Source of the DNA: Anaerolinea sp.
Lineage (GTDB): Bacteria > Chloroflexota > Anaerolineae > Anaerolineales > Anaerolineaceae
Length of the DNA stretch: 64,000 nt
Assembly: GCA_029975965.1 (NCBI GenBank)
Contig: JARKOV010000015.1
Location: 1 to 64,000, forward strand
Reading direction: 5' to 3'
Shown here in pieces: positions 1-64,000 of the stretch (position 1 is the first letter of the stretch; each line of letters begins with the position of its first letter). The translations under genes and the position numbers were made by a program. The notes beneath the pieces are model-generated. The model worked only from the letters and a program-made list of their open reading frames with translations, was not told the origin of the DNA and searched no databases.

Positions 1-832
1 GGTTGAGGAAAACGGAGGCGATCATCGGCTGCTCTTCGCTCACCACAGCTTCGCGCTGGACGATGGACGCCAGCGTCACCGCCTGGGCCAGACTCAGGCC
101 CTGGTTAGCGAGCGCCTGGATAAGCTCGTCGCTTACAGCCTGGTCAAAAGCCAGGGCGAACACAGCCACAAGGTCATCCGCTGTCGCATTCCGGTTGAAT
201 TCGTACGCGCCGGGGTATAAATATCCTTCCAACCCCATGCCAGCTTCCCAGCCTGGCGGAAGGACATAGTCGGGCGGTGAACTGACCGTGCGCAGGAACA
301 CCTCCGCTCGAATCGACAGGCCGGAGGTCGGCAACGCCGCCGCAATCTCCTCCGCTCGCCAGCCGGGTAATATGATGAACTTGACCGTCTCAGGGGTGGC
401 GTCCTGCAGCTCGAGCGCGATCTGTTGGGGGGTCATCGCCGGGCTGAGGGTGTACTCTCCGGCTTGAATGCTGGTGTCCAGCCCGGTATACACCAGGTAA
501 GTGCGAAAGAGCCCCCCATTGACTACCAGTCCACTCTCTTCCAGGCGCGCCGACACCGAATTGGCCGTCTCACCCAACCGAACCGTGAATTTCACTGGCG
601 AGCCGGCGGGATCGACTGCTTTTTTCAGGCTTTCACGGTTGAGCAGCAACTCAACCGCCGATGTGATCTTTTGAGCGGAGCTCAAATTAGCGCTGGGGGG
701 ACCAAAGGTGTCTTCTACCATTTGCGGGATGATGAAATAACCCCCGAATCCAAGCAAGGCCGCCATGCAGCCTACCGAAAGGATCACCAGGATGCTGACT
801 TCCAGGCAAGTAAAGCGTTGTTTACGTTTCAT
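1..832 (-). CDS. mltG: Endolytic transglycosylase MltG (partial, C-terminus beyond the window)
   Basis: MltG-type lytic transglycosylases cut nascent peptidoglycan glycan strands at the outer face of the membrane and set strand length. Reading the minus strand from the ATG at 832 gives a short basic N-terminus, one membrane segment (about residues 10-38), a LysM-like/YceG region, then the family motifs LEGYLYPGAYEF and LASIVQREA, the latter holding the catalytic glutamate, and FLN at the edge. About 277 codons are present, so roughly the last quarter is missing. The start overlaps the ruvX stop (ATGA), which supports translational coupling and this start. ruvX next to mltG is a common bacterial arrangement. 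Confidence 0.93.
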   Translation of the reverse strand, partial: MKRKQRFTCLEVSILVILSVGCMAALLGFGGYFIIPQMVEDTFGPPSANLSSAQKITSAVELLLNRESLKKAVDPAGSPVKFTVRLGETANSVSARLEESGLVVNGGLFRTYLVYTGLDTSIQAGEYTLSPAMTPQQIALELQDATPETVKFIILPGWRAEEIAAALPTSGLSIRAEVFLRTVSSPPDYVLPPGWEAGMGLEGYLYPGAYEFNRNATADDLVAVFALAFDQAVSDELIQALANQGLSLAQAVTLASIVQREAVVSEEQPMIASVFLN

Positions 833-1254
833 GCGTCTCGATGAGCTTCAAGATAGCTTTGCAAGATAATGGTCGCAGCAATTTGATCCAGGTGCCCGCC
901 CCGCTGGCTTTTCCTGGCACCCATCGCCATCCGTGAAGCCTGGGCTTCGCGTGTACTGCCACTCTCATCCCAAAGCTCGACCGGCAGGACGGTTTGCTGG
1001 CGGATCGCCTCCGCCAGGCGGGCGGCTTTTCGTCCCTGCGGAGATGGCTTGCCATCCAGGTCGAGCGCCTGACCCACGACAATTTTCACCGCGCCCTGGT
1101 CTGCCGCGATCTGAGCGATGGAAGCCGCATCGATCCCCCGCGCCACGTGCTCGAGCACCGCCAGCGGGCTGGCGATCGTTCCGGTCGGGTCTGAAACAGC
1201 CAGGCCGATCCGCCTGTCGCCGGGGTCTACCGCAAGGATGCGCCCTCGCTCCAT
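829..1254 (-). CDS. ruvX: RuvX/YqgF RNase H-fold nuclease (putative Holliday junction resolvase / pre-16S rRNA nuclease)
   Basis: A 141-residue YqgF-family protein, the usual length. It begins MERGRILAVDPGDRRIGLAVSD, with the RNase H-fold aspartate in AVDPG and the GLAVSD strand; later VGQALDLDGKPSPQ and the DESGSTREA segment match the family (the usual DER is DES here). Known members mature the 5' end of 16S rRNA and may cut branched DNA. I chose the ATG at 1254 because it overlaps the upstream stop by one base (TGATG); a longer open frame to 1461 lies inside the upstream gene. It sits between the baseplate-J-like gene and mltG in one operon. Confidence 0.93.
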   Translation of the reverse strand: MERGRILAVDPGDRRIGLAVSDPTGTIASPLAVLEHVARGIDAASIAQIAADQGAVKIVVGQALDLDGKPSPQGRKAARLAEAIRQQTVLPVELWDESGSTREAQASRMAMGARKSQRGGHLDQIAATIILQSYLEAHRDA

Positions 1255-2753
1255 CACTGGCTGATGACCTCGATGCGGAACGATAGGAAAGGCATTCGAA
1301 CCCACCAGGGAGGGTTGAGATGAACCTCCGGTTGCGCCGAGAGCGGCACCATCGCCCGCAATCTCCGCTCGGCTTCTTCCAGGCTGAGACCCACCAGCGC
1401 CCTGGCAGCCTGTTCGTTCGACCAGCTCGATTCCAGGCGACGGGAGACACGCATCTGCCACCGTACGACCCCTGTGTCATCCAGCTCGCCTTCTGTGGTC
1501 ATTTCGACCTTGAGCGATCCGGGTAGGGGTTGAAAACCTTCCACCCGGTTCACCTCGAGAGCGGTACGCGCGACAGCCTGGAGGTCCTCTTCTGCCACAT
1601 ACCAGGCTGTGTATTCCACCCGCTGGCTGATCCGGGCAAAATCGGCCGGCTGTCCGTCGGACGGCTCACGCGTTTGAGCGAGCACCTCGCTGATCACCAG
1701 GCTTCCCGGTATCAACCGCTGATCCGGGGCAAGCTGCCGTTGGATATCTTCCAGCGCGTTGGCGCGGAGATTCTCTTTCAAGCGGGTCTCAATGACCAGG
1801 TAATCCTCCGGCGACGGAGCCGGGCTGATCCGCTCGCCGCCACCGCTCAGGGCCTGCGGATTGGAGACCAGAACTTCCAGCCCGATGGGTCCCTCCATTG
1901 CCTGGATGGTATTGGCTTCAACATTTCCCTGTGATCCAGGCAATTCTGCCCGAACCGGCGCCGAGACGGTTTTACCTGCCCCTGCCGCCAACGTCACCTC
2001 GCGAGTCGTCCGGAAACGGACCACATTCGCACCGGCGGTTTGCACAACGCTGCCGGTAGGGATAGTGATCTCTTGCTCACCCAGGTTGGTGAACAGCACT
2101 TCGCCCTCAGCTTGCCGATCCGGAATGCCAATCGTCCCGCTGCTGTTAATTTGCTCGCTGCCCTCCACCACAACACTGATTGGGAAGGCGGGCATCCCAC
2201 CCGATGGGTTTACCTCCCGGATTTGCGGGCTGGCCCAACCCTCCAGAGATAGGGTTTGATCTTGCCTTTCAGGGCTGAGCACCACCTGGGCGGAAGGCAA
2301 GAAGAACATCATCAATGCCAGCACAGCCAAAACCCCAGCCGCAAATGCAAAAATGCGTGCCCAGCTACTCTCAAGCACTTCGGGGTGAACCGTCGCCCGT
2401 TGCGCTCTCAGGCTATCTCGATCGACTCGGGGGCGGAAATTGCGCCAGTTGAGCCGGCGTTTCCCTCGTGGGCGGCGCCAGCTCCCGCGCTGCGCCTGGA
2501 GCGTGGTCGAAAAAGTTGGAATTCCCTGCTCGTATGCGTTCGAGCGCACCTCGTTGTCGGCGGTCACAATCCCAAGCTGGGCGCCCAACGACTGGGCATG
2601 GCGCTGAAGCAGAAACAGGTCCACCTGCCGCTCTAAGACGCGCCCGCGACGTGGCCAGACGAGCAAAATGCGCGGCGATTTGCTCCACGAAAGCTTGTCG
2701 CGCACAGAGATCAAGTCGTCATGGTTTTCCAGTTGGATGATGTGCGTTTTCAT
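1254..2753 (-). CDS. Baseplate J/gp47-like single-pass membrane protein
   Basis: 499 residues. The N-terminal 110 residues form an alpha/beta, NTP-binding-like region (RILLVWPRRGRVLERQVDL), followed by a basic stretch, one membrane helix (about residues 132-152) and a large extracytoplasmic part. The segment about 205-300 (TIGIPDRQAEGEVLFTN ... VPAG-like turns ... GSQGNVEANTI) resembles the baseplate J/gp47 beta fold that anaerobic Chloroflexota carry next to ruvX and mltG. No other phage gene is nearby, so this is a cellular envelope protein. Its function is unknown; a cell-wall role is inferred from the mltG linkage. A TATAAT box ends 13 nt before the ATG. Confidence 0.75.
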   Translation of the reverse strand: MKTHIIQLENHDDLISVRDKLSWSKSPRILLVWPRRGRVLERQVDLFLLQRHAQSLGAQLGIVTADNEVRSNAYEQGIPTFSTTLQAQRGSWRRPRGKRRLNWRNFRPRVDRDSLRAQRATVHPEVLESSWARIFAFAAGVLAVLALMMFFLPSAQVVLSPERQDQTLSLEGWASPQIREVNPSGGMPAFPISVVVEGSEQINSSGTIGIPDRQAEGEVLFTNLGEQEITIPTGSVVQTAGANVVRFRTTREVTLAAGAGKTVSAPVRAELPGSQGNVEANTIQAMEGPIGLEVLVSNPQALSGGGERISPAPSPEDYLVIETRLKENLRANALEDIQRQLAPDQRLIPGSLVISEVLAQTREPSDGQPADFARISQRVEYTAWYVAEEDLQAVARTALEVNRVEGFQPLPGSLKVEMTTEGELDDTGVVRWQMRVSRRLESSWSNEQAARALVGLSLEEAERRLRAMVPLSAQPEVHLNPPWWVRMPFLSFRIEVISQ

Positions 2754-2766
2754 GTGACCTGCATGA

Positions 2767-2772
2767 ATTATA
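2767..2772 (-). promoter_or_regulatory. -10 box of the baseplate-J-like/ruvX/mltG operon
   Basis: TATAAT on the minus strand. The expected start site (+7) lies about seven bases before the ATG at 2753, so the leader would be very short. No clear -35 box is visible. Confidence 0.55.
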
Positions 2773-2793
2773 CACTCGCTCCATCCCGCTTAA

Positions 2794-2822
2794 TTGACGC
2801 CATGCGATTTCGCCAATACAAT
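2794..2822 (+). promoter_or_regulatory. Sigma70-type promoter of the GHMP kinase/nucleotidyltransferase gene
   Basis: TTGACG (2794-2799), a 17-base spacer and TACAAT (2817-2822). The predicted start is near 2829. A CAGGAG ribosome-binding site precedes the ATG at 2858. It is divergent from the operon on the other strand. Confidence 0.6.
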
Positions 2823-2857
2823 TAGGCTACCAATAACTTCGCAGCCAGGAGCCCCTT

Positions 2858-4780
2858 ATGAAAATTTTCGTGCCAGGTAGAATCTGCCTCTTGGGAGAGC
2901 ATTCCGACTGGGCCGGCGGGTATCGCCGCATCAACGCGGACATTGAAAAAGGCTACGCGATCATCTGTGGCACCAACCAGGGCATCTATGCCGAGGTCGA
3001 GCCGCACCCGAACAAGCTCGTGCTCACCTCAACCGCTCCCGATGGCACGATGCTTGGCCCTTATGAGATACCCATGGAACCCCAGGCCCTCCTCCAGGAA
3101 GCGCAGAACGGCGGCTTTTGGAGTTACATCGCCGGTGTCGCTTACCAGGTATTGACCAATTACCACGTGCGCGGGCTGGTGATCAACAATTACAAGACCG
3201 ACTTACCCATCCGCAAGGGGCTCTCATCCAGCGCGGCGATCTGCGTCCTGGCTGCTCGCGCTTTCAACCGTATCTACGATCTCAAGCTGACCGTGCGTGG
3301 CGAGATGGAGCTGGCGTACATGGGTGAAATCACCACCCCTTCGCGCTGTGGGCGGATGGACCAGGGTTGCGCGTACGGTAATCGCCCCGTGCTGATGACC
3401 TTCGACGGCGACCGGCTAGATACACACGAGCTTCGCGTCGAGCACGATATGCATTTCGTCCTGGTGGACTTGCTTTCCCAGAAAGATACGATGGAAATCC
3501 TCAACCGGCTCAATCGCTGCTTCCCTTTCGCAGAGAATGAGGTTGAGCAAAACGTCCAGAAGCTGCTTGGACCGATCAATAAAGACGTCATATTCCGCGC
3601 GGTCGATGCCCTCCAGCGCTCGGATGCGCCCTCGTTGGGCAAGCTCATGGATGAAGCGCAAGCCCTCTTCGACCGATATGCCACCCCTGTCTGCCCGGAA
3701 GAGCTGACCGCCCCGGCGCTCCATCGTGTGCTCAACTACGCCCCGCTTAAGCCCCACATCTATGGCAGCAAAGGCGTCGGATCGCAAGGAGACGGCACCG
3801 CTCAGTTCCTATGCCGCACAGAAGCCGACCAGGAGGCGGTACTGCACATCCTGGAGCAGGAGCTCGGTCTGCCCGCCATGCGGTTGACCCTCAAAGCCGG
3901 CCCCAAGGTGCGCAAAGCGGTCATCCCGGCCGCTGGCTTCGGCACGCGGTTATTCCCGGCTACCAAGGCGACCAAAAAGGAGCTGTTCCCGATCATCGAC
4001 CGGGATGGCATCGCAAAACCCGCCATCCTGTTGATCGTCGAAGAAGCGCTGGATGCCGGCATCGAAGAAGTGTTCATCATCGTGCAGCGCGATGACCTGA
4101 ACGACTTCCGCAATTTCTTCAACGCGCAAATCTCCATTGAAAATTTCAACAAGCTGCCCTCCCAATTTCAAGAGTATTCCCGTCGCTTGCTGCAAATGGG
4201 ACAGCAGGTTTCATTCATCATCCAGGAAAACCAGGAAGGCTTCGGCCATGCCGTGTACACGACCCGCGAGCAGATCGGCAACGAGCCATTCTTGCTCATG
4301 CTGGGCGACCATATCTACCGCTCCAACGGCCCTGTCTCGTGCGCCCAGCAGATGATCGACTGTTATAACCAGCACGGCCTGAGCGTGGTGGGATTGAAAC
4401 GCACGCCCGAAAGCGATATCAGCAGTTTTGGGGTGGTCAATGGAGTCTGGCTCGAAGAGCAGAAGGTGATGAACATCACCGAGTTTGCGGAAAAACCGAC
4501 CATCGACTACGCGCGCTCCAACTTGCACCCACCCCGCCTGCCCGATGACGAGTACCTGACAGTTTTTGGGCAATACATCATCAAGCCAGAGGTGTTCGAC
4601 ATCCTGGAAAACAGCATTCGCAACAACCTGCGCGAGCGAGGCGAATTCCAGCTCACTTCCGCCCTCGACCGGCTGCGCCAGATGGACGGTTTCCAGGGGC
4701 TGGTGATCGACGGTCGCCGTTTCGATATCGGGATCCCGGAGCATTACCTTCAGACGCTGCAGACTTTCGCCCAGCCCTAA
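2858..4780 (+). CDS. Fusion of a galactokinase-like GHMP sugar kinase and a GalU-type nucleotidyltransferase
   Basis: 640 residues in two enzymes. Residues 1-345 are a GHMP kinase: PGRICLLGEHSDWAGG (6-21, galactokinase-like signature), GLSSSAA ATP loop (121-127), GRMDQG with the likely catalytic Asp (165-170) and GVGSQGDGTA (306-315). Residues 352-640 are a GalU/UGP-like pyrophosphorylase: PAAGFGTRLFPATKATKKELFP (357-378) with the conserved GxGTR and KE, then GHAVYTTRE, LMLGDHIY and the EFAEKP substrate segment. The pairing implies that one polypeptide phosphorylates a sugar at C1 and then makes UDP- (or dTDP-) sugar, a salvage route. The sugar is unknown: galactose, arabinose or glucuronate are all possible. 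The order is opposite to the Bacteroides fucokinase/GDP-fucose pyrophosphorylase Fkp. Its last 128 bases overlap the convergent pseudouridine synthase gene. Confidence 0.88.
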   Translation: MKIFVPGRICLLGEHSDWAGGYRRINADIEKGYAIICGTNQGIYAEVEPHPNKLVLTSTAPDGTMLGPYEIPMEPQALLQEAQNGGFWSYIAGVAYQVLTNYHVRGLVINNYKTDLPIRKGLSSSAAICVLAARAFNRIYDLKLTVRGEMELAYMGEITTPSRCGRMDQGCAYGNRPVLMTFDGDRLDTHELRVEHDMHFVLVDLLSQKDTMEILNRLNRCFPFAENEVEQNVQKLLGPINKDVIFRAVDALQRSDAPSLGKLMDEAQALFDRYATPVCPEELTAPALHRVLNYAPLKPHIYGSKGVGSQGDGTAQFLCRTEADQEAVLHILEQELGLPAMRLTLKAGPKVRKAVIPAAGFGTRLFPATKATKKELFPIIDRDGIAKPAILLIVEEALDAGIEEVFIIVQRDDLNDFRNFFNAQISIENFNKLPSQFQEYSRRLLQMGQQVSFIIQENQEGFGHAVYTTREQIGNEPFLLMLGDHIYRSNGPVSCAQQMIDCYNQHGLSVVGLKRTPESDISSFGVVNGVWLEEQKVMNITEFAEKPTIDYARSNLHPPRLPDDEYLTVFGQYIIKPEVFDILENSIRNNLRERGEFQLTSALDRLRQMDGFQGLVIDGRRFDIGIPEHYLQTLQTFAQP

Positions 4781-5351
4781 GGCGCAGCGTTTTTCGCAAG
4801 GAGTCAACTTCCGCAGGGGAAAGCTCCCGCCACTCCCCCGGTTTCAGGTCGCCCAGGTGCAAACCGCCAATGGCTACGCGCACCAAACGCAACGTCGGGT
4901 AGCCCACTGCGGCGGTCATGTGGCGAATCTGGCGCTTTTTGCCTTCCGTCAGGACGATCCGCAGCCAGGTCGTAGGGCCGTGTGGCGTGACGGGTTTGGC
5001 CCGCTCGGCGAGCTCCGGCTCCGGAACGATCAAAACCTGGCTACGGCGAGTCTTCATCCCTTTCACCTCAACCCCTCCGGCCAGCTTTACCAGCGCTTCC
5101 TCCGTCACCTGGCCCTCCACCTGTACCAGGTAGGTTTTTGGGTGGTCGTAATCGGGGTGGGTCAACCTGTGCATCAACGCGCCGTCGTCGCTGAGGAGCA
5201 GGAGCCCCTCGCTAATCATGTCCAGGCGACCAGCCGGGTAAACGCCCGGGATCGTGATAAACTCATTGAGCGTCACCTGGCCTTCTTCTCCGGTTAAAGA
5301 AGAAGCGACCCCAAATGGCTTGTAAAAAAGGATGTAGTGGAAGCTATCCAG
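4653..5351 (-). CDS. RluE/RsuA-family 23S/16S rRNA pseudouridine synthase with non-standard start
   Basis: Family core is clear: YPAGRLDMISEGLLLLSDDG with the catalytic Asp in GRLD, KTYLVQVEG, and EGKKRQIRHM near the C-terminus. These enzymes isomerise one uridine in rRNA. The first ATG/GTG/TTG in frame is the GTG at 5276, but in-frame sequence upstream encodes ILFYKPFGVASSLTGEEG, the normal N-terminal strand of the family, so translation must begin earlier. Between that and the stop at 5355-5357 only a CTG (5351) offers a start; GAGGTGA lies just before it. I annotate 5351 provisionally. The last ~40 residues are Arg/Gly/Ser-rich and read antisense to the end of the neighbouring fusion gene. 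A sequencing error or frameshift near 5350 would be an alternative. Confidence 0.8.
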   Translation of the reverse strand: MDSFHYILFYKPFGVASSLTGEEGQVTLNEFITIPGVYPAGRLDMISEGLLLLSDDGALMHRLTHPDYDHPKTYLVQVEGQVTEEALVKLAGGVEVKGMKTRRSQVLIVPEPELAERAKPVTPHGPTTWLRIVLTEGKKRQIRHMTAAVGYPTLRLVRVAIGGLHLGDLKPGEWRELSPAEVDSLRKTLRLRAGRKSAASEGNAPGSRYRNGDRRSPAPGNRPSGAAGRGRK

Positions 5352-5410
5352 GCTTCACCTCGCGTCGTCTTCGGGTGTGTCTATTTTAATCGATGCCTCA
5401 TCTAATCAGA

Positions 5411-5416
5411 TATAAT
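5411..5416 (+). promoter_or_regulatory. -10 box for the lipoprotein/exonuclease pair
   Basis: TATAAT, expected start near 5423, giving a ~40-base leader to the ATG at 5462. The -35 region is not convincing. Confidence 0.45.
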
Positions 5417-5461
5417 AGGACATGTACGATCTAGAATTTCGTCGATGCACAGTCCTGAACC

Positions 5462-6298
5462 ATGCGAAAAACTACCCTGATCCTGTTGTTGCTCTCCATC
5501 GTGGTCGCCGGTTGTAATCTCCCGGCGGCTCAAGACAGCCTGGCTACCCCGACGGTAGATCTGGTAGCCACCCAGATCGAGGAGTTGTTGGCAGAGCAAG
5601 CCACGTTAACCCTGGCTGCCCCGACATCTACCCAGCCGGCGACGGCCACTCAGCCGCCAACCCAGACGCCTGCCCCTTCCGACACACCGGTCCCTCTTCC
5701 CACGGTGACAACCAATCCGGGCGATCCGGGGCTTTCCCTGGGCGAGCCTTCCTGGCAAGATGCGCTGGACTCGACCAAGAATTTCTACCTGTTCGAAAAT
5801 GACAACACCAAGGTGGAAGCAGAGAGCGGCGCGCTCTCTCTCACCGGGCGGAACGCCAACGGCTGGCTGGGCTGGTCGCTCACCTACGCCCAGAACCCGG
5901 CCAACTTTTACCTCGAAGCCACTTTCCGCACCCGCGATTGCGCCGGTTCCGATCTCTACGGGGTGGTATTCCGCGCCAACAAAGAGAATGCGGGCTATTT
6001 CTATGGCGTAACCTGTGATGGGCGTTACAACCTCTACAAGCGAGATTTCAACAATAACACCGACAGCGAGCTGATCGGTCTCAAGTCCAATGCGGCGGTC
6101 CAAACGGGATCGAACCAGGTAAATCGCCTCGGTATCCTGGCCCTGGGCAGCAAAATCAGCCTGTATGTCAACGGTGTGCTGGTCGAAGAGACGACAGACG
6201 ACACCTACAGCTCGGGTTATTTTGGCGCGTTTGTCGCCGCCAACCAGACGGCAGGCTTCCGCGTTGACCTGGACCACGTCAAGCTGTGGAATCAGTGA
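5462..6298 (+). CDS. Secreted lipoprotein with Pro/Thr linker and concanavalin-like C-terminal domain
   Basis: 278 residues. A lipoprotein signal (LLLSIVVAGC, lipidated Cys18) is followed by a Thr/Pro/Ala-rich linker (about 48-90) and a beta-rich domain (about 95-278). In that domain FYLEATFRT, YGVVFRA, GYFYGVTCDGRYNLYK, NRLGILALGSKISLYVNGVLVEE and GYFGAFVA follow the pattern of LamG/3-keto-disaccharide-hydrolase-type jelly rolls. No catalytic residues are recognisable, so sugar or ligand binding at the cell surface is the likeliest role. The stop is 4 bases before the next ATG. Confidence 0.75.
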   Translation: MRKTTLILLLLSIVVAGCNLPAAQDSLATPTVDLVATQIEELLAEQATLTLAAPTSTQPATATQPPTQTPAPSDTPVPLPTVTTNPGDPGLSLGEPSWQDALDSTKNFYLFENDNTKVEAESGALSLTGRNANGWLGWSLTYAQNPANFYLEATFRTRDCAGSDLYGVVFRANKENAGYFYGVTCDGRYNLYKRDFNNNTDSELIGLKSNAAVQTGSNQVNRLGILALGSKISLYVNGVLVEETTDDTYSSGYFGAFVAANQTAGFRVDLDHVKLWNQ

Positions 6299-6302
6299 AC
6301 CG

Positions 6303-6884
6303 ATGAGCACCCCAGTGACATCTACCCTGCGCCAGCGCGCGATTGATACGGCGCGCGTGATCCTGGAGAAAAAACCGGTCTATCTCGACACGGAAACCAC
6401 CGGGTTGAACTCCGACGATGAGATCATCGAAATATCCATCGTGGATGACGACGGGAGCATCTTGCTCGATTCGCTGGTCAAGCCGGTGAAATCCATTCCC
6501 CTGGACGCGACACGCATCCACGGCCTGGCCGACGAAGATGTTCGATCAGCCCGCACCTGGCCGGTGGTCTGGCCGGAAGTGCGCTCGATCCTGTTCGGAC
6601 GCCTGGTGGTCATATACAACCAGGATTTCGACCTGCGCATGATGATGCAGTCCCACGCCCGCTATCGCCTGGCCTGGAAAGAGCGCCTCAGTACCTTTGA
6701 CCTGCTCAAGCTTTACGCTGAGTTCCGCGGCGATTGGGATCCCCGGCGGCGTTCCTACCGCTACCACTCGCTCGATTCGGCCCGCCGGCAATGCGAGATC
6801 GCTTTGCCCAATGCCCATCGCGCTGCGGCCGACACGCTGCTCACCCGCGCGTTGTTGCACCACATCGCGGGGGTGCCTTATTAG
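6303..6884 (+). CDS. DnaQ-like DEDD 3'-5' exonuclease
   Basis: 193 residues. Exo I motif YLDTETTGL (about 27-35), Exo II within VVIYNQDFDLRMM (Asp of NQDFD), and HRAAADTLLT as Exo III (HxAxxD) give the DEDDh metal site. Members are the proofreading subunit of DNA polymerase III and stand-alone RNA/DNA exonucleases; with no polymerase domain this one could be either. The start ATG at 6303 is 4 bases after the lipoprotein stop; an extension to 6165 would lie inside that gene. Confidence 0.88.
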   Translation: MSTPVTSTLRQRAIDTARVILEKKPVYLDTETTGLNSDDEIIEISIVDDDGSILLDSLVKPVKSIPLDATRIHGLADEDVRSARTWPVVWPEVRSILFGRLVVIYNQDFDLRMMMQSHARYRLAWKERLSTFDLLKLYAEFRGDWDPRRRSYRYHSLDSARRQCEIALPNAHRAAADTLLTRALLHHIAGVPY

Positions 6885-6997
6885 CTGATTAAATGATGAA
6901 TGACGGCGTTTAAAGACTTTCATCCGTCGCCATAATCCATTCATAACGCATCACCTGGCCCTCATCGTCTCGTTGACATCTCTTCTTAAAGGTACCC

Positions 6998-7924
6998 ATG
7001 AACAACATCCCTTCCTCCGAAATCACCCCCGAGCACATTTACCTCTCGCGCCGCAAATTCATGCGCGAAGCCCTCTTCCTGGCAGGCGGCGCGCTGGCGC
7101 TGGCTGCATGCGGTCCATTGGAAGGCGCTGTAGCCAATGTCCCACCGCTCCCTGAGATAACGCCAATGGCTGACGAGCTCAACACCTTCGAGCAGATCAC
7201 CAACTTCAACAACTTTTACGAGTTCACGGTGGACAAGGCAGAGGTGGCCACCCTGGCAGCCGGGCTGATCACCTCGCCCTGGCAGGTGGCGGTGGAGGGA
7301 CTGGTCAACAAGCCGGGCGTCTACGATATCGACAAAATCCGCCAGAGCTTCGACCAGGAAGAGCGAATCTACCGGTTGCGCTGTGTCGAAGGCTGGTCGA
7401 TGGTCATTCCCTGGAATGGTTTTCCCCTCGCCAAATTGCTCAACGAGGTGGAACCCACCTCCGACGCAAAATACGTCAAGTTCACCACCCTGTACGATCC
7501 GGGGCAAATGCCGGGGCAGAACTCGCCGTTTTATGCCTGGCCTTATGTCGAAGGGTTGCGGTTGGATGAAGCCATGAACGACCTGGCCATCCTCGCCACC
7601 GGCCTGTACGGCAAGGATCTCTTGCCGCAGAACGGCGCCCCCGTGCGGCTGGTTGTGCCGTGGAAGTACGGCTTCAAATCGATCAAATCCATCGTGAAAA
7701 TCGAGCTGGTCGCCGATGAGCCGCAAAGCCTGTGGATGAACGCCGCCCCCAACGAATATGGTTTCTACGCCAACGTCAACCCGGAGGTCGCCCACCCGCG
7801 TTGGTCGCAGGCCTCAGAGCGACGCATCGGCGAAGCGGGGCGCCGCCAGACGTTAAAGTTTAATGGATATGCTGAACAGGTGGCATACCTTTATGACGGG
7901 ATGGACCTGAGGCGAAATTATTAG
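6998..7924 (+). CDS. msrP: MsrP/YedY-type molybdoenzyme with Tat signal and lipobox
   Basis: 308 residues. Protein-methionine-sulfoxide reductase catalytic subunits bind Mo-molybdopterin and repair oxidised methionine outside the membrane. A twin-arginine motif SRRKFM (17-22), a hydrophobic stretch and LAAC (lipobox, Cys38) suggest folded export and lipid anchoring. [20 protein letters not shown] carries the molybdenum-ligand Cys; [35 protein letters not shown] and [10 protein letters not shown] are family hallmarks. No MsrQ haem partner is adjacent. Moco genes moaC and moaD-E lie 11 kb downstream. No convincing promoter is visible in the 113-base gap before it, although TTGACA occurs at 6973. 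Confidence 0.9.
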
Positions 7925-7947
7925 CCCCAGACGGTCAGGGATACCCC

Positions 7948-9855
7948 TCAAGCGAACGCCAACTCCCAGGTTCCGGCTTGTTGCGCTGCCCGCAGCCTGA
8001 AAACGAGGCGGAACAACCGCCCACCCCAGGATTGGGATAATCGGGCATCTGTCACAGAGATTTGCTCCACCTCAACTGAAAACAGGTCAGGATCGTAGCG
8101 GATCTCCCCATCTGCCGAGAAGCGGCCTTCGACCAACTCGACTGGATGCAGGTGAACGACGCCTGCCCTTTTCAATTCAGGGCGGCAGGCGGTCATCAAC
8201 GACAGGTAGATTTCCTGGGCTTCTGCCAGCTCGAACGCATCGCGCAACAAAACCTGCGCACCCCGATCGAGCCTGACCGAGCGCTCCCAGCGTAGAATGT
8301 GTGCTTCTGGCGGGTATGCCCCGCCGATCTCCAGTGCAAGCTCGGCCCCTCCCGCATCGCTGCGATATCGCGCATTTGCCGCGTGGAACTCCCTGCCCGG
8401 TGCCTGCATCCACCCGCCCACGGTGGGCAACGAATGGTAGGCGGACTGCATCGTCCAGATCTCGTAGCGCTGCGGGCTGAAGGTCTTTCGCGAATAGGTT
8501 TCCACCCCGACATCGACGATCATCGGCCTGCCATGTTTATAAACCACGAAATGCCCCACGTCGTTGTGATTATGGCTTTCAGCGTTATGCCCGCCCTTAA
8601 CTGCCATGTAGAGGCCTTGCTCACTCCCCGCCCTATCACGGGCTGCCATCACCTGGGTTTCCGGGAGCCAGACATCTCCCAACAGCGGCGGAGCCCCGGA
8701 AATGCTTTCGACATCCTGCCATCCGAACAATGCGGGAAGCTCGCGCAGCAGGCTGGCTGATCGATTGGACCGCTGGGAACGGTAGCCCTGCTCGAACAGG
8801 TCGGCTCGTTCCGCCAGCCAGGCCCCAAACCGCACCATCTGCGTGTCGCCGATGCGCATCCCATAGCGCACCACCAGCATCGCATCCGGGATGAGCACGG
8901 CGGGAGCGTCGGCGAAATTGAGGTAGTAATCGCCGGCGATGTGCGCCCGATAGACATAGCGCCCAATCTCTTGAATGAGCGGCTCGTTGAACAGGTCAAC
9001 CAGGCCGCCTGAGGCGCTGTAGAGTAACTCGAGGCAGTCGAAAAGCGATGCCCCGGCTCTTCCCCAATAGCTAGGACCTTCATCACAGCCGCCGTCTTGG
9101 GGATAATCATCCAGAAAATGATCCAGGCATTGGGCGATCTTCGTCACCCCGGCCGCCTTTGGTTGCGTATCCTCCTCCAGCAGCAGCACGCACGCCAGCC
9201 AGTTCGAGCAGATCCAGGGGTTCCAGTTGTTCACCGGTCGCACATGAAAACCCATCCACCAAAAATCGTCGCGGGTGAGGGCGGGAGCCAAAACGCGCCT
9301 ATGCACCTCGCGCAACACCCTCCGGTGGATCTCCGGATGGAATGCGTCCAGTTGTGGCCGCAAGAGGTACACCGTCCAGGCCAGCAACGCCGCCGTTTCC
9401 GCCGCGAACAAATCGACCACCGGCTCATCCACGTTCGGCAAACCCACGCCTGCCTTTTGCGCGCCGAGGTGCGCCGGCAGGCACCAGCTCGACTCCTCGC
9501 ACAACCACCACGCGCAGTTGGCAATCTGGGGCAAGAACGTGCCATCCCCAAGCATGCATTCGGCGATCACCAAAGTCGAGAGGATGTCGCGCCGCTTGAA
9601 ATAGAGCGCCTCGAAATGGCTACGGTTGCCATCGCGAGCAAATTGCAGGTACACGTCAGCGGGTAGATGCGGCCAGTCGGTCTGGGCTGCTTCGCGCCCC
9701 CTCTCCATGTGGGCCGCCCGCAACGAACCCGGAAGGGATTCCCATGCGGCGCGGTCCGACGCTGTTGGGTACGGCATCCAGTTCGCCCGGTCGATCCACA
9801 GCCCAGGTGAATTTTCACGAATTAAATGACGGTGAAGCAATCGCCTTCCGCTCAT
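7948..9855 (-). CDS. Heparinase II/III-family protein
   Basis: 635 residues with no signal peptide. An alpha/alpha-toroid-like N-terminal half (about 80-330; NNWNPWICSNW, CDEGPSYWGRAGA) is followed by the Heparinase_II_III beta region, with the signature AESHNHNDVGHFVVYKHGRPMIVD (candidate catalytic His, metal-binding Asp) and WERSVRLDRGAQVLLRDAF. The family cleaves uronic-acid polysaccharides by beta-elimination. Without a secretion signal it probably acts on imported oligosaccharides, or the substrate is another polymer. It stands alone, convergent with msrP, with a 93-base gap before it. Confidence 0.82.
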   Translation of the reverse strand: MSGRRLLHRHLIRENSPGLWIDRANWMPYPTASDRAAWESLPGSLRAAHMERGREAAQTDWPHLPADVYLQFARDGNRSHFEALYFKRRDILSTLVIAECMLGDGTFLPQIANCAWWLCEESSWCLPAHLGAQKAGVGLPNVDEPVVDLFAAETAALLAWTVYLLRPQLDAFHPEIHRRVLREVHRRVLAPALTRDDFWWMGFHVRPVNNWNPWICSNWLACVLLLEEDTQPKAAGVTKIAQCLDHFLDDYPQDGGCDEGPSYWGRAGASLFDCLELLYSASGGLVDLFNEPLIQEIGRYVYRAHIAGDYYLNFADAPAVLIPDAMLVVRYGMRIGDTQMVRFGAWLAERADLFEQGYRSQRSNRSASLLRELPALFGWQDVESISGAPPLLGDVWLPETQVMAARDRAGSEQGLYMAVKGGHNAESHNHNDVGHFVVYKHGRPMIVDVGVETYSRKTFSPQRYEIWTMQSAYHSLPTVGGWMQAPGREFHAANARYRSDAGGAELALEIGGAYPPEAHILRWERSVRLDRGAQVLLRDAFELAEAQEIYLSLMTACRPELKRAGVVHLHPVELVEGRFSADGEIRYDPDLFSVEVEQISVTDARLSQSWGGRLFRLVFRLRAAQQAGTWELAFA

Positions 9856-9949
9856 AAAAAACTCCCGCTTGAAAAAAAACGTTGTAAGTGCTCAGCCAGA
9901 AGTGAAAGGGGGTCTTCCCATCCACCCACCGAGTCGTTACAAACTGTTT

Positions 9950-10840
9950 TTAGAAGCCGCTTAAGGGGGGAAGCCAATCCCGTGCGGTCATCAGGTGCAC
10001 GTACATCCAACTCGGCTCATCTTTTTCGAGCCCCATCAGCACCCACCACACCTCGACTTCCGCCGCATAAAAGCGCGCCCGCTCGATCATGTCGCGGATC
10101 TCGCCATCATACCGCGCCATGCGCCGCACGAACGTCTCGCCGAAGCAGCTCATCGTCACCCCGATATCCATCGCCGGGTCGCCCACCCCTCCGGTGCCAA
10201 AATCGATGATCGCGCCGATCCTGCGGCTGTCTTCATCAAATAAGATGTGGTGCGGGCCACCGTCAGCGTGAATCAAACGCGGCTCGTGTTCCAGGGAGAG
10301 ATTACCGCTGAGCACAGGCAGGAAGATTTCATCCAGCGTATCGCGCATGTGGTCATAGAGGCTCGGGTAAATCAACTCCCGCGCTTTGTCGTAATACCCG
10401 GCATACGTGTCGAGAGTGCGAGCTGCGTCTGACGCGCCAATCTGAGCCGCCTGCACTTCATCCAGCGAGATGTGGCGCAAGTTGTGGTAGAAGCTCGCCA
10501 GTTGCTCGGCCAGCGCATCTTGCACCCGTTCCGTCTCGCGCAAGATCATCTGGCGTCGCAACGGCTTGCCAGGTAATTTCCGATAGCTGATGAAATCAGC
10601 CTCCATGTGGTCCCAGAAGGGGATCGCCACCTCTAGGTAGGGCCGTGCCAGGTGAAGGATGCGCCCTTCTTTCCACATCGAAGGCATTGCCCAGTCCCCC
10701 TTGGCAAAACGGCACACCCGCTCACCGTTGATCACGATCACATCATTCACCAGACCTTCGTAATTCTCTTCTACGGTGTGAATCTCCAGGTCGGGAAAGG
10801 CATTTTGGATGCGCAAGAGACGTTCAGCGGTCAGGTCCAT
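9950..10840 (-). CDS. APH-fold (aminoglycoside phosphotransferase-like) small-molecule kinase
   Basis: 296 residues. The kinase fold is shown by RLIHADGGPHHILFD (catalytic loop) and GAIIDFGTGGVGDPAMDIG (metal-binding DFG-like Asp), with an N-lobe VCRFAKGD lysine. In typical APH enzymes the loop is HGDxxxxN; here it is HADGGPHH, with His in place of the metal-binding Asn. The substrate is unknown; homoserine, choline or an antibiotic are common for the fold. The ATG at 10840 was preferred over a frame opening at 10939 because the domain starts there. Confidence 0.8.
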   Translation of the reverse strand: MDLTAERLLRIQNAFPDLEIHTVEENYEGLVNDVIVINGERVCRFAKGDWAMPSMWKEGRILHLARPYLEVAIPFWDHMEADFISYRKLPGKPLRRQMILRETERVQDALAEQLASFYHNLRHISLDEVQAAQIGASDAARTLDTYAGYYDKARELIYPSLYDHMRDTLDEIFLPVLSGNLSLEHEPRLIHADGGPHHILFDEDSRRIGAIIDFGTGGVGDPAMDIGVTMSCFGETFVRRMARYDGEIRDMIERARFYAAEVEVWWVLMGLEKDEPSWMYVHLMTARDWLPPLSGF

Positions 10841-10974
10841 ATCAGGGATTGTACTATAGTCTGCCGGGATGGAGTAAAGCCTGACAGCATCGATGTTAAC
10901 CGGTTCCACCGGTCCTCCGCCAGGCAGACAGCCCAGCAACCCAAATACTCACTTTCGCCCAAATCCGTGATATG

Positions 10975-10983
10975 TGTTATAAT
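10975..10983 (+). promoter_or_regulatory. Extended -10 promoter of the rpsF-ssb-rpsR operon
   Basis: TGTTATAAT, an extended -10 (TGnTATAAT), with start expected near 10990. It leaves an ~80-base leader before rpsF. No good -35 is seen, as expected for extended -10 promoters. Confidence 0.6.
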
Positions 10984-11011
10984 CTCCCCTCGCAATCCGC
11001 GTTGTTACTTT

Positions 11012-11045
11012 CCGCTCCTGACGCGCCCACGGTGTGAACAGGAGC
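11012..11045 (+). promoter_or_regulatory. Hairpin in the rpsF leader, possible S6:S18 autoregulatory site
   Basis: GCTCCTG (11014-11020) pairs with CAGGAGC (11039-11045) around an 18-base loop; CCG directly overlaps the 5' side of the stem. Many bacterial rpsF leaders carry a CCG-containing structure bound by the S6:S18 pair to repress the operon. The hairpin is seen; its function is inferred from position only. Confidence 0.35.
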
Positions 11046-11071
11046 AAACCCAAGGAAAGGAGGATCCCTTA

Positions 11072-11353
11072 ATGCGTAACTACGAGATTGTCTTCATCGT
11101 CCATCCCGATCTGGACGAAACCGCTTTGAATGGCGTCATCGAAAAGGTCAAGGGTTGGATTACGGAAGCGGGCGGGTCGATTGAAAAAGCCGACCTGTGG
11201 GGCAAGCGCCGGATGGCTTATACCATCCGCAAGCAGCGCGAAGGTCAATACATGTACCTTGAGACCAGCATGCCCCCCGCCTTCAGTAGCGAGCTCGATC
11301 ACAATTTACGCCTGACCGAGCCCGTGCTGCGCTACATGATCATCGCCAAGTAG
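11072..11353 (+). CDS. rpsF: 30S ribosomal protein S6
   Basis: 93 residues, usual size. MRNYEIVFIVHPDLDE, WGKRRMAYTIRKQREGQYMYLE and LRLTEPVLRYMIIAK are standard S6 sequence. S6 pairs with S18 on the platform of the 30S subunit. A strong AAAGGAGG ribosome-binding site precedes the ATG. First gene of the classical rpsF-ssb-rpsR operon. Confidence 0.98.
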   Translation: MRNYEIVFIVHPDLDETALNGVIEKVKGWITEAGGSIEKADLWGKRRMAYTIRKQREGQYMYLETSMPPAFSSELDHNLRLTEPVLRYMIIAK

Positions 11354-11404
11354 CCAGCGGGTAATCAAAACGTTTGAGTCGATTGGAATGTGCGAGGTGA
11401 CATC

Positions 11405-11812
11405 ATGAGCCGGGGTTTGAATAAAATCATGATCATCGGCCACCTGGGGCGCGATCCTGAAATGCGCTACACCCCTTCTGGCAAGCCAGTGACGACCTTC
11501 ACCGTTGCCACCAGCCGGAGCTGGAATTCCGCTGACGGCGAGCGGCACACGGAAACCGAATGGTTTAACGTCGTTGCCTGGGGCAACCTGGCCGAAATCT
11601 GCAAGCAATACCTCACCAAAGGCCAGCAGGTGTACATTGAAGGTCGCCTGCAAACTCGCCGTTGGGAGGACAGCGAAGGGGTGAAACACACCTCGGTCGA
11701 GATCGTCGCCAGCGAGATGATGATGCTCGGCGATCGACGCGACACCCTGACCAACCACGCCGCTGAGACCGCCGACTCGGACGTTGAAATCGATGACGAG
11801 TATCCCTTCTAG
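11405..11812 (+). CDS. ssb: Single-stranded DNA-binding protein
   Basis: 135 residues. OB fold with [46 protein letters not shown] and [15 protein letters not shown], followed by a short acidic tail ending in DEYPF, close to the DDIPF-type tip that recruits partner proteins. The tail is short compared with E. coli SSB. The ATG at 11405 is preceded by GAGGTGA; an upstream ATG-like start at 11390 would place this site inside the gene. Confidence 0.97.
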
Positions 11813-11826
11813 TTGGAGAAAGACGT

Positions 11827-12096
11827 ATGAGTGAAGATAACATCATGGAGAACGAGCAGCCGACAATGCGGCGCTATGTCTCCAGGCCTAAAATCTGCCA
11901 GTTCTGTGTAGATAAGAACATCCCGATCGATTACAAACAGGTGGATATGCTGCGCCGTTTCGTTACTGAAGAGGGCAAGATTCGCCCGCGGCGCCAGACC
12001 GGCACCTGCGCCAAACACCAGCGCGCTCTTGCGATGGCCATTAAACGCGCCCGCCACCTGGCCTTTCTGCCCTACGTGGGTGGCGAGCTCGATTAA
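11827..12096 (+). CDS. rpsR: 30S ribosomal protein S18, zinc-binding type
   Basis: 89 residues. CQFCVDKN and the later TGTCAKHQR give the Cys/His set of the zinc-binding (C+) form of S18; IRPRRQTG and [18 protein letters not shown] are family hallmarks. It partners S6. The gene follows ssb by 14 bases and is closed by a strong terminator. Confidence 0.97.
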
Positions 12097-12115
12097 GTTC
12101 GCCCCGCTATCTGGA

Positions 12116-12156
12116 GGGGCATGGGCTAACGCCAGCCCTTGCCCCTTTCTTTTTTT
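12116..12156 (+). terminator. Rho-independent terminator after rpsR
   Basis: GGGGCATGGGCT pairs with AGCCCTTGCCCC around a five-base loop and is followed by TTTCTTTTTTT. It ends just before the foldase gene, so it may also act as an attenuator for it. Confidence 0.85.
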
Positions 12157-12168
12157 GAGAGGTCGTCC

Positions 12169-13488
12169 ATGGCAAAGAAACCTGCGCCTAAGGTAACAAC
12201 GAAGAAACACCTTGCGCGCCTCGATAAAGAGCGCATGCAGAGGCGATATTTACTGTTAGGCGTCGCAGCGGTCGTTCTCATCGTCATCGCCGTCATCGTC
12301 TATGGCATCCTGGACCAGACTTACTTCCAGGCCAACCGGGTTGTGGCTCAAGTGGGTGATCAAAAAATCACCGTGAAGGAATTCCAAACCCAGACCCGCT
12401 TTGCGCGCTACATGCTCATCCGCGAGCACGATAGCTACACCAGCAACTCCTTATTTGCCCAGTTCTACACCGACCGCATCCAGGAAATCGAGACGACTCT
12501 CGCCGATCCGGCTACGGTTGGCAAACAAGCGCTCGATGGAATGATCGAAGACCTGGTGGTCGCCCGTGAAGCCACCGCCCGTGGAATCACCGTGACGGAT
12601 GAGGAATTGGAGAAAGGCATGCAAGAGGCGTTCGGCTTTTTCGCCCAGGGCACCCCGACGACCGCGCCGACCAGCACGCCTTTTGTCACCGCCACATTAA
12701 ACCCGACCCAAGAGGGCTGGCTACCCCCTACCCCCACCGCGAGCTCCACACCGACCACCGAGCCGGCAACCGCCACGCCGACCGCCACGCCGGAACAACC
12801 CACCACGACGCCCACCCCTGAAGGCGCCACGCCATCTGCTCCGGAGGTCACCTCGACGCCCGAAGGCACGCCCACACCGTTCCCAACGGCCACGCCCTAC
12901 ACGCTGGAAGGCTACCAGGCGGAATTGAAGACCTTCGTCGACACGCTCAGCGCGATCGGGTATGACGAAGCTCACCTGCGAGCGTACATTCGAAATAACC
13001 TGCTGCGCCAGAAGCTTTTCGAAGCGCTGACTGCGGACGTCGAGACCCAGGCCGAGAAAGTCTGGGCCCGGCACATCCTGGTCGCGACCGAGGAAGAGGC
13101 CAACCAGGTGCTCGAGCGGTTGAACCAGGGCGAAGACTTCGCCAGGCTGGCTTCGGAGCTCTCGCTGGACACGAGCAACAAAGATGCCGGCGGCGACCTG
13201 GGTTGGTTCACCAAAGGCGTGATGGATCCGGCTTTTGAAACGGCTACTTTCGCCCTGACGATCGGTCAGACCAGCCAACCGGTGCAAACCACCTTCGGTT
13301 ACCACATCATCCAGCTACTGGGTCGCCAGGTTTTGCCCCTGACCGATGCCGAGCTTTCCAACGCCAAGCAGAACGCCTGGACCGAGTGGCTCACCACCGC
13401 CAAGGCAGCCGAGGACGTGGTCACCCACGACCTTTGGATGACCCTCTCCCCCACCACTCCCGAAGTCACCCCGTACGCCGGCGGATAA
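12169..13488 (+). CDS. Membrane-anchored parvulin-type peptidyl-prolyl isomerase (PrsA/SurA-like) with Pro/Thr-rich insert
   Basis: 439 residues. A Lys-rich cytoplasmic N-terminus, one membrane helix (about 25-45), a SurA_N-like helical region (VVAQVGDQKITVKEFQTQTR onward), a long Thr/Pro-rich insert (about 158-245), more of the chaperone region, then a PPIC domain (about 299-386: ARHILVATEEEA, FARLASELSLD, GGDLGWFTKG, GYHIIQLL). Such foldases help exported proteins fold outside the membrane. The low-complexity insert interrupts the chaperone region, not the isomerase domain. The ATG at 12169 fits GAGAGGTCG upstream. Confidence 0.88.
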   Translation: MAKKPAPKVTTKKHLARLDKERMQRRYLLLGVAAVVLIVIAVIVYGILDQTYFQANRVVAQVGDQKITVKEFQTQTRFARYMLIREHDSYTSNSLFAQFYTDRIQEIETTLADPATVGKQALDGMIEDLVVAREATARGITVTDEELEKGMQEAFGFFAQGTPTTAPTSTPFVTATLNPTQEGWLPPTPTASSTPTTEPATATPTATPEQPTTTPTPEGATPSAPEVTSTPEGTPTPFPTATPYTLEGYQAELKTFVDTLSAIGYDEAHLRAYIRNNLLRQKLFEALTADVETQAEKVWARHILVATEEEANQVLERLNQGEDFARLASELSLDTSNKDAGGDLGWFTKGVMDPAFETATFALTIGQTSQPVQTTFGYHIIQLLGRQVLPLTDAELSNAKQNAWTEWLTTAKAAEDVVTHDLWMTLSPTTPEVTPYAGG

Positions 13489-13531
13489 CCGGCAAACACT
13501 TCATCTAACTCTGGCTGAGTAGGTCACCAAA

Positions 13532-13562
13532 AAAAATACGGCGGACACACCGCCGTATTTTG
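13532..13562. terminator. Bidirectional terminator between foldase and smc
   Basis: AAAATACGGCGG / CCGCCGTATTTT with loop ACACA, T-rich on both strands, placed between two convergent genes. Confidence 0.8.
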
Positions 13563-13568
13563 TTGCTC

Positions 13569-16500
13569 TTATTTGACCATTTCTTCACTCAACTCATCCA
13601 GGCGCAGGCTGATCACCTGGCTGGCCGAGTCGCGGCCCATCGTGACCCCGTAAATCACATCGGCCGCCTGAACCGTGTTACGGTTATGCGTGACCAGGAT
13701 AAACTGGGTCTTCTCCGCCAGCTCCATCAGCAGATCGCGGAAGCGCCCCACGTTGGCTTCGTCCAGCATCGCGTCGACCTCATCCATCACGCAGAATGGA
13801 GTCGGCGAAACTTTGAGGAGAGAGAAGATCAACGCCACCGCAGTCAGGCTGCGCTCCCCTCCGGAGAGCAGCGACAGCCCCTGGTCGCGGCGACCCGGCA
13901 AGCGCGCCTCGATGTCGATGCCCATATCAGCCGTGCTCTCGGCATCGGTGAGCACCAGCCGGGCAGATCCACCGCCAAACAAACGGGTGAACAACTGCCG
14001 GAACTCCGCTGCTACGGCATCAAAGGTTTTGCGAAATTCCCGCCGCATCAACTCATCCAACTCGGCGATCACTTCACGCAAATCGGTGTCCGCTTTGCGC
14101 AGGTCGGCCACCTGTTGGGTCAGGAAATCGAAGCGCTCTTTCACCGATTGAAACTCGCTCTGCACTTCCGGGTTGATCGGACCCATGCGTCGCAAGAGCG
14201 CTCGCTGGCGGGCGATGTTTTCCTCCAGGTCCGAAGGCAATTCGTTCACCGTTGGCAACTGCTCGACCATCCCATCCAGCGGCAAAGGGGTCGGACCGGA
14301 GATGTCTGCGGTATATTCGAAGGCGACCAGCCCGAAATCCTCCTCCACCTTGCGCCGCAGCGAATCGAGGGAATCGCGGCAACGACCCAACTCAAGTTGG
14401 GCCTGGGTCGAATAGCGTTCCGCTACGGCCACACCTTGCTGGACTGCGATCAGGTTATCTTGCAACTGGCTTGCCTCAGCCTCTACGAGTCGCAATTCTT
14501 TCTCGGCGGGATCGATCCTGGCCTGGAGCTGCTCGATTTGCTCGTTCAGCCCGCTTTCGTCAGCCAACGCCTGGACTCGCTCCACGTCCAGTTGCGCCAG
14601 GCCACTCGTCGCAGCGTCCAGGCGTTGTTTGAGCATACCGGACTGGGTCTGGCTGGTTGCCAGGCTGTCTGTTTGCTCCTGAAGCCGGCGCTCCGCATCC
14701 TGTACCGCACGGCTGGCAACCGCTTGCGCCGTATTCCAATGCGCCATGTCAGCCTGCAAATCATCCAATGGTAGCGCGTTCAACTGGTGAACCAAATCTC
14801 GCACCACCTGGGCGAACTCGTTGCCTTGCGCGATGCTGACAGCCAGCGTTTCTTCCGCCTGTTGCAGTTCGCCTTCGGCTTGAGCAATTTGAGCGCTGAG
14901 GGCGCTCAACTGGCGGGTTTGATACTCATGGCGCTGGCGCGCCTGTTCGTTTGCCAACGCAGCCTGTTGATAGCTCTGGTTGGCCCTGGTCAACACGGAT
15001 TGCGCCTGGCGCAACTGGTTGTCCAGTTCCTTTTCAAGGTTGCGTTCATCAGAAAGGGCGGTCTCGTTCGCGACCAGGGCTTCCTCAATCACCTTGAGGC
15101 GCTCCTGCAATCCGGAAAGAACCGAGCCCAATTCCTCGATGCGCCGCCTTCTCCCGATCAGGCTGCTCGATTTGCTTTCGCGCCCGGCGATCACCGCGCC
15201 ATTCCCCAAAAACACTTCGCCTTGCAGGGTCACCACGCGCGCGCTTTCTGGCAGTGAACGGGCCAGCTTGCGCGCGGAACGCCGGTCACGAGCGATCAGC
15301 ACCTGGCCGAGCAAAAGGCGCAAAGCGGGCTGCCATTCCGGCGAACAACTCACCAGGTCTGCTGCGACCCCAAGGCAGCCCTCTTCTTGCACTGCGCTCA
15401 CACTTTGTCCTTGCCGGGCATCTTCCAGGGGCAATAGCACTGCACGGCCGTTGTCGCCGCTGGAGAGCTTTTCCAGCGCATCTTCTAGGCTGGCGCCTTT
15501 CTGGAGCAACACGCTGTCCAGGTATTCACCCAGGGCCGCAGCGACCGCCGCCTCCAATTCCGCAGGCACCGTAAGGCCATTGCTCAAAGGCTGGAACCCA
15601 CCCTGCAAACGCCCCTGCCGCGCTTCTTGCAAGATAAAACGGGCGCCGTTCGCCAGCCCGCTCATCGAACGCTCGGCTTGTTCCAGCACCTCCATCTGGG
15701 CAACGCTACGGCTGCGTTCCGTGTCAACCCTGCCGCGCTCCTCTTGCAGCTCACGGCGCTGTTCTTCCAGGCCACGGATCGACGCGCGGCGAGAGGTCAA
15801 CACCTCTTCCATCCGGCTCACCTGGTCTCCAGCGGCAGACCGGCTCTTCTCCCACTGGTCCAGGTCAACCTGCGCCTTTGCCAGTTCCTCTGCATCTTTA
15901 TTCTGGTTGTGCTTCAGGTTGTGCAGGCTGGTTTGCAGTGCTTCAAGCCGGTTTTTCAGCTCATCCATGCGCGCTTTGACCTGCACCTGGCGCGTCTCCG
16001 CCTCCAACGAGGATCGGCGTGCCTCTTTCAAACGGTTCTCCAGCGCGGACCGTTCAGCCTGGCGACGTTCCAGCGCATTGCGCGCCTGCCGTACCTGCTC
16101 GCCTGCCTCCTGGAGGTCGACCTTCAAGCGATCGGTTTCAGCCTGGAGCTCCTCCCTGCGCGCCTCGCGCGCAGCCTGCTCTTCTTCCAACCGGGCGAGG
16201 TCGCTCTGTGCGCTGGCCTTCTGGGCACTGAGAGCCCGTTGGCGCTCATCCATCACAGCCAGCGCCCGGCTGACTTGCTCGCGCCGGTTATGCAGCGCAG
16301 CGGACTGCCCATGCCATTCGCTCAACTGGTTGCGTAACGCTGCCAGGTGAGCGCGCACCCGCCCAAGCTGGCTCTCAACCTGGGCCTGTTTTTCCCGCGC
16401 CTGGGTCAGGCGCTCTTCATGCGCTCGCAACACCTCACGCAACCGGATCAACTCCACCTGTGTCCGGTTCCAGTGGAAACCGTACCAATCACGTAACAAG

Positions 16501-17174
16501 ACGCGCAAATCGGTTCGGATTTGCTCGTACTCCATGGCTCGCCTGGCCTGGCGTTCCAGGCTATGCAGGCGCGGCTCCAGCTCGCTGAGGATATCCAGCA
16601 CGCGCTCCAGGTTTCGCCGCGTGGTGTCTAAGCGATTAATGGCTTCCTCGCGCCGGGTGCGGTAAAGCCCAATTCCGGCGGCCTCTTCGAAGAATCGCCG
16701 GCGCTCCTCGGGCTTCAATGAGAGCGCCGCATCGACCAGCCCCTGCCCGATGATGGTGTACGTGCGTTCAGCCAGGCCAGACTGCGCCAGGAGCTCGGTG
16801 ATCTCTTTCAGTCGGACGCGTTGCCCGTTCAGCAAGTATTCATTCGTGCCGTCGCGGTAGGCGCGGCGGGTGATCGAGACCTCGCTGTAATCGATCGGCA
16901 GCCAGCCGCTCTCGTTGTCAAACAGGATCGACGCCGACGCCATTCCGGCGCGGGGGCGCTGTTCCGATCCCGAAAAGATCATGTCTTCCGTCTTGCGGCC
17001 GCGTAAAAGGCTGTACGATTGCTCCCCCAGAACCCAGCGCACCGCATCCGCGATGTTCGATTTTCCCGACCCATTTGGGCCGACAATAGCCGTCACCAGG
17101 CCCGGAAATTCAAACACCGTGCGGCTGGCAAACGTTTTGTATCCGTGAAGCTCCAACGATTTTAAAAGTGACAT
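13569..17174 (-). CDS. smc: Chromosome partition/condensin protein SMC
   Basis: 1201 residues, full SMC length. MSLLKSLELHGYKTFASRTV and GPNGSGKSNIADAVRWVLGEQ (Walker A) form the N-terminal head half; long coiled coils flank a hinge (about 510-650, GLTVPAELEAAVAAALGEYLD); LLSGGERSLTAVALIFSLL (signature) and FCVMDEVDAMLDEANV (Walker B) form the C-terminal head. SMC with ScpA and ScpB compacts and segregates the chromosome. scpA is at 19.5 kb; no scpB is seen in the window. The start at ATG 17174 fits the family N-terminus; the frame extends to 17297 without homology. Confidence 0.97.
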   Translation of the reverse strand: MSLLKSLELHGYKTFASRTVFEFPGLVTAIVGPNGSGKSNIADAVRWVLGEQSYSLLRGRKTEDMIFSGSEQRPRAGMASASILFDNESGWLPIDYSEVSITRRAYRDGTNEYLLNGQRVRLKEITELLAQSGLAERTYTIIGQGLVDAALSLKPEERRRFFEEAAGIGLYRTRREEAINRLDTTRRNLERVLDILSELEPRLHSLERQARRAMEYEQIRTDLRVLLRDWYGFHWNRTQVELIRLREVLRAHEERLTQAREKQAQVESQLGRVRAHLAALRNQLSEWHGQSAALHNRREQVSRALAVMDERQRALSAQKASAQSDLARLEEEQAAREARREELQAETDRLKVDLQEAGEQVRQARNALERRQAERSALENRLKEARRSSLEAETRQVQVKARMDELKNRLEALQTSLHNLKHNQNKDAEELAKAQVDLDQWEKSRSAAGDQVSRMEEVLTSRRASIRGLEEQRRELQEERGRVDTERSRSVAQMEVLEQAERSMSGLANGARFILQEARQGRLQGGFQPLSNGLTVPAELEAAVAAALGEYLDSVLLQKGASLEDALEKLSSGDNGRAVLLPLEDARQGQSVSAVQEEGCLGVAADLVSCSPEWQPALRLLLGQVLIARDRRSARKLARSLPESARVVTLQGEVFLGNGAVIAGRESKSSSLIGRRRRIEELGSVLSGLQERLKVIEEALVANETALSDERNLEKELDNQLRQAQSVLTRANQSYQQAALANEQARQRHEYQTRQLSALSAQIAQAEGELQQAEETLAVSIAQGNEFAQVVRDLVHQLNALPLDDLQADMAHWNTAQAVASRAVQDAERRLQEQTDSLATSQTQSGMLKQRLDAATSGLAQLDVERVQALADESGLNEQIEQLQARIDPAEKELRLVEAEASQLQDNLIAVQQGVAVAERYSTQAQLELGRCRDSLDSLRRKVEEDFGLVAFEYTADISGPTPLPLDGMVEQLPTVNELPSDLEENIARQRALLRRMGPINPEVQSEFQSVKERFDFLTQQVADLRKADTDLREVIAELDELMRREFRKTFDAVAAEFRQLFTRLFGGGSARLVLTDAESTADMGIDIEARLPGRRDQGLSLLSGGERSLTAVALIFSLLKVSPTPFCVMDEVDAMLDEANVGRFRDLLMELAEKTQFILVTHNRNTVQAADVIYGVTMGRDSASQVISLRLDELSEEMVK

Positions 17175-17326
17175 AAAATTGACCGAGTATCCCTCGTCGT
17201 GGTTTGTCCCACCCGCGATCCAGTTACTGGACTTGCTCCACGTACCGATCCGGATAACCGTCTTCTGGTTGTCCATCTGTGCGGCGGAGCCGCACAATAA
17301 AAACCAAAATCATTTCAGGATCAGTT

Positions 17327-18037
17327 TTAGAGCATGCCCAGCAATTCGAGCGCGTTCCTGGCAGCCGCTTTAGCCGCAGCTTGCTTGCTATGACCTGAGC
17401 CCCTGCCATACACCGTGCCATTGACCACCACCTCGACTTCGAACACCTTGGAGTGGTCAGGCCCGGATGAGTTGCGCGTGACGTAATGTGGCGCCTGGAA
17501 ACCTTGCGATTGCGCCCACTCCTGGAAAAGGCTTTTTGGGTCGTCGATGCTCTGGTTCGCCAGAATTTCTTCTGCAGCCTCCTCGAGCATCGGCGAGATA
17601 AAATCTTTCACCGCCTCGATGTCCTTATCCAGGTAGATTGCGCCAATCACCGCCTCGAAAGCGTCACAGATCAGCGCCGACCGGTCTCGTCCTCCTGCCA
17701 GGCCTTCGCCTTTGCCAAGGCGCAGCGCTCGCCCGAGGCCAATGTCGCGACCAAATTGGGCCAGTTGCTCGGTATAGACCAACGCCGAACGCATGCGGGT
17801 CAGGTCGCCTTCCGGCATTTCAGGATAACGGTTGTACAGCCAGGCTCCGACGATAAAATCGAGGATTGCGTCTCCGAGGAACTCCAGGCGTTCGTTATCT
17901 TCCAGGGCTTCACTGTGCTCGTTCAAGAACGAGCGATGAGTCAGCGCCCGGCTGAGGAGCATTAAATCGTGGAAATTCAGCCCCAACCGTTGGTCGAACT
18001 CCTGAGGCGTCTCGGTCAGACCATTTGCCTGTTCCAC
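17327..18037 (-). CDS. rnc: Ribonuclease III
   Basis: 236 residues from the GTG at 18037, which follows GGAGG by five bases. NERLEFLGDAILDFIV is the catalytic signature (Glu/Asp metal ligands), DAFEAVIGAIYLD the second acidic site, and DPKSLFQEWAQ ... KQAAAKAAARNALELL the C-terminal double-stranded RNA-binding domain. It cuts double-stranded RNA in rRNA maturation and turnover. The frame stays open to 18244, but that part has no family similarity and overlaps moaD-E. smc follows in the same direction 152 bases downstream; rnc-smc is a frequent pair. Confidence 0.94.
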   Translation of the reverse strand: MEQANGLTETPQEFDQRLGLNFHDLMLLSRALTHRSFLNEHSEALEDNERLEFLGDAILDFIVGAWLYNRYPEMPEGDLTRMRSALVYTEQLAQFGRDIGLGRALRLGKGEGLAGGRDRSALICDAFEAVIGAIYLDKDIEAVKDFISPMLEEAAEEILANQSIDDPKSLFQEWAQSQGFQAPHYVTRNSSGPDHSKVFEVEVVVNGTVYGRGSGHSKQAAAKAAARNALELLGML

Positions 18038-18161
18038 AATCACCTCCCTGGAACTCAGGGGGCGCGAACCGCCCGTCGGGAAGCCGGCTTTTACGTCTTC
18101 CGGGGCCGACCCGGCGGCTTGCGTCCCATCAGTTCCTTTAATGAAAATGTGTGCGATACGG

Positions 18162-18863
18162 TCAATCACCTTTTTGGGGCTGGTAATGCCCCTCGATCCA
18201 GATTTCGCCATTGGGTCCAATCTCTTTTTTCCAGACGGGTACAATTTCCTTCAGGCGGTCGATGCCGTAGCGGGCCGCCTCGAACACGCCGGTGTCGCGG
18301 TGCCCCGCGGTGCAGGCAATCGCTACGGTCGGCGTGCCTGCCTCCAGCCTGCCGATGCGCTGCACGATCGCGATCCCTTCCACACTCGGCCAGCGGTCGC
18401 GGATTTCGGCTGCGACCTGAGCCATTTTCGCTTCCGCCATCGGCACGTAGGCTTCATACTCGAGCAGCGCGGTCTCGTGAATTGAGCCTCGCTCGGTTAC
18501 CGCCCGCACCATGCCGCTAAAAATACAAGCCGCGCCGGTCGTGGGCAGCGTGATCTGCGTCACCAGCTCGTCCAATGATAGCGGCGCTTCGACGACCCGC
18601 AAAATGGTCGGTCCGCTCCCGCCGCTGACCGGCGGGAAAATGCCTACCTCAGCTCCATCGGGAAGCACATCACTATCAAAGGCAAATTCACGGTTGACCG
18701 CGACCACCAGATTACCCAGCGATTCGCTGGCTCGCGGAAAAGCCTCCACCACTTTGGCCTTCAGGTCGGCGACCCGCGCGCCGTCTGGAAGCTCGAAGCT
18801 CGTCCTGGCTTTGCCGGTGCGCTCCTTCAATGAAGCAAAAAACAAGACGGTCACCTCGATCAT
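18162..18863 (-). CDS. MoaD-MoaE fusion (molybdopterin synthase, both subunits)
   Basis: 233 residues. Residues 1-82 are MoaD (ubiquitin fold; [13 protein letters not shown] start, FPPVSGG end). Residues ~87-233 are MoaE ([76 protein letters not shown] with the catalytic Lys pair). Molybdopterin synthase turns cPMP into molybdopterin using a thiocarboxylate on the C-terminal Gly-Gly of MoaD. Here Gly81-Gly82 is internal, so cleavage after GG is needed, as known for mycobacterial MoaX. It overlaps moaC by 4 bases (ATGA). Confidence 0.93.
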
Positions 18864-19363
18864 TCGTTCACCACGTCACCGCTCTGACCGCCGCGCTTTT
18901 CGACCAGGCGGATGTTCTGAATGCGCGCAGTCTTTTCCACCGCTTTGACCATGTCGTAGACCGTCAATGCAGCCACACTGACCGCCGTTAATGCCTCCAT
19001 TTCCACGCCGGTTTTTCCCGAGCTTCGCGCAGACGCCGAAATCAACACCCCGGGCAGTTCGTCACTCAGCACAAGATCGACGTCGATGTGGTTGAGCGCG
19101 ATGGGGTGACAGAGCGGGATCAGCTCGGAGGTTTTCTTGGCCGCCATGATACCCGCGATCTGCGCGACGCTCAAGACGTCTCCTTTCTTCATCAGCCCCT
19201 CGCGGATCAAACCGAGCGTGGCAGGCTGCAGGTGAACTTCTCCGCGTGCCACTGCCAGGCGCTCGGTCGCCGGCTTGTCACCCACGTCCACCATGTGGGC
19301 CTGCCCGGTCTCATCGATGTGGGTCAATCTTTGCGATTTCAACGGTTGAAACCTTCTAAGCAC
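18860..19363 (-). CDS. moaC: Cyclic pyranopterin monophosphate synthase MoaC
   Basis: 167 residues. [79 protein letters not shown] and a late Lys-rich segment define MoaC, which forms cPMP in molybdenum cofactor synthesis after MoaA. First gene of a two-gene Moco operon. moaA is not in the window. It is divergent from scpA. Confidence 0.96.
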
Positions 19364-19398
19364 GATTAAAAAAACCGACAGAATAAGCGCAAGCTTAA

Positions 19399-19404
19399 AT
19401 TATA
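19399..19404 (-). promoter_or_regulatory. -10 box of the moaC operon
   Basis: TATAAT on the minus strand, start expected near 19392, leader about 29 bases. This is too short for a Moco riboswitch. Confidence 0.5.
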
Positions 19405-19482
19405 CCCGATCCAGCCGATTTTCCACGGTTCTGATGCCGAAGTGATGCGCCCATTCTGCGTGGATTTCCCGGGAGAACCTGC

Positions 19483-19488
19483 TATAAT
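19483..19488 (+). promoter_or_regulatory. -10 box of scpA abutting its start codon
   Basis: TATAAT ends seven bases before the GTG at 19496, so the transcript would begin at or next to the start codon. Confidence 0.55.
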
Positions 19489-19495
19489 TTCACCC

Positions 19496-20287
19496 GTGAG
19501 TTTCCAGGTCGCCGGTCATCAGACAGAGCATTACCGCATCAGCACGCCCATCTACGAGGGGCCGCTGGATCTGCTGCTTGAATTGATCGAGCACGCCGAG
19601 CTCGACATCACCACCCTGGCACTCGCCCAGGTGACCGACCAGTATCTTGCCTACCTCAAGCACCTTGAAGATCGAGATCCGGCTGAAGTGTCGGCTTTCC
19701 TGGTGATCGCATCGCGCCTGTTGCAGATCAAATCCGCCGCGCTGTTGCCACGCCCCTCCATCGATGCGCCTGCCCAGGATGAGGAAGATCCCGGTGAAGC
19801 CCTGGCTCGCCAGTTAATCATTTACAAGCGATTCAAAGAGCTGGCCGGCGTGATCGCTGAGCGAGAAGCGCGTGGCCTGCGCACCTATTTGCGTGTCGCC
19901 CCGCCTGAAATCAAGGTGGAAGCCAGGCTCGACCTGACCGGCGTGACGGTGCGCGACCTGGTCCTCGCCGCCCGATCGATCTTGCTCAGCCAGCCCGATT
20001 TACCTGCGTTGAGCCGTGTGGTTTCGCGACCGCGTGTCACCATCCGCGAAAAGATCACCAGCATCCTTCAATCGATCCGGCGCATCGGTCAGACCACTTT
20101 CCGCGCCCTGATCCGCAGCGAGAGCGACCGGGTTGAGCTGATCGTGACGTTCCTGGCGATGCTCGAATTAATTAAACGGCGGATCGTGGTGGCAACCCAA
20201 CCCGCTTTATTTGGCGACATCGAATTATCGCCGACCGACGAGCTGCTGGAAGACGAAAATGAGGTCGAGATTGAATTCATCGACTGA
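19496..20287 (+). CDS. scpA: Segregation and condensation protein ScpA
   Basis: 263 residues. ISTPIYEGPLDLLLELIEHAELDITTLALAQVTDQYLAYL and DPAEVSAFLVIASRLLQIKSAALLP are the SMC-binding N-terminal part; the C-terminus has the winged-helix VTFLAMLELIKRRIV followed by an acidic tail. ScpA is the kleisin that bridges SMC heads. The GTG start at 19496 sits next to the -10 box; upstream frame to 19442 contains that box. The usual partner scpB does not follow. Confidence 0.95.
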   Translation: MSFQVAGHQTEHYRISTPIYEGPLDLLLELIEHAELDITTLALAQVTDQYLAYLKHLEDRDPAEVSAFLVIASRLLQIKSAALLPRPSIDAPAQDEEDPGEALARQLIIYKRFKELAGVIAEREARGLRTYLRVAPPEIKVEARLDLTGVTVRDLVLAARSILLSQPDLPALSRVVSRPRVTIREKITSILQSIRRIGQTTFRALIRSESDRVELIVTFLAMLELIKRRIVVATQPALFGDIELSPTDELLEDENEVEIEFID

Positions 20288-20370
20288 TCGTACCTGCTCA
20301 GGCTAATTGATAAGCGCGCAAGATTAGAGGCCTTTTTTACTGACACGGCCGAGTCGTTAGCATTAAAAAA

Positions 20371-20403
20371 AAACAGCGGGCAATTTAACCTGGCCCGCTG
20401 TTT
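20371..20403 (+). terminator. Terminator after scpA
   Basis: AAACAGCGGGC pairs with GCCCGCTGTTT around 11 bases, preceded by an A-run and ending in TTT, so it can act on both strands. Confidence 0.7.
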
Positions 20404-20440
20404 ACTGTCATTCAGAACTGCTACTCTGTCACATGTAATT

Positions 20441-20483
20441 TGATAGGTTATTTTGTGAGCAAAGCCCCCAAAATAACCCATCA
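20441..20483. repeat. Long inverted repeat, first of a palindrome cluster
   Basis: TGATAGGTTATTTTG (20441-20455) faces CAAAATAACCCATCA (20469-20483): 15-base arms with one mismatch. It lies between convergent genes. Part of the non-coding stretch 20288-20584, which otherwise holds only the scpA terminator and the two palindromes listed next. Confidence 0.75.
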
Positions 20484-20500
20484 AAATCAGTCTGACTGAC
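20484..20500. repeat. 17-base repeat with palindromic core, also at 41541 inverted
   Basis: AAAATCAGTCTGACTGA; its core TCAGTC-T-GACTGA is a palindrome. The exact reverse complement lies at 41541-41557, also in an intergenic position directly after a gene. Confidence 0.7.
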
Positions 20501-20526
20501 TACTACTTACTCGATTATGTCTCAAT

Positions 20527-20568
20527 TTTTCTGTAAAATGTGGGGTCAAGCCCACATTTTACAGAAAA
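20527..20568. repeat. Perfect 18-bp inverted repeat, copy 1 of a dispersed hairpin
   Basis: TTTTCTGTAAAATGTGGG (20527-20544), loop GTCAAG, exact complement 20551-20568. A close copy lies at 30051-30089, sharing 19 of 20 bases of the left flank and arm. Confidence 0.85.
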
Positions 20569-20584
20569 TTATATAAACAACCAC

Positions 20585-21124
20585 TTACTCTTCTTCGTCT
20601 TCGAATAGCTCGTAGGGCAGCCGGTTAGCGACCCACACCGCCATCAGGCGAATATGATCGCTCTCCTCAGGGATGCCTGGATACATCTCCGCATAGGCCT
20701 GGTCGAGGACCTCGTAGGTTTCCGCCTTCGGCCATTGGGTCATAAAGCCGGGCAGCTTGCTGCGGTCGGCTTCAGCGGGAAGAACTTGCTCCCATTGGCG
20801 AGTTTTCAGCATCTCATAAATGCGCGTGCGCAACTCCGCGTGCAGCTCGGACCAGCCCTGCAAGACCTGCGCGGCGAACTCAGGACGGCGTTCGAAAGGT
20901 GTGATCGAGCCCTTGACCCGGATCGCCAACGGCGCGAGAGCGCTGTTGCGGAATCCTGCCACGCTGACGTGCTTGCGAATCAAGGAGTTCAACCTTCCCC
21001 GTTGCTCGCCCGGCAGCTTCTCGATATCCTTCAGCACCGCCTGGATCACGCTCAGGCGGAAATCATCGTTCATAAACTCATTAATAGCATGGAATGGGAG
21101 GTAGCGAATCTGGTTATCGTCCAT
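20585..21124 (-). CDS. Conserved-looking hypothetical protein
   Basis: 179 residues, soluble and mostly helical, with an acidic C-terminus (LFEDEEE). I do not recognise the family. Notable stretches are RYLPFHAINEFMNDDFR, a basic RGRLNSLIRKHVSVAGFRNS and FERRPEFAAQVLQGWSEL. Codon use looks like its neighbours. It begins 24 bases upstream of the aldo/keto reductase stop, so the two may be co-transcribed. Confidence 0.65.
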   Translation of the reverse strand: MDDNQIRYLPFHAINEFMNDDFRLSVIQAVLKDIEKLPGEQRGRLNSLIRKHVSVAGFRNSALAPLAIRVKGSITPFERRPEFAAQVLQGWSELHAELRTRIYEMLKTRQWEQVLPAEADRSKLPGFMTQWPKAETYEVLDQAYAEMYPGIPEESDHIRLMAVWVANRLPYELFEDEEE

Positions 21125-21147
21125 GACGACCGATTATAAACCAACCT

Positions 21148-22092
21148 CTAGCGTTCTTCCAAGACCCGGTCGCTCATTTCATCCAGCCTCTGCACCTCAT
21201 CTTCTGTCAGCCGCCAGTGGAGCGCGCCGGCATTTTGCTCCGCCTGGGCGAGTGTCTTCACCCCCGGAATAGGAATCGCGCCTTTGCACATCACCCAATT
21301 GAGCGCTACCTGGGCGGGGGTCTTTGCAGCGTGATCTGTGCCGATGTGTTTCATCAAAGTCAGCAGCGGCTGGATCCGCTCGAGAAAACGCCTGCCGTAT
21401 CTCCCACCGCGAATTCCGGGTGGAGGGTTATCCGGGGTGTATTTACCGGTCAAAACGCCCATCAACAAGGGGCTGTAAGCGATCAGCCTGACGTTCAGTT
21501 CGGCACACAGGGCAAGCAACCCGTTCTTTTCCACTTTACGGTTGAGCAGGCTGTATTCCATCTGGTTTGACGCCAGGCCAATCCCCTCTCGCAGGAGTTG
21601 CGCATACGCTCGCTGCATCTGGTCTGCCTCGTAGTTGGATACGCCCACCGAACGAGTCAGGCCGGCTTGAACGGCCTCTGCCATGGCATCCATCCAGGTC
21701 TCGATATTAACCGGCGGCATAGGCCAGTGAATCTGGTACAGGTCGACTGAGGTCAGTCCCAGCCTGCGCAACGAGCCGCGCAGCGCATCCACCAACGCCT
21801 TGCGAGATAAACGCCATGGAAACGGCATGAATTTGGTCGCAACTTTCACCGGTCGTTCGGTCGCTTTGAGGAATTGCCCAACGATCTGCTCAGATTGCCC
21901 TTGACCATACGTTTCAGCCGTATCGATGAGCTGCAAACCCGCCGATAGCGAGTACTCAAAAGCCGCACGCAAATCTCCCAGCGTGTAATTTCGGCCATAT
22001 CCCCAGAACAGACGGTCACCCCACGCCCACGCCCCCACCCCCATCTCGATGCCTTCGAAGAGTGATTCTTGGGCCGGTATCTGCTCGCTCAT
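21148..22092 (-). CDS. Aldo/keto reductase
   Basis: 314 residues. NAD(P)H-dependent TIM-barrel oxidoreductase: GLQLIDTAETYGQGQSEQIVG carries catalytic Asp and Tyr, KVATKF the Lys, VDLYQIHWP the His; GVSNYEADQM and GVLTGKY complete the family pattern; IPIPGVKTLAQAEQN is the cofactor-phosphate segment. The substrate is unknown. The ATG at 22092 follows GGAGGTGG; the frame reaches 22122. Confidence 0.92.
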   Translation of the reverse strand: MSEQIPAQESLFEGIEMGVGAWAWGDRLFWGYGRNYTLGDLRAAFEYSLSAGLQLIDTAETYGQGQSEQIVGQFLKATERPVKVATKFMPFPWRLSRKALVDALRGSLRRLGLTSVDLYQIHWPMPPVNIETWMDAMAEAVQAGLTRSVGVSNYEADQMQRAYAQLLREGIGLASNQMEYSLLNRKVEKNGLLALCAELNVRLIAYSPLLMGVLTGKYTPDNPPPGIRGGRYGRRFLERIQPLLTLMKHIGTDHAAKTPAQVALNWVMCKGAIPIPGVKTLAQAEQNAGALHWRLTEDEVQRLDEMSDRVLEER

Positions 22093-22251
22093 GCCACCTC
22101 CGTTCCTGCCTATATTGTACATGCAGAATCCATACCGTTAATGCACAAAAGAATTTACCTCGGGGAGCAATATTGGCAAGACCCAAGGCAACTTTTCCGT
22201 ATTGACCGCGTATATGATGATGTAAAGAAAAAAATGGAAAGGAAATTTATC

Positions 22252-22992
22252 ATGAAACCTCGTCTGTTGATTGGATTGGTTGTTTTTGCCCTCATCGCCA
22301 CCACGGCATGCAATTTTAGCATCAATGTTGGCGGTAACCGGGTGCGCGGCTCCGGCAACGTGATCACCGAAGAACGCAAAGTGTCTGGGTTTGACAAAGT
22401 TCTGCTCAGCGGCGCCGGTGAGCTCAATATCGAACAGGGAAATACCGAGGCGCTCACCGTGGAGGCTGACGATAACCTGATGCAATACATCTCCACCGAA
22501 GTAGTCAACGGTCGCCTCGAGCTGCGCTTGAAGCCGAACGTCAACCTGTTCTTCTCCGATAAGATCATTTACCATCTGACCGTCAAGGACTTGAGCGAAG
22601 TGCAGATTTCCGGCTCGGGCAAGGTGATGGCTGAAAAACTGGAAGTCACAGACCTCGAAATTGGCACCTCTGGCTCGGGAAAGTTCGAGATCGATGACCT
22701 TCAGGCACGCAGCCTCACTGCGAACACCAGCGGCTCCGGCGAGTTTATCGTGGTCGGAAAGGTGGATGAGATCTCGGTCGATATCAACGGGTCAGGTAAA
22801 TTCAACTGCCCCGATCTCGAAGCTCAGAATGCCAACGTGCAGATCAGTGGCTCCGGCGAAGTGACCACCTGGGTGAAAGAAGAGCTGGACATCCGCATTA
22901 GCGGCAGCGGTTCGGTGCGCTATTATGGCAGCCCTGACACCAACCAGTCGATCTCTGGCTCCGGTAGCGTCAAGAAACTGGGCGACAAGTAA
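22252..22992 (+). CDS. GIN-domain (DUF2807) lipoprotein with SGSG beta-solenoid repeats
   Basis: 246 residues. Lipoprotein signal with lipidated Cys20 (LIATTAC). The rest is the putative auto-transporter adhesin head GIN domain: VSGFDKVLLSGAGELNIEQG followed by turns carrying SGSG or GSG (ISGSGKV, TSGSGKF, TSGSGEF, NGSGKF, ISGSGEV, ISGSGSV twice) spaced about 18-22 residues, the pattern of a right-handed beta solenoid. The role is unknown, probably at the cell surface. GGAAAGGAAA precedes the ATG at 22252. A strong terminator follows. Confidence 0.85.
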   Translation: MKPRLLIGLVVFALIATTACNFSINVGGNRVRGSGNVITEERKVSGFDKVLLSGAGELNIEQGNTEALTVEADDNLMQYISTEVVNGRLELRLKPNVNLFFSDKIIYHLTVKDLSEVQISGSGKVMAEKLEVTDLEIGTSGSGKFEIDDLQARSLTANTSGSGEFIVVGKVDEISVDINGSGKFNCPDLEAQNANVQISGSGEVTTWVKEELDIRISGSGSVRYYGSPDTNQSISGSGSVKKLGDK

Positions 22993-23007
22993 GATCTACA
23001 ACCAAAT

Positions 23008-23045
23008 CAAAACGGCGGTCGATGCTCGACCGCCGTTTTGGTTTA
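23008..23045 (+). terminator. Terminator between the GIN lipoprotein and dinG
   Basis: CAAAACGGCGGTCG pairs perfectly over 14 bases with CGACCGCCGTTTTG (loop ATGCT), followed by GTTTAT. It isolates dinG, whose own -10 box comes 24 bases later. Confidence 0.85.
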
Positions 23046-23068
23046 TAGAAATTTTGTCCATCCACTGG

Positions 23069-23074
23069 TATAAT
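23069..23074 (+). promoter_or_regulatory. Extended -10 box of dinG, leaderless
   Basis: TGGTATAAT (23066-23074). Counting the last T as -7 puts +1 exactly on the A of the dinG ATG (23081). No ribosome-binding site is present. Confidence 0.6.
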
Positions 23075-23080
23075 GCCTGC

Positions 23081-25882
23081 ATGCCCCCTATCGTCGCCAT
23101 CGATATAGAGACCACCGGCCTGGATCCCACCAGCGATGCGATCATCGAGATCGGCGCGGTGCGTTTTAACGGTCACCGGGTCGAGGCAGAATGGTCGACG
23201 CTGATCAATCCCGGCCGCCCCATCTCGCAGTTCATCACCCAACTGACCGGCATCACCAACGATATGGTGCGCAACGCCCCGCCGGTTAAAGCCGTGGTCA
23301 GCGAGTTGGCCGATTTCGTGGGAGACACGCCGGTTTTAGGGCACAACGTCTCTTTCGATCTGGCTTTTCTAACCCGCCAGAACATCTTGCGCTTCAACGA
23401 GCCGATCGACACCTATGAATTGGCCGCTGTCCTGCTGCCGACGGCCAGCCGATATAACCTCGGCGCTTTGGGCCAGGCCCTGGGCATCCTGCTGCCGGCA
23501 ACCCATCGCGCCCTCGATGATGCCCGAGTCACCCACGCCGTTTACCTGCAGTTGTTCGAGCTGGCTCACCAGCTTCCCATCGAATTGATCGCCGAATTTG
23601 TGCGGAAGAGCGAGCCATTCGATTGGGGAGCCGCATCGACTTTCCGTGAAGTGCTGCGCTCCTTAGCGCGTAAGCCGGTCCAGGCCAAGAAAGCCCGCGA
23701 CCACGGCGACCTGGGCGCGTTGTTCAACTTGCACCCAGAAGCGCCTTTACCGCCGGTGATGCCGGTGGATAACCCCATCCCCCTGGACACCGACGAGGTC
23801 GCCGCCCTGCTCGAATATGGCGGGCCGTTTGCCGACTACTTCCCAACCTACGAATACCGCCAGCAGCAGGTCGAGATGCTGCGCTCGGTGGCCAATTCGC
23901 TCTCCTATGGGCGGCATCTCATGGTGGAAGCGGGCACCGGCACCGGAAAATCGTACGCGTATCTGGTGCCCGCAGCGCTGTTCGCCATGCAGAACAACAC
24001 CCGTGTGGTCATTTCAACCAATACGATCAACCTGCAAGACCAACTGATCAAGAAAGACATCCCCGACCTGCGCGATGCGCTTGGCATCGACCTGCGCGCC
24101 ACGGTGTTGAAAGGTCGCAGCAATTACCTTTGCCCACGTCGCCTGGAAAGCCTGCGGCAACGCGGGCCGTCGAACGAAGATGAGATGCGCGTGCTGGCGA
24201 AAGTGATGACCTGGCTGCAATTCTCCGACAGCGGCGACCGAAACGAAATTAACCTGAACGGACCCGTCGAACGCGAAGTCTGGAGCCGGATTTCTGCAGA
24301 AGATGAGGGCTGCCGGGCAGAAGTTTGCATGGAGCGCACCGGTGGCGCATGCCCGTTCTATCGCGCCCGCCAGGCAGCCCAAAGCGCTCACTTGCTCATC
24401 GTCAACCATGCCTTGCTCCTCTCGGATGTTGCCACCGGCAACCGCGTCCTGCCGGAGTATAACTACCTGATCGTCGACGAGGCGCATCATCTCGAAGCGG
24501 CCACCACCAACGCGCTCAGCTTCCGCATCACCCAGTTCGATCTCGCCCGCCTGCTGCGCGAGATGGGCGGCCCTTCCACCGGTATCCTCAGCCGTTTGTT
24601 GCAGCAAGTGAGCCTTTTTTTGCGCCCTTCCGACCTGGCCGCCATGAACCAGGCCGTTGACCGGGCAGCCAACCTGATCTTCCGCCTGGAACACGCTTAT
24701 ATCGCCTTCTTCCGCTCGATCGAAGAATTTTTGGGTGAGCTGCGAGAAGGTAAACCGGTAGGCGCCTACGGACAGCAAGAGCGCATCCTCGAGTCCTCTC
24801 GCACCCTGCCCCCCTGGACGAACGTTGAGATCACCTGGGACGCCGCCCACGAGGCGACGGCCTTGCTGTCGAACCTGCTGGCAGAGCTGTACAAAACCTG
24901 CGGAGAGCTGCGCGAGGAAGCCGGGGAGGAGTTTGCCGACACCCTCGAAACGCTCGCCAACGTGTACCGCCGCCTGATGGAAGCGGACGCGAACATGCAC
25001 AGCTTCGTCGCGCAGCCGCAACAAGGCTACATATATTGGGCTGAGATCAGCCCAAACAACAACCAGTTGGCGCTACAGATCGCCCCCCTGCATATCGGCC
25101 CATTGATGGAACAATTCGTCTGGCACGAAAAAGCCGGGGTTATTCTCACCTCGGCTACCCTCACCGCCAATGAAGGCTTCGATTACATTCGCAACCGCTT
25201 GAACGCCGACGAAGCCGATGAGCTGCAACTTGGGTCGCCCTTCGACTATGAAAACGCAGCCATGCTGTATGTTGCCAACGATATTCCCGAGCCTAACGAT
25301 GCCAACGGCTTCCAGCGCTCGGTTGAGAATAGCCTGGTGCGCCTGGCGAAGGCCACCGGCGGGCGCATGCTGGCGCTCTTCACCTCCTACGCACAGTTGC
25401 GGCGCACCTCGCAGAATATCTCCGGCCCGCTCGCGGAAGCCGGCATCACGGTCTATGAGCAGGGTGAAGGCGCCTCCGCCAACACCTTGCTCGAAACATT
25501 TCGCGAGGCCGATAAAGCCGTCCTGTTGGGCACACGATCCTTTTGGGAGGGCGTTGATATTCCCGGAGAGGCGCTGTCGGTGCTGGTGATCGTCAAACTG
25601 CCCTTCGACGTGCCTTCTGATCCCATCATCGCCGCCCGTGCAGAGACTTTTGAAGATCCGTTCAATGAATACCACCTGCCCGAGGCCATCTTACGCTTTC
25701 GCCAGGGATTTGGACGATTGATCCGCACCCAATCGGACCGGGGCATCGTCGTCATCCTCGATAAACGCGTGCTGACCAAGCGGTACGGCCGCTCTTTTAT
25801 TGAAGCTTTGCCTTCCTGCAAGCTGAAAATCGGCTCGCTCAACGACCTGCCCAACACCGCCGCGCGCTGGTTAAATCTTTAA
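23081..25882 (+). CDS. dinG: DinG-type helicase with N-terminal DEDD exonuclease domain
   Basis: 933 residues. The N-terminal exonuclease (IVAIDIETTGLDP; GHNVSFDLAFL; HRALDDARVTH) is followed by an XPD/DinG superfamily 2 helicase: GTGTGKSYAYLVP Walker A (about 285), an Fe-S region with Cys in NYLCPRR, CRAEVCMERTGGACPF, then VDEAHHLE (about 465), HEKAGVILTSATLT and the motif VI region FRQGFGRLIRTQSDRG. These proteins unwind DNA forks, R-loops or G4 and trim 3' ends. The ATG at 23081 coincides with the predicted transcript start. The stop shares the TTAA sequence with the convergent lysA stop (4-base overlap). Confidence 0.94.
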   Translation: MPPIVAIDIETTGLDPTSDAIIEIGAVRFNGHRVEAEWSTLINPGRPISQFITQLTGITNDMVRNAPPVKAVVSELADFVGDTPVLGHNVSFDLAFLTRQNILRFNEPIDTYELAAVLLPTASRYNLGALGQALGILLPATHRALDDARVTHAVYLQLFELAHQLPIELIAEFVRKSEPFDWGAASTFREVLRSLARKPVQAKKARDHGDLGALFNLHPEAPLPPVMPVDNPIPLDTDEVAALLEYGGPFADYFPTYEYRQQQVEMLRSVANSLSYGRHLMVEAGTGTGKSYAYLVPAALFAMQNNTRVVISTNTINLQDQLIKKDIPDLRDALGIDLRATVLKGRSNYLCPRRLESLRQRGPSNEDEMRVLAKVMTWLQFSDSGDRNEINLNGPVEREVWSRISAEDEGCRAEVCMERTGGACPFYRARQAAQSAHLLIVNHALLLSDVATGNRVLPEYNYLIVDEAHHLEAATTNALSFRITQFDLARLLREMGGPSTGILSRLLQQVSLFLRPSDLAAMNQAVDRAANLIFRLEHAYIAFFRSIEEFLGELREGKPVGAYGQQERILESSRTLPPWTNVEITWDAAHEATALLSNLLAELYKTCGELREEAGEEFADTLETLANVYRRLMEADANMHSFVAQPQQGYIYWAEISPNNNQLALQIAPLHIGPLMEQFVWHEKAGVILTSATLTANEGFDYIRNRLNADEADELQLGSPFDYENAAMLYVANDIPEPNDANGFQRSVENSLVRLAKATGGRMLALFTSYAQLRRTSQNISGPLAEAGITVYEQGEGASANTLLETFREADKAVLLGTRSFWEGVDIPGEALSVLVIVKLPFDVPSDPIIAARAETFEDPFNEYHLPEAILRFRQGFGRLIRTQSDRGIVVILDKRVLTKRYGRSFIEALPSCKLKIGSLNDLPNTAARWLNL

Positions 25883-27183
25883 TCCCCCATCCACCAGCCA
25901 GCCTCTTCGGGGTGCTCACGCCGCTGGATCACTTCAACTTTTCCTTTTTCCAGCCACAAAACCGCCGGGCGCGGGGCGAGGTTGTAATTCGATGCCATGC
26001 TCAACTGGTAAGCGCCCGAGACAGGCACCACAAGGTGCTCGCCAGGCTCCACTTCGGGAAGCCAGGCTTCTTCGATCAACTCGTCTCCCGTCTCACAGAA
26101 CTTGCCTACCACGCGCACTCGCTCGGTCATCGCAGCCGCAGGTCTCTCTGCGATCAGGCAGGTGTACCTGGCCTGGTATAATGCCGTGCGAGGGTTGTCC
26201 GCCAACCCGCCGTCAACCGCGACGATCGAGCTGCCATCCGCCGCCTTTTTCGACCAGCCGGCCGTGTACACAGCCAGGCCGGCCCGGGCGGCAATCCAGC
26301 GCCCGGACTCGATCACCAGCTTTGGCAACCGCCAGTTCCTACGTGAATATTCCTCACGCACCACTGTCGCGATCCCTTGAATCCACACTTGCGGGTCGAC
26401 TTTATCGTCTTCGACCGAGTAGGGCACGCCCCACCCACCGCCCGGGCAGATTTCACGCGGGGCGAGTCCATTTTGCTCCGCCACCTCCAGCAACATGCGC
26501 AATGCCGCCTGGTACGGCTCGACAGCAAATATCTGCGACCCAAGGTGCACATGCAGTCCGTTCAGGTGCAGAGCGCGGTTCTCCATCACCTGGCGAATGG
26601 CCTGCACCGCTTCTCCGTTTTTTACCCCAAGCCCGAACTTGCTGTGGGACGTCGAAATCTTCAAGGCAGGATGCGTGTCCACCTCGACCACGGGAGCCAG
26701 GCGCAGCCAGATTTGCACGCGCTTGCTCCTCTCCGAGGCGAGCTGCTCCAGGAAAGTCAACTCAGCCAGGTTATCGACGACGATCGCCTGAATGGCTTCG
26801 TCGACGGCCTCGGCCAGCTCATCCGGGCTTTTGTTATTGCCGTGAAAGTGGATTTTTCCGGGTCGAAAACCGGCGCGAGCGGCCATCTTCATCTCACCCG
26901 AACTGGCAACCTCCACCCCCAGACCCAACTGCGACAGTTTCCGGGCGAATCCCAATGAGAAGTAGGCTTTCGCAGCGTATGAAACCTCGCTGCTGCCCGG
27001 GTAATGCTCATCCAACAGGTTTTTTAGCCGCTCGATATGGCCCCGGATGGTCGGGCCATCGTAAAGGTACAAGGGCGTGCCAAATTTTTCCGCCAGGCCC
27101 GGTATCGGGTGACCTGAGATGGTTAGCCAGCCATTCTCATCTCGACCCGTTGATATCGGAAACAGATCACTGGGATGTGCCAT
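25879..27183 (-). CDS. lysA: Diaminopimelate decarboxylase
   Basis: 434 residues, usual length. PLP-dependent fold III decarboxylase making lysine from meso-DAP. YAAKAYFSLGFARKL carries the PLP lysine; LRLAPVVEVDTHPALKISTSHSKFG, LHVHLGSQI, EICPGGGWGVPY, ESGRWIAARAG and FCETGDEL (active-site Cys) are family motifs. YAAKAY replaces the commoner YAxKAN. It is preceded by the XRE-cupin regulator by 23 bases and probably co-transcribed. Confidence 0.93.
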   Translation of the reverse strand: MAHPSDLFPISTGRDENGWLTISGHPIPGLAEKFGTPLYLYDGPTIRGHIERLKNLLDEHYPGSSEVSYAAKAYFSLGFARKLSQLGLGVEVASSGEMKMAARAGFRPGKIHFHGNNKSPDELAEAVDEAIQAIVVDNLAELTFLEQLASERSKRVQIWLRLAPVVEVDTHPALKISTSHSKFGLGVKNGEAVQAIRQVMENRALHLNGLHVHLGSQIFAVEPYQAALRMLLEVAEQNGLAPREICPGGGWGVPYSVEDDKVDPQVWIQGIATVVREEYSRRNWRLPKLVIESGRWIAARAGLAVYTAGWSKKAADGSSIVAVDGGLADNPRTALYQARYTCLIAERPAAAMTERVRVVGKFCETGDELIEEAWLPEVEPGEHLVVPVSGAYQLSMASNYNLAPRPAVLWLEKGKVEVIQRREHPEEAGWWMGD

Positions 27184-27206
27184 TAAACTGCCTCGGAAAA
27201 ATCGGC

Positions 27207-27854
27207 TTACTGGCTGCTTAAGGGATCCATCGCCCCGCTTTCGGGCAACGAACCCGCCAGGTGGTATTCGCTCGGACTCTCGCTCTCGCTGAATGCGCTG
27301 ATCACGATGACTGCGTTGACCACCGCCGAGCCCGCATTGCGCCAGCGGTGCGCCAGTTGCGCGGTGAACAACAGGCTGTCGCCTGCTTCCAGCAGATATT
27401 GCTTGCCATCCACCTCGTACTCAAGCGCGCCACGCAGGCAAAAGACCATCTCGCTGCCCGAATGCAGTAGATGCCCAGGGCCACTGCTGCCACCACTTTC
27501 GAGGGTGATCAGGAATGCTTCCACCCGACCTGAAAAATTCTCGCCTCCCAGCCCCTCGATTAACCCGCGCAAGAACGGCATCCGCGACCGCTCGGACGCT
27601 TTCCGGTAAACGATATTTTCCTTGATTTTTTCGCGCCGGAAGAAAGCGGTGATCGGCACCTGTAGGGCAATCGCCAGCTTGTTCAGCGTGCTCACCGAGG
27701 GTGAGGTCAGCCCTCGCTCGATCATGCTCAAAGCATTGGCTGAAAGTCCCGATCTTCGCGCCAGCGCGCGCATCGACACCTTGCGTTCCTCGCGCAACAG
27801 GCGCAGACTCTGCCCGACATCCATTGATTCCGCGTCCTTACCGAAAGGGTCCAT
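27207..27854 (-). CDS. XRE-family transcriptional regulator with C-terminal cupin domain
   Basis: 215 residues. Residues ~12-75 are a helix-turn-helix (LRLLREERKVSMRALARRSGLSANALSMIERGLTSPSVSTLNKLAIAL); ~135-205 is a cupin (HLLHSGSEMVFCLRGALEYEVDGKQYLLEAGDSLLFTAQLAHRWRNAG). Regulators of this build sense a small metabolite in the cupin. Position in front of lysA suggests control of lysine or amino acid metabolism, but this is inference. ATG 27854 follows GGTGGAGGTG; the frame reaches 28049. Confidence 0.88.
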   Translation of the reverse strand: MDPFGKDAESMDVGQSLRLLREERKVSMRALARRSGLSANALSMIERGLTSPSVSTLNKLAIALQVPITAFFRREKIKENIVYRKASERSRMPFLRGLIEGLGGENFSGRVEAFLITLESGGSSGPGHLLHSGSEMVFCLRGALEYEVDGKQYLLEAGDSLLFTAQLAHRWRNAGSAVVNAVIVISAFSESESPSEYHLAGSLPESGAMDPLSSQ

Positions 27855-27878
27855 GCCCACCTCCACCGATGTTTTTTT

Positions 27879-27884
27879 ATTATA
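27879..27884 (-). promoter_or_regulatory. -10 box of the XRE regulator-lysA operon
   Basis: TATAAT on the minus strand, start expected near 27872, 18 bases before the ATG. Confidence 0.5.
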
Positions 27885-28007
27885 GTACCCTGCGAGAAAA
27901 TTGTCGCCTGGCTGCGAACAATATCTCAGAGGAATCAGGGCAAGGCGATCAAGCAAGAGCCATTTTCTACCATCAACAGGGCAGCCACGTTCAGAGATTC
28001 GCCCCCC

Positions 28008-28044
28008 ATATAAAAGAGAAGCAGGCCAGGTGTGCCTGCTTCTC
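28008..28044 (-). terminator. Terminator after fhs
   Basis: AGAAGCAGGC and GCCTGCTTCT form a 10-bp stem; on the minus strand it is followed by CTTTTATAT. Confidence 0.75.
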
Positions 28045-28065
28045 TTCACCGGTCAACCACCGCTG

Positions 28066-29997
28066 TCAGGATAAACCCAGGATTCGCTCCGTATCCAGAT
28101 CGATGTCGATATCAAAGAACGCCGGCCGGGTAGGAAGGCCGGGCATGGTGGTCATGGTGCCGATCAGGGGGAAGAGGAAACCTCCCCCTACGGACGCTCG
28201 AATTTCACGAACCGGCAGTCGGAAACCCCTGGGCACGCCTTTCAGATTGGCGTCATGGCTCAGGCTCAAGTGGGTTTTTGCCATGCAGATCGGTAGTCCG
28301 TCAAAACCCAGGCGGGTATACTCGGCAATTTGCTCCTCGGCATCCGGTGAGTAGTCCACGCCATCGGCCCCATACACTTCGGTGGCAATCGTCTCAATCT
28401 TTTGCTTGATGGTTGCATCGAGCGGATAGAGGAAGTGAAAATTGCGCGGCTTCTCAGCGGCTTTCACCACTGCCTGAGCCAGCTCCACCGCACCTGCCCC
28501 ACCCTGGGAGAAGTGCTCCGCGACCACCGCATCTTCTGCGCCACCTTGTTCAACCGAAACCTTGCGTATCAAGGCAAGTTCGGCGGGGGTGTCGGTGGCA
28601 AAACGATTGATTGCCACCACCACCGGAATGCCAAATTTGCGAGCAATTTGGATGTGGTGCAGCAGGTTATCCAGGCCGGCCTGCAACAATTCCAGGTTTT
28701 CGTCGGTATATGCAGAGTCCAGTTGCTTCCCAGCCACCACCTTCGGACCACCGCCGTGCATTTTCAAAGCCCGCACGGTGGCGACCAGAACCACCACGCT
28801 GGGCAACAATCCGGAATAGCGGCATTTGATATCGAAGAATTTTTCCATCCCGATATCCGCGCCAAACCCAGACTCGGTCACCACGAAATCGGCCAGCTTG
28901 AGGGCAATGCGATCCGCGATGATGGAGCTGTTGCCGTGCGCAATGTTGGCAAACGGGCCGGCATGCACGAAGACAGGGGTGCCTTCGACCGTCTGCATCA
29001 GGTTGGGCTTGATGGTATCTTTCATCAGGACGGCCAGGGCACCCGCGATCCCAAGGTCCTCGGCCGTAATGGGTTCTCTCTCGTGTCTGCTGAGACCGAT
29101 GACTATTTTCCCCATCCGCTCGCGCATATCGCGCAGGCTGGTGGTCAAGGCCAAAATCGCCATCAACTCCGAGGCCACGGTGATATCGAAACCCGTTTCC
29201 CGCTCGAAACCTTCTTCTTGTTTGCCTTTTCCAATCGTGATCTGGCGCAGGAACCGGTCGGAAGTGTCGATCACCCTCCGCCAGGTGATCGTGTCGGGGT
29301 CGATATCCAGCCGCACCAGCCGCGACCGTTCTTCGGCGGTTAGCTCATCCGGGTCAGTCTTGGAGATTCCCAGCTTCCTTAAGCGTCCAACCATGCCCAA
29401 TCCGAACCGCCGGCGCCCTTCTTTATCCGCAGGGCACAAGCGGTTGAAGAGCTGTTCGTCGGTTGCGCCCGCTTCGTGCAGAATGCGCGCGTCGATCGCT
29501 GCGGCCATCAGGTTATTGGCGGCGGTGATCGCATGGATGTCGCCGGTCAGGTGCAGGTTGAATTCCTCCATCGGGACCACCTGGCTGTAACCGCCGCCGG
29601 CTGCGCCGCCTTTGATGCCGAACGTGGGACCCTGGCTGGGTTGGCGAATGCAGGTGAAAACCCGGTATCCCAGGTGGGCTCCCAGCGCCTGGCTCAACCC
29701 CACCGTGGTGGTGGTTTTGCCCTCTCCCAACGGTGTGGGCGTGATGGCGGTGACGTCGATATATTGCCCGTCCGGCACGTCTTTCAGCCGCTCAAGCACC
29801 GATAACTTCACCTTGGCCTTATACGGTCCATACAGCTCGATTTCATCCTCCAGCAGACCAAGCTCTTCGGCCACCTCCTGGATCGGCTTCAGTTCGACCG
29901 ACTGGGCAATATCGATATCTGCAGGAACCGGTGAAACGCAATTCAAGGGAAGGCGGCGAAACGGGCGCCGTGAAATTGGATTTCGATCTGCATTCAT
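28066..29997 (-). CDS. fhs: Formate-tetrahydrofolate ligase
   Basis: 643 residues. Makes 10-formyl-THF from formate, THF and ATP, feeding purine synthesis or the methyl branch of the acetyl-CoA pathway. [20 protein letters not shown] is the P-loop, [36 protein letters not shown] the conserved core, and [10 protein letters not shown] and [19 protein letters not shown] follow. It is longer than typical bacterial enzymes (about 555) and has a middle insertion ([26 protein letters not shown]) of the kind seen in eukaryotic C1-THF synthases. The first ~30 residues are basic and weakly conserved; a later start cannot be excluded. Confidence 0.95.
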
Positions 29998-30050
29998 GCG
30001 CGGCTATTCCTTTCAACCCCATAACTGTTCTGAGGACTGTGTATTTTATT

Positions 30051-30089
30051 TTTCTATAAAATGTGGGGCAATACCCACATTTTTAGAAA
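30051..30089. repeat. Dispersed hairpin, copy 2
   Basis: TTTCTATAAAATGTGGG (30051-30067) and CCCACATTTTTAGAAA (30074-30089) form a nearly perfect stem with loop GCAATA. Counterpart of 20527-20568. It lies inside the predicted fhs leader. Confidence 0.8.
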
Positions 30090-30148
30090 GATGAAACACA
30101 ATCGTTCTGCGCATCCTGGCGCGGCATATATCCGGCGATGTGCGCCAT

Positions 30149-30159
30149 TTGTCTGACAA
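30149..30159. promoter_or_regulatory. Candidate operator at the fhs transcription start
   Basis: TTGTCTGACAA, a perfect palindrome around one base, matching the GntR/FadR-type pattern TnGTnnnACnA. It directly follows the fhs -10 box. A related element occurs at the pdp promoter (62141-62158). Confidence 0.45.
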
Positions 30160-30160
30160 T

Positions 30161-30166
30161 ATTATA
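30161..30166 (-). promoter_or_regulatory. -10 box of fhs
   Basis: TATAAT on the minus strand, start near 30154, giving a 157-base leader that contains hairpin copy 2. Confidence 0.5.
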
Positions 30167-30235
30167 ACCACTTTCATTCTGGTCAGGCAAAAGAAAAGAA
30201 GCGATTGTACCGAACAACCGCTTCCTGAAAGCCTG

Positions 30236-30319
30236 TAGGGCGGGTGGGACTCGAACCCACAAGACCTCGCGGCCGGTGGATTTTAAGTCCACTGCGTCTG
30301 CCAGTTCCGCCACCGCCCC
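30236..30319 (-). tRNA. tRNA-Leu, anticodon UAA
   Basis: 84 nt class II tRNA. The acceptor GGGGCGG pairs with CCGCCCT (one G-U); anticodon loop CTTAAAA gives UAA; a long variable arm (CGGCCGCGAGGTCTT) and GTGGGTTCGAGTCCCAC T-arm are present. CCA is not encoded. It is alone, not in a tRNA cluster. Confidence 0.95.
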
Positions 30320-30404
30320 AGGTGACCTAATTTTACCGCAAAGAGCGAAAATCACCTACCCCATTTTTCGACCCGGAGCCTGCAGAATAAGGAAAAACGG
30401 TTCA

Positions 30405-31088
30405 TCAGCGAGCTTCGTACCAGCGGCTCAACCTCGCAACCGCATCCTGGTAATGAGCGCCGTCCGAAGGGAAATGGTTGATCTTTAACAGGCAGAAATC
30501 CATGATACGAACGATTCGTTGCCGGGTCATTCGCTTTCCTGGGGGTGAAGATCGCGCCATCAACAGGTATTCCACCTCCGGCATTCCAGGCCCGATCGGC
30601 GGGTAGCGAAACGAAACCGGAAATGTCCTGGCGCCGAATTTCTTGTAAAACGCGATTCTTCTTTCGGCGACCTGTCGTTGTGCTTTATCCGCAAGGTGTC
30701 GCGGCGCCTGGACCTCCCAGACCACCCAATCCACCCCTGGATGCCCATTCGCCTGGCCTTGCTCATCCAGCTTATCCAGGATTTTGAGCATCAACCATTG
30801 TCCAAGCCCTTGTCCGCGGGCAGTGGGGTCAATCGCGATATATTCCAGGTAAGCCAGGTTCTCGCGAACATCATAGAGGAAATAAGCCATTCCCAAGACC
30901 CGCTGGTCACAGGTCAGCGCCCAGAAAACCCGCTCGAAATCGTCCTTTTCGCCACGGAGGCTGGAAAGCATGCTTTCGAAAGGCACCCGGTCTTCATCGG
31001 GGAACGAGGCGACATACAACCGCTGGACTTGGGCAACCAGGTCGGCAGGCGCGCCTCCCAGTGAAACGAGCTGGTATTCCGCGCTCAT
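30405..31088 (-). CDS. GNAT-family N-acetyltransferase, third gene of the radical SAM operon
   Basis: 227 residues. The acetyl-CoA motif is LEYIAIDPTARGQGLGQWLML (motif A, RGQGLG), followed by a helix and FYKKFGART near the end. The substrate is unknown: GNATs acetylate amines on metabolites, peptides or proteins. The C-terminal ~40 residues lie beyond the usual domain. The ATG overlaps the stop of the membrane protein by 4 bases, so it is translated with it and probably works in the same pathway. Confidence 0.85.
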   Translation of the reverse strand: MSAEYQLVSLGGAPADLVAQVQRLYVASFPDEDRVPFESMLSSLRGEKDDFERVFWALTCDQRVLGMAYFLYDVRENLAYLEYIAIDPTARGQGLGQWLMLKILDKLDEQGQANGHPGVDWVVWEVQAPRHLADKAQRQVAERRIAFYKKFGARTFPVSFRYPPIGPGMPEVEYLLMARSSPPGKRMTRQRIVRIMDFCLLKINHFPSDGAHYQDAVARLSRWYEAR

Positions 31089-33382
31089 GCCGCTCCTTTC
31101 TCTCCTTTTTTCCGGTTAAAGGTGAAAAACCAGGCCAGGGAGATCAATAAAACCCCTGAAAAGAAACCGATCAGGCCGGCCAATTTTAGCGTGGCGCCAT
31201 CGAATATCCATCTGCCGCCCCAAATCCAGGGCAGGGTGATGACCTGCTGATCTTCGATGACCAGCAGGCTGGCGATCGACGAGACGATCTGAGAGATACC
31301 TAGAATTTGGATGATCAACACGACCAGGCCCTCTGCGCGGGATCGATTCTGTTCCTTGATCAGGTTGAGCTCCTCATAGAGGTGCTGGCTGAACTGGCGG
31401 AAACCGTCTTGTGTTTCGATCAGGGTCTCGACCAGGTTCTCGGCCTGGACCAAAGCTCCCGGCAGGCTGACTGCCTCAGCCGTTTTTTGCAGGATCGTGC
31501 GGTATTCATCGAAACGCGTCACCCGCGCCAGATGGTTCAAATTGCGAATATTCAGCACGCTCGCCTTCAACTGGTGCAGGCGCAGGCTGTGAATTTCCTG
31601 CATTTTTAACACCTGCTTGAGAGCCTTGATCAAACCTTGCTGGTCTTTTGAGGTGAAATCGTATTCCTGCATGGTTTTTTGAAGGCCTTTAATTTCACTG
31701 TCGAGGTCAAACAGAACTCCAGATGTCAAAGCAGAAAGGTTCAAACCAAACTCGATCAGGTCCAGGTAGGTGGTCAGCACCCAACCGGCCGTGCTGGGAG
31801 CATAGATAAAGGTATGGTCACCGCTGATGAAAAACAAATCGATGTTGGCCAGGCGGCTGTCGGCGACCGCCAGGTTGGACGAAACGTCGTATGACAGCTC
31901 CATCCACGGATCCAACGAGTCGTACGACTCTTGAAGCGAAGTAGAGATTGCGGCCAGTTCGCAGCCACTCACCCACCGGGCGGCCTCGCCGGGCAGGTGC
32001 ATGCGCAGCGCCTGGATATACGTGTGGTACAGCCATGCCACACCATTTTGAGCGTCTTCTACGAGATTGCCAGTCTCCCCGGTATTGGGTTGTATTTTAT
32101 TAAAGAAGGGCAATAACCTGTCCAGCAATGAGCGCGCAATATCTTGCAGGTTCTCGAATGGGTCGGGGGACAGCCATTCCACGGAAATTTGCATGCCAGG
32201 GCTTTGCTCGGGCCCGATAAAACGCAGCAGTTGAACCTGGTGGGTCTCCAACTTGCCGGGAATATTATCGATCTGGAAATAAACCGCGACCACGCCTGAG
32301 GTGTAGAACCTTGCCATTGGCGAAGCATGGAGGGATGTTGGAAAGACAGGCAAATCAATTTGGAAAACTGGAAAAGCCAGCTCCACGTAGTTAAAATTTT
32401 CTTCTCCCAGGCTCGACGCAAAAATGTCATTCAGAACCGACGGCGTAATGTGCAACACCGGCAGGTCGATCATTTGCTCGACGCGGAAGATCCGCTCGCT
32501 GAGCAGCACATCCCTCTCCACAGGTTCCTCAGTACACAAAGCATACAGAGAACGAGCAAAACTTGCCGGAAAATGCCTTCGAAAGGTCCACGAGACGCTG
32601 ACATTTTCATAGCCGAGTAAATTCGCGGGGTTTGCCGAGAGCTCAAGGCGTTTTTGCAGCGAGCGGCGAAAAGCCAGGATTTCCTGGGCGTCAGCCGGGT
32701 CTCCCAACTGGAGCAAGTCTTCGATTCCGGCGTCGATCCGTCCCAGCAATTTTCTCGCCTGGCTGCCGGCATTCTTCTTGCGCTCAATAACAGCCTGAAA
32801 ACCTGCCAGGTAATCACGCTGGCACTCCGCGTAGAGGTATCCCGACCGACCCAATTTCACAACCAAATCGATCCAGCGCGACCGTTCGGCGTCATCGCCT
32901 CTGTCCGTTTCCATCGCCAACCGGCCCTTTTCCTCGCCCAACCGGTAAGCCCGGCTTGCCAGCTCCAACGTTCGGCAGGCGGCAGGTAAATCGTAAATCA
33001 TCCACTGCTGTTCCGACCTGACCATCTCAAGCTCACCCCTGGCAATGCAAATCATCGCCGGCAGCAATTCATAGGATGGCCCCTTCTCGAGCTGTTCCAC
33101 AACATGCTCAAAGGCATCCAAGGAGGCAGAATAATCCCAGGAGCGATACCAGAAGGCGATCGTGCCGGCGTAGCCGGCTGCCCAATCAAAATATGCCCGC
33201 CTTTCCCCTGCCGGCAAAGCCAGGCTGACTTTCTCTGCCAGGTGACTTGCCTCCGGGAATTTGCTTTCCCAGATCAGGTTTGCCACCGGCGTCGCGCAAT
33301 CTTCGGGCAGGTAGACGGGCCGCGCAACCGGGATTTCATCTGCAGAGGTTTGTGGTTTTTTCCTGGCAAATAAGCGCTTCAT
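31085..33382 (-). CDS. Large protein with C-terminal coiled coil and two membrane helices (CorA-like topology), function unknown
   Basis: 765 residues. I do not recognise the family. The N-terminal third (about 20-270) is helical and repeat-like, reminiscent of TPR (DYSASLDAFEHVVEQLEKG, ACRTLELASRAYRLGEEKG). The middle (about 290-530) is mixed alpha/beta with an aromatic, hydrophobic strand region (ARFYTSGVVAVYFQID). Residues ~560-680 look like a long helix or coiled coil, ending in two hydrophobic segments (~685-709 and ~734-756) and a basic tail. A long helix followed by two C-terminal membrane helices resembles CorA channels, but no GMN motif is present. It sits between the radical SAM and GNAT genes with 4-base overlaps on both sides. 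ATG 33382 was chosen for that overlap; the frame runs on to 33586 inside the upstream gene. Confidence 0.8.
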   Translation of the reverse strand: MKRLFARKKPQTSADEIPVARPVYLPEDCATPVANLIWESKFPEASHLAEKVSLALPAGERRAYFDWAAGYAGTIAFWYRSWDYSASLDAFEHVVEQLEKGPSYELLPAMICIARGELEMVRSEQQWMIYDLPAACRTLELASRAYRLGEEKGRLAMETDRGDDAERSRWIDLVVKLGRSGYLYAECQRDYLAGFQAVIERKKNAGSQARKLLGRIDAGIEDLLQLGDPADAQEILAFRRSLQKRLELSANPANLLGYENVSVSWTFRRHFPASFARSLYALCTEEPVERDVLLSERIFRVEQMIDLPVLHITPSVLNDIFASSLGEENFNYVELAFPVFQIDLPVFPTSLHASPMARFYTSGVVAVYFQIDNIPGKLETHQVQLLRFIGPEQSPGMQISVEWLSPDPFENLQDIARSLLDRLLPFFNKIQPNTGETGNLVEDAQNGVAWLYHTYIQALRMHLPGEAARWVSGCELAAISTSLQESYDSLDPWMELSYDVSSNLAVADSRLANIDLFFISGDHTFIYAPSTAGWVLTTYLDLIEFGLNLSALTSGVLFDLDSEIKGLQKTMQEYDFTSKDQQGLIKALKQVLKMQEIHSLRLHQLKASVLNIRNLNHLARVTRFDEYRTILQKTAEAVSLPGALVQAENLVETLIETQDGFRQFSQHLYEELNLIKEQNRSRAEGLVVLIIQILGISQIVSSIASLLVIEDQQVITLPWIWGGRWIFDGATLKLAGLIGFFSGVLLISLAWFFTFNRKKGEKGAA

Positions 33383-35769
33383 ACGATTGGAAATCCTGCT
33401 TTCACCCAACGATCTGGATCGAGTTCTAAATAATCGCGGGCGCTCAAAACCATCGCCAGCGCGCGCTCCCGTAATTTCGCACAGTCCGACGGAGGTGCAT
33501 TCAAATCGGATTGCGCTTCCCCCGGTAACCGGCTCCAGGCCCGGCAGGCGCCTCCACACAGGTAGCGCAGCGCGCATTGATGGCAAACCGGATTGCTATC
33601 TACCGTTGAATCCATTAAACCCTTGAATGCGCTCCCGGTCACAACCTGGATCACCCCCCCCATATCCAACACATTGCCCAACTTCCAGGCAGCCCCATGC
33701 CATGCATAGCATGGATACGCCGATCCGTCCGGCTCAACATACAGGTTCTGCCCGATCCCGCATGAAGCGGCGGGCAGAAATCCATAAGCCAGGCGTTCTT
33801 CCGGCCGAAGGTGCGCCCACACTGCCTGGACTTCCAGATCGGGCAGCGTGCGGGCAGCCCTGCCCAACGGAAGGATGGGGCGCATGCGCACCCGGCGGAT
33901 ACCGAGCTCGTCTGCCAGGCGGCGGACCTGTTGCCCTGGCGCGCCTTGCGCCTGAGCGATGGGCAAGACCGCGGCGAGGGAAATCTCGGCGCTTCCCCCG
34001 ATCTCGACCAAGCGTTGCAGTCGCTCTACCACTCGATCGTAGCTTCCAGCGCCGCGCCGCGCGTCGTGCGTGGTCCGGTCTCCATCCAGGCTCACCACCA
34101 CCTCGTCCGTGGCGGAGGCCACCCAGGAAAGGAGCTCGCCGTCCAATGCCGGATCGGGATGACCGTACAGGCTGGTGCGCAGCACGGTGCGCAGCGGTCT
34201 GAACCTATCCCGCAATCGGGCAAGCTCAGCCAACATGCCGGGAGCATCGGGATGAGCCAGCGGCTCTCCGCCGGTGATCACCAGGTGCCTGAAGCCCAGG
34301 TGCGCTGTTTCCCCGGCAAGGAGCTCCAGGTGATCTGGCGGGAATGCCCCATTGCGACTGCGACCGCTCTCCGCATAACAATGCGAACAACCAGATGGGC
34401 AGGTCAAAGTGACGTGCAGGTACAGGTTGTTCCGCAACGTCCTTCGAGTCGTCAACCGTTCGTGCAGGCCGCGGAGTGCCTGGCGGGTGAGCTCCGTGTC
34501 ACCTGCCAGGCCAAGGGTTGACAGGCGGTTCGCGGCATCCTCCGCTGTTCCTGAAATCGCCAGCGCCACCACGGCCACCGCCTGGCGCGCGTTCTGCCCG
34601 ATTTCGAAGGGATGCGGGCGATTGCTCATTAATTCCAGCACCCGACCCTTCTGCAACAGGCTCCGTCTCTCGTCCGGGGCATCGATCACCTGCGCCAGGT
34701 TTGCTTCGCTGAAGAACTCGGTGGTCGCAAGGTCGGTGATTCGCCGCATGAGCGCCTGGTATGCCTTGCAGTAAGGGTCGCGCAGGTCATCGCCAAACAC
34801 CGTCGCCTGGCGGTTTGCCAGCACATTATATGGGCAACCACCCCGGCACACATCCAGAAATTCGCAGCCTTCACAAGCCCGGTCAATCTGTTGTTGGCGC
34901 ATGGCAAAAGCGCCCCAGGCCGCCGACTGGCTCAAGGTCGCATACGCGTCAACCACCCCGCCCAACCGGAACGGCTCGCTACCCGCGAACCGCTGGCAAG
35001 GATACACGCTTCCATCCGGCCCTACCGCCAGGTACCCGCCCAAACAATCGCCAAAGGTGCACATGCCACCCTTGCCCCTCGATACAGAACGGATCACTGC
35101 ATCCAGGCTGGAAATGCGCACCCGTTTCAGGTTCTCCAGGTAAAAATCCAGCAAGGCACACATCAAATGCCCGTATCCCTCGCTGGTTAGCACCCAGGGT
35201 TGGGCGGCAGCCTGCCCCAAGACGGGCAGCGCGGCGTGTGTGGAAAAACTTAGCCCCTCTGCAATAAAAAATTCGGCTACTTCGCGCCAGCGCGGCGCGG
35301 ATTGGGCGGTGAAGGTGGCGATGCAGCCCACTGGTATACCCCTGGCCCGCGCCCGATCGATGGCGCTCATCGTGCGCTGAAAATAGCCTTTCCCTCGCTG
35401 CGCATCGTTGATTGCCTCCGGGCCGTCCAGGCTGGTCCCGATCGACACAGGATAAGCGCTGAACAAATCCAGGTATTCATCATCCAGGCCCCACAGGTTG
35501 CTCTGCAGAGTGAACCGCACTGGGCGCCCACTCCAGGCTGCGCTCAGTAAGGGCAAAGCGGCCTGAAAAAATTTCTTGCCGGCGGTCAACGGTTCGCCGC
35601 CATGAAAAGTCAGCTCAAGCGGTTCCGGGCTGGCCTGGCTGGAAATCCAGGCAGCCACCTGCCGGAGGGTGCGCTGGTCCATGCGCAGCCCGCCCTGGTG
35701 CGGGCCAAAACAGTAGGCACAGGTCGCCGGGCAGGCCAGCGAAGGGACCAGCAAGATGTGGCGAGTCAT
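33379..35769 (-). CDS. Tandem radical SAM/SPASM protein (two complete radical SAM units in one chain)
   Basis: 796 residues. Unit 1: CxxxCxxC at Cys13/17/20, FHGGEPL (55-61), SPASM-type cysteines at 237, 242, 258, 299, 302, 308, 312 and 334 (CEGCEFLDVCRGGC). Unit 2: Cys457/461/464, TGGEPL (499-504), SPASM-type cysteines at 670, 687, 729, 732, 738, 742 and 763 (CHQCALRYLCGGAC). Radical SAM/SPASM enzymes bind three Fe-S clusters and usually modify ribosomal peptides or mature sulfatases. The linker (~375-445) is helical and weakly resembles a PqqD-like peptide-binding fold. First gene of a three-gene operon with 4-base overlaps. A TATAAT box ends nine bases before the ATG at 35769. No sulfatase or obvious precursor peptide is adjacent. 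Confidence 0.9.
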   Translation of the reverse strand: MTRHILLVPSLACPATCAYCFGPHQGGLRMDQRTLRQVAAWISSQASPEPLELTFHGGEPLTAGKKFFQAALPLLSAAWSGRPVRFTLQSNLWGLDDEYLDLFSAYPVSIGTSLDGPEAINDAQRGKGYFQRTMSAIDRARARGIPVGCIATFTAQSAPRWREVAEFFIAEGLSFSTHAALPVLGQAAAQPWVLTSEGYGHLMCALLDFYLENLKRVRISSLDAVIRSVSRGKGGMCTFGDCLGGYLAVGPDGSVYPCQRFAGSEPFRLGGVVDAYATLSQSAAWGAFAMRQQQIDRACEGCEFLDVCRGGCPYNVLANRQATVFGDDLRDPYCKAYQALMRRITDLATTEFFSEANLAQVIDAPDERRSLLQKGRVLELMSNRPHPFEIGQNARQAVAVVALAISGTAEDAANRLSTLGLAGDTELTRQALRGLHERLTTRRTLRNNLYLHVTLTCPSGCSHCYAESGRSRNGAFPPDHLELLAGETAHLGFRHLVITGGEPLAHPDAPGMLAELARLRDRFRPLRTVLRTSLYGHPDPALDGELLSWVASATDEVVVSLDGDRTTHDARRGAGSYDRVVERLQRLVEIGGSAEISLAAVLPIAQAQGAPGQQVRRLADELGIRRVRMRPILPLGRAARTLPDLEVQAVWAHLRPEERLAYGFLPAASCGIGQNLYVEPDGSAYPCYAWHGAAWKLGNVLDMGGVIQVVTGSAFKGLMDSTVDSNPVCHQCALRYLCGGACRAWSRLPGEAQSDLNAPPSDCAKLRERALAMVLSARDYLELDPDRWVKAGFPIV

Positions 35770-35778
35770 ATCTTTACC

Positions 35779-35784
35779 ATTATA
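35779..35784 (-). promoter_or_regulatory. -10 box of the radical SAM operon
   Basis: TATAAT on the minus strand, predicted start near 35772, about three bases before the ATG: an essentially leaderless transcript. Confidence 0.5.
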
Positions 35785-35943
35785 CGGGTCGTTGCCAAAA
35801 TGGATTCTTGCAAACAATTTGCAAATTTTACCGGGGCTGGGGCACCCACAAGGAACTTTTTTATCCTTGAATCGTCATATCTACAAAGTGGCATCGGACG
35901 CAAGTTCCGCTTGCCACCGACCAGAAAGGATCGGGATTGCACA

Positions 35944-37176
35944 ATGCTTCGGAAAACAGCCATCTTACTTGTAATTGCCCTCTCTCTCATTCTATCGGCT
36001 TGCAATATGCCGGTATCACCCACTCCTAACCCGGCAAACCTGGTGGAGACTCTGGCCGCCCAGACTCTGCAGGCCATGATGACCCAAGTCTCAGCGTCGA
36101 CTCCCACGCCGGGCGGCTCGCTTGCCACGGCTACCCAGCAGGTGCTTCAGCCCAGCTCGACTCCCGCGCCGACCAATACGCAGGTGGTCCTGCCGACCAA
36201 CACCCAGGTGCCCATTCCGTGCGATGCAGCCGCCTTCGTCAGCGACATCAGCATCCCAGACGGCACGCTGGTCTCCGCCAATCAGCGCTTCACCAAGACC
36301 TGGCGCCTGAAGAACATCGGTTCCTGCACCTGGACACGCGACTACGCGCTCGCCTTTGTGGATGGGAATGCGATGGGCGCGTCCGCCGTCGTTTACCTGA
36401 CCGGCGTCGTCAGCCCGAACCAGACCGTTGACATTTCACTCGACCTGACCGCACCCAGCCAGCCCGGCTCATACCGCGGAAATTGGAAACTGCGCAATCC
36501 GCAAGGTGTCGTGTTCGGCACCGGGGCCGGGAATTTCCCCTTCTACGTCGACATCCGCGTCGGTGTGCCCGCCGGAAACGACGGGAGCAGCTACAACTTC
36601 GTTTACAACGTGTGCCAGGCCGAGTGGAGCAGCGGGGCGGGAGCACTCTCCTGCCTTGGCACCGACGGCGACAACCGCGGTTTCGTGCTGTACCAGGACC
36701 GCCCTCGCCTTGAGAACGGAAATGTGGAAGATGAACCCGCGTTGTTGACCTATCCTCAGGCGATCAACGACGGCGTCATCCGGGGAAAATACCCGGCCTA
36801 CACCGTGAAGACCGGCGATCGCTTCCGCGCCATTGTTGGATGCGAATACGACGCCCGAAACTGCAACGTGCGCTTCCAACTCGATTACCAGATCGATAAC
36901 GGCTCGATCCAGACGCTAGGATACTGGGACGAAAAGTACGAAGGCGGCTTTACCAACATCAACCTCGACTTGAATCCGCTGGCCGGGAAATCGGTGCGCT
37001 TTATCCTCACCGTGCTTGCCAACGGCTCATCCAGCGGTGACCGGGCGCAGTGGCTCATGCCACGGATTGTGAACGTCCCACCGACGGCCACGCCGACGGC
37101 AACCGCCACGTCGACGCCGACTCCAACCGCCACCACCGACCCGGCAACCGAGCCCGGCTCGTCAACCACCCAGTGA
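35944..37176 (+). CDS. Lipoprotein with NBR1-like Ig domain and Pro/Thr linkers
   Basis: 410 residues. Signal peptide with lipobox LSAC (Cys20), a Thr/Pro/Gln-rich linker (about 25-90), and an NBR1-type Ig-like domain (about 98-195: SIPDGTLVSANQRFTKTWRLKNIGSCTWT, VSPNQTVDISLDLTAPSQPGSYRGNWKL), common in secreted Chloroflexota proteins. A second beta domain (200-375) has four or more Cys and ends in a Thr/Pro tail (~378-410). A binding role at the surface is likely. The frame is open upstream to 35602, but the signal peptide fixes the ATG at 35944. It is divergent from the radical SAM operon. Confidence 0.85.
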   Translation: MLRKTAILLVIALSLILSACNMPVSPTPNPANLVETLAAQTLQAMMTQVSASTPTPGGSLATATQQVLQPSSTPAPTNTQVVLPTNTQVPIPCDAAAFVSDISIPDGTLVSANQRFTKTWRLKNIGSCTWTRDYALAFVDGNAMGASAVVYLTGVVSPNQTVDISLDLTAPSQPGSYRGNWKLRNPQGVVFGTGAGNFPFYVDIRVGVPAGNDGSSYNFVYNVCQAEWSSGAGALSCLGTDGDNRGFVLYQDRPRLENGNVEDEPALLTYPQAINDGVIRGKYPAYTVKTGDRFRAIVGCEYDARNCNVRFQLDYQIDNGSIQTLGYWDEKYEGGFTNINLDLNPLAGKSVRFILTVLANGSSSGDRAQWLMPRIVNVPPTATPTATATSTPTPTATTDPATEPGSSTTQ

Positions 37177-37192
37177 GGTTCCATAACCACCC

Positions 37193-37226
37193 GAGGGTTG
37201 GGACAAAATCCCAACCCTCTTTTTAT
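37193..37226 (+). terminator. Terminator after the NBR1-like lipoprotein
   Basis: GAGGGTTGGGA pairs with TCCCAACCCTC around CAAAA and is followed by TTTTTAT. Confidence 0.85.
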
Positions 37227-37300
37227 GCCTTCACGTGAGATACGAAGCTTTTCCTCCGAAGACGGGGTAGGTATCTTTAGCCAGGCCTTGTACCACGTTG

Positions 37301-37306
37301 TATAAT
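37301..37306 (+). promoter_or_regulatory. -10 box of the putative cysteine peptidase gene
   Basis: TATAAT, start near 37313, with GGAGGA at 37320-37325 just before the ATG at 37328: a 15-base leader with a proper ribosome-binding site. Confidence 0.5.
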
Positions 37307-37327
37307 ATGGATAAATTTTGGAGGAAT

Positions 37328-38386
37328 ATGTCCGCACAGTACACAGGGCGCGTGACCTATGCCAATGGCATCGCCGCACCGGGTATCCGGGTGCGTTTGT
37401 TTGACCGGGATACGCCCGGTAGCGATGACGACCTGACCATCACCGAAGGCTTCAGCGATGCGCAGGGTTTTTTCCGCGTCGAGTACGATCCATCCCGCGC
37501 GCAAGATAGCCAGATCGTCACGCGCACCGTCCCGGCCAATCCACCTTTCGATTGGACACCGGTGGAGCGTTCTTTCCATGAGTTGGATCCTACTGACGAC
37601 TTCCATCCTTACCTTCGTTTTTTGTATACACACAACGGACAATCTACCAGCGGCTCCGCCAACCTGAAGCCGGCGAATGCTGAATATCGCTTACCACCGG
37701 TGTTAGAGAAAGCCTTTGTTCCATCCCAACATGGATTTCAGTTCATCAACAGTTTTAGCGGCTTATTCCTTCCCTTTTCGCTGCCTTTCCTGTCTGGCCT
37801 GGGCAATCCTTCGTCTGTGTACGGGCTTTGTGGCGGAATGTCCGCCGCTGCGCTCGATCTGTTTCTGGCAAACCGCGCCGTCCCTGCAATCAACCAGGTG
37901 CCAAAAAACGGCACGCCCATCCAGCGATACCTGTATAAACGCCAACTCGATTCCTTTGGCCGTTTGGGAGAAGTCGTCATGCGCTTCATCGAGTGGATGG
38001 GGCTGCCCGATGGTACCCCACAGGGCACGCAGAAACGCACCCAGACCGAATTTGAGAAAATTCGCCTGCGCCTGAACCGGTTCACCCCCGCGCCGATCGG
38101 GCTGGTGTACGTCAAATGGACGGATACCAACCAGGTATGGCAAAACCACCAGGTGTTGGCGCTCGGTTATACGCGCGATGCGCAGAATCACATCCAGATG
38201 CGCATCTACGACCCCAATTACCCGTTACGCGACGATGTCTGGATCGACGCGGAGCGGGTGCCAGTCGGGGGAGATGAATTCGGCTTGCGCTGCCAGCAGC
38301 GCATCGGCAATACGACCAAAAAACTGTACGGCTTTTTTGCCATGCCCTATGGCGCCGTGATCCCACCAGAAGATCTCTCGGCTTGA
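37328..38386 (+). CDS. Putative papain-fold cysteine peptidase with N-terminal transthyretin-like domain
   Basis: 352 residues, no signal peptide. Residues ~5-105 look like a transthyretin/carboxypeptidase-regulatory-like beta sandwich (GRVTYANGIAAPGIRVRLFDRD, TEGFSDAQGFFRVEY). The C-terminal part has VYGLCGGMSAAALDLF (Cys168 at the start of a helix), WQNHQVLALGY (His274 at the start of a strand) and MRIYDPNYP (Asp295), in the order and context of the Cys-His-Asp triad of papain-like enzymes. I do not recognise a named family, and activity is inferred from this pattern alone. ATG 37328 is chosen for GGAGGA upstream. Confidence 0.7.
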   Translation: MSAQYTGRVTYANGIAAPGIRVRLFDRDTPGSDDDLTITEGFSDAQGFFRVEYDPSRAQDSQIVTRTVPANPPFDWTPVERSFHELDPTDDFHPYLRFLYTHNGQSTSGSANLKPANAEYRLPPVLEKAFVPSQHGFQFINSFSGLFLPFSLPFLSGLGNPSSVYGLCGGMSAAALDLFLANRAVPAINQVPKNGTPIQRYLYKRQLDSFGRLGEVVMRFIEWMGLPDGTPQGTQKRTQTEFEKIRLRLNRFTPAPIGLVYVKWTDTNQVWQNHQVLALGYTRDAQNHIQMRIYDPNYPLRDDVWIDAERVPVGGDEFGLRCQQRIGNTTKKLYGFFAMPYGAVIPPEDLSA

Positions 38387-38495
38387 GCGGCAGCCGCCTG
38401 CGGCGCAGGTGCTCGTTTAATTTAAGCACCCATCCGGCGATCAAACACCATAAATGGCTATACGCATCTCGTTGACAACGATGTGCCGCGTACCT

Positions 38496-39116
38496 TTACA
38501 GCAACATGCGAATACCCAGCCCGATCACGATCAGGTTGCCGGCCAGGCTGGTCGCCAGCCGCATCCCCGGTGAAAAATGCCGGTGCCCCAACGCCCCCAC
38601 CCCCGCCAACAGGCTTTGCCAGGATAAGGAAGCCAGTCCGGCGCCGGCGACAAACAGACCGCGCGCGCTCCAGCCAGGCAGCGCTGCGCTGCTGCCCAGG
38701 ATCAGGGCACTAAAATATGCGATCGTGAGCGGGTTGAGCAAGGTCAGGCCCACAAACTGAAAGTAAATACGCAGCAGCGACGTGGCTTCTGGTTGACCAA
38801 GCGGTTGAGTGGTAAGGGGATTGTTCCTGCCCGCTCGTACCGTGCGGTAAAGGCCCCAACTCCCTAACCCAACCAGCACAAGCCCGCTGACCAGGCGGAG
38901 CTGTGTGGCAAAAGGCTGCAACGCCAACGCCAGCGCCTGCCCGGTCAGCGCCGCCGCCAATGCATAGATCAGGTCGGCTGTCGCCGCGCCCGCCCCGGCT
39001 GCAAATCCTGCTGGAAAGCCCCGCCGCAACCCCGCCTCGATGATCAACACTGCGATAGCGCCGACCGGTACGGCGATTCCGTAACCTGCAAGTAGCCCAG
39101 ACACGAATGGATTCAT
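38496..39116 (-). CDS. LysE/RhtB-family exporter
   Basis: 206 residues, six hydrophobic segments. N-terminal GYGIAVPVGAIAVLIIEAGLRRGFPAGFAAGAGAATADLIYA follows the LysE pattern (PVGP-like turn, GAxxxD), and LLNPLTIAYFSALI matches the NP motif of the second half. These proteins export amino acids or related small molecules. The ATG at 39116 starts the first membrane helix; the frame extends to 39245 without support. It is divergent from the deacetylase gene. The gap 38387-38495 holds only a GC-rich imperfect inverted repeat. Confidence 0.85.
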   Translation of the reverse strand: MNPFVSGLLAGYGIAVPVGAIAVLIIEAGLRRGFPAGFAAGAGAATADLIYALAAALTGQALALALQPFATQLRLVSGLVLVGLGSWGLYRTVRAGRNNPLTTQPLGQPEATSLLRIYFQFVGLTLLNPLTIAYFSALILGSSAALPGWSARGLFVAGAGLASLSWQSLLAGVGALGHRHFSPGMRLATSLAGNLIVIGLGIRMLL

Positions 39117-39154
39117 CCCGTAATTGTAGTGATTAATGAAAATCGTGCCTATAC

Positions 39155-39160
39155 TATAAT
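39155..39160 (+). promoter_or_regulatory. -10 box upstream of the deacetylase-transporter pair
   Basis: TATAAT (in CTATAATGG), start near 39167. It leaves a 73-base leader. The minus strand carries an overlapping TATAGT that may serve the divergent exporter. Confidence 0.45.
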
Positions 39161-39239
39161 GGAATGGGTTTCCAACAGTCATGCCACCGGTTATAAAAAA
39201 ATATCGGACACTCAACCACTCTTCCATCAGGACGCCGTC

Positions 39240-40124
39240 ATGCAACCAAACCCTCTTCTACGCCGCCTTGGTTTCACAGAACAAGATCGCGTCGCGATCA
39301 TCCATGCCGATGATGTCGGCATGTGCCAGGCCAGCATCCAGGCTTTCGAGGAGCTGGACGCATTCGGCCTGGTCACCTGTGGGGCAGTCATGGTGCCCTG
39401 CCCATGGTTCCCACAGGCCGCCGACTATGCCCGCAGCCATCCGCAAACCGACCTCGGCTTGCACCTCACCCTGACCAGCGAATGGCCGCTTTATCGCTGG
39501 GGGCCGGTTTCGACGCGCGACCCGCGCAGCGGCTTAATGGACGAAGAAGGCTTCTTCCCACGCCGCACAGAGGATTTCCAGGCCAAAGCTAACCAGCGGG
39601 CCGCGATCGGTGAAATGGAAGCCCAGCTCCAGCGCGCCAGGCAATTTGGCATCCGGCTGAGCCACATCGACACCCACATGGGCACGGTGATCCACCCGAA
39701 ATTTCTCCAGGCCTATGTCAGCCTCGCTCAAAAGAATCGCTTACCGGCGATGCTCCTGCGCATGGAAGAATCCGACCTGCTCAAAATGGGTCTCAACCAG
39801 CTCACCGCCAAGCTGGGCGCGCGCCTGATCCAACAGCTCGAGCAAAGCGGATTTCCGATGGCCGACGCCATCGTCCAGTTACCCCTCGACCAGCCCGACA
39901 ACCGCCTGGAGATCGCAAAAAACGCCTTCGATACCCTGAAGCCAGGCGTCACCCACTTCATCATCCATCCGTCGGTGGACACCCCCGAGCTGCGGGCCAT
40001 CACACCCGATTGGCGCGGGCGGGTAGCCGATTACCAGACTTTTCTACGGGAAGATCTCCGCGAATACGTTCGCCAGATTGGGGTCCAGGTGATCGGTTAC
40101 CGGGCCATTCAGAACATTCTCTAA
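39240..40124 (+). CDS. ChbG/YdjC-family carbohydrate deacetylase
   Basis: 294 residues. VAIIHADDVGMCQA carries the metal-binding Asp pair (24-25); LGLHLTLTSEW and SHIDTHMGTVIHPKF contribute His ligands; THFIIHPSVDTPEL is the C-terminal motif. Family members remove acetyl groups from chito-oligosaccharides. The neighbouring GPH transporter, 12 bases downstream, suggests a sugar import and deacetylation pair. ATG 39240 begins the conserved region. Confidence 0.88.
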   Translation: MQPNPLLRRLGFTEQDRVAIIHADDVGMCQASIQAFEELDAFGLVTCGAVMVPCPWFPQAADYARSHPQTDLGLHLTLTSEWPLYRWGPVSTRDPRSGLMDEEGFFPRRTEDFQAKANQRAAIGEMEAQLQRARQFGIRLSHIDTHMGTVIHPKFLQAYVSLAQKNRLPAMLLRMEESDLLKMGLNQLTAKLGARLIQQLEQSGFPMADAIVQLPLDQPDNRLEIAKNAFDTLKPGVTHFIIHPSVDTPELRAITPDWRGRVADYQTFLREDLREYVRQIGVQVIGYRAIQNIL

Positions 40125-40136
40125 GGGGAGGGGACC

Positions 40137-41537
40137 ATGGCGTTCACCGCAGTCAAGCTTACACGCAGTTACAAGGTTGTTTGGGGTGTCGCGGCGCTGG
40201 GCACCTCGATCATCTCCGGCATTTACGGGGCGCTGCTGCCCATTTTCTACCAGGATTACCTTGGCCTGACCGCTCGCTGGATCACGCTCGCTTCCTTGAT
40301 TTACGCTATCTGGAATGCGATCAACGACCCGCTTTTCGGTTATGTAACCGACGCCACTCGCTCCCGCCATGGCAGGCGCATCCCATACATGCGCTATACG
40401 GCGCCTTTCCTGGCTCTCACTTTCGTCCTTGTCTGGTTGGCACCCCCCAAGGCCGATCAAAACACCCTTTTCATCTGGATGCTGGTGTCGATGCTGCTGT
40501 ACGACACCTGCTACACGATCATTGGGCTGGTGTATTCGGCCTTATTGCCCGAGGTCTCCGAATCCGATGCGGAGCGCAACGACCTGCAGATCTCATCTTC
40601 CTTGTTCGGCCTACTCGGCACGCTGCTCGGTTTCATCATCCCCGAGATGTTCCGCCCCAAAGCCGGCACTTCGCCGTCTTTCTTTCCTCTTCAAGTATCG
40701 ATGGTCGTGGTCGCCATCGTCGCCATGTTGCTGATCATCGCCACGACATTGAAAGTGAAAGAGCGGCCTGAATTCACCCGCATCGATGCGCCAATTCCAT
40801 TGGGTAAAGCGCTCAAATTAACCTTCACCAGCCGGTCTTTCCTTGTCCTGGTGGCGGCCAATTTCATGTCGATCTTGATGCAATCGCTCCTGCTGGGCGC
40901 GATCTTTTACCTGGCCGATTACGTGCTCAAGATCAGCACCATGGTGTTGCTTGCCTGCCTGTTCATCCCCCTGATCATCGGCGTCCCGATCACCCGTTAC
41001 ATCCGGCGCTGGTTGGGCGTGGTGGGAGCGCAGCAACTGCTTTTGATCATCGCCGGCACCGGCTTGGTCCTGGTAGCCATCGTCCCTCCGGCTTTCATCC
41101 CGGTCTGCATGGCGCTGGCCGGGTTCGGATTGAGCGGTCCGCAGACCCTCAGCAACGTGCTCTTTGCCCAGGTTGCCGACGAAGATGAACTGCGCTCCGG
41201 TGTGCGGCGCGAGGGAGCATTCTTCGGCGTAAACGCGTTGATCACCAAGCCAGCCCAGTCGATTGCCCTGGCGTTGTTTCCAATCATTTTGGAAGCCTCT
41301 AACTTCGTCACCCGCGAGCAAAACAACGGTGTCCCCTTTCTCGACCAGCCCGCCGGCGCCATATTCGGCCTTAAGGCTCTCGGCGGGTTGATTCCAGGCA
41401 TCGCCATGCTGATCGGAGCGCTCATCCTGGTCTGGTTCCCGCTCCGCGGAAAATATCTCGAATCGGTGCAGAGCCAGGTGTTGGCGTTGCATGCCAGGAA
41501 ACGCGACCTGTTGAACCATGCGAACGAGCCGAACTAG
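40137..41537 (+). CDS. MFS transporter of the GPH (glycoside-pentoside-hexuronide) type
   Basis: 466 residues, about 12 membrane helices. WNAINDPLFGYVTDATRSRHGRRIPYMRYTAPFLAL is the MelB-like GPH signature (NDP, DxTRSRHGRRRP). Such carriers import sugars or glycosides with H+ or Na+. GGGGA precedes the ATG. It is followed by a 17-base repeat and a terminator. Confidence 0.9.
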   Translation: MAFTAVKLTRSYKVVWGVAALGTSIISGIYGALLPIFYQDYLGLTARWITLASLIYAIWNAINDPLFGYVTDATRSRHGRRIPYMRYTAPFLALTFVLVWLAPPKADQNTLFIWMLVSMLLYDTCYTIIGLVYSALLPEVSESDAERNDLQISSSLFGLLGTLLGFIIPEMFRPKAGTSPSFFPLQVSMVVVAIVAMLLIIATTLKVKERPEFTRIDAPIPLGKALKLTFTSRSFLVLVAANFMSILMQSLLLGAIFYLADYVLKISTMVLLACLFIPLIIGVPITRYIRRWLGVVGAQQLLLIIAGTGLVLVAIVPPAFIPVCMALAGFGLSGPQTLSNVLFAQVADEDELRSGVRREGAFFGVNALITKPAQSIALALFPIILEASNFVTREQNNGVPFLDQPAGAIFGLKALGGLIPGIAMLIGALILVWFPLRGKYLESVQSQVLALHARKRDLLNHANEPN

Positions 41538-41540
41538 GGA

Positions 41541-41557
41541 TCAGTCAGACTGATTTT
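41541..41557. repeat. Second copy of the 17-base palindromic repeat
   Basis: TCAGTCAGACTGATTTT, exact reverse complement of 20484-20500; four bases after the transporter stop. Confidence 0.7.
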
Positions 41558-41591
41558 CGGGGTCGCATAGACTCCCGATCAGGACCCATGG

Positions 41592-41634
41592 AACGGGGCT
41601 GTCCATAAGCATGCCTGGACAGCTCCGTTTCATT
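41592..41634 (+). terminator. Terminator after the GPH transporter
   Basis: AACGGGGCTGTCCA pairs with TGGACAGCTCCGTT (one G-T pair) and is followed by TTCATTTCC. Confidence 0.65.
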
Positions 41635-41696
41635 TCCGATCTGGCATACTCCTTGCAAGCCATCACACTGTATCGAACCGGCGCCCAGGGAATCCT

Positions 41697-43574
41697 GTGG
41701 ACTCAACCGGTATCCGTCGCCTTCAAGGGGGCAACTTGGCCATCCAAACCAACACACCAACCAACGAATACGAAGCCCTTGTGTATGACTGCCTGCGCAT
41801 CATGGCCCGTTTCACCCAGGCAAGACGAGCCCACCTGCTTTTCCTGACCAACAATAGCAAATATCCCAAGGATCTGTACAGTTGGGCTGGGGATAGCCCC
41901 TCAAGCAGTGAGCCTTCAGCCGCTGTTCCTGCGCGCCTGGATTCGAAATGGTGGCTGCATACCTTGCGCGCCAATCCGGTGCTCAAAATCCAGCCGGTCA
42001 GCGCGTTGCCCGATGAAGTGGCTGCCGATCGTGACGCCCTGCTGGCCCGGGGGATCGAGAAATTGATATTGCTGCCGGTTTTCGACGGGAAACGACTGGT
42101 TGCCACCGTTTGCATCGATGACCCGCACCTGGTTCAAGATTTATCTGAGCCGCAGCGCGACCTGCTCCAGATCGCCGCCCAACTGGTGGTAAAAGTCTTG
42201 TTCGTCTCATACGATATGGCGATGTTGAAGCGTGAGCGCGCGCAACTCGTCTATCAGAACCTGCACGATGACGATACCGGCCTGCCCAACAACACGCTGT
42301 TCATCGAGCGGGTGAAAACTGCTTTCGAGCGCAATGACCGACTGTTTGCCGTTTTGTTAGTGGATTTCGATTACTACCAGCTCATCCATGAGCGCTTCGG
42401 ACTGGAGGCTGGAAAGGGCCTGGTTCTGGCCGCCGTGAACGTGCTGCGCTCGAACCTGCGAACCACCGACATGATCGCCCGTATCGACGAAAACCAGTTC
42501 GGGATTCTGATCGAGGGGTTGCACGAAAGCGGCATAGCAGAGACGGTCGCCATGCGCATCCTGGAGCAGCTCAAAGAGCCCTTTGAAATAGAAGGGCAGC
42601 GGGTCAACATCTCTGCCAGCATCGGCATCGCCATGCGCAACGGTCACCAACGCACCCCTGAACTGGTGTTGCAGGAAGCAGGGATCGCCCTGTTGCAGGC
42701 TCACCAATCGGGTCGCAACCAATATCTGCTGTTCAACCTGGCCATGCGCGACCACTTGATCCAACGCATGGAGATGGAGAGCGACCTGCGCGGCTCGCTC
42801 GATTATCATCAACTCGTCCTGCATTACCAGCCGATCAGCGAGCTCGCCACAGGGCGGTTGATCGGGTTCGAGGCGCTGGTGCGCTGGATGCACCCAACTC
42901 GCGGCTTGATCTGGCCCTCCGATTTTATCGCCCTCTCAGAAGAAACCGGCCTGATTGTCCCCCTCGGTCAATGGGTGCTCCACGAAGCCTGCCGCCAGAT
43001 GTGCATCTGGCAGCGCCGCTTCCCCATCGATCCGCCCCTCACCATCAGCGTCAATATCAGTCCGCGGCAGCTCGAACAGCTCGATTTCACCCGGCAGGTC
43101 GCTAGAATACTGCAGGAGACCGGACTGCCCCCCACCTCCTTGCGGCTCGAAATCACCGAAAGCACCCTGATTCACCGCACACCGGCGGCGGTGAGCGCGT
43201 TGAACGAGTTGCGCAACCTGGGGGTGCAACTGTATATCGACGATTTCGGCACGGGGTACTCGTCGCTGGGCTATCTCCACAGCCTACCAATCGATGCGAT
43301 CAAGATCGACCGCACCTTCGTCAGCAGCCTGGGTCAGGCGAAAAGCAGCACCGGGGTGGTGCAGGCGATCATCCAGCTTGCCCGCGAATTGAACATCGAA
43401 GTGGTCGCCGAAGGCGTGGAGACCAGCGAACAGCACAGTGAATTGAGACGCATGCACTGCAACTTCATGCAAGGGTTCTTCATCTCAGAGCCGCTGGAGC
43501 CGGGGCGGGTCGAGGGGTTCATCACCACCGGGAAAGGCTCGCCCGGTCTGCCATACTCGCAGCCATACGGATAA
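41697..43574 (+). CDS. GAF-GGDEF-EAL protein with degenerate GGDEF site
   Basis: 625 residues. A GAF-like sensor (about 20-165), a GGDEF domain (about 180-335) and an EAL domain (about 360-610). The GGDEF active-site motif reads RIDENQF instead of RxGGDEF, so diguanylate cyclase activity is probably lost. The EAL side is intact: GFEALVRW, NISPRQL, LEITES, YIDDFGTGYSSLGYL, IKIDRTFV and AEGVET, so c-di-GMP hydrolysis is expected, possibly tuned by GTP bound to the dead GGDEF. GTG 41697 has AGGGA upstream; a TTG at 41736 after AAGGGGG is an alternative start. Confidence 0.88.
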   Translation: MDSTGIRRLQGGNLAIQTNTPTNEYEALVYDCLRIMARFTQARRAHLLFLTNNSKYPKDLYSWAGDSPSSSEPSAAVPARLDSKWWLHTLRANPVLKIQPVSALPDEVAADRDALLARGIEKLILLPVFDGKRLVATVCIDDPHLVQDLSEPQRDLLQIAAQLVVKVLFVSYDMAMLKRERAQLVYQNLHDDDTGLPNNTLFIERVKTAFERNDRLFAVLLVDFDYYQLIHERFGLEAGKGLVLAAVNVLRSNLRTTDMIARIDENQFGILIEGLHESGIAETVAMRILEQLKEPFEIEGQRVNISASIGIAMRNGHQRTPELVLQEAGIALLQAHQSGRNQYLLFNLAMRDHLIQRMEMESDLRGSLDYHQLVLHYQPISELATGRLIGFEALVRWMHPTRGLIWPSDFIALSEETGLIVPLGQWVLHEACRQMCIWQRRFPIDPPLTISVNISPRQLEQLDFTRQVARILQETGLPPTSLRLEITESTLIHRTPAAVSALNELRNLGVQLYIDDFGTGYSSLGYLHSLPIDAIKIDRTFVSSLGQAKSSTGVVQAIIQLARELNIEVVAEGVETSEQHSELRRMHCNFMQGFFISEPLEPGRVEGFITTGKGSPGLPYSQPYG

Positions 43575-43589
43575 TGCCGGCGAATCCGC

Positions 43590-43595
43590 TATAAT
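43590..43595 (+). promoter_or_regulatory. -10 box of the comB-like gene, leaderless
   Basis: TATAAT with its last T at -7 puts +1 exactly on the ATG at 43602. No ribosome-binding site is seen. Confidence 0.55.
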
Positions 43596-43601
43596 GCGTT
43601 T

Positions 43602-44294
43602 ATGCGCATCCAACGGGCTGCCCTCGCCACCTGCGCCGATTGTACCGGGCTGGCGGTCGTGATCGATGTCTTGCGCGCCTTCACCACCGCCGGTTACCTC
43701 TTTGAAGCAGGCGTTCGCGAGATCGTCCTCACCGGAGAGGTGCAGGCGGCTTTCGCTTTGCGCTCCGCAATCCCCGGAAGCTGGATCTGCGGCGAAGTGG
43801 ATGGCATCCAGGTCGAAGGGTTTGACATGGGCAACAGCCCCACCTGCCTGCCCCGCGAGGGGTTACGGGGACGAACGGTCATCCAGCGCACCACTGCCGG
43901 CACCCAGGGAGTTGTGCGCGCAGTACACGCCAGCCCGATTTTAACCGCCGCCATGACCAATGCGAACGCCACCGTGAGGTATATCCGCTCGCTCGACCCC
44001 GCACCCGAAACCGTCTCGTTGATCCAGACCGGCTTGTTTCCTGAAGAGGGTTGGGGCGATGAAGATGTCGCCTGCGCCGATGTGCTCGAAGCCCTTCTCA
44101 CCGGAAAGCCGGTCGATTACCCGCAGGTTGCCATCCGGGTGCGCAATTCAAGGTCGGGACGGCATTACGACGGCACCCGCCCATCCTTCCCACCCAGCGA
44201 TCTCGATTACGCCCTGCAGTTCGACCGCTTTCCCTTTGCCATGCTGGTGACTAAAAGGGACGGCCTGCATGTGCTGCGGACCGTCCCGGTGTAA
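43602..44294 (+). CDS. ComB-like 2-phosphosulfolactate phosphatase family protein
   Basis: 230 residues. VVIDVLRAFTTAGYLFEAG, GEVDGIQVEGFDMGNSP and VIQRTTAGTQGV are ComB hallmarks. ComB removes phosphate from 2-phosphosulfolactate in coenzyme M synthesis, but many bacteria with the family do not make coenzyme M, so the substrate here is uncertain. No other coenzyme M gene is in the window. It is convergent with the ABC exporter genes. Confidence 0.82.
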   Translation: MRIQRAALATCADCTGLAVVIDVLRAFTTAGYLFEAGVREIVLTGEVQAAFALRSAIPGSWICGEVDGIQVEGFDMGNSPTCLPREGLRGRTVIQRTTAGTQGVVRAVHASPILTAAMTNANATVRYIRSLDPAPETVSLIQTGLFPEEGWGDEDVACADVLEALLTGKPVDYPQVAIRVRNSRSGRHYDGTRPSFPPSDLDYALQFDRFPFAMLVTKRDGLHVLRTVPV

Positions 44295-44312
44295 CCGTCG
44301 TTTTTATCTGGC

Positions 44313-46136
44313 TTAATCGGCCACGGCTTCTGCTTTTTCGGCAAACGGGTCGTAAGCCTCCTCCATCTGGTGCCGGAATTGGCGCGTGTACAGCGTGTAA
44401 TATTTTCCGCGCAAGCGAAGCAGCTCGGCATGCGTGCCCATCTCCTCGACCTTGCCATCCTCGATGACCAGGATGCGGTCGGCGCGCTTGATGGTTGACA
44501 GGCGGTGGGCGATGACGAAACTGGTCGATTCCTTCATCAGGCTTTCCATACCGCGCTGGATCAACGCCTCGGTCAACGTATCCACCGAGCTGGTCGCCTC
44601 ATCCATGACGAAGATCTCCGGCTTGGCCAGGATGGCGCGAGTCAGGCTGACCAACTGTTTTTGCCCGACCGACAGGTTGTTACCGCCTTCGCCGACCGGC
44701 TCATCGTAGCCTTTGGGAAAGTGCAAGATAAAATCGTGAGCGCCGGCCAGTTTAGCCGCCTCCTCGATTTCCGCATCGCTCGCGTCCAGGCGTCCGTAAC
44801 GCAGGTTCTCGCGCACCGTCCCGGAGAACAGATGGGGTGTCTGGAGCACCACCCCGATGCGCGATTGGATGGCATGCAAGGAATAGCGGGTGTAATCTAC
44901 CCCTCCGATGCGAATTTCGCCCTGCTTCGGCTCATAGAACCGGCACACCAGGTTCACAATCGTCGATTTGCCGCCCCCAGTCGGTCCGACCAGGGCGATT
45001 GTCTCGCCGCGATTGACTTTCAGGTTGAAATCAGTCAAAACCGGCACGTTATCTTCGTAATAGAAGGTCACATGGTCAAACTCGATGTCGCCTTTGATTG
45101 AGCCAGGGTCAAACGCCCCTTCGCGATTGGCCACGTCGGGGACCGCGTCGGTGAGCGAAAAAATGCGCTCAGCCGAGGCAATGGCGTGCTGCATTTCCGC
45201 GAAGATGCGCGCCATGTCTTGAATGGGCCACATCATGAAGGTGATGTAAGAGATAAACGCCTGGATGCCGCCAATCGTCAGCAACCCAAATTGGGCCTGC
45301 CAGCCGCCGTACCACGCGATCGCTCCGATGGCGACCGCCGAGATCAACTGCACGGATGGCAGGAACAGAGCGCTCAACCAGGCTGCGCGATACGCCGCTT
45401 TGTACATGTCGCGGGTCAAGACGGCGAACTCCTGGGCGTTTTCTTCTTCGCGCACCAGGGCTTTAACCACCCTCACCCCGGTGATGTTCTCGTTGTACTG
45501 ACCGGTGATCTTGGAATTCATCTTGCGCACGTTGCGGAACTGCTTCAAAATGCGCTTGCGGAACTCGATTGCCACCACCACCAGCACCGGCACCATCACC
45601 AGCACGATCAACGCCAGCCGCCAGTTGATCGCCAGCATGAATCCCAGCGAGGTGAGCACGCTGGTCGCGGCCCAGGTCACATCCAGCAGACCCCAGGTGA
45701 TCAGGTCAGACACCCGATCCGAGTCAGAGGTGACGCGTGACATGATCCAGCCCACCGGTGTGCGGCTGTAATAAGAGAGCGACAGGTCTTGCAGGTGGTT
45801 GAACATCATCTGGCGCAAGTCGTAACGAACGCGCTCGCCCAGCACGCCGACCGCATAGATGAAACCGAACACCCAGAACGCCTGCACCACGGTCATCCCA
45901 CCGTAAATCGCCAGCAGCCGGTATAGCACCGGGAAATTCTGCGCCATGATCCCGTCGTCGATGATGTGCTTGGTGACGTAGGTGAACAGAGCGTCGAGTC
46001 CGGCGGTGATGGTGATCATCGTCAGGAACACCACCACGTACTTCCAGTGAGGACGCAACAATCCCAGGATGCGCTTGAAGGTCGTCCCGGTAAACTTGGT
46101 CTCGAACTCCTCTTCTTCAAAGTAATTAGGAGGCAT
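44313..46136 (-). CDS. Heterodimeric ABC exporter, subunit with complete Walker B
   Basis: 607 residues: six-helix exporter domain (about 20-320) and nucleotide-binding domain (about 360-590). VGPTGGGKSTIVNLV is Walker A, LSVGQKQLVSLTRA the signature (LSVGQ, not LSGGQ) and FVMDEATSSVD Walker B with the catalytic Glu; IAHRLSTIKRAD is the H-loop. With its partner it forms an asymmetric exporter of the BmrCD/TM287-288 type for drugs, lipids or peptides. The altered signature faces the partner's degenerate site. The start overlaps the partner's end by 11 bases. Confidence 0.92.
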   Translation of the reverse strand: MPPNYFEEEEFETKFTGTTFKRILGLLRPHWKYVVVFLTMITITAGLDALFTYVTKHIIDDGIMAQNFPVLYRLLAIYGGMTVVQAFWVFGFIYAVGVLGERVRYDLRQMMFNHLQDLSLSYYSRTPVGWIMSRVTSDSDRVSDLITWGLLDVTWAATSVLTSLGFMLAINWRLALIVLVMVPVLVVVAIEFRKRILKQFRNVRKMNSKITGQYNENITGVRVVKALVREEENAQEFAVLTRDMYKAAYRAAWLSALFLPSVQLISAVAIGAIAWYGGWQAQFGLLTIGGIQAFISYITFMMWPIQDMARIFAEMQHAIASAERIFSLTDAVPDVANREGAFDPGSIKGDIEFDHVTFYYEDNVPVLTDFNLKVNRGETIALVGPTGGGKSTIVNLVCRFYEPKQGEIRIGGVDYTRYSLHAIQSRIGVVLQTPHLFSGTVRENLRYGRLDASDAEIEEAAKLAGAHDFILHFPKGYDEPVGEGGNNLSVGQKQLVSLTRAILAKPEIFVMDEATSSVDTLTEALIQRGMESLMKESTSFVIAHRLSTIKRADRILVIEDGKVEEMGTHAELLRLRGKYYTLYTRQFRHQMEEAYDPFAEKAEAVAD

Positions 46137-47940
46137 TCGCTATTTCCTTTTCGAGCTCAGCTTCGATGCGTGTTTGAATGTCGTAAATCTGACGGTAAAT
46201 TCCGTCTTGCGTGACCAGCTCGTCATGGGTTCCCCGCTGCACGATGCGACCCTTATCCATCACCAGGATCAAATCCGCCGCCATGATGCTTTGGATGCGA
46301 TGCGCGATGATAAAGGTGGTGCGGTTTTCCATCAGCCGTTCCAGCGCTTCGCGGATTTCGGCCTCGGTCTCGGTGTCTACCGATGAGGTCGAATCGTCGA
46401 GGATGAGGATGCGCGGATTCTTCAACAAGGTACGCGCGATTGCCACGCGTTGTTTCTGACCGCCGGACAAAGTGACCCCTTTTTCACCGACCAGGGTGTC
46501 GTAGCCGTTCGGAAAGGTGAGAATCACGTCATGGATAGCCGCCGCTTTCGCCGCCGTTTCGATTTCCTCTTGTGGAACGTCGCGCCCCACCCCGTAGGTG
46601 ATATTCTCTTTGATCGAGCGGGAGAACAGGAAAGGCTCCTGTTCGACGATGCCGATTTCTTTCCGCAGGAAACGGCGGGGGTAGCGTTTGAGGTCCACTC
46701 CATCCAGTAAAATACGCCCCTCGGTGCAGTCGAAAAAGCGCGGCAACAGGTTCACCAGCGACGTCTTACCGGAGCCGGTCGACCCAAGCAGAGCCACCGC
46801 CTGGCCCGGTCTGCAGGTGAAGGAGATGTCTTCCAGGACGTTGTCGCCATCTTCGTATTTAAAGCCCACCTTGTCGAAAACCATCTCCCCGCGAATATCG
46901 CTGGCGGGTATGTAATCGCCCTCATCCAGCGGCTCACGCTCCTGCTTGATGATATCGGTCACCCGACCAAAGGAAACCATCCCGGTCGAGGTCTGCACGA
47001 TCAAGCGACCCAGGTTGCGCATTGGCCAGATGATCCACACGATCAGGCCCATGTAAGCCAGGAAGGTCCCCACGGTGATCTCACCGCGGATGGCCATCGT
47101 CGCGCCGACCAGGTAGCCGACCAGCACTTGCGCGCCGCACAGGATATCCGAAGCCGGCCAGAACAGGGAATGCATGCGCACCAGGCGCTTCCCGCGCTCA
47201 TATTTCTCCTTGTTATCGCGGTCAAACTTGTTGATCTCATATTGCTGGCGGGCAAACGCCTTGACGACCCGCACACCCGACAGATTCTCCTGCAAGGTGG
47301 TGGTCAGAACCGCATCCTGTTCCTGGAATGCCTCGTACGCTTTCGAGACGCGCTTGAAGAAGAACGCAGAGGTGAGCACCACCAGGGGAATCACCACCAC
47401 AGAAATTAAACCCAGCCGAGTGTTCAGTTGCAGAATCGCGATGAAATTGATCGTAAACAGCAACACGATCCGGCCGACCCCGATCGCCTGGTCGGCAAAG
47501 AAGCGGCGCACCGCATCCACGTCGGAGGTGCAGCGTTGAATTAATTCACCCGTCTGTGTTTTCCGGTGATAAGAAAATGGCAGGTGCTGGATATGGTCGA
47601 AAAGATAATTGCGCAGCCGCCGGGTCACGCCCTCGGCCGTTTGCGCAGCCAACCGTCCACTGAAAAAGCTGAATCCTCCTTCCACGGCGGCCAGGGCAAC
47701 GAAGCCCAGCGCAATCAGAGGCAGGGGAAAAGGCCGCACGCCTTCTCCAAAATAGTTGTCCACGAAGAACCTGAGCAGCATATAGGTCAGCGTTTTTGCT
47801 CCGGCAGCGATACCCAGGCCGAGAGTGGCACCCAGGTAATGCCAGCGGAATCCGCTCATCATCCGCCACAGGCCCGCCAACCGGTTCGTAGAAACGGTTT
47901 TCTTCAGGTCATAACTCAACACTTGGGCTGAAACAGACAA
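46126..47940 (-). CDS. Heterodimeric ABC exporter, subunit with degenerate Walker B
   Basis: 604 residues, six-helix exporter domain then ATPase. GSTGSGKTSLVNLL is Walker A, LSGGQKQRVAIARTLL a perfect signature, but Walker B reads ILILDDSTSSVD: the catalytic Glu is Asp. IAHRIQSIMAAD is the H-loop. This subunit should supply the non-hydrolysing site while its intact signature serves the partner's active site. The start is a TTG at 47940 behind AAGGAG. Confidence 0.92.
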   Translation of the reverse strand: MSVSAQVLSYDLKKTVSTNRLAGLWRMMSGFRWHYLGATLGLGIAAGAKTLTYMLLRFFVDNYFGEGVRPFPLPLIALGFVALAAVEGGFSFFSGRLAAQTAEGVTRRLRNYLFDHIQHLPFSYHRKTQTGELIQRCTSDVDAVRRFFADQAIGVGRIVLLFTINFIAILQLNTRLGLISVVVIPLVVLTSAFFFKRVSKAYEAFQEQDAVLTTTLQENLSGVRVVKAFARQQYEINKFDRDNKEKYERGKRLVRMHSLFWPASDILCGAQVLVGYLVGATMAIRGEITVGTFLAYMGLIVWIIWPMRNLGRLIVQTSTGMVSFGRVTDIIKQEREPLDEGDYIPASDIRGEMVFDKVGFKYEDGDNVLEDISFTCRPGQAVALLGSTGSGKTSLVNLLPRFFDCTEGRILLDGVDLKRYPRRFLRKEIGIVEQEPFLFSRSIKENITYGVGRDVPQEEIETAAKAAAIHDVILTFPNGYDTLVGEKGVTLSGGQKQRVAIARTLLKNPRILILDDSTSSVDTETEAEIREALERLMENRTTFIIAHRIQSIMAADLILVMDKGRIVQRGTHDELVTQDGIYRQIYDIQTRIEAELEKEIANAS

Positions 47941-47994
47941 AGGGACTCTCCTTATCTCTCAAAATGGTAGCCGGGGCGAGGCGCGCAACTTGTA

Positions 47995-48000
47995 ATTATA
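47995..48000 (-). promoter_or_regulatory. -10 box of the ABC exporter operon
   Basis: TATAAT on the minus strand, start near 47988, leaving a 48-base leader before the TTG. Confidence 0.5.
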
Positions 48001-48052
48001 CACCCGATGGAAAACATTTTCTAGTACTTTATCGAAATCTAATCCTTTTTCC

Positions 48053-48081
48053 TTGCCAGTTCTTCCCCTTTCGTCTACAAT
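48053..48081 (+). promoter_or_regulatory. Sigma70-type promoter of gpmA
   Basis: TTGCCA (48053-48058), 17-base spacer, TACAAT (48076-48081). Confidence 0.65.
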
Positions 48082-48140
48082 AAGCCCGAATTCACAAGAT
48101 ACGGAAAATGAGCACTGACCCTTCAAGGTAGGAGAAACAC

Positions 48141-48887
48141 ATGATCAAATTAGTTTTGTTGCGCCATGGGCAGAGCACGTGGAATCTTGAAAATCGTTTC
48201 ACCGGCTGGACCGATGTGGATCTTACCGAGCTGGGCGTGATGGAAGCTCACGAGGGCGGCCGGTTATTGCGCGAGGGCGGTTACGTGTTCGACATGGCTT
48301 TCACTTCCGTGCTTAAGCGCGCCATCCGCACCCTTTGGATTGCGCTCGACGAGCTTGACCAGATGTACATCCCGGTCGAGAACGCCTGGGAGCTCAATGA
48401 GCGCCATTACGGCGCGCTGCAGGGATTAAACAAAGCCGAGATGGCCGAAAAATATGGCCAGGAGCAGGTGCACCAGTGGCGCCGCAGTTACGACATCCCC
48501 CCGCCGCCGCTGGACATCAACGATGAGCGTCACCCGCGCTTCGATCCACGCTACGCCAAGGTAGATCCAGCCGTACTGCCAGCCTGCGAATCGCTCGAGC
48601 TGACCCTCAAACGCGTGCTGCCCTACTGGGAAGCCAGCATCGTCCCCCGCCTCAAGCGCGGTGAAAAGTTGCTCATTACAGCGCATGGCAACAGCTTGCG
48701 CGCCCTGGTGAAGCACCTCGACCATATTTCCAACGAGGAAATCGTCGAGTTGAACATCCCCACCGGCATCCCCTTGGTGTACGAATTGGACGAAGACCTC
48801 CGCCCGATCACCCATTATTACCTGGGCGATCCCGAAAAAGCCAAAGCCGCCGCCGAGGCCGTCGCCAAACAGGCGCAGAAGAAATAA
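48141..48887 (+). CDS. gpmA: 2,3-bisphosphoglycerate-dependent phosphoglycerate mutase
   Basis: 248 residues, usual length. [29 protein letters not shown] carries the phosphohistidine (RHG), [12 protein letters not shown] and [15 protein letters not shown] are substrate motifs, [17 protein letters not shown] holds the second His. It interconverts 3- and 2-phosphoglycerate in glycolysis. AGGAGA precedes the ATG; the C-terminus is an Ala/Lys-rich tail. Confidence 0.97.
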
Positions 48888-48919
48888 GCTGGTAAAGTGG
48901 CCGGCAGACCACGCGGAGA

Positions 48920-48952
48920 AAGCCTGTGCGAGCACCTGCACAGGCTTTTTTC
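48920..48952 (+). terminator. Terminator after gpmA
   Basis: AGCCTGTGC and GCACAGGCT form a stem around GAGCACCT, with a T-run after it. Confidence 0.85.
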
Positions 48953-48977
48953 CTACATGGCGGAGTATCGGTCTAGG

Positions 48978-49319
48978 TTACCCTCTGTTGCGATCTATCA
49001 GGAGGAGGACGATCAGCAACACCTCGGCCGACTTGGCGGTAATGCTGGTTGCGTCCAGGTTGCCGTTCATGATCGCCCACATCACAATGGTCAACGCGGC
49101 ATAACCCATCAACACCCAGCGAACGATCCCGCGGTAGGGTTGGATAATTTTCAACGGCAGCAAGTACAGGGCGGTCAGCCCCACGAATCCGGCTGCGTTG
49201 AGCAGAAATAAAACGTCCCCGAATCGCAAGCCAAGGAAAAGGTGGACGGCCGCCGTCACCAAAGCGGCGGCAACCATTAACAAGTGCACCAGGCCGAATC
49301 TCGTTTGCGTCATTTCCAT
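48978..49319 (-). CDS. Small four-helix membrane protein, function unknown
   Basis: 113 residues, four hydrophobic segments (LVHLLMVAAALVTAAVHLFLG; VLFLLNAAGFVGLTALYLLPL; IVRWVLMGYAALTIVMWAIM; SAEVLLIVLLLI) with an NGNLD loop. ATG 49319 follows GGAGGTG. It lies 25 bases after the flippase-like gene and is likely in that operon. Confidence 0.7.
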   Translation of the reverse strand: MEMTQTRFGLVHLLMVAAALVTAAVHLFLGLRFGDVLFLLNAAGFVGLTALYLLPLKIIQPYRGIVRWVLMGYAALTIVMWAIMNGNLDATSITAKSAEVLLIVLLLIDRNRG

Positions 49320-49344
49320 TTTGGCACCTCCATGGGTCAAACCG

Positions 49345-50367
49345 TCAACGCGAGTTGAAGCCGCCGATCGCCAGGCCAACCAGCCCGAGGCTCATATCTC
49401 TCGCGCGGATAATCAGGCTGGCTGCCAGCCCGATCGCAGGGTCGAAACCGGCCGCGCTCATCGCCAGGAATTGGCTGGCTTCCAGAGTGCCCAATCCGCC
49501 TGGCACGGGCATCACAAAAGCCAATCGAGCAGCCGTGAGAATCCCGATCGTTTTACCTAACCCGGCTGGCGCGCCGAGGAAATTGATCAACAGCATAAAT
49601 TCGGTGATGGAGAACGCCCATACCAGCCCGGAGATGACCACCAGTCCTACCAGCGCGCGCGGCCGCTCGCGACAATATGCGCCGATCATCGCTTCGACTT
49701 CTTGCACTCGCTCCGCCCAGGTTTTCAAGAATCGCGCCGGCCACAAGCGGTGAACACCGGACAACACGCTCGATAATGGCTGCCTGCCACGCGCCAGGGT
49801 TGCCAGGTGGAGCACCGGGATCAACAAGATCAAGGGCAGAACCACCCAAACCAGAGCAGGCACCTGGATCGCCAGCATCCCACTCATCAACGCGGCAAAC
49901 AAACCCACGAACAGGAAGGTCAGGTTGGCGAACAGCTCGAGCATCTTGTCAAACATCACGCTGGCGACCGCTGTCGATGCGCTCAAGGATTGGCGTTTCT
50001 GCAACAGGTGCACCTGCAGCGGTTCTCCACCGAATTGCGGCCCGGGCGTGAAGTAGTTCACCCCAAACCCTGCCAGGCGATAACCGAGCAGGGTGGCGAA
50101 GCGAACCCGAACGCCAAAAACCCGCAAGATCACCCACCAGCGCAAGGTGATGAAGCCTAATACGGCCAGGTTGAGCGTTGCCAGCAGGATCAACTGCCAG
50201 CCGCGCAGCCGCGTAATCGATTGCCAGACACCCTCCAGGGGCAGCGCTTGAAACGCCAGGAACACCAGGATGGGCACCGCCAACCAGAACAACCACACCC
50301 AGCGAAAACGACCTGACCGCCTTAGCGGTATGGGCCGTTCTCGCCCGCGCGATGGGTAATCAACCAC
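49345..50367 (-). CDS. LPG synthase-TM/UPF0104-family flippase-like membrane protein
   Basis: About 340 residues, eight or so membrane helices. RLAGFGVNYFTPGPQFGGEPLQVHLLQKR and LAFVMPVPGGLGTLEASQF are the two hallmarks of the lysylphosphatidylglycerol synthase membrane domain family, which is linked to lipid or lipid-linked sugar transfer. There is no soluble synthase domain. The start is uncertain: GTG 50367 (46-base overlap with the upstream gene) is used; a TTG at 50442 and a GTG just after the upstream stop are alternatives. Confidence 0.82.
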   Translation of the reverse strand: MVDYPSRGRERPIPLRRSGRFRWVWLFWLAVPILVFLAFQALPLEGVWQSITRLRGWQLILLATLNLAVLGFITLRWWVILRVFGVRVRFATLLGYRLAGFGVNYFTPGPQFGGEPLQVHLLQKRQSLSASTAVASVMFDKMLELFANLTFLFVGLFAALMSGMLAIQVPALVWVVLPLILLIPVLHLATLARGRQPLSSVLSGVHRLWPARFLKTWAERVQEVEAMIGAYCRERPRALVGLVVISGLVWAFSITEFMLLINFLGAPAGLGKTIGILTAARLAFVMPVPGGLGTLEASQFLAMSAAGFDPAIGLAASLIIRARDMSLGLVGLAIGGFNSR

Positions 50368-51473
50368 TCTTCCGGTTTCCACAACGAATATTTTCCCGTT
50401 CCCGCCAGCATCAAAAGTGTGCTGGAGAATAAGATCGCCCAATTCAGCCAGTTGACCGGGCTTTCACGCAACAGAAAGCCGCTCATCAGCACAATCAACA
50501 GGGCGGTCGCCCTGCCAAGCACACCAAACCCGATCAACAATAAGCCTGCCCCCGAGACCACTACCACCCAGGTCTCCGGCGCAGGGGTCAGCAATTCCTT
50601 GCCAAGCGTGATCGCTAACAACACAAACACACCCGCGCGAATGCCCAGCGGCCCCCACCGCCGCACCTTCGCCCAAAAGCCAGGCGCCATGCCGGGAGTT
50701 TTCTTCGACTCCACCCGGATCGTTCCGCACACCACCAACCAATCGCGCAGGAAACTGATTATCAGGGGCGCCATAAAGAGCGACGCAGCGATCTGGGTGG
50801 CAGGTGGGGTAAAGACCGGCAGCAATACGACGGCGATGAACCCCATCTGCACGCCGGCCAGCGCGCGGCGCACACCGGAGGTCTGCAATGGATGATTGGG
50901 CAGCCCCCGGCGGGTGCGAAGCCACAACCCAATCAAGAACAGGTAACGCGCCAGGCCGACCAACAGGTACCAGACGGGGACCTGGCCGTATTGCACCAAT
51001 AAGATGCTGGCAACCAGCACACCAAAGCCGTCCCAGTGCATATCGAGCAGCTCGCCCAATGCACTGGTCTGCCGGGTGACGCGCGCCGCCCACCCGTCGA
51101 TGAAATCCAGGATTGCCGCACTCAGGTAAATGATGCCTGGAGCCCAGGAGGCTGCGCCGCCAGGCCAGGGGAGCAAGAGGAAACCAGCCAGCAGCGCCAG
51201 AAAAATAGCGCGCAACACGGTGACCCAGTTGCCCAGCCCCAGAGCCGGGTATAGCGAATCCGGCGCATCCTGCGGGTGATTCCGCGCCAGGTTTCGCCAC
51301 AGGTAAGCCAGCTGGTAAGCGATCAAAATGCCCGCAAAAGCGCTCCAGCGGGCAATTTCGAGCCCAGGCCAGGCAGAGCGCAAAAGCAAGGCGGCGATCA
51401 CCCATATCACCGCGCCGGTGACCAATGCCAACCGCCATTCGCGCTTCAGTGCATTCAATCGATCTTTATCCAC
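50322..51473 (-). CDS. CDP-alcohol phosphatidyltransferase-family membrane protein
   Basis: 383 residues. The family signature DxxDGxxARx8Gx3Dx3D is complete: DFIDGWAARVTRQTSALGEL followed by LDMHWD. Such enzymes join a CDP-linked lipid or polyol to an alcohol to make phospholipids. Beyond the core (about 80-240) there are extra membrane segments at both ends, ending in a DoxX-like stretch near the C-terminus (WAILFSSTLLMLAGTGKYSL). The coupled flippase-like gene suggests a lipid-headgroup or glycolipid route. Confidence 0.85.
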   Translation of the reverse strand: MDKDRLNALKREWRLALVTGAVIWVIAALLLRSAWPGLEIARWSAFAGILIAYQLAYLWRNLARNHPQDAPDSLYPALGLGNWVTVLRAIFLALLAGFLLLPWPGGAASWAPGIIYLSAAILDFIDGWAARVTRQTSALGELLDMHWDGFGVLVASILLVQYGQVPVWYLLVGLARYLFLIGLWLRTRRGLPNHPLQTSGVRRALAGVQMGFIAVVLLPVFTPPATQIAASLFMAPLIISFLRDWLVVCGTIRVESKKTPGMAPGFWAKVRRWGPLGIRAGVFVLLAITLGKELLTPAPETWVVVVSGAGLLLIGFGVLGRATALLIVLMSGFLLRESPVNWLNWAILFSSTLLMLAGTGKYSLWKPEEWLITHRAGENGPYR

Positions 51474-51591
51474 CTGACCTGTCTCCTGTGTTGATCATAT
51501 CCTGCTCGGATGATAAACGTATGAGAGATTATTGCCCCAATTTATACTATTTCATACGCAGAATTTCAAATGTTGGATGTATAGCCTTTGT

Positions 51592-51622
51592 ATAAAAAAG
51601 CGCGGTGGAAATCCCACCGCGC
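51592..51622 (-). terminator. Terminator after ileS
   Basis: GCGCGGTGG pairs with CCACCGCGC around AAATC; on the minus strand it is followed by TTTTTTATA. The gap 51474-51591 holds nothing else recognisable. Confidence 0.8.
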
Positions 51623-51652
51623 AACCTGAAGGTTCGATATCCTCCACCCGAT

Positions 51653-54600
51653 CTATTGGATGCTTCTGCGCAACCCGATCGTCACGGTCTCACCGTCAAA
51701 CCCGTCCTCCACCACGCTCATATCACCCGCCGGTAGCCCAGGCTCCAGGCTCAATGCGAGCGTTTCGGCCATGATGTAGTCGCGGAATGACTGGACAGCG
51801 CCGGCCAGCACCTCGGAGGCCGCAAAACGTACCACGATCCGGTCCGAGATATCCAACCCGGCCGTCTTGCGCAAATCCTGCACCCGGCGCACGAACTCGC
51901 GCGCCAGCCCCTCATCGCGTAACCCGGCAGTGATCTGGGTGTCGATCGCCACCGAAAAGCCTTTATCGGAGGCTACCGCCAGACCTTCGACCGGGGACGT
52001 CTGCACGACGACTTCCGTGGGAGCGAGAGGGATCGCCTGCCCGTCCACCACCACCGTGATCGCATTGCCGGCTTGCACGCTGCGCGCCACCTCCATCGGG
52101 TTTAACGCCGTCAGGGCCGCTCGCACCTTGGGGAAAGTCGCGCCGTATTTCGGCCCAAGCGTCTTGTTATCGGGCAGGATGTGGAAATTGACCAGCCTCC
52201 CGGCTTCTTCAACGAACTCAAGCGCCTTGACATTCAACTCGTCGGTGACGATCTCGACCAGCTCCGGCAGCAACGAGCGCTTGCTGCCCGCGAAAGCCAT
52301 TGCCTTTGACAGCGGTTGGCGCACCTTGAGGTTGGCCGCGCTGCGGGCTGCCAGGCCCAGGCTGGCGACCATGCGCGCCAGCGACATCTGCTCGAGCAGC
52401 TCGCCATCGACCGCCGCTTCGTCCACTTCCGGCCAGAGGGTATGGTGCACGCTCTCGCGCGCGCCTTCGCGCACGTTGCGCACCAGGTTCTGGTACATCG
52501 CCTCGGTGACGAAGGGGGTCAGCGGAGCCAGCAATCGCACCAACTTGACCAGCACGTGATAGAGGGTGGCGTAGGCCAGGTTCTTATCCGCGTCCGATTG
52601 GCTCTTCCAGAACCGCCGCCGAGAACGCCTCACAAACCAGTTGGTCAGGTCGTCGATGAACGCGCCAATGCTGGTAGAAGCCGTGTAGAAATCGGACTCC
52701 TCCAGGCTCGCTGTGACTTTACCTGCCAGTTGGTTAATCCGCGCCAACACCCAACGGTCGAGCAGATTACCGCTCTGGGGTGTGTCCCCTTCCGGGTGGT
52801 CTGGATCGAAGGGAAATTCCGGTTTCCAACCATCCAGCCTGGCGTACGTCACCAGGAAGCTGTAGGCGTTCCACAAGGGGATCAAGAATTGCCGACGCGC
52901 TTCGTCGCCGCGATTGTAGCCGAATAACAGGTCGTTCTCGGGGCGCTGAGTGAGATACAGCCAGCGCATCACGTCCACCCCCATCTTGTCGGCGGCCTCG
53001 TTAAATTCGATCGAGTTGCCCCAGCTTTTGTGCATCGGGCGTCCATCTTCAGCCACCAGCGTGGCAAAGCCAAAGTTCTGCAGGAACGGCGGGCTTTGAT
53101 CGACCACGGTGGCCATCGCCAGCAGGCTGTAGAACCAGTTGCGGAACTGCCCCGGGAAGGATTCGGTGATCCAATGGGCCGGATACCACTGGCGCCACAG
53201 GTCGCGGTTGGTGCGGTAGCTCAACGTGCTGAAGGGCACAATCCCGGCATCCAGCCAGGGGTTTCCGACGTCCTGCACGCGCGACATTTTCTCACCGCAT
53301 TGCGGGCAGACCAATTTCACATAATCGACATACGGGCGATGGGGTGTGTGTCCCGCGAAGGCATCCCAGCCCTCAACTGCGCGCGATTCCAGCTCCTTTT
53401 CGTCTCCGATCACCTCGTAGTGGTCGCAGTGCTCGCAGAGCCAGATCGGCAAAGCCAGCCCCCAATAGCGCTTTTTGCTGATCATCCAATCGTGCATATT
53501 GCGCAGCCAATCCATTTCGCGGGCGTACCCGAAATCAGGGATCCAGCGGATCTGGTCGACCACATCCATGATCTGGTAACGCAGGCTGCGCGCCTTCTCC
53601 TCAGCGGTCAACTCGGCGCGAGGCTTGTCGTATACATCGCCCATGCTGATGAACCACTCGTCCACCAGCCTGAAAACCAGCTCACTGTGGCAACGCCAGC
53701 AGGTGGGATAGCGGTGGGTATACGGTGCAACGTGATAAAGCAAACCTTTTGCCTTCAAATCTTCGAAGATCGGCGCAGCCACATCCGCCACGTGCATCCC
53801 GCTCAACCAGGCAAAGCCCTCCACGAAATGACCTTCTTCCTCCAGCGGCGCGACCATCGGCAAGCCGTACTCACGCCCGAGCTGAAAGTCCTCCGCGCCG
53901 CAGCCCGGCGCAATGTGCACAATGCCGGTGCCTTCTGTCTCGCCGACCTCGTCCCACAGGATCACGCGGTGCGCCTGCTCTGCGCTGAGGGTGACCTTTT
54001 CGGCCACCTCTTTGATCGGCGTAAACCCGCCGGGCTGTTGCACCGCCGGGAGATCGTCGAACGGTCCCGAATAGGTCCAGCCTTCCAGTTCTGACCCTTT
54101 CAATTCGCCCAACAACTGAACTTCGCCGCGCAGCATGTGCAGCGTGCCCTTGGCCAGGTAATAGACGCCCTCGCCGTTGCGCACCTTTGCATAGGTCAGG
54201 TCAGGACCGACCGCCGCCGCCACGTTGCTGGTCAGCGTCCAGGGGGTGGTCGTCCAGACGAGCAGCGCCTCCGGCAGGCCTGTTTCCGCATCCAGGCGCT
54301 GTTTTCCTTGCGCGTCGCGCAACGGGAAGCGCACCGTAACGCTCTGGTGGGTCAACTCAGCATAGCCGTCAGTGACGATCTCGTGCTGGCTGATCCCGGT
54401 TGCGCAGCGCGGGCACCACGGCATCACGTCCACCCCGCGGTAAACCCAACCGCGCTCCCAGCAGCGTTTGAGGAAGGTCCAGATCATGTAATTGTTCTCG
54501 GTCGAGAAGGTGAAGTAACTGCCGCCCAATTCGGGCAAGCCCAGCCGCCCCACCACCTCTTCGACCGTGCCGTTCACCGGTCCTTGCGGGCCTTCAACCG

Positions 54601-55099
54601 TGACCACCTGCATCGGGTCGGCCTGCAGCGTCGCTGCCAGCCAGCGCAACTGATCTGGGTCGTTCCAATCCATCCAGTAACCCAGGCGGATGGACTGCTC
54701 GGTTTGCACCGCGGCATAGTTGAGCACGCGCGTCTTGCACAGGCGCACGAATCCCTCCAGGCCGAAGGACTCGATCTCCTTCTTGGAGCGGAAGTTCTGG
54801 TCCTTCTCAACCTCCACTTCAACCCATAAGCCCTGGCAATCGAATCCGTTCTGGTAGCGCAGCTCGTGACCCTGCATGGTTTTAAAGCGCTGCATCGCGT
54901 CTTTGTAGGTGCGCCCCCAACCGTGATGCACTCCCATCGGGTTGTTGGCCGTGATTGGCCCATCGATGAACGACCAGGCCGGCTTGCCACGGTGAAGGGC
55001 GCGCAGCTTCTCAAAAGCGCGGGTGTCTTTCCAGAATTGCAGCAATTCACGCTCCTGCGCGGGGAAATCCATCCGGTTGGGCACATCTTGAAACGGCAT
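51653..55099 (-). CDS. ileS: Isoleucyl-tRNA synthetase
   Basis: 1148 residues. Class I synthetase charging tRNA-Ile. NPMGVHHGWGRTYKD is the HIGH region (57-61), then the CP1 editing domain, ARxxDWLRN-like REMDWLRNMHDWMISKKRYWG, VQDVGNPWLDAGIVPFST, and the KMSKS region as DGRPMHKSWGNSIEF. The KMSKS loop is unusual (MHKSWGN). The anticodon-binding domain and a long C-terminal part follow. It is controlled by the T-box upstream. Confidence 0.96.
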   Translation of the reverse strand: MPFQDVPNRMDFPAQERELLQFWKDTRAFEKLRALHRGKPAWSFIDGPITANNPMGVHHGWGRTYKDAMQRFKTMQGHELRYQNGFDCQGLWVEVEVEKDQNFRSKKEIESFGLEGFVRLCKTRVLNYAAVQTEQSIRLGYWMDWNDPDQLRWLAATLQADPMQVVTVEGPQGPVNGTVEEVVGRLGLPELGGSYFTFSTENNYMIWTFLKRCWERGWVYRGVDVMPWCPRCATGISQHEIVTDGYAELTHQSVTVRFPLRDAQGKQRLDAETGLPEALLVWTTTPWTLTSNVAAAVGPDLTYAKVRNGEGVYYLAKGTLHMLRGEVQLLGELKGSELEGWTYSGPFDDLPAVQQPGGFTPIKEVAEKVTLSAEQAHRVILWDEVGETEGTGIVHIAPGCGAEDFQLGREYGLPMVAPLEEEGHFVEGFAWLSGMHVADVAAPIFEDLKAKGLLYHVAPYTHRYPTCWRCHSELVFRLVDEWFISMGDVYDKPRAELTAEEKARSLRYQIMDVVDQIRWIPDFGYAREMDWLRNMHDWMISKKRYWGLALPIWLCEHCDHYEVIGDEKELESRAVEGWDAFAGHTPHRPYVDYVKLVCPQCGEKMSRVQDVGNPWLDAGIVPFSTLSYRTNRDLWRQWYPAHWITESFPGQFRNWFYSLLAMATVVDQSPPFLQNFGFATLVAEDGRPMHKSWGNSIEFNEAADKMGVDVMRWLYLTQRPENDLLFGYNRGDEARRQFLIPLWNAYSFLVTYARLDGWKPEFPFDPDHPEGDTPQSGNLLDRWVLARINQLAGKVTASLEESDFYTASTSIGAFIDDLTNWFVRRSRRRFWKSQSDADKNLAYATLYHVLVKLVRLLAPLTPFVTEAMYQNLVRNVREGARESVHHTLWPEVDEAAVDGELLEQMSLARMVASLGLAARSAANLKVRQPLSKAMAFAGSKRSLLPELVEIVTDELNVKALEFVEEAGRLVNFHILPDNKTLGPKYGATFPKVRAALTALNPMEVARSVQAGNAITVVVDGQAIPLAPTEVVVQTSPVEGLAVASDKGFSVAIDTQITAGLRDEGLAREFVRRVQDLRKTAGLDISDRIVVRFAASEVLAGAVQSFRDYIMAETLALSLEPGLPAGDMSVVEDGFDGETVTIGLRRSIQ

Positions 55100-55395
55100 A
55101 CAATGACCTCCACGTTAAAATAAAAATCTCGTCCGACAGGGACGAGATGCAACTCGCGGTACCACCCTGTTTCCCGCCAAATTTAGCGGGCGCTCTTCCG
55201 GGTACATCTTGATCAGAGATACCCGCGCTTCAGATAACGGTCAGCGAAACCGGCGCACCTACTGGCAGGTCGCCCTGCGTTCAGGTTGCAGCTCCGGAAG
55301 GATTTTCCACCCGCACCGCCGCCCCGGCTCGCACTGTTTCCGGGTTCGCTGCCGGCAATGGATGGGTGTACTCGTTTCCATCAACGCCTTTGGTA
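55100..55395 (-). promoter_or_regulatory. T-box riboswitch leader of ileS, specifier AUC
   Basis: On the minus strand the conserved T-box AGGGTGGTACCGCG lies at 55155-55168. The antiterminator pairs ACAGGG and GCGAG with CTCGT and CCCTGT across the TGGTACC bulge. Near the 5' end TTGATGG...GAGTA matches the Stem I start; GAAA followed by AUC (55301-55303) fits the specifier loop, an isoleucine codon agreeing with the gene. Uncharged tRNA-Ile binding would favour the antiterminator and read-through. Confidence 0.92.
55118..55148 (-). terminator. Regulated terminator of the ileS T-box
   Basis: ATCTCGTCC and GGACGAGAT pair around a five-base loop, followed on the minus strand by TTTTATTTTAA. Its 5' arm shares CTCGTCC with the antiterminator. 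Confidence 0.85.
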
Positions 55396-55401
55396 GCATT
55401 G

Positions 55402-55407
55402 ATTATA
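55402..55407 (-). promoter_or_regulatory. -10 box of ileS
   Basis: TATAAT on the minus strand, start near 55395, matching the 5' end of the T-box. Confidence 0.55.
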
Positions 55408-55454
55408 ACACAGGCGGCAAGCCGGTGAACAGGCACGCCAACCGGTTGCGCAGC

Positions 55455-56921
55455 TTACGGTTCTAGAGTCGGCTCAGGGGTTGCGGTCGGGGTTAGGGAA
55501 GCCTCTTCGGTTGGCGTTTCGGTACGGGTTTCTGTGGGCGTTGGCGAGGGCGTCGGTGTAGGCTCTTGTGTATCCGTTGGAGTAGGAGTCGGAGACTGGC
55601 CTGAAGGCGCACCCGGCGTGGGTGTCAACGTGAGCGTTGGGGTAGGCGTGTAGGATGAAGTTGGGGACGCGGAGGTGACCGTGAGCGTGGGCGTTAGCGA
55701 TGGCGTTACAGTCATAGTGACCGTCAGCGTCAACGTGCCGGTTGGAGTTGCCGTGGTTGTCGCAGTGGAAGTTGGCAGCACCACATCCTGATCTAACCCA
55801 AACCCAAATGGGCAAGACTCGCTTTCAGGGCAGGCTTCCGAGCCTGCGCTCCGACCAGAGTAGTTCTCGATTGTCGCATTGGCCTCCAACAGGTAAACCT
55901 GGTTGGCTCTTTGCTGTGTAAGCTTTATTGCCTTAACAAAACACCGCATTTCCTGTGGATTAATTTCCCCATCCGGTTGCTCTGAATAAGCAGTTTCAGG
56001 GATAGATTCGAAGATGCCATTGTCGAGCCGTTTCAGCAACCTGCCGTTGAGTTTCAAGCCCCGGGTCGGGAAATTTCCCCGGTTGATCACACAAAACGAA
56101 AAAACAATCTCATCTTGAGTAGATTCTGGCAAAATGGTCAATGTGCCGTCGATGGTGGTGGTGCCATCCGAAGACTCAGGCACTTTCCCTCGGTTGGATT
56201 CGGGTTTCGGAATCGGCGCCTGGATGGTTGGGCCGTATAGGCAAGGCGTTTCGCCCGGACAATGTTCAGAACCAGGTTTCCATCCCTGGTGATTTTCCAC
56301 CGTCACCTGGGCTGTGACAAGGTTCTTCGAATGTTGCTTCATTTCAATCACAATTTCGAATGGGTAGCAGAACCTTTCATTGGGGACCAGTTGTGGGTGA
56401 ACCTCTATATTAATTTGCTGGATCTCGCCGGTTGCTGGTTCTTTCCCTTCGGTTAAGAACACAGCGATCCGCATATGTTCGGTAGCCTCATCGCCGGAGT
56501 TGGAGACGCAAACCTCACCGGATAAGGGCCATTCGTTTTTAACAGGCGGGTCAACAACCAGGTGCAAGTTCTGGAATTCCCCAGACAAAATTGCCCCCGA
56601 TTCGTCTGGTAGCCATCCCATATTGAAGGTCACAGGAGCCAGATCGACTCCACTGAAGTATCCGTAGGTTATCCCGACACTGCCTGCAAAAAGCGCCAGA
56701 ATGACCATCCAGGCGTATGCCACAGAGCCGGCGGCCATTGCCGCGATCGCCGCTCGCAACCAGCGAACCCAATCCTTGAACCGAAACTGGCTTCGACGCC
56801 GGTCCAGCCTGGTCAAGCGCAGGGGAGCGCCCCCCTTGCCGGCATGGCGTAAACCCACCGGGACTTGGCCCCGGTTGGGGTTACGGCGCAAACGCAATTG
56901 GGTCACCTGACGGCTTTCCAT
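55455..56921 (-). CDS. Membrane-anchored surface protein with duplicated Cys-containing beta domain and Thr/Pro tail
   Basis: 488 residues. A basic N-terminus (~1-55), a hydrophobic segment (57-84) ending in GITYGYFSGVDLAP, which resembles SipW-type signal ends, then two similar beta-sandwich units (about 95-235 and 265-385). Each has a CARDB-like VCVSNSG or FCVINRG strand and closes with ENxxGxxxGSExCPxxxxC. Residues ~395-488 are almost only Thr, Pro, Ser and Glu, suggesting a wall-spanning stalk. It is the third gene after the TasA-like and signal peptidase genes, 10 bases after the latter, so it is likely a substrate or anchor of that system. Confidence 0.75.
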   Translation of the reverse strand: MESRQVTQLRLRRNPNRGQVPVGLRHAGKGGAPLRLTRLDRRRSQFRFKDWVRWLRAAIAAMAAGSVAYAWMVILALFAGSVGITYGYFSGVDLAPVTFNMGWLPDESGAILSGEFQNLHLVVDPPVKNEWPLSGEVCVSNSGDEATEHMRIAVFLTEGKEPATGEIQQINIEVHPQLVPNERFCYPFEIVIEMKQHSKNLVTAQVTVENHQGWKPGSEHCPGETPCLYGPTIQAPIPKPESNRGKVPESSDGTTTIDGTLTILPESTQDEIVFSFCVINRGNFPTRGLKLNGRLLKRLDNGIFESIPETAYSEQPDGEINPQEMRCFVKAIKLTQQRANQVYLLEANATIENYSGRSAGSEACPESESCPFGFGLDQDVVLPTSTATTTATPTGTLTLTVTMTVTPSLTPTLTVTSASPTSSYTPTPTLTLTPTPGAPSGQSPTPTPTDTQEPTPTPSPTPTETRTETPTEEASLTPTATPEPTLEP

Positions 56922-56931
56922 CGCTTTCCAT

Positions 56932-57435
56932 TCACCTGGATGGCGTCTTACCGGCTTGCTCCGGTTTAGCGGTTCTGTTAAGCTCCTTGTTCAACCGTTT
57001 GAAAACATCGATCATGATCCATATCGAGGGAATCAGGACGATCATCAAGAATCCGAGTGGCTTTTTAAGGAAGAAAATGACGTAACCCAGATAAGGGACA
57101 CGGGCGAAGGGTGTCCCAACCACTGAAGATACGGGCACGGTCCAGGGATCGTCGCCCAGGTTATTGTCTCCGCGCGTGACCAGCGTAGCGCCGTCCACCC
57201 GGACCACCCGGTGGGTGATCAGGTTGCCCCCTTTGCGGTAGCTGACGATCATCCCCGGCTCCAATGAGTCACTGGCGGACTGCAGGATCAAGACATCTCC
57301 CGCTCGAAAGGTCGGCGCCATGCTGTTGCTGATCACCACCAGCAGGTTGCCGGTTAAATTCAATATCACCATTGAGGCGAGGATGGCGCACAGCGCGGCG
57401 ACACCACACCAAAAAAAGATCTTCAGCACCTTCAT
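56932..57435 (-). CDS. SipW-type (S26B, ER/archaeal-type) signal peptidase I
   Basis: 167 residues. VISNSMAPTFRAGDVLIL holds the catalytic Ser38; NLITHRVVRVDG has His75 in place of the Lys of ordinary bacterial signal peptidases; TRGDNNLGDDPWTV holds the conserved Asp residues. Membrane helices lie at both ends (about 5-35 and 128-150). In Bacillus, SipW releases the biofilm fibre protein TasA. Its place between a TasA-like gene and a second surface protein supports the same role. ATG 57435 is used; a longer frame to 57495 adds no conserved sequence. Confidence 0.9.
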   Translation of the reverse strand: MKVLKIFFWCGVAALCAILASMVILNLTGNLLVVISNSMAPTFRAGDVLILQSASDSLEPGMIVSYRKGGNLITHRVVRVDGATLVTRGDNNLGDDPWTVPVSSVVGTPFARVPYLGYVIFFLKKPLGFLMIVLIPSIWIMIDVFKRLNKELNRTAKPEQAGKTPSR

Positions 57436-57508
57436 CCCATCGTCCCCCAATCCAACCCGGCCGGGCCAGGCAACCCGGCCGGTGATTGTCTCCATTCAGG
57501 ATTTCGAT

Positions 57509-58153
57509 CTACGGCCAGGCGATCAAATCCGGGTCGTAATTCGCATCGCCTTCGGGCCAGGTCTGCATCGAGCCTTGCAACGAAACCGGTGCAGGCGCGT
57601 CGTGTTGCACGGCAATGAACATCGCCGGGTCGGTCTTGGTTTGGCCTGCATACTCATTGCCGGCCCGGTGGTCAAGGTACAGGTAGACTTTGAAATGCGT
57701 CTCGCTGCCCGGGTTGACGTCATCCGCCAGTTTCGGGATGTAGGCGAGTGGATCGACCGGGTACAGCTTGCAGATCGAGTCGTTCAAGATGGTCTCCCAG
57801 GCGCTGCCGTTCCAGCGGTCAATCTTGATGCTCATCAACCGGCGAACCGTCGGGTAGGGATGGAAGCAAAAATTGACTTCCCCATCATTTTCTGGAACCA
57901 TCTGCATGTACAGGTCGGCCTTGGCCGTGCCGGTGTTGACCAGCTTGAACTGCCCGGCATATTTCCAATCGCCGCCCGGCAGGAGACCCGACAGGTTAAT
58001 CGGAGCCACGTCCACTTCATCCACACCGATGGTCGCCGTGGTGATCGTCGCCGATCCCGTATCGGTCCCGGTGAACCACGCCCAGGTTGCCGTGGCGGTG
58101 ATCGCGACTACCGCGACCAGGATGAGGACGTATAAAAAGACGTTCTTTTTCAT
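57509..58153 (-). CDS. TasA/CalY-like SipW-dependent surface or fibre protein
   Basis: 214 residues. The signal peptide MKKNVFLYVLILVAVVAITATATWAWFTGTD is of the SipW-dependent type (hydrophobic run ending TWAWFTGTD). The body follows the TasA/camelysin pattern: GSATITTATIGVDEVDV, INLSGLLPGGDWKYAGQFKLVNTGTAKADLYMQM, then a longer beta-rich part with two Cys. TasA-type proteins assemble into extracellular fibres. GAGGGG precedes the ATG. First gene of the cassette. Confidence 0.85.
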   Translation of the reverse strand: MKKNVFLYVLILVAVVAITATATWAWFTGTDTGSATITTATIGVDEVDVAPINLSGLLPGGDWKYAGQFKLVNTGTAKADLYMQMVPENDGEVNFCFHPYPTVRRLMSIKIDRWNGSAWETILNDSICKLYPVDPLAYIPKLADDVNPGSETHFKVYLYLDHRAGNEYAGQTKTDPAMFIAVQHDAPAPVSLQGSMQTWPEGDANYDPDLIAWP

Positions 58154-58756
58154 GTTTTATCCCCTCAAGAAAAAAGGTCTGTCTGGTTTGCGCGAGCTTG
58201 CACCCGCTAAAAACATTCACACCACTGATTGCCTGTTCCCTCCTTTCGATAGAGAAAATAACCCGTGCCCAGTCTTCTCAGCCACAAGGGCTGCCCCATG
58301 CGCGCTAACAACTTTCCACCATTCATTGCGATGGAGAGGCAGCCATGCTAGAATACCAATGCACCACAGGCGCTGACCCGTGCCCAGGTGCCCCTCCGGC
58401 AAATGGCGATTTGCCGGAGATTTTCTATGGATAAATTTCCTTACCGTTAGAGTTTGGTAGAAGAATTAATCCCCAATCACCACTCTACCCAAATAAAAAA
58501 CCGGCCGCATTTTGTGGCCGGTTTCGCCTCTCGCTCGCCGGGAAGATACCTGACTATGCAGATATGGCGACCAACATCCCCCGGGTCACAGCATCCACAA
58601 ATTCTGGAAAAAAATTTCCAATAACAATATAGATATCTGGAGTAAAAAAGTCAAGGGAATATCATTGTGGTTACATTTCAAATCCTGGCGACTTGTTGTA
58701 ACAAGTGGGTGTCCTAGGATCGAGCAGTACACGGAAGAACTCCGCCGTGCTTCCCC
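58154..58756. other. 603-base non-coding region upstream of the TasA-like gene
   Basis: No convincing gene. It holds a perfect 11-bp inverted repeat with a four-base loop (CTCCGGCAAAT, 58394-58404; ATTTGCCGGAG, 58409-58419), a direct repeat ACCCGTGCCCAG at 58261-58272 and 58376-58387, a minus-strand terminator (58490-58522), an AT-rich patch (58595-58680) and ACTTGTTGTAACAAGT (58691-58706). The part 58154-58440 would be the long leader of the TasA-like gene and may be a structured regulatory RNA; I could not match it to a known class. Confidence 0.5.
58490..58522 (-). terminator. Terminator downstream of the GT-C gene
   Basis: ACCGGCC and GGCCGGT form a stem around GCATTTTGT, followed on the minus strand by TTTTTATTT. 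It separates the glycosyltransferase operon from the TasA-like cassette. Confidence 0.8.
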
Positions 58757-60811
58757 TCAGTTCGGCGCCGTGTAACGGAACAGGCTCATATCCGTCACGC
58801 GCGCCAACAACACCAACCGGTCCTTCAGGCTGTTGTAATAGGGATTGCTGGAGGTGACGATGTACTCGTTGCCATACACATAATCCAGCCCAAGCTGGTC
58901 GGTGAATTCTCGCGCCGTGTTCGACTCCAGGCTCTTAAAGTAGGCGTAGCTGTTGATCAGCCCGTCCAGGTTGACCACCGTCCGGTCACGCACAAAATAA
59001 GCCACCGCCCCACCTCCGGTCATGCCGATCCGCGAGCCCGGCTCGGTCAAGGCCATCACCTGCTCGGCCTCCGGACGATAAATCGAGCCTTCGCCGGCAG
59101 CCGGCGTTCCATAGTAGCTGAGGCTCACCCGCAGGTAGAAGCTCAAGCCCAGCGCAAGCCCGGCGAGGGCCAGGCCTCCCCGAGCCAGCGCCCGCCAGGC
59201 CACCCGGCGGTTGATGCGCTCAAGCAGGTTATCCAATAAGAAGGCCCACCACACCAGCCCCGCCAGGGTTGGGTTGACCCAATACCAGACCCGCGTGTTG
59301 GCGTACAACGTCCCTCCGTAGTACAGGATCTGGATCATGCTGCCGACGAACAGCGGCCACCACGCCGATTGACTCAGATGGCGAAAGAAGCGCTCGCGCC
59401 GCGATGCAATCAGAATCGCCATGCCCGCCGCCAGCCCCAGGGTCGCCAGGGCGCTCAACCAGGTCGGCGCCGTTTGATTCTCGGCCGTGAATGCGCCTGT
59501 CAACCCATTCGCCGGGGCAAAGACCAGCCACCAGGCGTCGCTACCCCACCCGAGCAGGCTGGGGATCGAATCCACCGGTTTGCCATACACCGTGTCCGGA
59601 ATGGTTCCCCACCAGTGTTTCACTTGCCCACTGACGGGCATCGGAGTGTCAAACACCAGTTCGTTGAACATCAGGTAACCGCCCAACAGCAGGCCGACCG
59701 GCAGGAAGTAACCGAGCCCTACCCGCAGCCAGCCGGCGAATTGCGCTCTTATCATCCCCCATGGTGAGATGTGCTCCGCAACGGAGCGATCCAACAGGCG
59801 CGCCACCAGGCGGATAGCGATAGCCAGCCCCAGGGTAATCGCCGCGTCATAGAGCAACACCGATCGAGCAAACATCGTGACAAGTCCCAGCCAACTCAAC
59901 GCAGACATGGCCAGCCCCACCGCTGCCGAGGAGATTCCCACCGCTGCCGCCAACCGCCATCCCTCCTGGGCCAGCGTGTAGCGCCGTGGCGGCTGGAACA
60001 ACCCCGCGGTGTAAAACGCAATCAGTTTTCCTATGACCCCCACGGCGAGCATCCAATAAGCCGCCGGTAAAAAGGGCAGGTAATTCGCCCCAAAGCCCAC
60101 CCGCAGGAAAAAGCTTGACAACACCGAGATAACCCCTGCCACCAGAAAGGCCAGCAGGTAATGGCCCAGGTTATTTCGCCGGAAGACCAGCCAGATACCC
60201 GCGCAGATGACCACGAAGATATTGTCCAGCCGGCTGAAGAGCGCCAGGCTCGCCAGTAATCCGAGTTTCAACAGGTCGCGCCAATGGGGTTTGCTTTCTC
60301 CATGCTCCGAGAATTCGACCACGCGAACAAGGAGAAGGACGACGAAAAAAGCGTTGATCCCGGCTTCGATCCCTTTCTGGGTTGTAATCGAATGGATTCG
60401 AGGCAGAAGCATCCAAAAAATGGCCGCCAATCCAGCCAGCCATGGATCGACCCATTTCTTAACCCAGCGGAATATCAACAGGCCTGTCCCCAGGTTGAAG
60501 GCGACCAGGACGACCACCAGGACTCGCAACGGCAAGATCAGGTCGAAACGCGCCAGGGCGAAAACTGGAACACAGATCAACATCCACAACGGATGAAACC
60601 CATTGGTCAGGTTGATGCCGTCGAAGGTGATCCCCCGCCCTTCGCTGATATTCTGAGCCACCTTAAAATAATAGAAGGCGTCGTCCGTGGAGTACCAGTT
60701 CAACAGCACATCCGGGTGGCTGAACGGGATCTGCGCGTGCAGCAGCACGACCAGCGCCACCAGGACCCATTCGAAGCGCAAGCCGTCCGCGAAGAACTTG
60801 ACTCGCCTCAC
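58757..60811 (-). CDS. GT-C-fold membrane glycosyltransferase-like protein
   Basis: 684 residues, about 13 membrane helices. The first outer loop carries STDDAFYYFKVAQNISEGRGITFDGINLTNGFHPLW, a DD motif typical of polyprenyl-phosphate-dependent GT-C enzymes (GT39/GT83-like), and the C-terminal ~110 residues form a soluble domain (PEAEQVMALTEPGSRIGMTGGGAVAYFVRDRTVVNLDGLINS). It probably transfers sugar to a surface acceptor. It overlaps the phosphorylase stop by four bases. Confidence 0.82.
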   Translation of the reverse strand: MRRVKFFADGLRFEWVLVALVVLLHAQIPFSHPDVLLNWYSTDDAFYYFKVAQNISEGRGITFDGINLTNGFHPLWMLICVPVFALARFDLILPLRVLVVVLVAFNLGTGLLIFRWVKKWVDPWLAGLAAIFWMLLPRIHSITTQKGIEAGINAFFVVLLLVRVVEFSEHGESKPHWRDLLKLGLLASLALFSRLDNIFVVICAGIWLVFRRNNLGHYLLAFLVAGVISVLSSFFLRVGFGANYLPFLPAAYWMLAVGVIGKLIAFYTAGLFQPPRRYTLAQEGWRLAAAVGISSAAVGLAMSALSWLGLVTMFARSVLLYDAAITLGLAIAIRLVARLLDRSVAEHISPWGMIRAQFAGWLRVGLGYFLPVGLLLGGYLMFNELVFDTPMPVSGQVKHWWGTIPDTVYGKPVDSIPSLLGWGSDAWWLVFAPANGLTGAFTAENQTAPTWLSALATLGLAAGMAILIASRRERFFRHLSQSAWWPLFVGSMIQILYYGGTLYANTRVWYWVNPTLAGLVWWAFLLDNLLERINRRVAWRALARGGLALAGLALGLSFYLRVSLSYYGTPAAGEGSIYRPEAEQVMALTEPGSRIGMTGGGAVAYFVRDRTVVNLDGLINSYAYFKSLESNTAREFTDQLGLDYVYGNEYIVTSSNPYYNSLKDRLVLLARVTDMSLFRYTAPN

Positions 60812-62112
60812 TCCACAACCCCATAAAATAGCGGCAGTGGGTCGACCGGTTTGTCACTCCAGGCCAGCGCGTTCTGCAGGCGCGCCTGCGCTTTCCTGGC
60901 ATCCTCGCCATTCCGCGCATGGAGGGTGAACAGGATTTCTCCATGCTCCACCCGGTCACCGACCTTCTTGTGCACCAGGATTCCCACCCCGTGGTCGATG
61001 GCATCTTCTTTTCGCGCGCGCCCGGCGCCAAGTTCGACCGAAGTCTCGCCGACGATTCGCGCATTCACCTGCCCCAGCCATCCGCTCCGCTCCGAAGTCA
61101 CCGTTCCGATAAAGCTCGCTTTTGGCAGGCGCTGCGGCTCGTCGATATAGGCGACATCCCCCCCTTGAGCGGCAACCAGGGCGCGGAACTTCTCCCAGGC
61201 CGATCCAGTGCGCAGGGCTTCTTCTGCCATGCTGCGCGATGCATCGAGGCCGTCGGCTTTACCCCCTGCCAGCAACATGTGACTCGCAACCACCAGGCAA
61301 TGCTCGCGGAAATCGATCGGACCGCCGCCGTGCAGCGTATCGATCGCCTCACGCACTTCGAGGGCGTTCCCCACCGCTATACCGAGCGGCTGGTTCATGT
61401 CGGAGAGAAGCCCGATCACTTTTCGCCCGCTCAAGCGGCCGATCGCCACCATCAGGGTCGCCAGTGTGCGCGCATCCTCGACCGTTTCCATGAACGCGCC
61501 GACACCGACTTTGACGTCCAGGATGATGGCATGTGCGCCCCCGGCAATTTTCTTGCTCATCACGGAAGACGCGATCAACGGCATCGAAGGCACCGTGCCG
61601 GTCACATCTCGCAAGGCGTACAATTTGCCATCGGCGGGCGCGAGGTCGGCGCTTTGACCGGTCAGCACCAGGCCAATCCGTTTGAGCTGGTCCATGAACT
61701 CTTCAGTGCTCAGGTTGGTGCGATATCCGGGGATCGATTCCATCTTATCCAACGTCCCGCCGCTGAATCCAAGCCCACGCCCCGACATCTTACCCACCGG
61801 CAAGCCACACGCCGCCACCACCGGCTCCACCACCAGGGTGGTCTTATCGCCCACCCCTCCGGTGGAATGTTTATCGACCACAAAATCCACCACCCCGCTT
61901 AAGTCGAGCAGGTCGCCGGAGTGCGCCATCGCCAGCGTCAGATCGGTGGTCTCCTGTTCGCTCATCCCATTGAGCAACACCGCCATCGCCCAGGCGGCCA
62001 CCTGGTAATCGGGAATTTCACCCCTGGTGAAGCCGTTGACGAAAAAATTGATCTCCTCGCGAGAGAGAGCCAGCCTGTCCCTTTTCTTGATGATGATGTC
62101 AACCGCGCGCAT
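60808..62112 (-). CDS. pdp: Pyrimidine-nucleoside (thymidine) phosphorylase
   Basis: 434 residues, usual length. MRAVDIIIKKRDRLALSREEINFFVNGFTRGEIPDYQVAAWAMAVLLNGMS, VDKHSTGGVGDKTTLVVEPVVAACG (phosphate site) and KMSGRGLGFSGGTLDKMESIPGY are near-canonical. It splits pyrimidine nucleosides with phosphate to base and (deoxy)ribose-1-phosphate. The substrate could be uridine, thymidine or both. It is preceded by a TATAAT box with an inverted repeat at the start site. Confidence 0.96.
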   Translation of the reverse strand: MRAVDIIIKKRDRLALSREEINFFVNGFTRGEIPDYQVAAWAMAVLLNGMSEQETTDLTLAMAHSGDLLDLSGVVDFVVDKHSTGGVGDKTTLVVEPVVAACGLPVGKMSGRGLGFSGGTLDKMESIPGYRTNLSTEEFMDQLKRIGLVLTGQSADLAPADGKLYALRDVTGTVPSMPLIASSVMSKKIAGGAHAIILDVKVGVGAFMETVEDARTLATLMVAIGRLSGRKVIGLLSDMNQPLGIAVGNALEVREAIDTLHGGGPIDFREHCLVVASHMLLAGGKADGLDASRSMAEEALRTGSAWEKFRALVAAQGGDVAYIDEPQRLPKASFIGTVTSERSGWLGQVNARIVGETSVELGAGRARKEDAIDHGVGILVHKKVGDRVEHGEILFTLHARNGEDARKAQARLQNALAWSDKPVDPLPLFYGVVE

Positions 62113-62140
62113 GTCCTACCTCGTCGCTTCCATAGAAATG

Positions 62141-62158
62141 ATTGTCCGGTCTGACAAT
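62141..62158. promoter_or_regulatory. Candidate operator at the pdp start site
   Basis: ATTGTC, six bases, GACAAT. On the minus strand it reads ATTGTCAGAC then CGGACAAT, sharing ATTGTCAGAC with the fhs site. Confidence 0.45.
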
Positions 62159-62161
62159 TTC

Positions 62162-62167
62162 ATTATA
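62162..62167 (-). promoter_or_regulatory. -10 box of the pdp operon
   Basis: TATAAT on the minus strand, start near 62155, inside the inverted repeat; leader about 43 bases. The remainder of 62168-62314 shows nothing recognisable. Confidence 0.5.
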
Positions 62168-62314
62168 CCCAATGAGCACCCGATCCATTTAAATCAAAGA
62201 ACGCTGGAACCTGATCTTCCGGCGTTCTCGTCGCAATGAAAAGATTTCGTAACTGCTCCGCCGTGAGAAGGAAACAAGCCCTTTCTCCATGAGCCCGAGC
62301 AGGTGCAAAATCGC

Positions 62315-63127
62315 TCACTTCTTGGTGAAGATGGTTACCTTGCGGTTGGGATCATCTCCAATGCTCTCGGTAGTCACCTGTGGATGATCGCGCAGCTCCA
62401 GGTGGATCACGCGGCGCTCGTTGGCGGGCATGGGTTCCAACACCTGCCGTCGCCCGGTATGAATGGCCTGCTCAGCCATCCGGCGCGCCAGGACGCGCAA
62501 CTGGCGCTCGCGCCGCGCGCGGTAGCCCTGCACATCGATCATCAAGGGAATCCAACGGTTCAAACGCTTGCCTACGATCAGGCTGGAGATGTATTGCAAT
62601 GCGTTCAAAGTCTCGGACCGTCGCCCGATCAATATACTCAGGTCATCCCCTTCGATATTGACCAGCACGGTGTTTTCATCTTCGTCATCCTCGGCGGGTT
62701 TGATCGAAGCGCTTACCGTGGCCTTAATCCGCATCTTCTCCAACAAATCGGTCACTGTCTGCCGCGCCGCGAAGAGGATGTCATCTTCTGGAATCTCCTC
62801 GTCCGACAATTCGGCCAGCTCCAGGTCTTCATGGCTGACTACCGCAGCAGGTGCCGGTTTTTCCGCCTTTACGGTCCGCTTCGCCCTGGGGGGTTTTGCT
62901 TCTTTGGCTGGTTTTCCAGGCGTTTCTACGGCTGCCGTCGATTCATTCAGAATGGTCAGGCGAATGCGCGCCTGGCGGCTTCCAAGCCCGAATAAGCCGC
63001 GTGTGCCGGGGTCCAGCACCTCGACATCCACCGCCTCTCGAGGCAGGTTAATTTCATCCAGTCCTTTTTGAATCGCCTCTTCGACACTCGGCGCAATGAC
63101 TTCCAACGTGGTTTTTTCTGGGCTCAT
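62315..63127 (-). CDS. jag: Jag/KhpB RNA-binding protein
   Basis: 270 residues. Jag-N (about 1-55: APSVEEAIQKGLDEINLPREAVDVEVLDPGTRGLFGLGSRQARI), an Ala/Lys/Pro-rich linker, a KH-II domain (~140-205: VNIEGDDLSILIGRRSETLNALQYI) and an R3H domain (~205-270: RRERQLRVLARRMAEQAI, EPMPANERRVIHLELRDHP). It binds RNA and affects cell division and wall synthesis. It overlaps yidC by 4 bases. Confidence 0.95.
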   Translation of the reverse strand: MSPEKTTLEVIAPSVEEAIQKGLDEINLPREAVDVEVLDPGTRGLFGLGSRQARIRLTILNESTAAVETPGKPAKEAKPPRAKRTVKAEKPAPAAVVSHEDLELAELSDEEIPEDDILFAARQTVTDLLEKMRIKATVSASIKPAEDDEDENTVLVNIEGDDLSILIGRRSETLNALQYISSLIVGKRLNRWIPLMIDVQGYRARRERQLRVLARRMAEQAIHTGRRQVLEPMPANERRVIHLELRDHPQVTTESIGDDPNRKVTIFTKK

Positions 63128-63942
63128 TTCTTGCCTCGACTGACCTTGGTGACTTTCTTATCTTCGGGTTCTGGCACGACCGGCTTTGGCTTGGGCAACA
63201 GGTTCTTCCAATTGGCTTTGCCTAGCAAAGCGTATTGCCCGATGCTGAACAGGTTGGAGACGATAAAGTACAAAGACAGGCCAGATGCCAGCGTGAGTCC
63301 CATGTAACCCATCAAAAAGGGCATATACAGGTTCATCATGTTCGACATCATCGCCGTTTGATCTTTCGGGTTCGAGGTCGCCGGCGTGAGCAGCTTGGAT
63401 TGGATATACGTGGTCGCCATCACGACGATCGCCATGACCGGGATGCTAAATGATAGGAACGGCAGGAACAGTCGTTCCGGCTGGCTCAGATCCATCCACA
63501 GGAACTGGTTGTTAATCGGCAAGATGCGCGAAATATCCAGGAATGGATACAGGTGACGGGTCAGAACCAGCATATCATAAGGCGTATTAGCCATCACCTT
63601 GTACAGGCTCTGGTACAGGCCGATGATAATTGGGAATTGGATCAACAGCGGCAGGCACGATCCGAATGGATTGACGCCCAGCTCTTTCAGCAGCGCCGCC
63701 TGCTCCGCCGCCATTTTCTCGCGATCGCCCTTGTATTTTTCCTGGATCTCCTTGTAGCGCGGGTTGCTCTGCAGCTCCTGCATGGCCTGCCCGCCTTTGA
63801 TCTGCGAGACCATCAATGGGTGGGTGACCAGCCGCACGAGTAAGGTAAACAGGATGATCGCCACACCAAAATTCTGCCCGACAAGGGTGTAGATGAAGAG
63901 CAGCACGTTGGTGAAGGGGGTGATGATGATGGTATCCCACAT
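63124..63942 (-). CDS. yidC: YidC/Oxa1-family membrane protein insertase
   Basis: 272 residues, five membrane segments. VAIILFTLLVRLVTHPLMVSQIKGGQAMQELQSNPRYKEIQEKYKGD includes the conserved hydrophilic-groove Arg and the cytoplasmic hairpin; NPFGSCLPLLIQFPIIIGLYQSLY and FLMGYMGLTLASGLSLYFIVSN are family signatures. No signal peptide or lipobox is apparent, and no large outer domain as in Gram-negative YidC. It inserts proteins into the membrane alone or with Sec. ATG 63942 follows GTGGAGTG. Confidence 0.95.
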   Translation of the reverse strand: MWDTIIITPFTNVLLFIYTLVGQNFGVAIILFTLLVRLVTHPLMVSQIKGGQAMQELQSNPRYKEIQEKYKGDREKMAAEQAALLKELGVNPFGSCLPLLIQFPIIIGLYQSLYKVMANTPYDMLVLTRHLYPFLDISRILPINNQFLWMDLSQPERLFLPFLSFSIPVMAIVVMATTYIQSKLLTPATSNPKDQTAMMSNMMNLYMPFLMGYMGLTLASGLSLYFIVSNLFSIGQYALLGKANWKNLLPKPKPVVPEPEDKKVTKVSRGKK

Positions 63943-63955
63943 AGATCACACTCCA

Positions 63956-64000
63956 CTAATTCGAGGGAGGATTGTAAGTCCAACCCTGATTGCCCGACGG
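63956..64000 (-). CDS. C-terminal tail of an unidentified gene (partial)
   Basis: Fourteen codons and a TAG, encoding PSGNQGWTYNPPSN, 13 bases before yidC. In the usual rpmH-rnpA-yidD-yidC-jag order this would be yidD or rnpA, but the tail is too short to identify. Confidence 0.4.
   Translation of the reverse strand, partial: PSGNQGWTYNPPSN

Follow-up and report, generated by a model that had tools for sequence, protein, structure and literature searches.

The window (the whole stretch of 64,000 nucleotides, or 64 kb, that was analyzed) encodes a 796-residue protein with two radical SAM (rSAM)/SPASM units, and our analyses indicated it as likely that this protein is a two-in-one maturase that acts on the tails of carrier proteins, forming a His-Asp cyclophane and a Cys bond, with its companion genes being separate from it. 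The association of the enzyme with such tails, the spacing of the tail motif, the co-occurrence of enzyme and tail among genomes and the relation of the tail Cys to the second half of the enzyme can be read directly from the sequences. All three genes of the locus are on the minus strand, that of the rSAM protein being first, followed by those of a membrane protein and a GNAT acetyltransferase:

33379..35769, minus strand: tandem radical SAM/SPASM maturase, 796 aa (P0001), translated from the ATG at 35769 (Pfam, NCBIfam)
34645..35769, minus strand: N-half, residues 1-375, TIGR04083-like rSAM and SPASM, predicted to act on His-x-Asp
35710..35733, minus strand: first CxxxCxxC, CPATCAYC, residues 13-20
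34453..34644, minus strand: linker, residues 376-439, helical throughout in the model, without PqqD-like strands
33382..34452, minus strand: C-half, residues 440-796, second rSAM/SPASM unit, with the tail Cys as its predicted target
34378..34401, minus strand: second CxxxCxxC, CPSGCSHC, residues 457-464
31085..33382, minus strand: 765-aa membrane protein, a near-orphan without H-x-D, judged to be outside the rSAM system
30405..31088, minus strand: GNAT acetyltransferase, 227 aa, judged to be outside the rSAM system

The motif positions and the Pfam matches, two Radical_SAM and two SPASM stretches, confirmed the description in the first-pass annotation of two complete CxxxCxxC units, each with SPASM-like cysteines, within 796 residues. 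Seven cysteines in the N-half (C242, C258, C299, C302, C308, C312 and C334) and seven in the C-half (C670, C687, C729, C732, C738, C742 and C763) have a spacing that we take to be the SPASM domain pattern. The NCBIfam model TIGR04083 matched the protein with 387.8 bits, above its curated cut-off of 300, and its best stretch was residues 4-365; the second-best model, TIGR03942, scored 193 bits, far below its cut-off of 349. A protein database search produced 699 matches at E <= 0.001, with at least 120 double-length relatives among the matches listed, and the annotated relatives bear the TIGR04083-family name. The protein thus groups with that widespread family by its N-half and by the annotation of its relatives, and differs from it in having a second complete rSAM/SPASM unit in the same chain, beyond the residues that the model covers. 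The name covers neither the double form nor its H-x-D partner, and the term TIGR04083 was not found in the literature searched. Together, these data supported the earlier proposal of a maturase, and the 796-aa protein very probably modifies peptides or proteins.

Among solved structures, the best relatives of the N-half by sequence were an anaerobic sulfatase maturase and then ChlB. The best PDB sequence match of the C-half was 5wgg (E 3e-12), whose title describes an entry on thioether formation. The N-half also matches 5wgg, in its SPASM part (E 5.5e-13), so that the similarity to this entry is not specific to the C-half. The first-pass annotation had suggested that the linker be modeled for a PqqD-like fold. 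The model of residues 375-445 had helices and no strands (block pLDDT 77-93), and the linker is therefore not similar to a PqqD/RRE domain, which we take to be a winged-helix domain with strands. For a role in anti-phage defence, PADLOC returned weak matches only (viperin-like for the rSAM protein and HEAT models for the tail protein).

The coordinates bore out the statement that the three genes are linked by two overlaps of 4 bases each (33379-33382 between the rSAM and membrane protein genes, 31085-31088 between the membrane protein and GNAT genes), and based on these overlaps the genes are probably co-transcribed. The first-pass annotation had read them as one pathway. We considered such a functional operon, with the 765-aa protein, or a lipid or peptide along with it, as the target of the rSAM protein and the GNAT as the finishing enzyme, to be highly unlikely: against the overlaps and the probable co-transcription stand the absence of the three-gene combination from all 78 loci, the occurrence of the membrane protein and GNAT as a pair in a single genome (G178) among the 201 drawn from the order, which has no such rSAM, and the absence of H-x-D from both proteins. 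At two loci of the closest Anaerolinea genomes (L001 and L002) the same genes flank the tandem rSAM gene on both sides without the membrane protein and GNAT, and at L025 the same is true of its surroundings on one side. The three genes are consequently not conserved together, which was the outcome that the first-pass annotation had itself named as counting against its reading. The membrane protein and GNAT seem to be neighbors unrelated to the rSAM protein, and they probably share its transcript yet form another, rare two-gene unit.

None of the Pfam and NCBIfam models matched the 765-aa protein above its cut-off, and the AlphaFold model of the protein was unusable (mean pLDDT 45.8). By eye, it has two hydrophobic stretches at its C-terminus. 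The CorA topology that had been ascribed to it can at most refer to a similar shape, because GxN, the CorA signature, is absent from its C-terminal sequence; identity with CorA was rejected on this ground and on the lack of a family match. Assignment to any known family was likewise rejected: a single relative was found among the 201 genomes of the order and the same one among 400 genomes of the phylum, for which the membrane protein pair was used as a profile, and a protein database search returned the query alone. The GNAT exceeds the cut-offs of three Pfam acetyltransferase models. As neither protein contains any H-x-D, neither looks like a substrate, and the suggestion that the 765-aa protein is the target of the rSAM enzyme was discarded.

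Candidate substrates were found at the loci of relatives, where the C-terminal tails of carrier proteins contain several His-x-Asp motifs and, in most cases, a single Cys. HEAT-repeat proteins made up 30 of the 47 carriers scanned, and in some Clostridia the carriers are apparently small membrane proteins. Among the ORFs read, carriers were 152 to 1037 aa long, a few being cut by contig ends. The tail Cys is often within [SN]DC, although its context varies, and the end of the tail is often like GIGLDFP. The spacing of the motif was assessed in 71 ORFs picked blind to motifs (same strand, >=120 aa, within 250 bp of the rSAM gene, with the position of the rSAM gene in L029 set by hand), because the composition was determined on 63 tails that had been chosen partly for H-x-D. 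At least two H-x-D in the last 60 residues were present in 36 of the 71 same-strand neighbors, compared to 2 of 236 minus-strand ORFs of the same loci, the former being a lower bound because the tail genes that adjoin the rSAM genes of L004 and L016 escaped ORF calling and were seen only by a six-frame pass. In the 71 tails, H-x-D occurred 120 times compared to 21.2 in shuffles (z 22.8, uncorrected for kinship of the loci), H-x-E occurred 6 times compared to 11.2, and His and Asp at gaps 0 and 2-5 were not enriched. The 63 selected tails had 7.1 His and 1.9 Cys per 100 residues, compared to 1.3 and 0.8 in the bodies, again uncorrected for kinship.

No H-x-D tail was found within the 64-kb window. 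In Anaerolinea relatives the tail gene lies apart from the rSAM locus and adjoins an ABC exporter (Pfam on one copy). In A. thermolimosa, whose tandem rSAM gene is at L001, the HEAT tail protein is encoded at L144, positions 5959-7695. The earlier remark that there is no transporter thus holds at the window locus, but not for the relatives, whose probable substrate gene is beside an exporter elsewhere in the genome. A DNA pattern for HxDxGxG gave 7 to 35 matches per genome in 11 genomes, compared to 1 to 7 for a backward control; it was noisy and served only to point to places. Tails were not found for two of 48 tandem loci (L020 and L028, on short contigs) or for two of 12 non-methanogen single-domain loci (L050 and L060), and no H-x-D tails were seen near the 14 single-domain loci from archaea (methanogens and ANME).

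Enzyme and tail coincided exactly in both genome draws. Of the 201 genomes drawn from the order, G001, G003, G007 and G008 yielded the rSAM protein, and tail matches at E <= 1e-10 were confined to these genomes and occurred in all of them. Among the 400 genomes of the phylum, both were present in exactly G384, G003, G225 and G473. The tail profile was built without rows from G007, G384 and G473, and three weak matches, in G132, G124 and G155 (frames of 59 to 106 aa, E 0.007 to 0.010), were left out of the tail count. The two draws have G003 and G178 in common, and the searches scored part of the first-look candidates per genome (2 or 5 for the rSAM, up to 16 or 32 for tails).

The tails of genomes with one or both halves of the enzyme differed in Cys. 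Tails like HVDHNSHVDSVRSSDCHRDETYHLDTGIGL are encoded in three Anaerolinea genomes that possess the tandem enzyme, whereas Anaerolineaceae G010, which has the N-half only in the same gene surroundings, has the tail HVDHQSHVDSAHSAESHRDEAYHLDTGIGL, in which all H-x-D are retained and DC is replaced by ES. A Cys after the first H-x-D was present in 41 of 45 tandem genomes and 1 of 11 single-domain genomes (Fisher 3e-7, uncorrected for relatedness). This count left out ORFs judged non-carriers (L016 16755, L041 2728 on the minus strand, L032 13383 and L051 189) and the ambiguous loci L027, L031, L045 and L053, merged loci of the same assembly (L030 with L026, L047 with L057), and later gained G384 and G473, as well as L016, L021 and L040 from a six-frame pass over ten loci that included single-domain ones. 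The four tandem genomes without this Cys were L008, L013, L034 and L041; in L013, SSDC is just ahead of the first H-x-D. Against the rule, G473 has the N-half only and a tail with Cys (HYDAQGGAGCTRPSGHADLGVAFDH). At L045, where the C-half is truncated, one tail has a Cys and one does not. The tree of the N-half forced at least five changes between tandem and single-domain forms. The tandem genome G005, which has one rSAM match, nests among single-domain relatives; it shares their Cys-free tail and has an additional tail with SSSSDC, although Cys is lacking in the tail that directly adjoins its tandem gene. As N-half-only genomes keep His-x-Asp, mostly without Cys, the N-half probably acts on His-x-Asp and the C-half on Cys.

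These Cys data also bear on whether the enzyme could be a sulfatase-maturase-like generator of formylglycine on the tail Cys or Ser. The anaerobic sulfatase maturases are the best solved relatives of the N-half and TIGR03942 is its second-best NCBIfam model, but the score of that model is far below cut-off, the sulfatase motif C-x-[PA]-x-R was not seen in the tail Cys contexts of the Cys count, and in 10 of the 11 genomes with the N-half-only form the tails lack Cys. We regard this activity as very improbable.

Based on these observations, we propose that the 796-aa enzyme modifies the C-terminal tails of HEAT-repeat or small membrane carrier proteins. The N-half would most likely connect His with the Asp beta-carbon at i+2, giving a three-residue cyclophane, and the C-half would most likely form a bond at the tail Cys, for which a thioether is our first guess. 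In the window organism the substrate would be expected elsewhere in the genome, beside an ABC exporter as in relatives and with a tail resembling HVDH.SHVD..RSSDCHRDE.YHLDTGIGL, and export of the product may follow. More tentatively, the tail could become a polycyclic, His-Asp-linked, Cys-bridged and perhaps metal-binding element, present in many bacterial phyla and some archaea (Asgard included), each active site having its own motif and the second having been gained or lost with the Cys several times.

CteB, which we take to be the protein of PDB entries 5wgg and 5why, and other thioether-forming maturases are related through the 5wgg matches of both halves; the tail Cys context here varies ([SN]DC being common) and bears no obvious resemblance to the SCIFF peptide. 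FbiC, a fusion protein that builds a cofactor precursor out of small molecules, also has two rSAM domains per chain.

The proposed cyclophane has precedents. PMC11002830 describes SPASM enzymes that form cyclophanes from His C2 to C-beta of residue i+2 and from Tyr or Trp to C-beta of Asp. The triceptide enzymes XncB, OscB, HaaB, YhhB and YxdB, SPASM rSAM proteins that join an aromatic residue to the beta-carbon at i+2, have His and Asp among their known partners in the same source, and the pair predicted here is His-x-Asp. A SPASM-type rSAM is present here, with two Pfam SPASM stretches, and an aromatic-x-partner motif occurs as H-x-D in the adjacent tails of relatives and was not seen in the window. 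In contrast to the short precursors of triceptides, the tails here belong to larger HEAT or membrane proteins, the two rSAM units are in one chain, and the cross-link is a predicted one. FxS-type systems, as described in PMC7159879, also combine a variable protein body, a conserved C-terminal motif and a SPASM rSAM, in a vWA-MoxR or peptidase context that was not noticed at the loci read here; their motif is FxSxx, whereas here it is H-x-D with Cys, and the enzyme is tandem.

We also considered that the tails may be metal-binding peptides with His, Asp and Cys as ligands, H-x-D being ligand spacing and the rSAM enzyme modifying only Cys or another residue. His, Asp and Cys rank among the classic metal ligands, in MNIO enzymes an iron is bound through HxD (PMC13060819), and His and Cys are enriched in the 63 selected tails over the bodies. 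However, the depletion of H-x-E and the lack of enrichment at any other tested H/D spacing are stricter than metal sites need, H-x-D persists in tails that lack Cys and occur with a single rSAM half, and tail and enzyme coincide exactly in both genome draws. We consider this explanation unlikely, though the metal-binding and substrate-motif readings are compatible with each other.

We could not find a description of cross-linking of His/Asp-rich tails by a double rSAM enzyme in the literature searched. If our proposal is correct, rSAM cross-linking would extend beyond short peptides to large scaffold proteins, at their tails, with His-x-Asp as a new motif for it. TIGR04083 and its tandem form, named but unexplained, gain a concrete candidate substrate class, and the division of labor between the two active sites becomes testable, with G001 and G010 being a natural pair for an enzyme-tail swap.

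Translation confirmed the three genes with 4-base overlaps reported by the first-pass annotation, all on the minus strand, and Pfam together with the cysteine positions bore out its reading of the first gene as two radical SAM/SPASM units. The N-half of this enzyme (residues 1-375) scored above the TIGR04083 cut-off. A protein search for homologues with two radical SAM domains gave 699 matches at E <= 0.001 among 7,990 scored, and the 120 matches listed were all 727 to 866 aa in length, which points to a common double form; matches were restricted to proteins between 0.55 and 1.75 times as long as the query, a range that excludes single-domain relatives. The predicted structure of the tandem protein was of good quality (mean pLDDT 84.3, pTM 0.78) and had the radical SAM/SPASM elements twice, with helices joining them. 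Residues 375 to 445 were modelled without strands, and the PqqD-like domain suggested for this linker is therefore not predicted there. The best fold matches were anaerobic sulfatase maturase, ChlB and 5why/5wgg. By sequence, the N-half was nearest to sulfatase maturase and the C-half (residues 440-796) to 5wgg, a PDB entry titled on thioether bond formation, which the N-half also matched within its SPASM part.

A contig scan identified at least 540 confirmed relatives, of which the best 80 were kept, giving 78 loci. Among these loci the three-gene operon was not conserved, and the proposal that the other two genes accompany the enzyme was not upheld: no called ORF, the window's own excepted, resembled the membrane protein or the GNAT at E <= 1 (phmmer). 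The closest rows to the window on the N-half tree were L002, L001 and L025. In L001 and L002 the genes around the radical SAM gene were conserved, and downstream of it lay a different gene on the opposite strand, whose product we take to be an acylase-like protein. In L025 the lipoprotein side was conserved. The lipoprotein gene itself (window 35602-37176) is divergent from the radical SAM gene, and its similar placement in L001, L002, L025 and L042 is probably mere synteny. A protein database search with the 765-residue membrane protein returned itself alone. Within 201 genomes of the order it had one relative (G178, 29% identity), behind which lies a GNAT gene whose product shares 32% identity with the window GNAT:

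L139, 715-3792: second occurrence of the membrane-protein/GNAT pair, in genome G178

Genome profile searches of G178 gave no match to the radical SAM enzyme or to the tail described below, and the pair forms a two-member family in the genomes searched.

In many loci the radical SAM gene was adjoined by genes for proteins with repeated His-x-Asp (H-x-D) motifs in their last 20 to 70 residues; these tails often contain SDC and often end like GIGLDFP. When adjacent same-strand ORFs were selected blind to the motif, 36/71 had at least two H-x-D in their last 60 residues, against 26/512 other ORFs, some of which are second substrates (2/236 in the minus-strand subset). This test used 64 loci; 16 had no adjacent ORF under the rule, at least two of which (L004, L016) reflect ORF-calling misses. 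The 71 adjacent tails held 120 H-x-D against 21.2 expected (z 22.8), with no enrichment of other H/D spacings or H-x-E. Pfam HEAT_2 was found at E <= 0.001 in 30 of 47 carriers scanned. Clostridia carriers of similar tails (L016, L017, L018, L019, L029) appear by eye to be membrane proteins, not HEAT proteins, and that of L018 had no Pfam family match. The Asgard archaeon Candidatus Harpocratesius (L034, 7580-12343) has a tandem enzyme and a HEAT protein whose H-x-D tail lacks Cys.

No such tail occurs within the window's 64 kb. In three Anaerolinea genomes the tail gene lies far from the radical SAM gene and is followed each time by an ABC exporter-like gene (assigned from the L144 copy with Pfam and NCBIfam). 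The tail proteins end in ...EKHVDHNSHVDSVRSSDCHRDETYHLDTGIGLDMPVK (G001), ...EKHVDHESHVDNVRSSDCHRDESYHLDTGIGLDFK (G002) and ...EAHADHQSHVDNVRSSDCHRDEMYHLDTGIGLPFPTE (G003). Among the 201 genomes of the order the enzyme was found in four, and tails at E <= 1e-10 in exactly those four, three further matches at E 0.007 to 0.010 being left uncounted; three of the four positives had contributed rows to the tail profile and G007 none. Among 400 genomes of the phylum, the enzyme was found in G384, G003, G225 and G473, and tails at E <= 1e-5 in exactly the same four, G384 and G473 being newly met. These genome searches scored part of the first-look candidates per genome.

Based on these motifs, we propose that the N-half would act within the tail H-x-D, with a His-Asp cyclophane as its most likely product, because the strict spacing fits known SPASM cross-links: PMC11002830 describes enzymes that link C2 of His to the C-beta at i+2, and also Tyr or Trp to the C-beta of an Asp. 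The literature searched contained nothing on HEAT-repeat proteins with radical SAM cyclophanes or as RiPP precursors and no mention of TIGR04083; as most subscription papers fell outside it, the system may already be in print elsewhere. HEAT repeat and SPASM domain occur together in work on FxS-type and related systems (PMC7159879), and HxD alongside radical SAM is the metal site of another enzyme (PMC13060819).

The 78 loci comprised 48 tandem, 26 single-domain and 4 ambiguous enzymes, and a tree of 73 N-halves requires 6 switches between the tandem and single-domain forms, of which at least 5 fall on well supported branches. Initially, a Cys followed the first H-x-D in 37/41 tandem and 0/10 single-domain genomes. 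Two test genomes were then available: in tandem G384 each of the two tails had the predicted Cys, and single-domain G473, contrary to prediction, had a tail with Cys. Six-frame translation of loci that still lacked a tail brought in L016, L021 and L040; these are tandem loci, and DC is present in each case. The totals were 41/45 tandem versus 1/11 single-domain (Fisher p 3e-7, or 1.3e-6 if truncated L045 is counted as single; kinship uncorrected in both). The cleanest case is G010, with a single-domain enzyme in Anaerolinea surroundings and the tail HVDHQSHVDSAHSAESHRDEAYHLDTGIGL, in which ES replaces DC and four of four H-x-D are retained. Tandem G005 is nested among single-domain relatives; the tail beside its enzyme gene is of the relatives' Cys-free type, and an additional tail with SSSSDC lies on another contig. 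This pattern suggests that the C-half acts at, and probably uses, the tail Cys. In L062 (9743-11428) a single-domain frame terminates in GKCQVHTDEGIGVEFPT, which resembles a substrate tail and may be the trace of a deletion reaching from the linker into an adjacent tail with Cys, by which the second half was lost.

The 14 archaeal single-domain loci had no H-x-D tails nearby. In three Methanobrevibacter loci (L069, L072, L077), also with no such tail nearby, a Cys-rich protein of 72-73 aa, zinc-ribbon-like by eye, precedes the single-domain TIGR04083-like gene. In addition, four loci (L031, L053, L054 8060-8650 and L064 16226-16801) encode a small AAA_28-type NTPase, assigned by Pfam from the L054 copy, after the tail genes or after the radical SAM gene.
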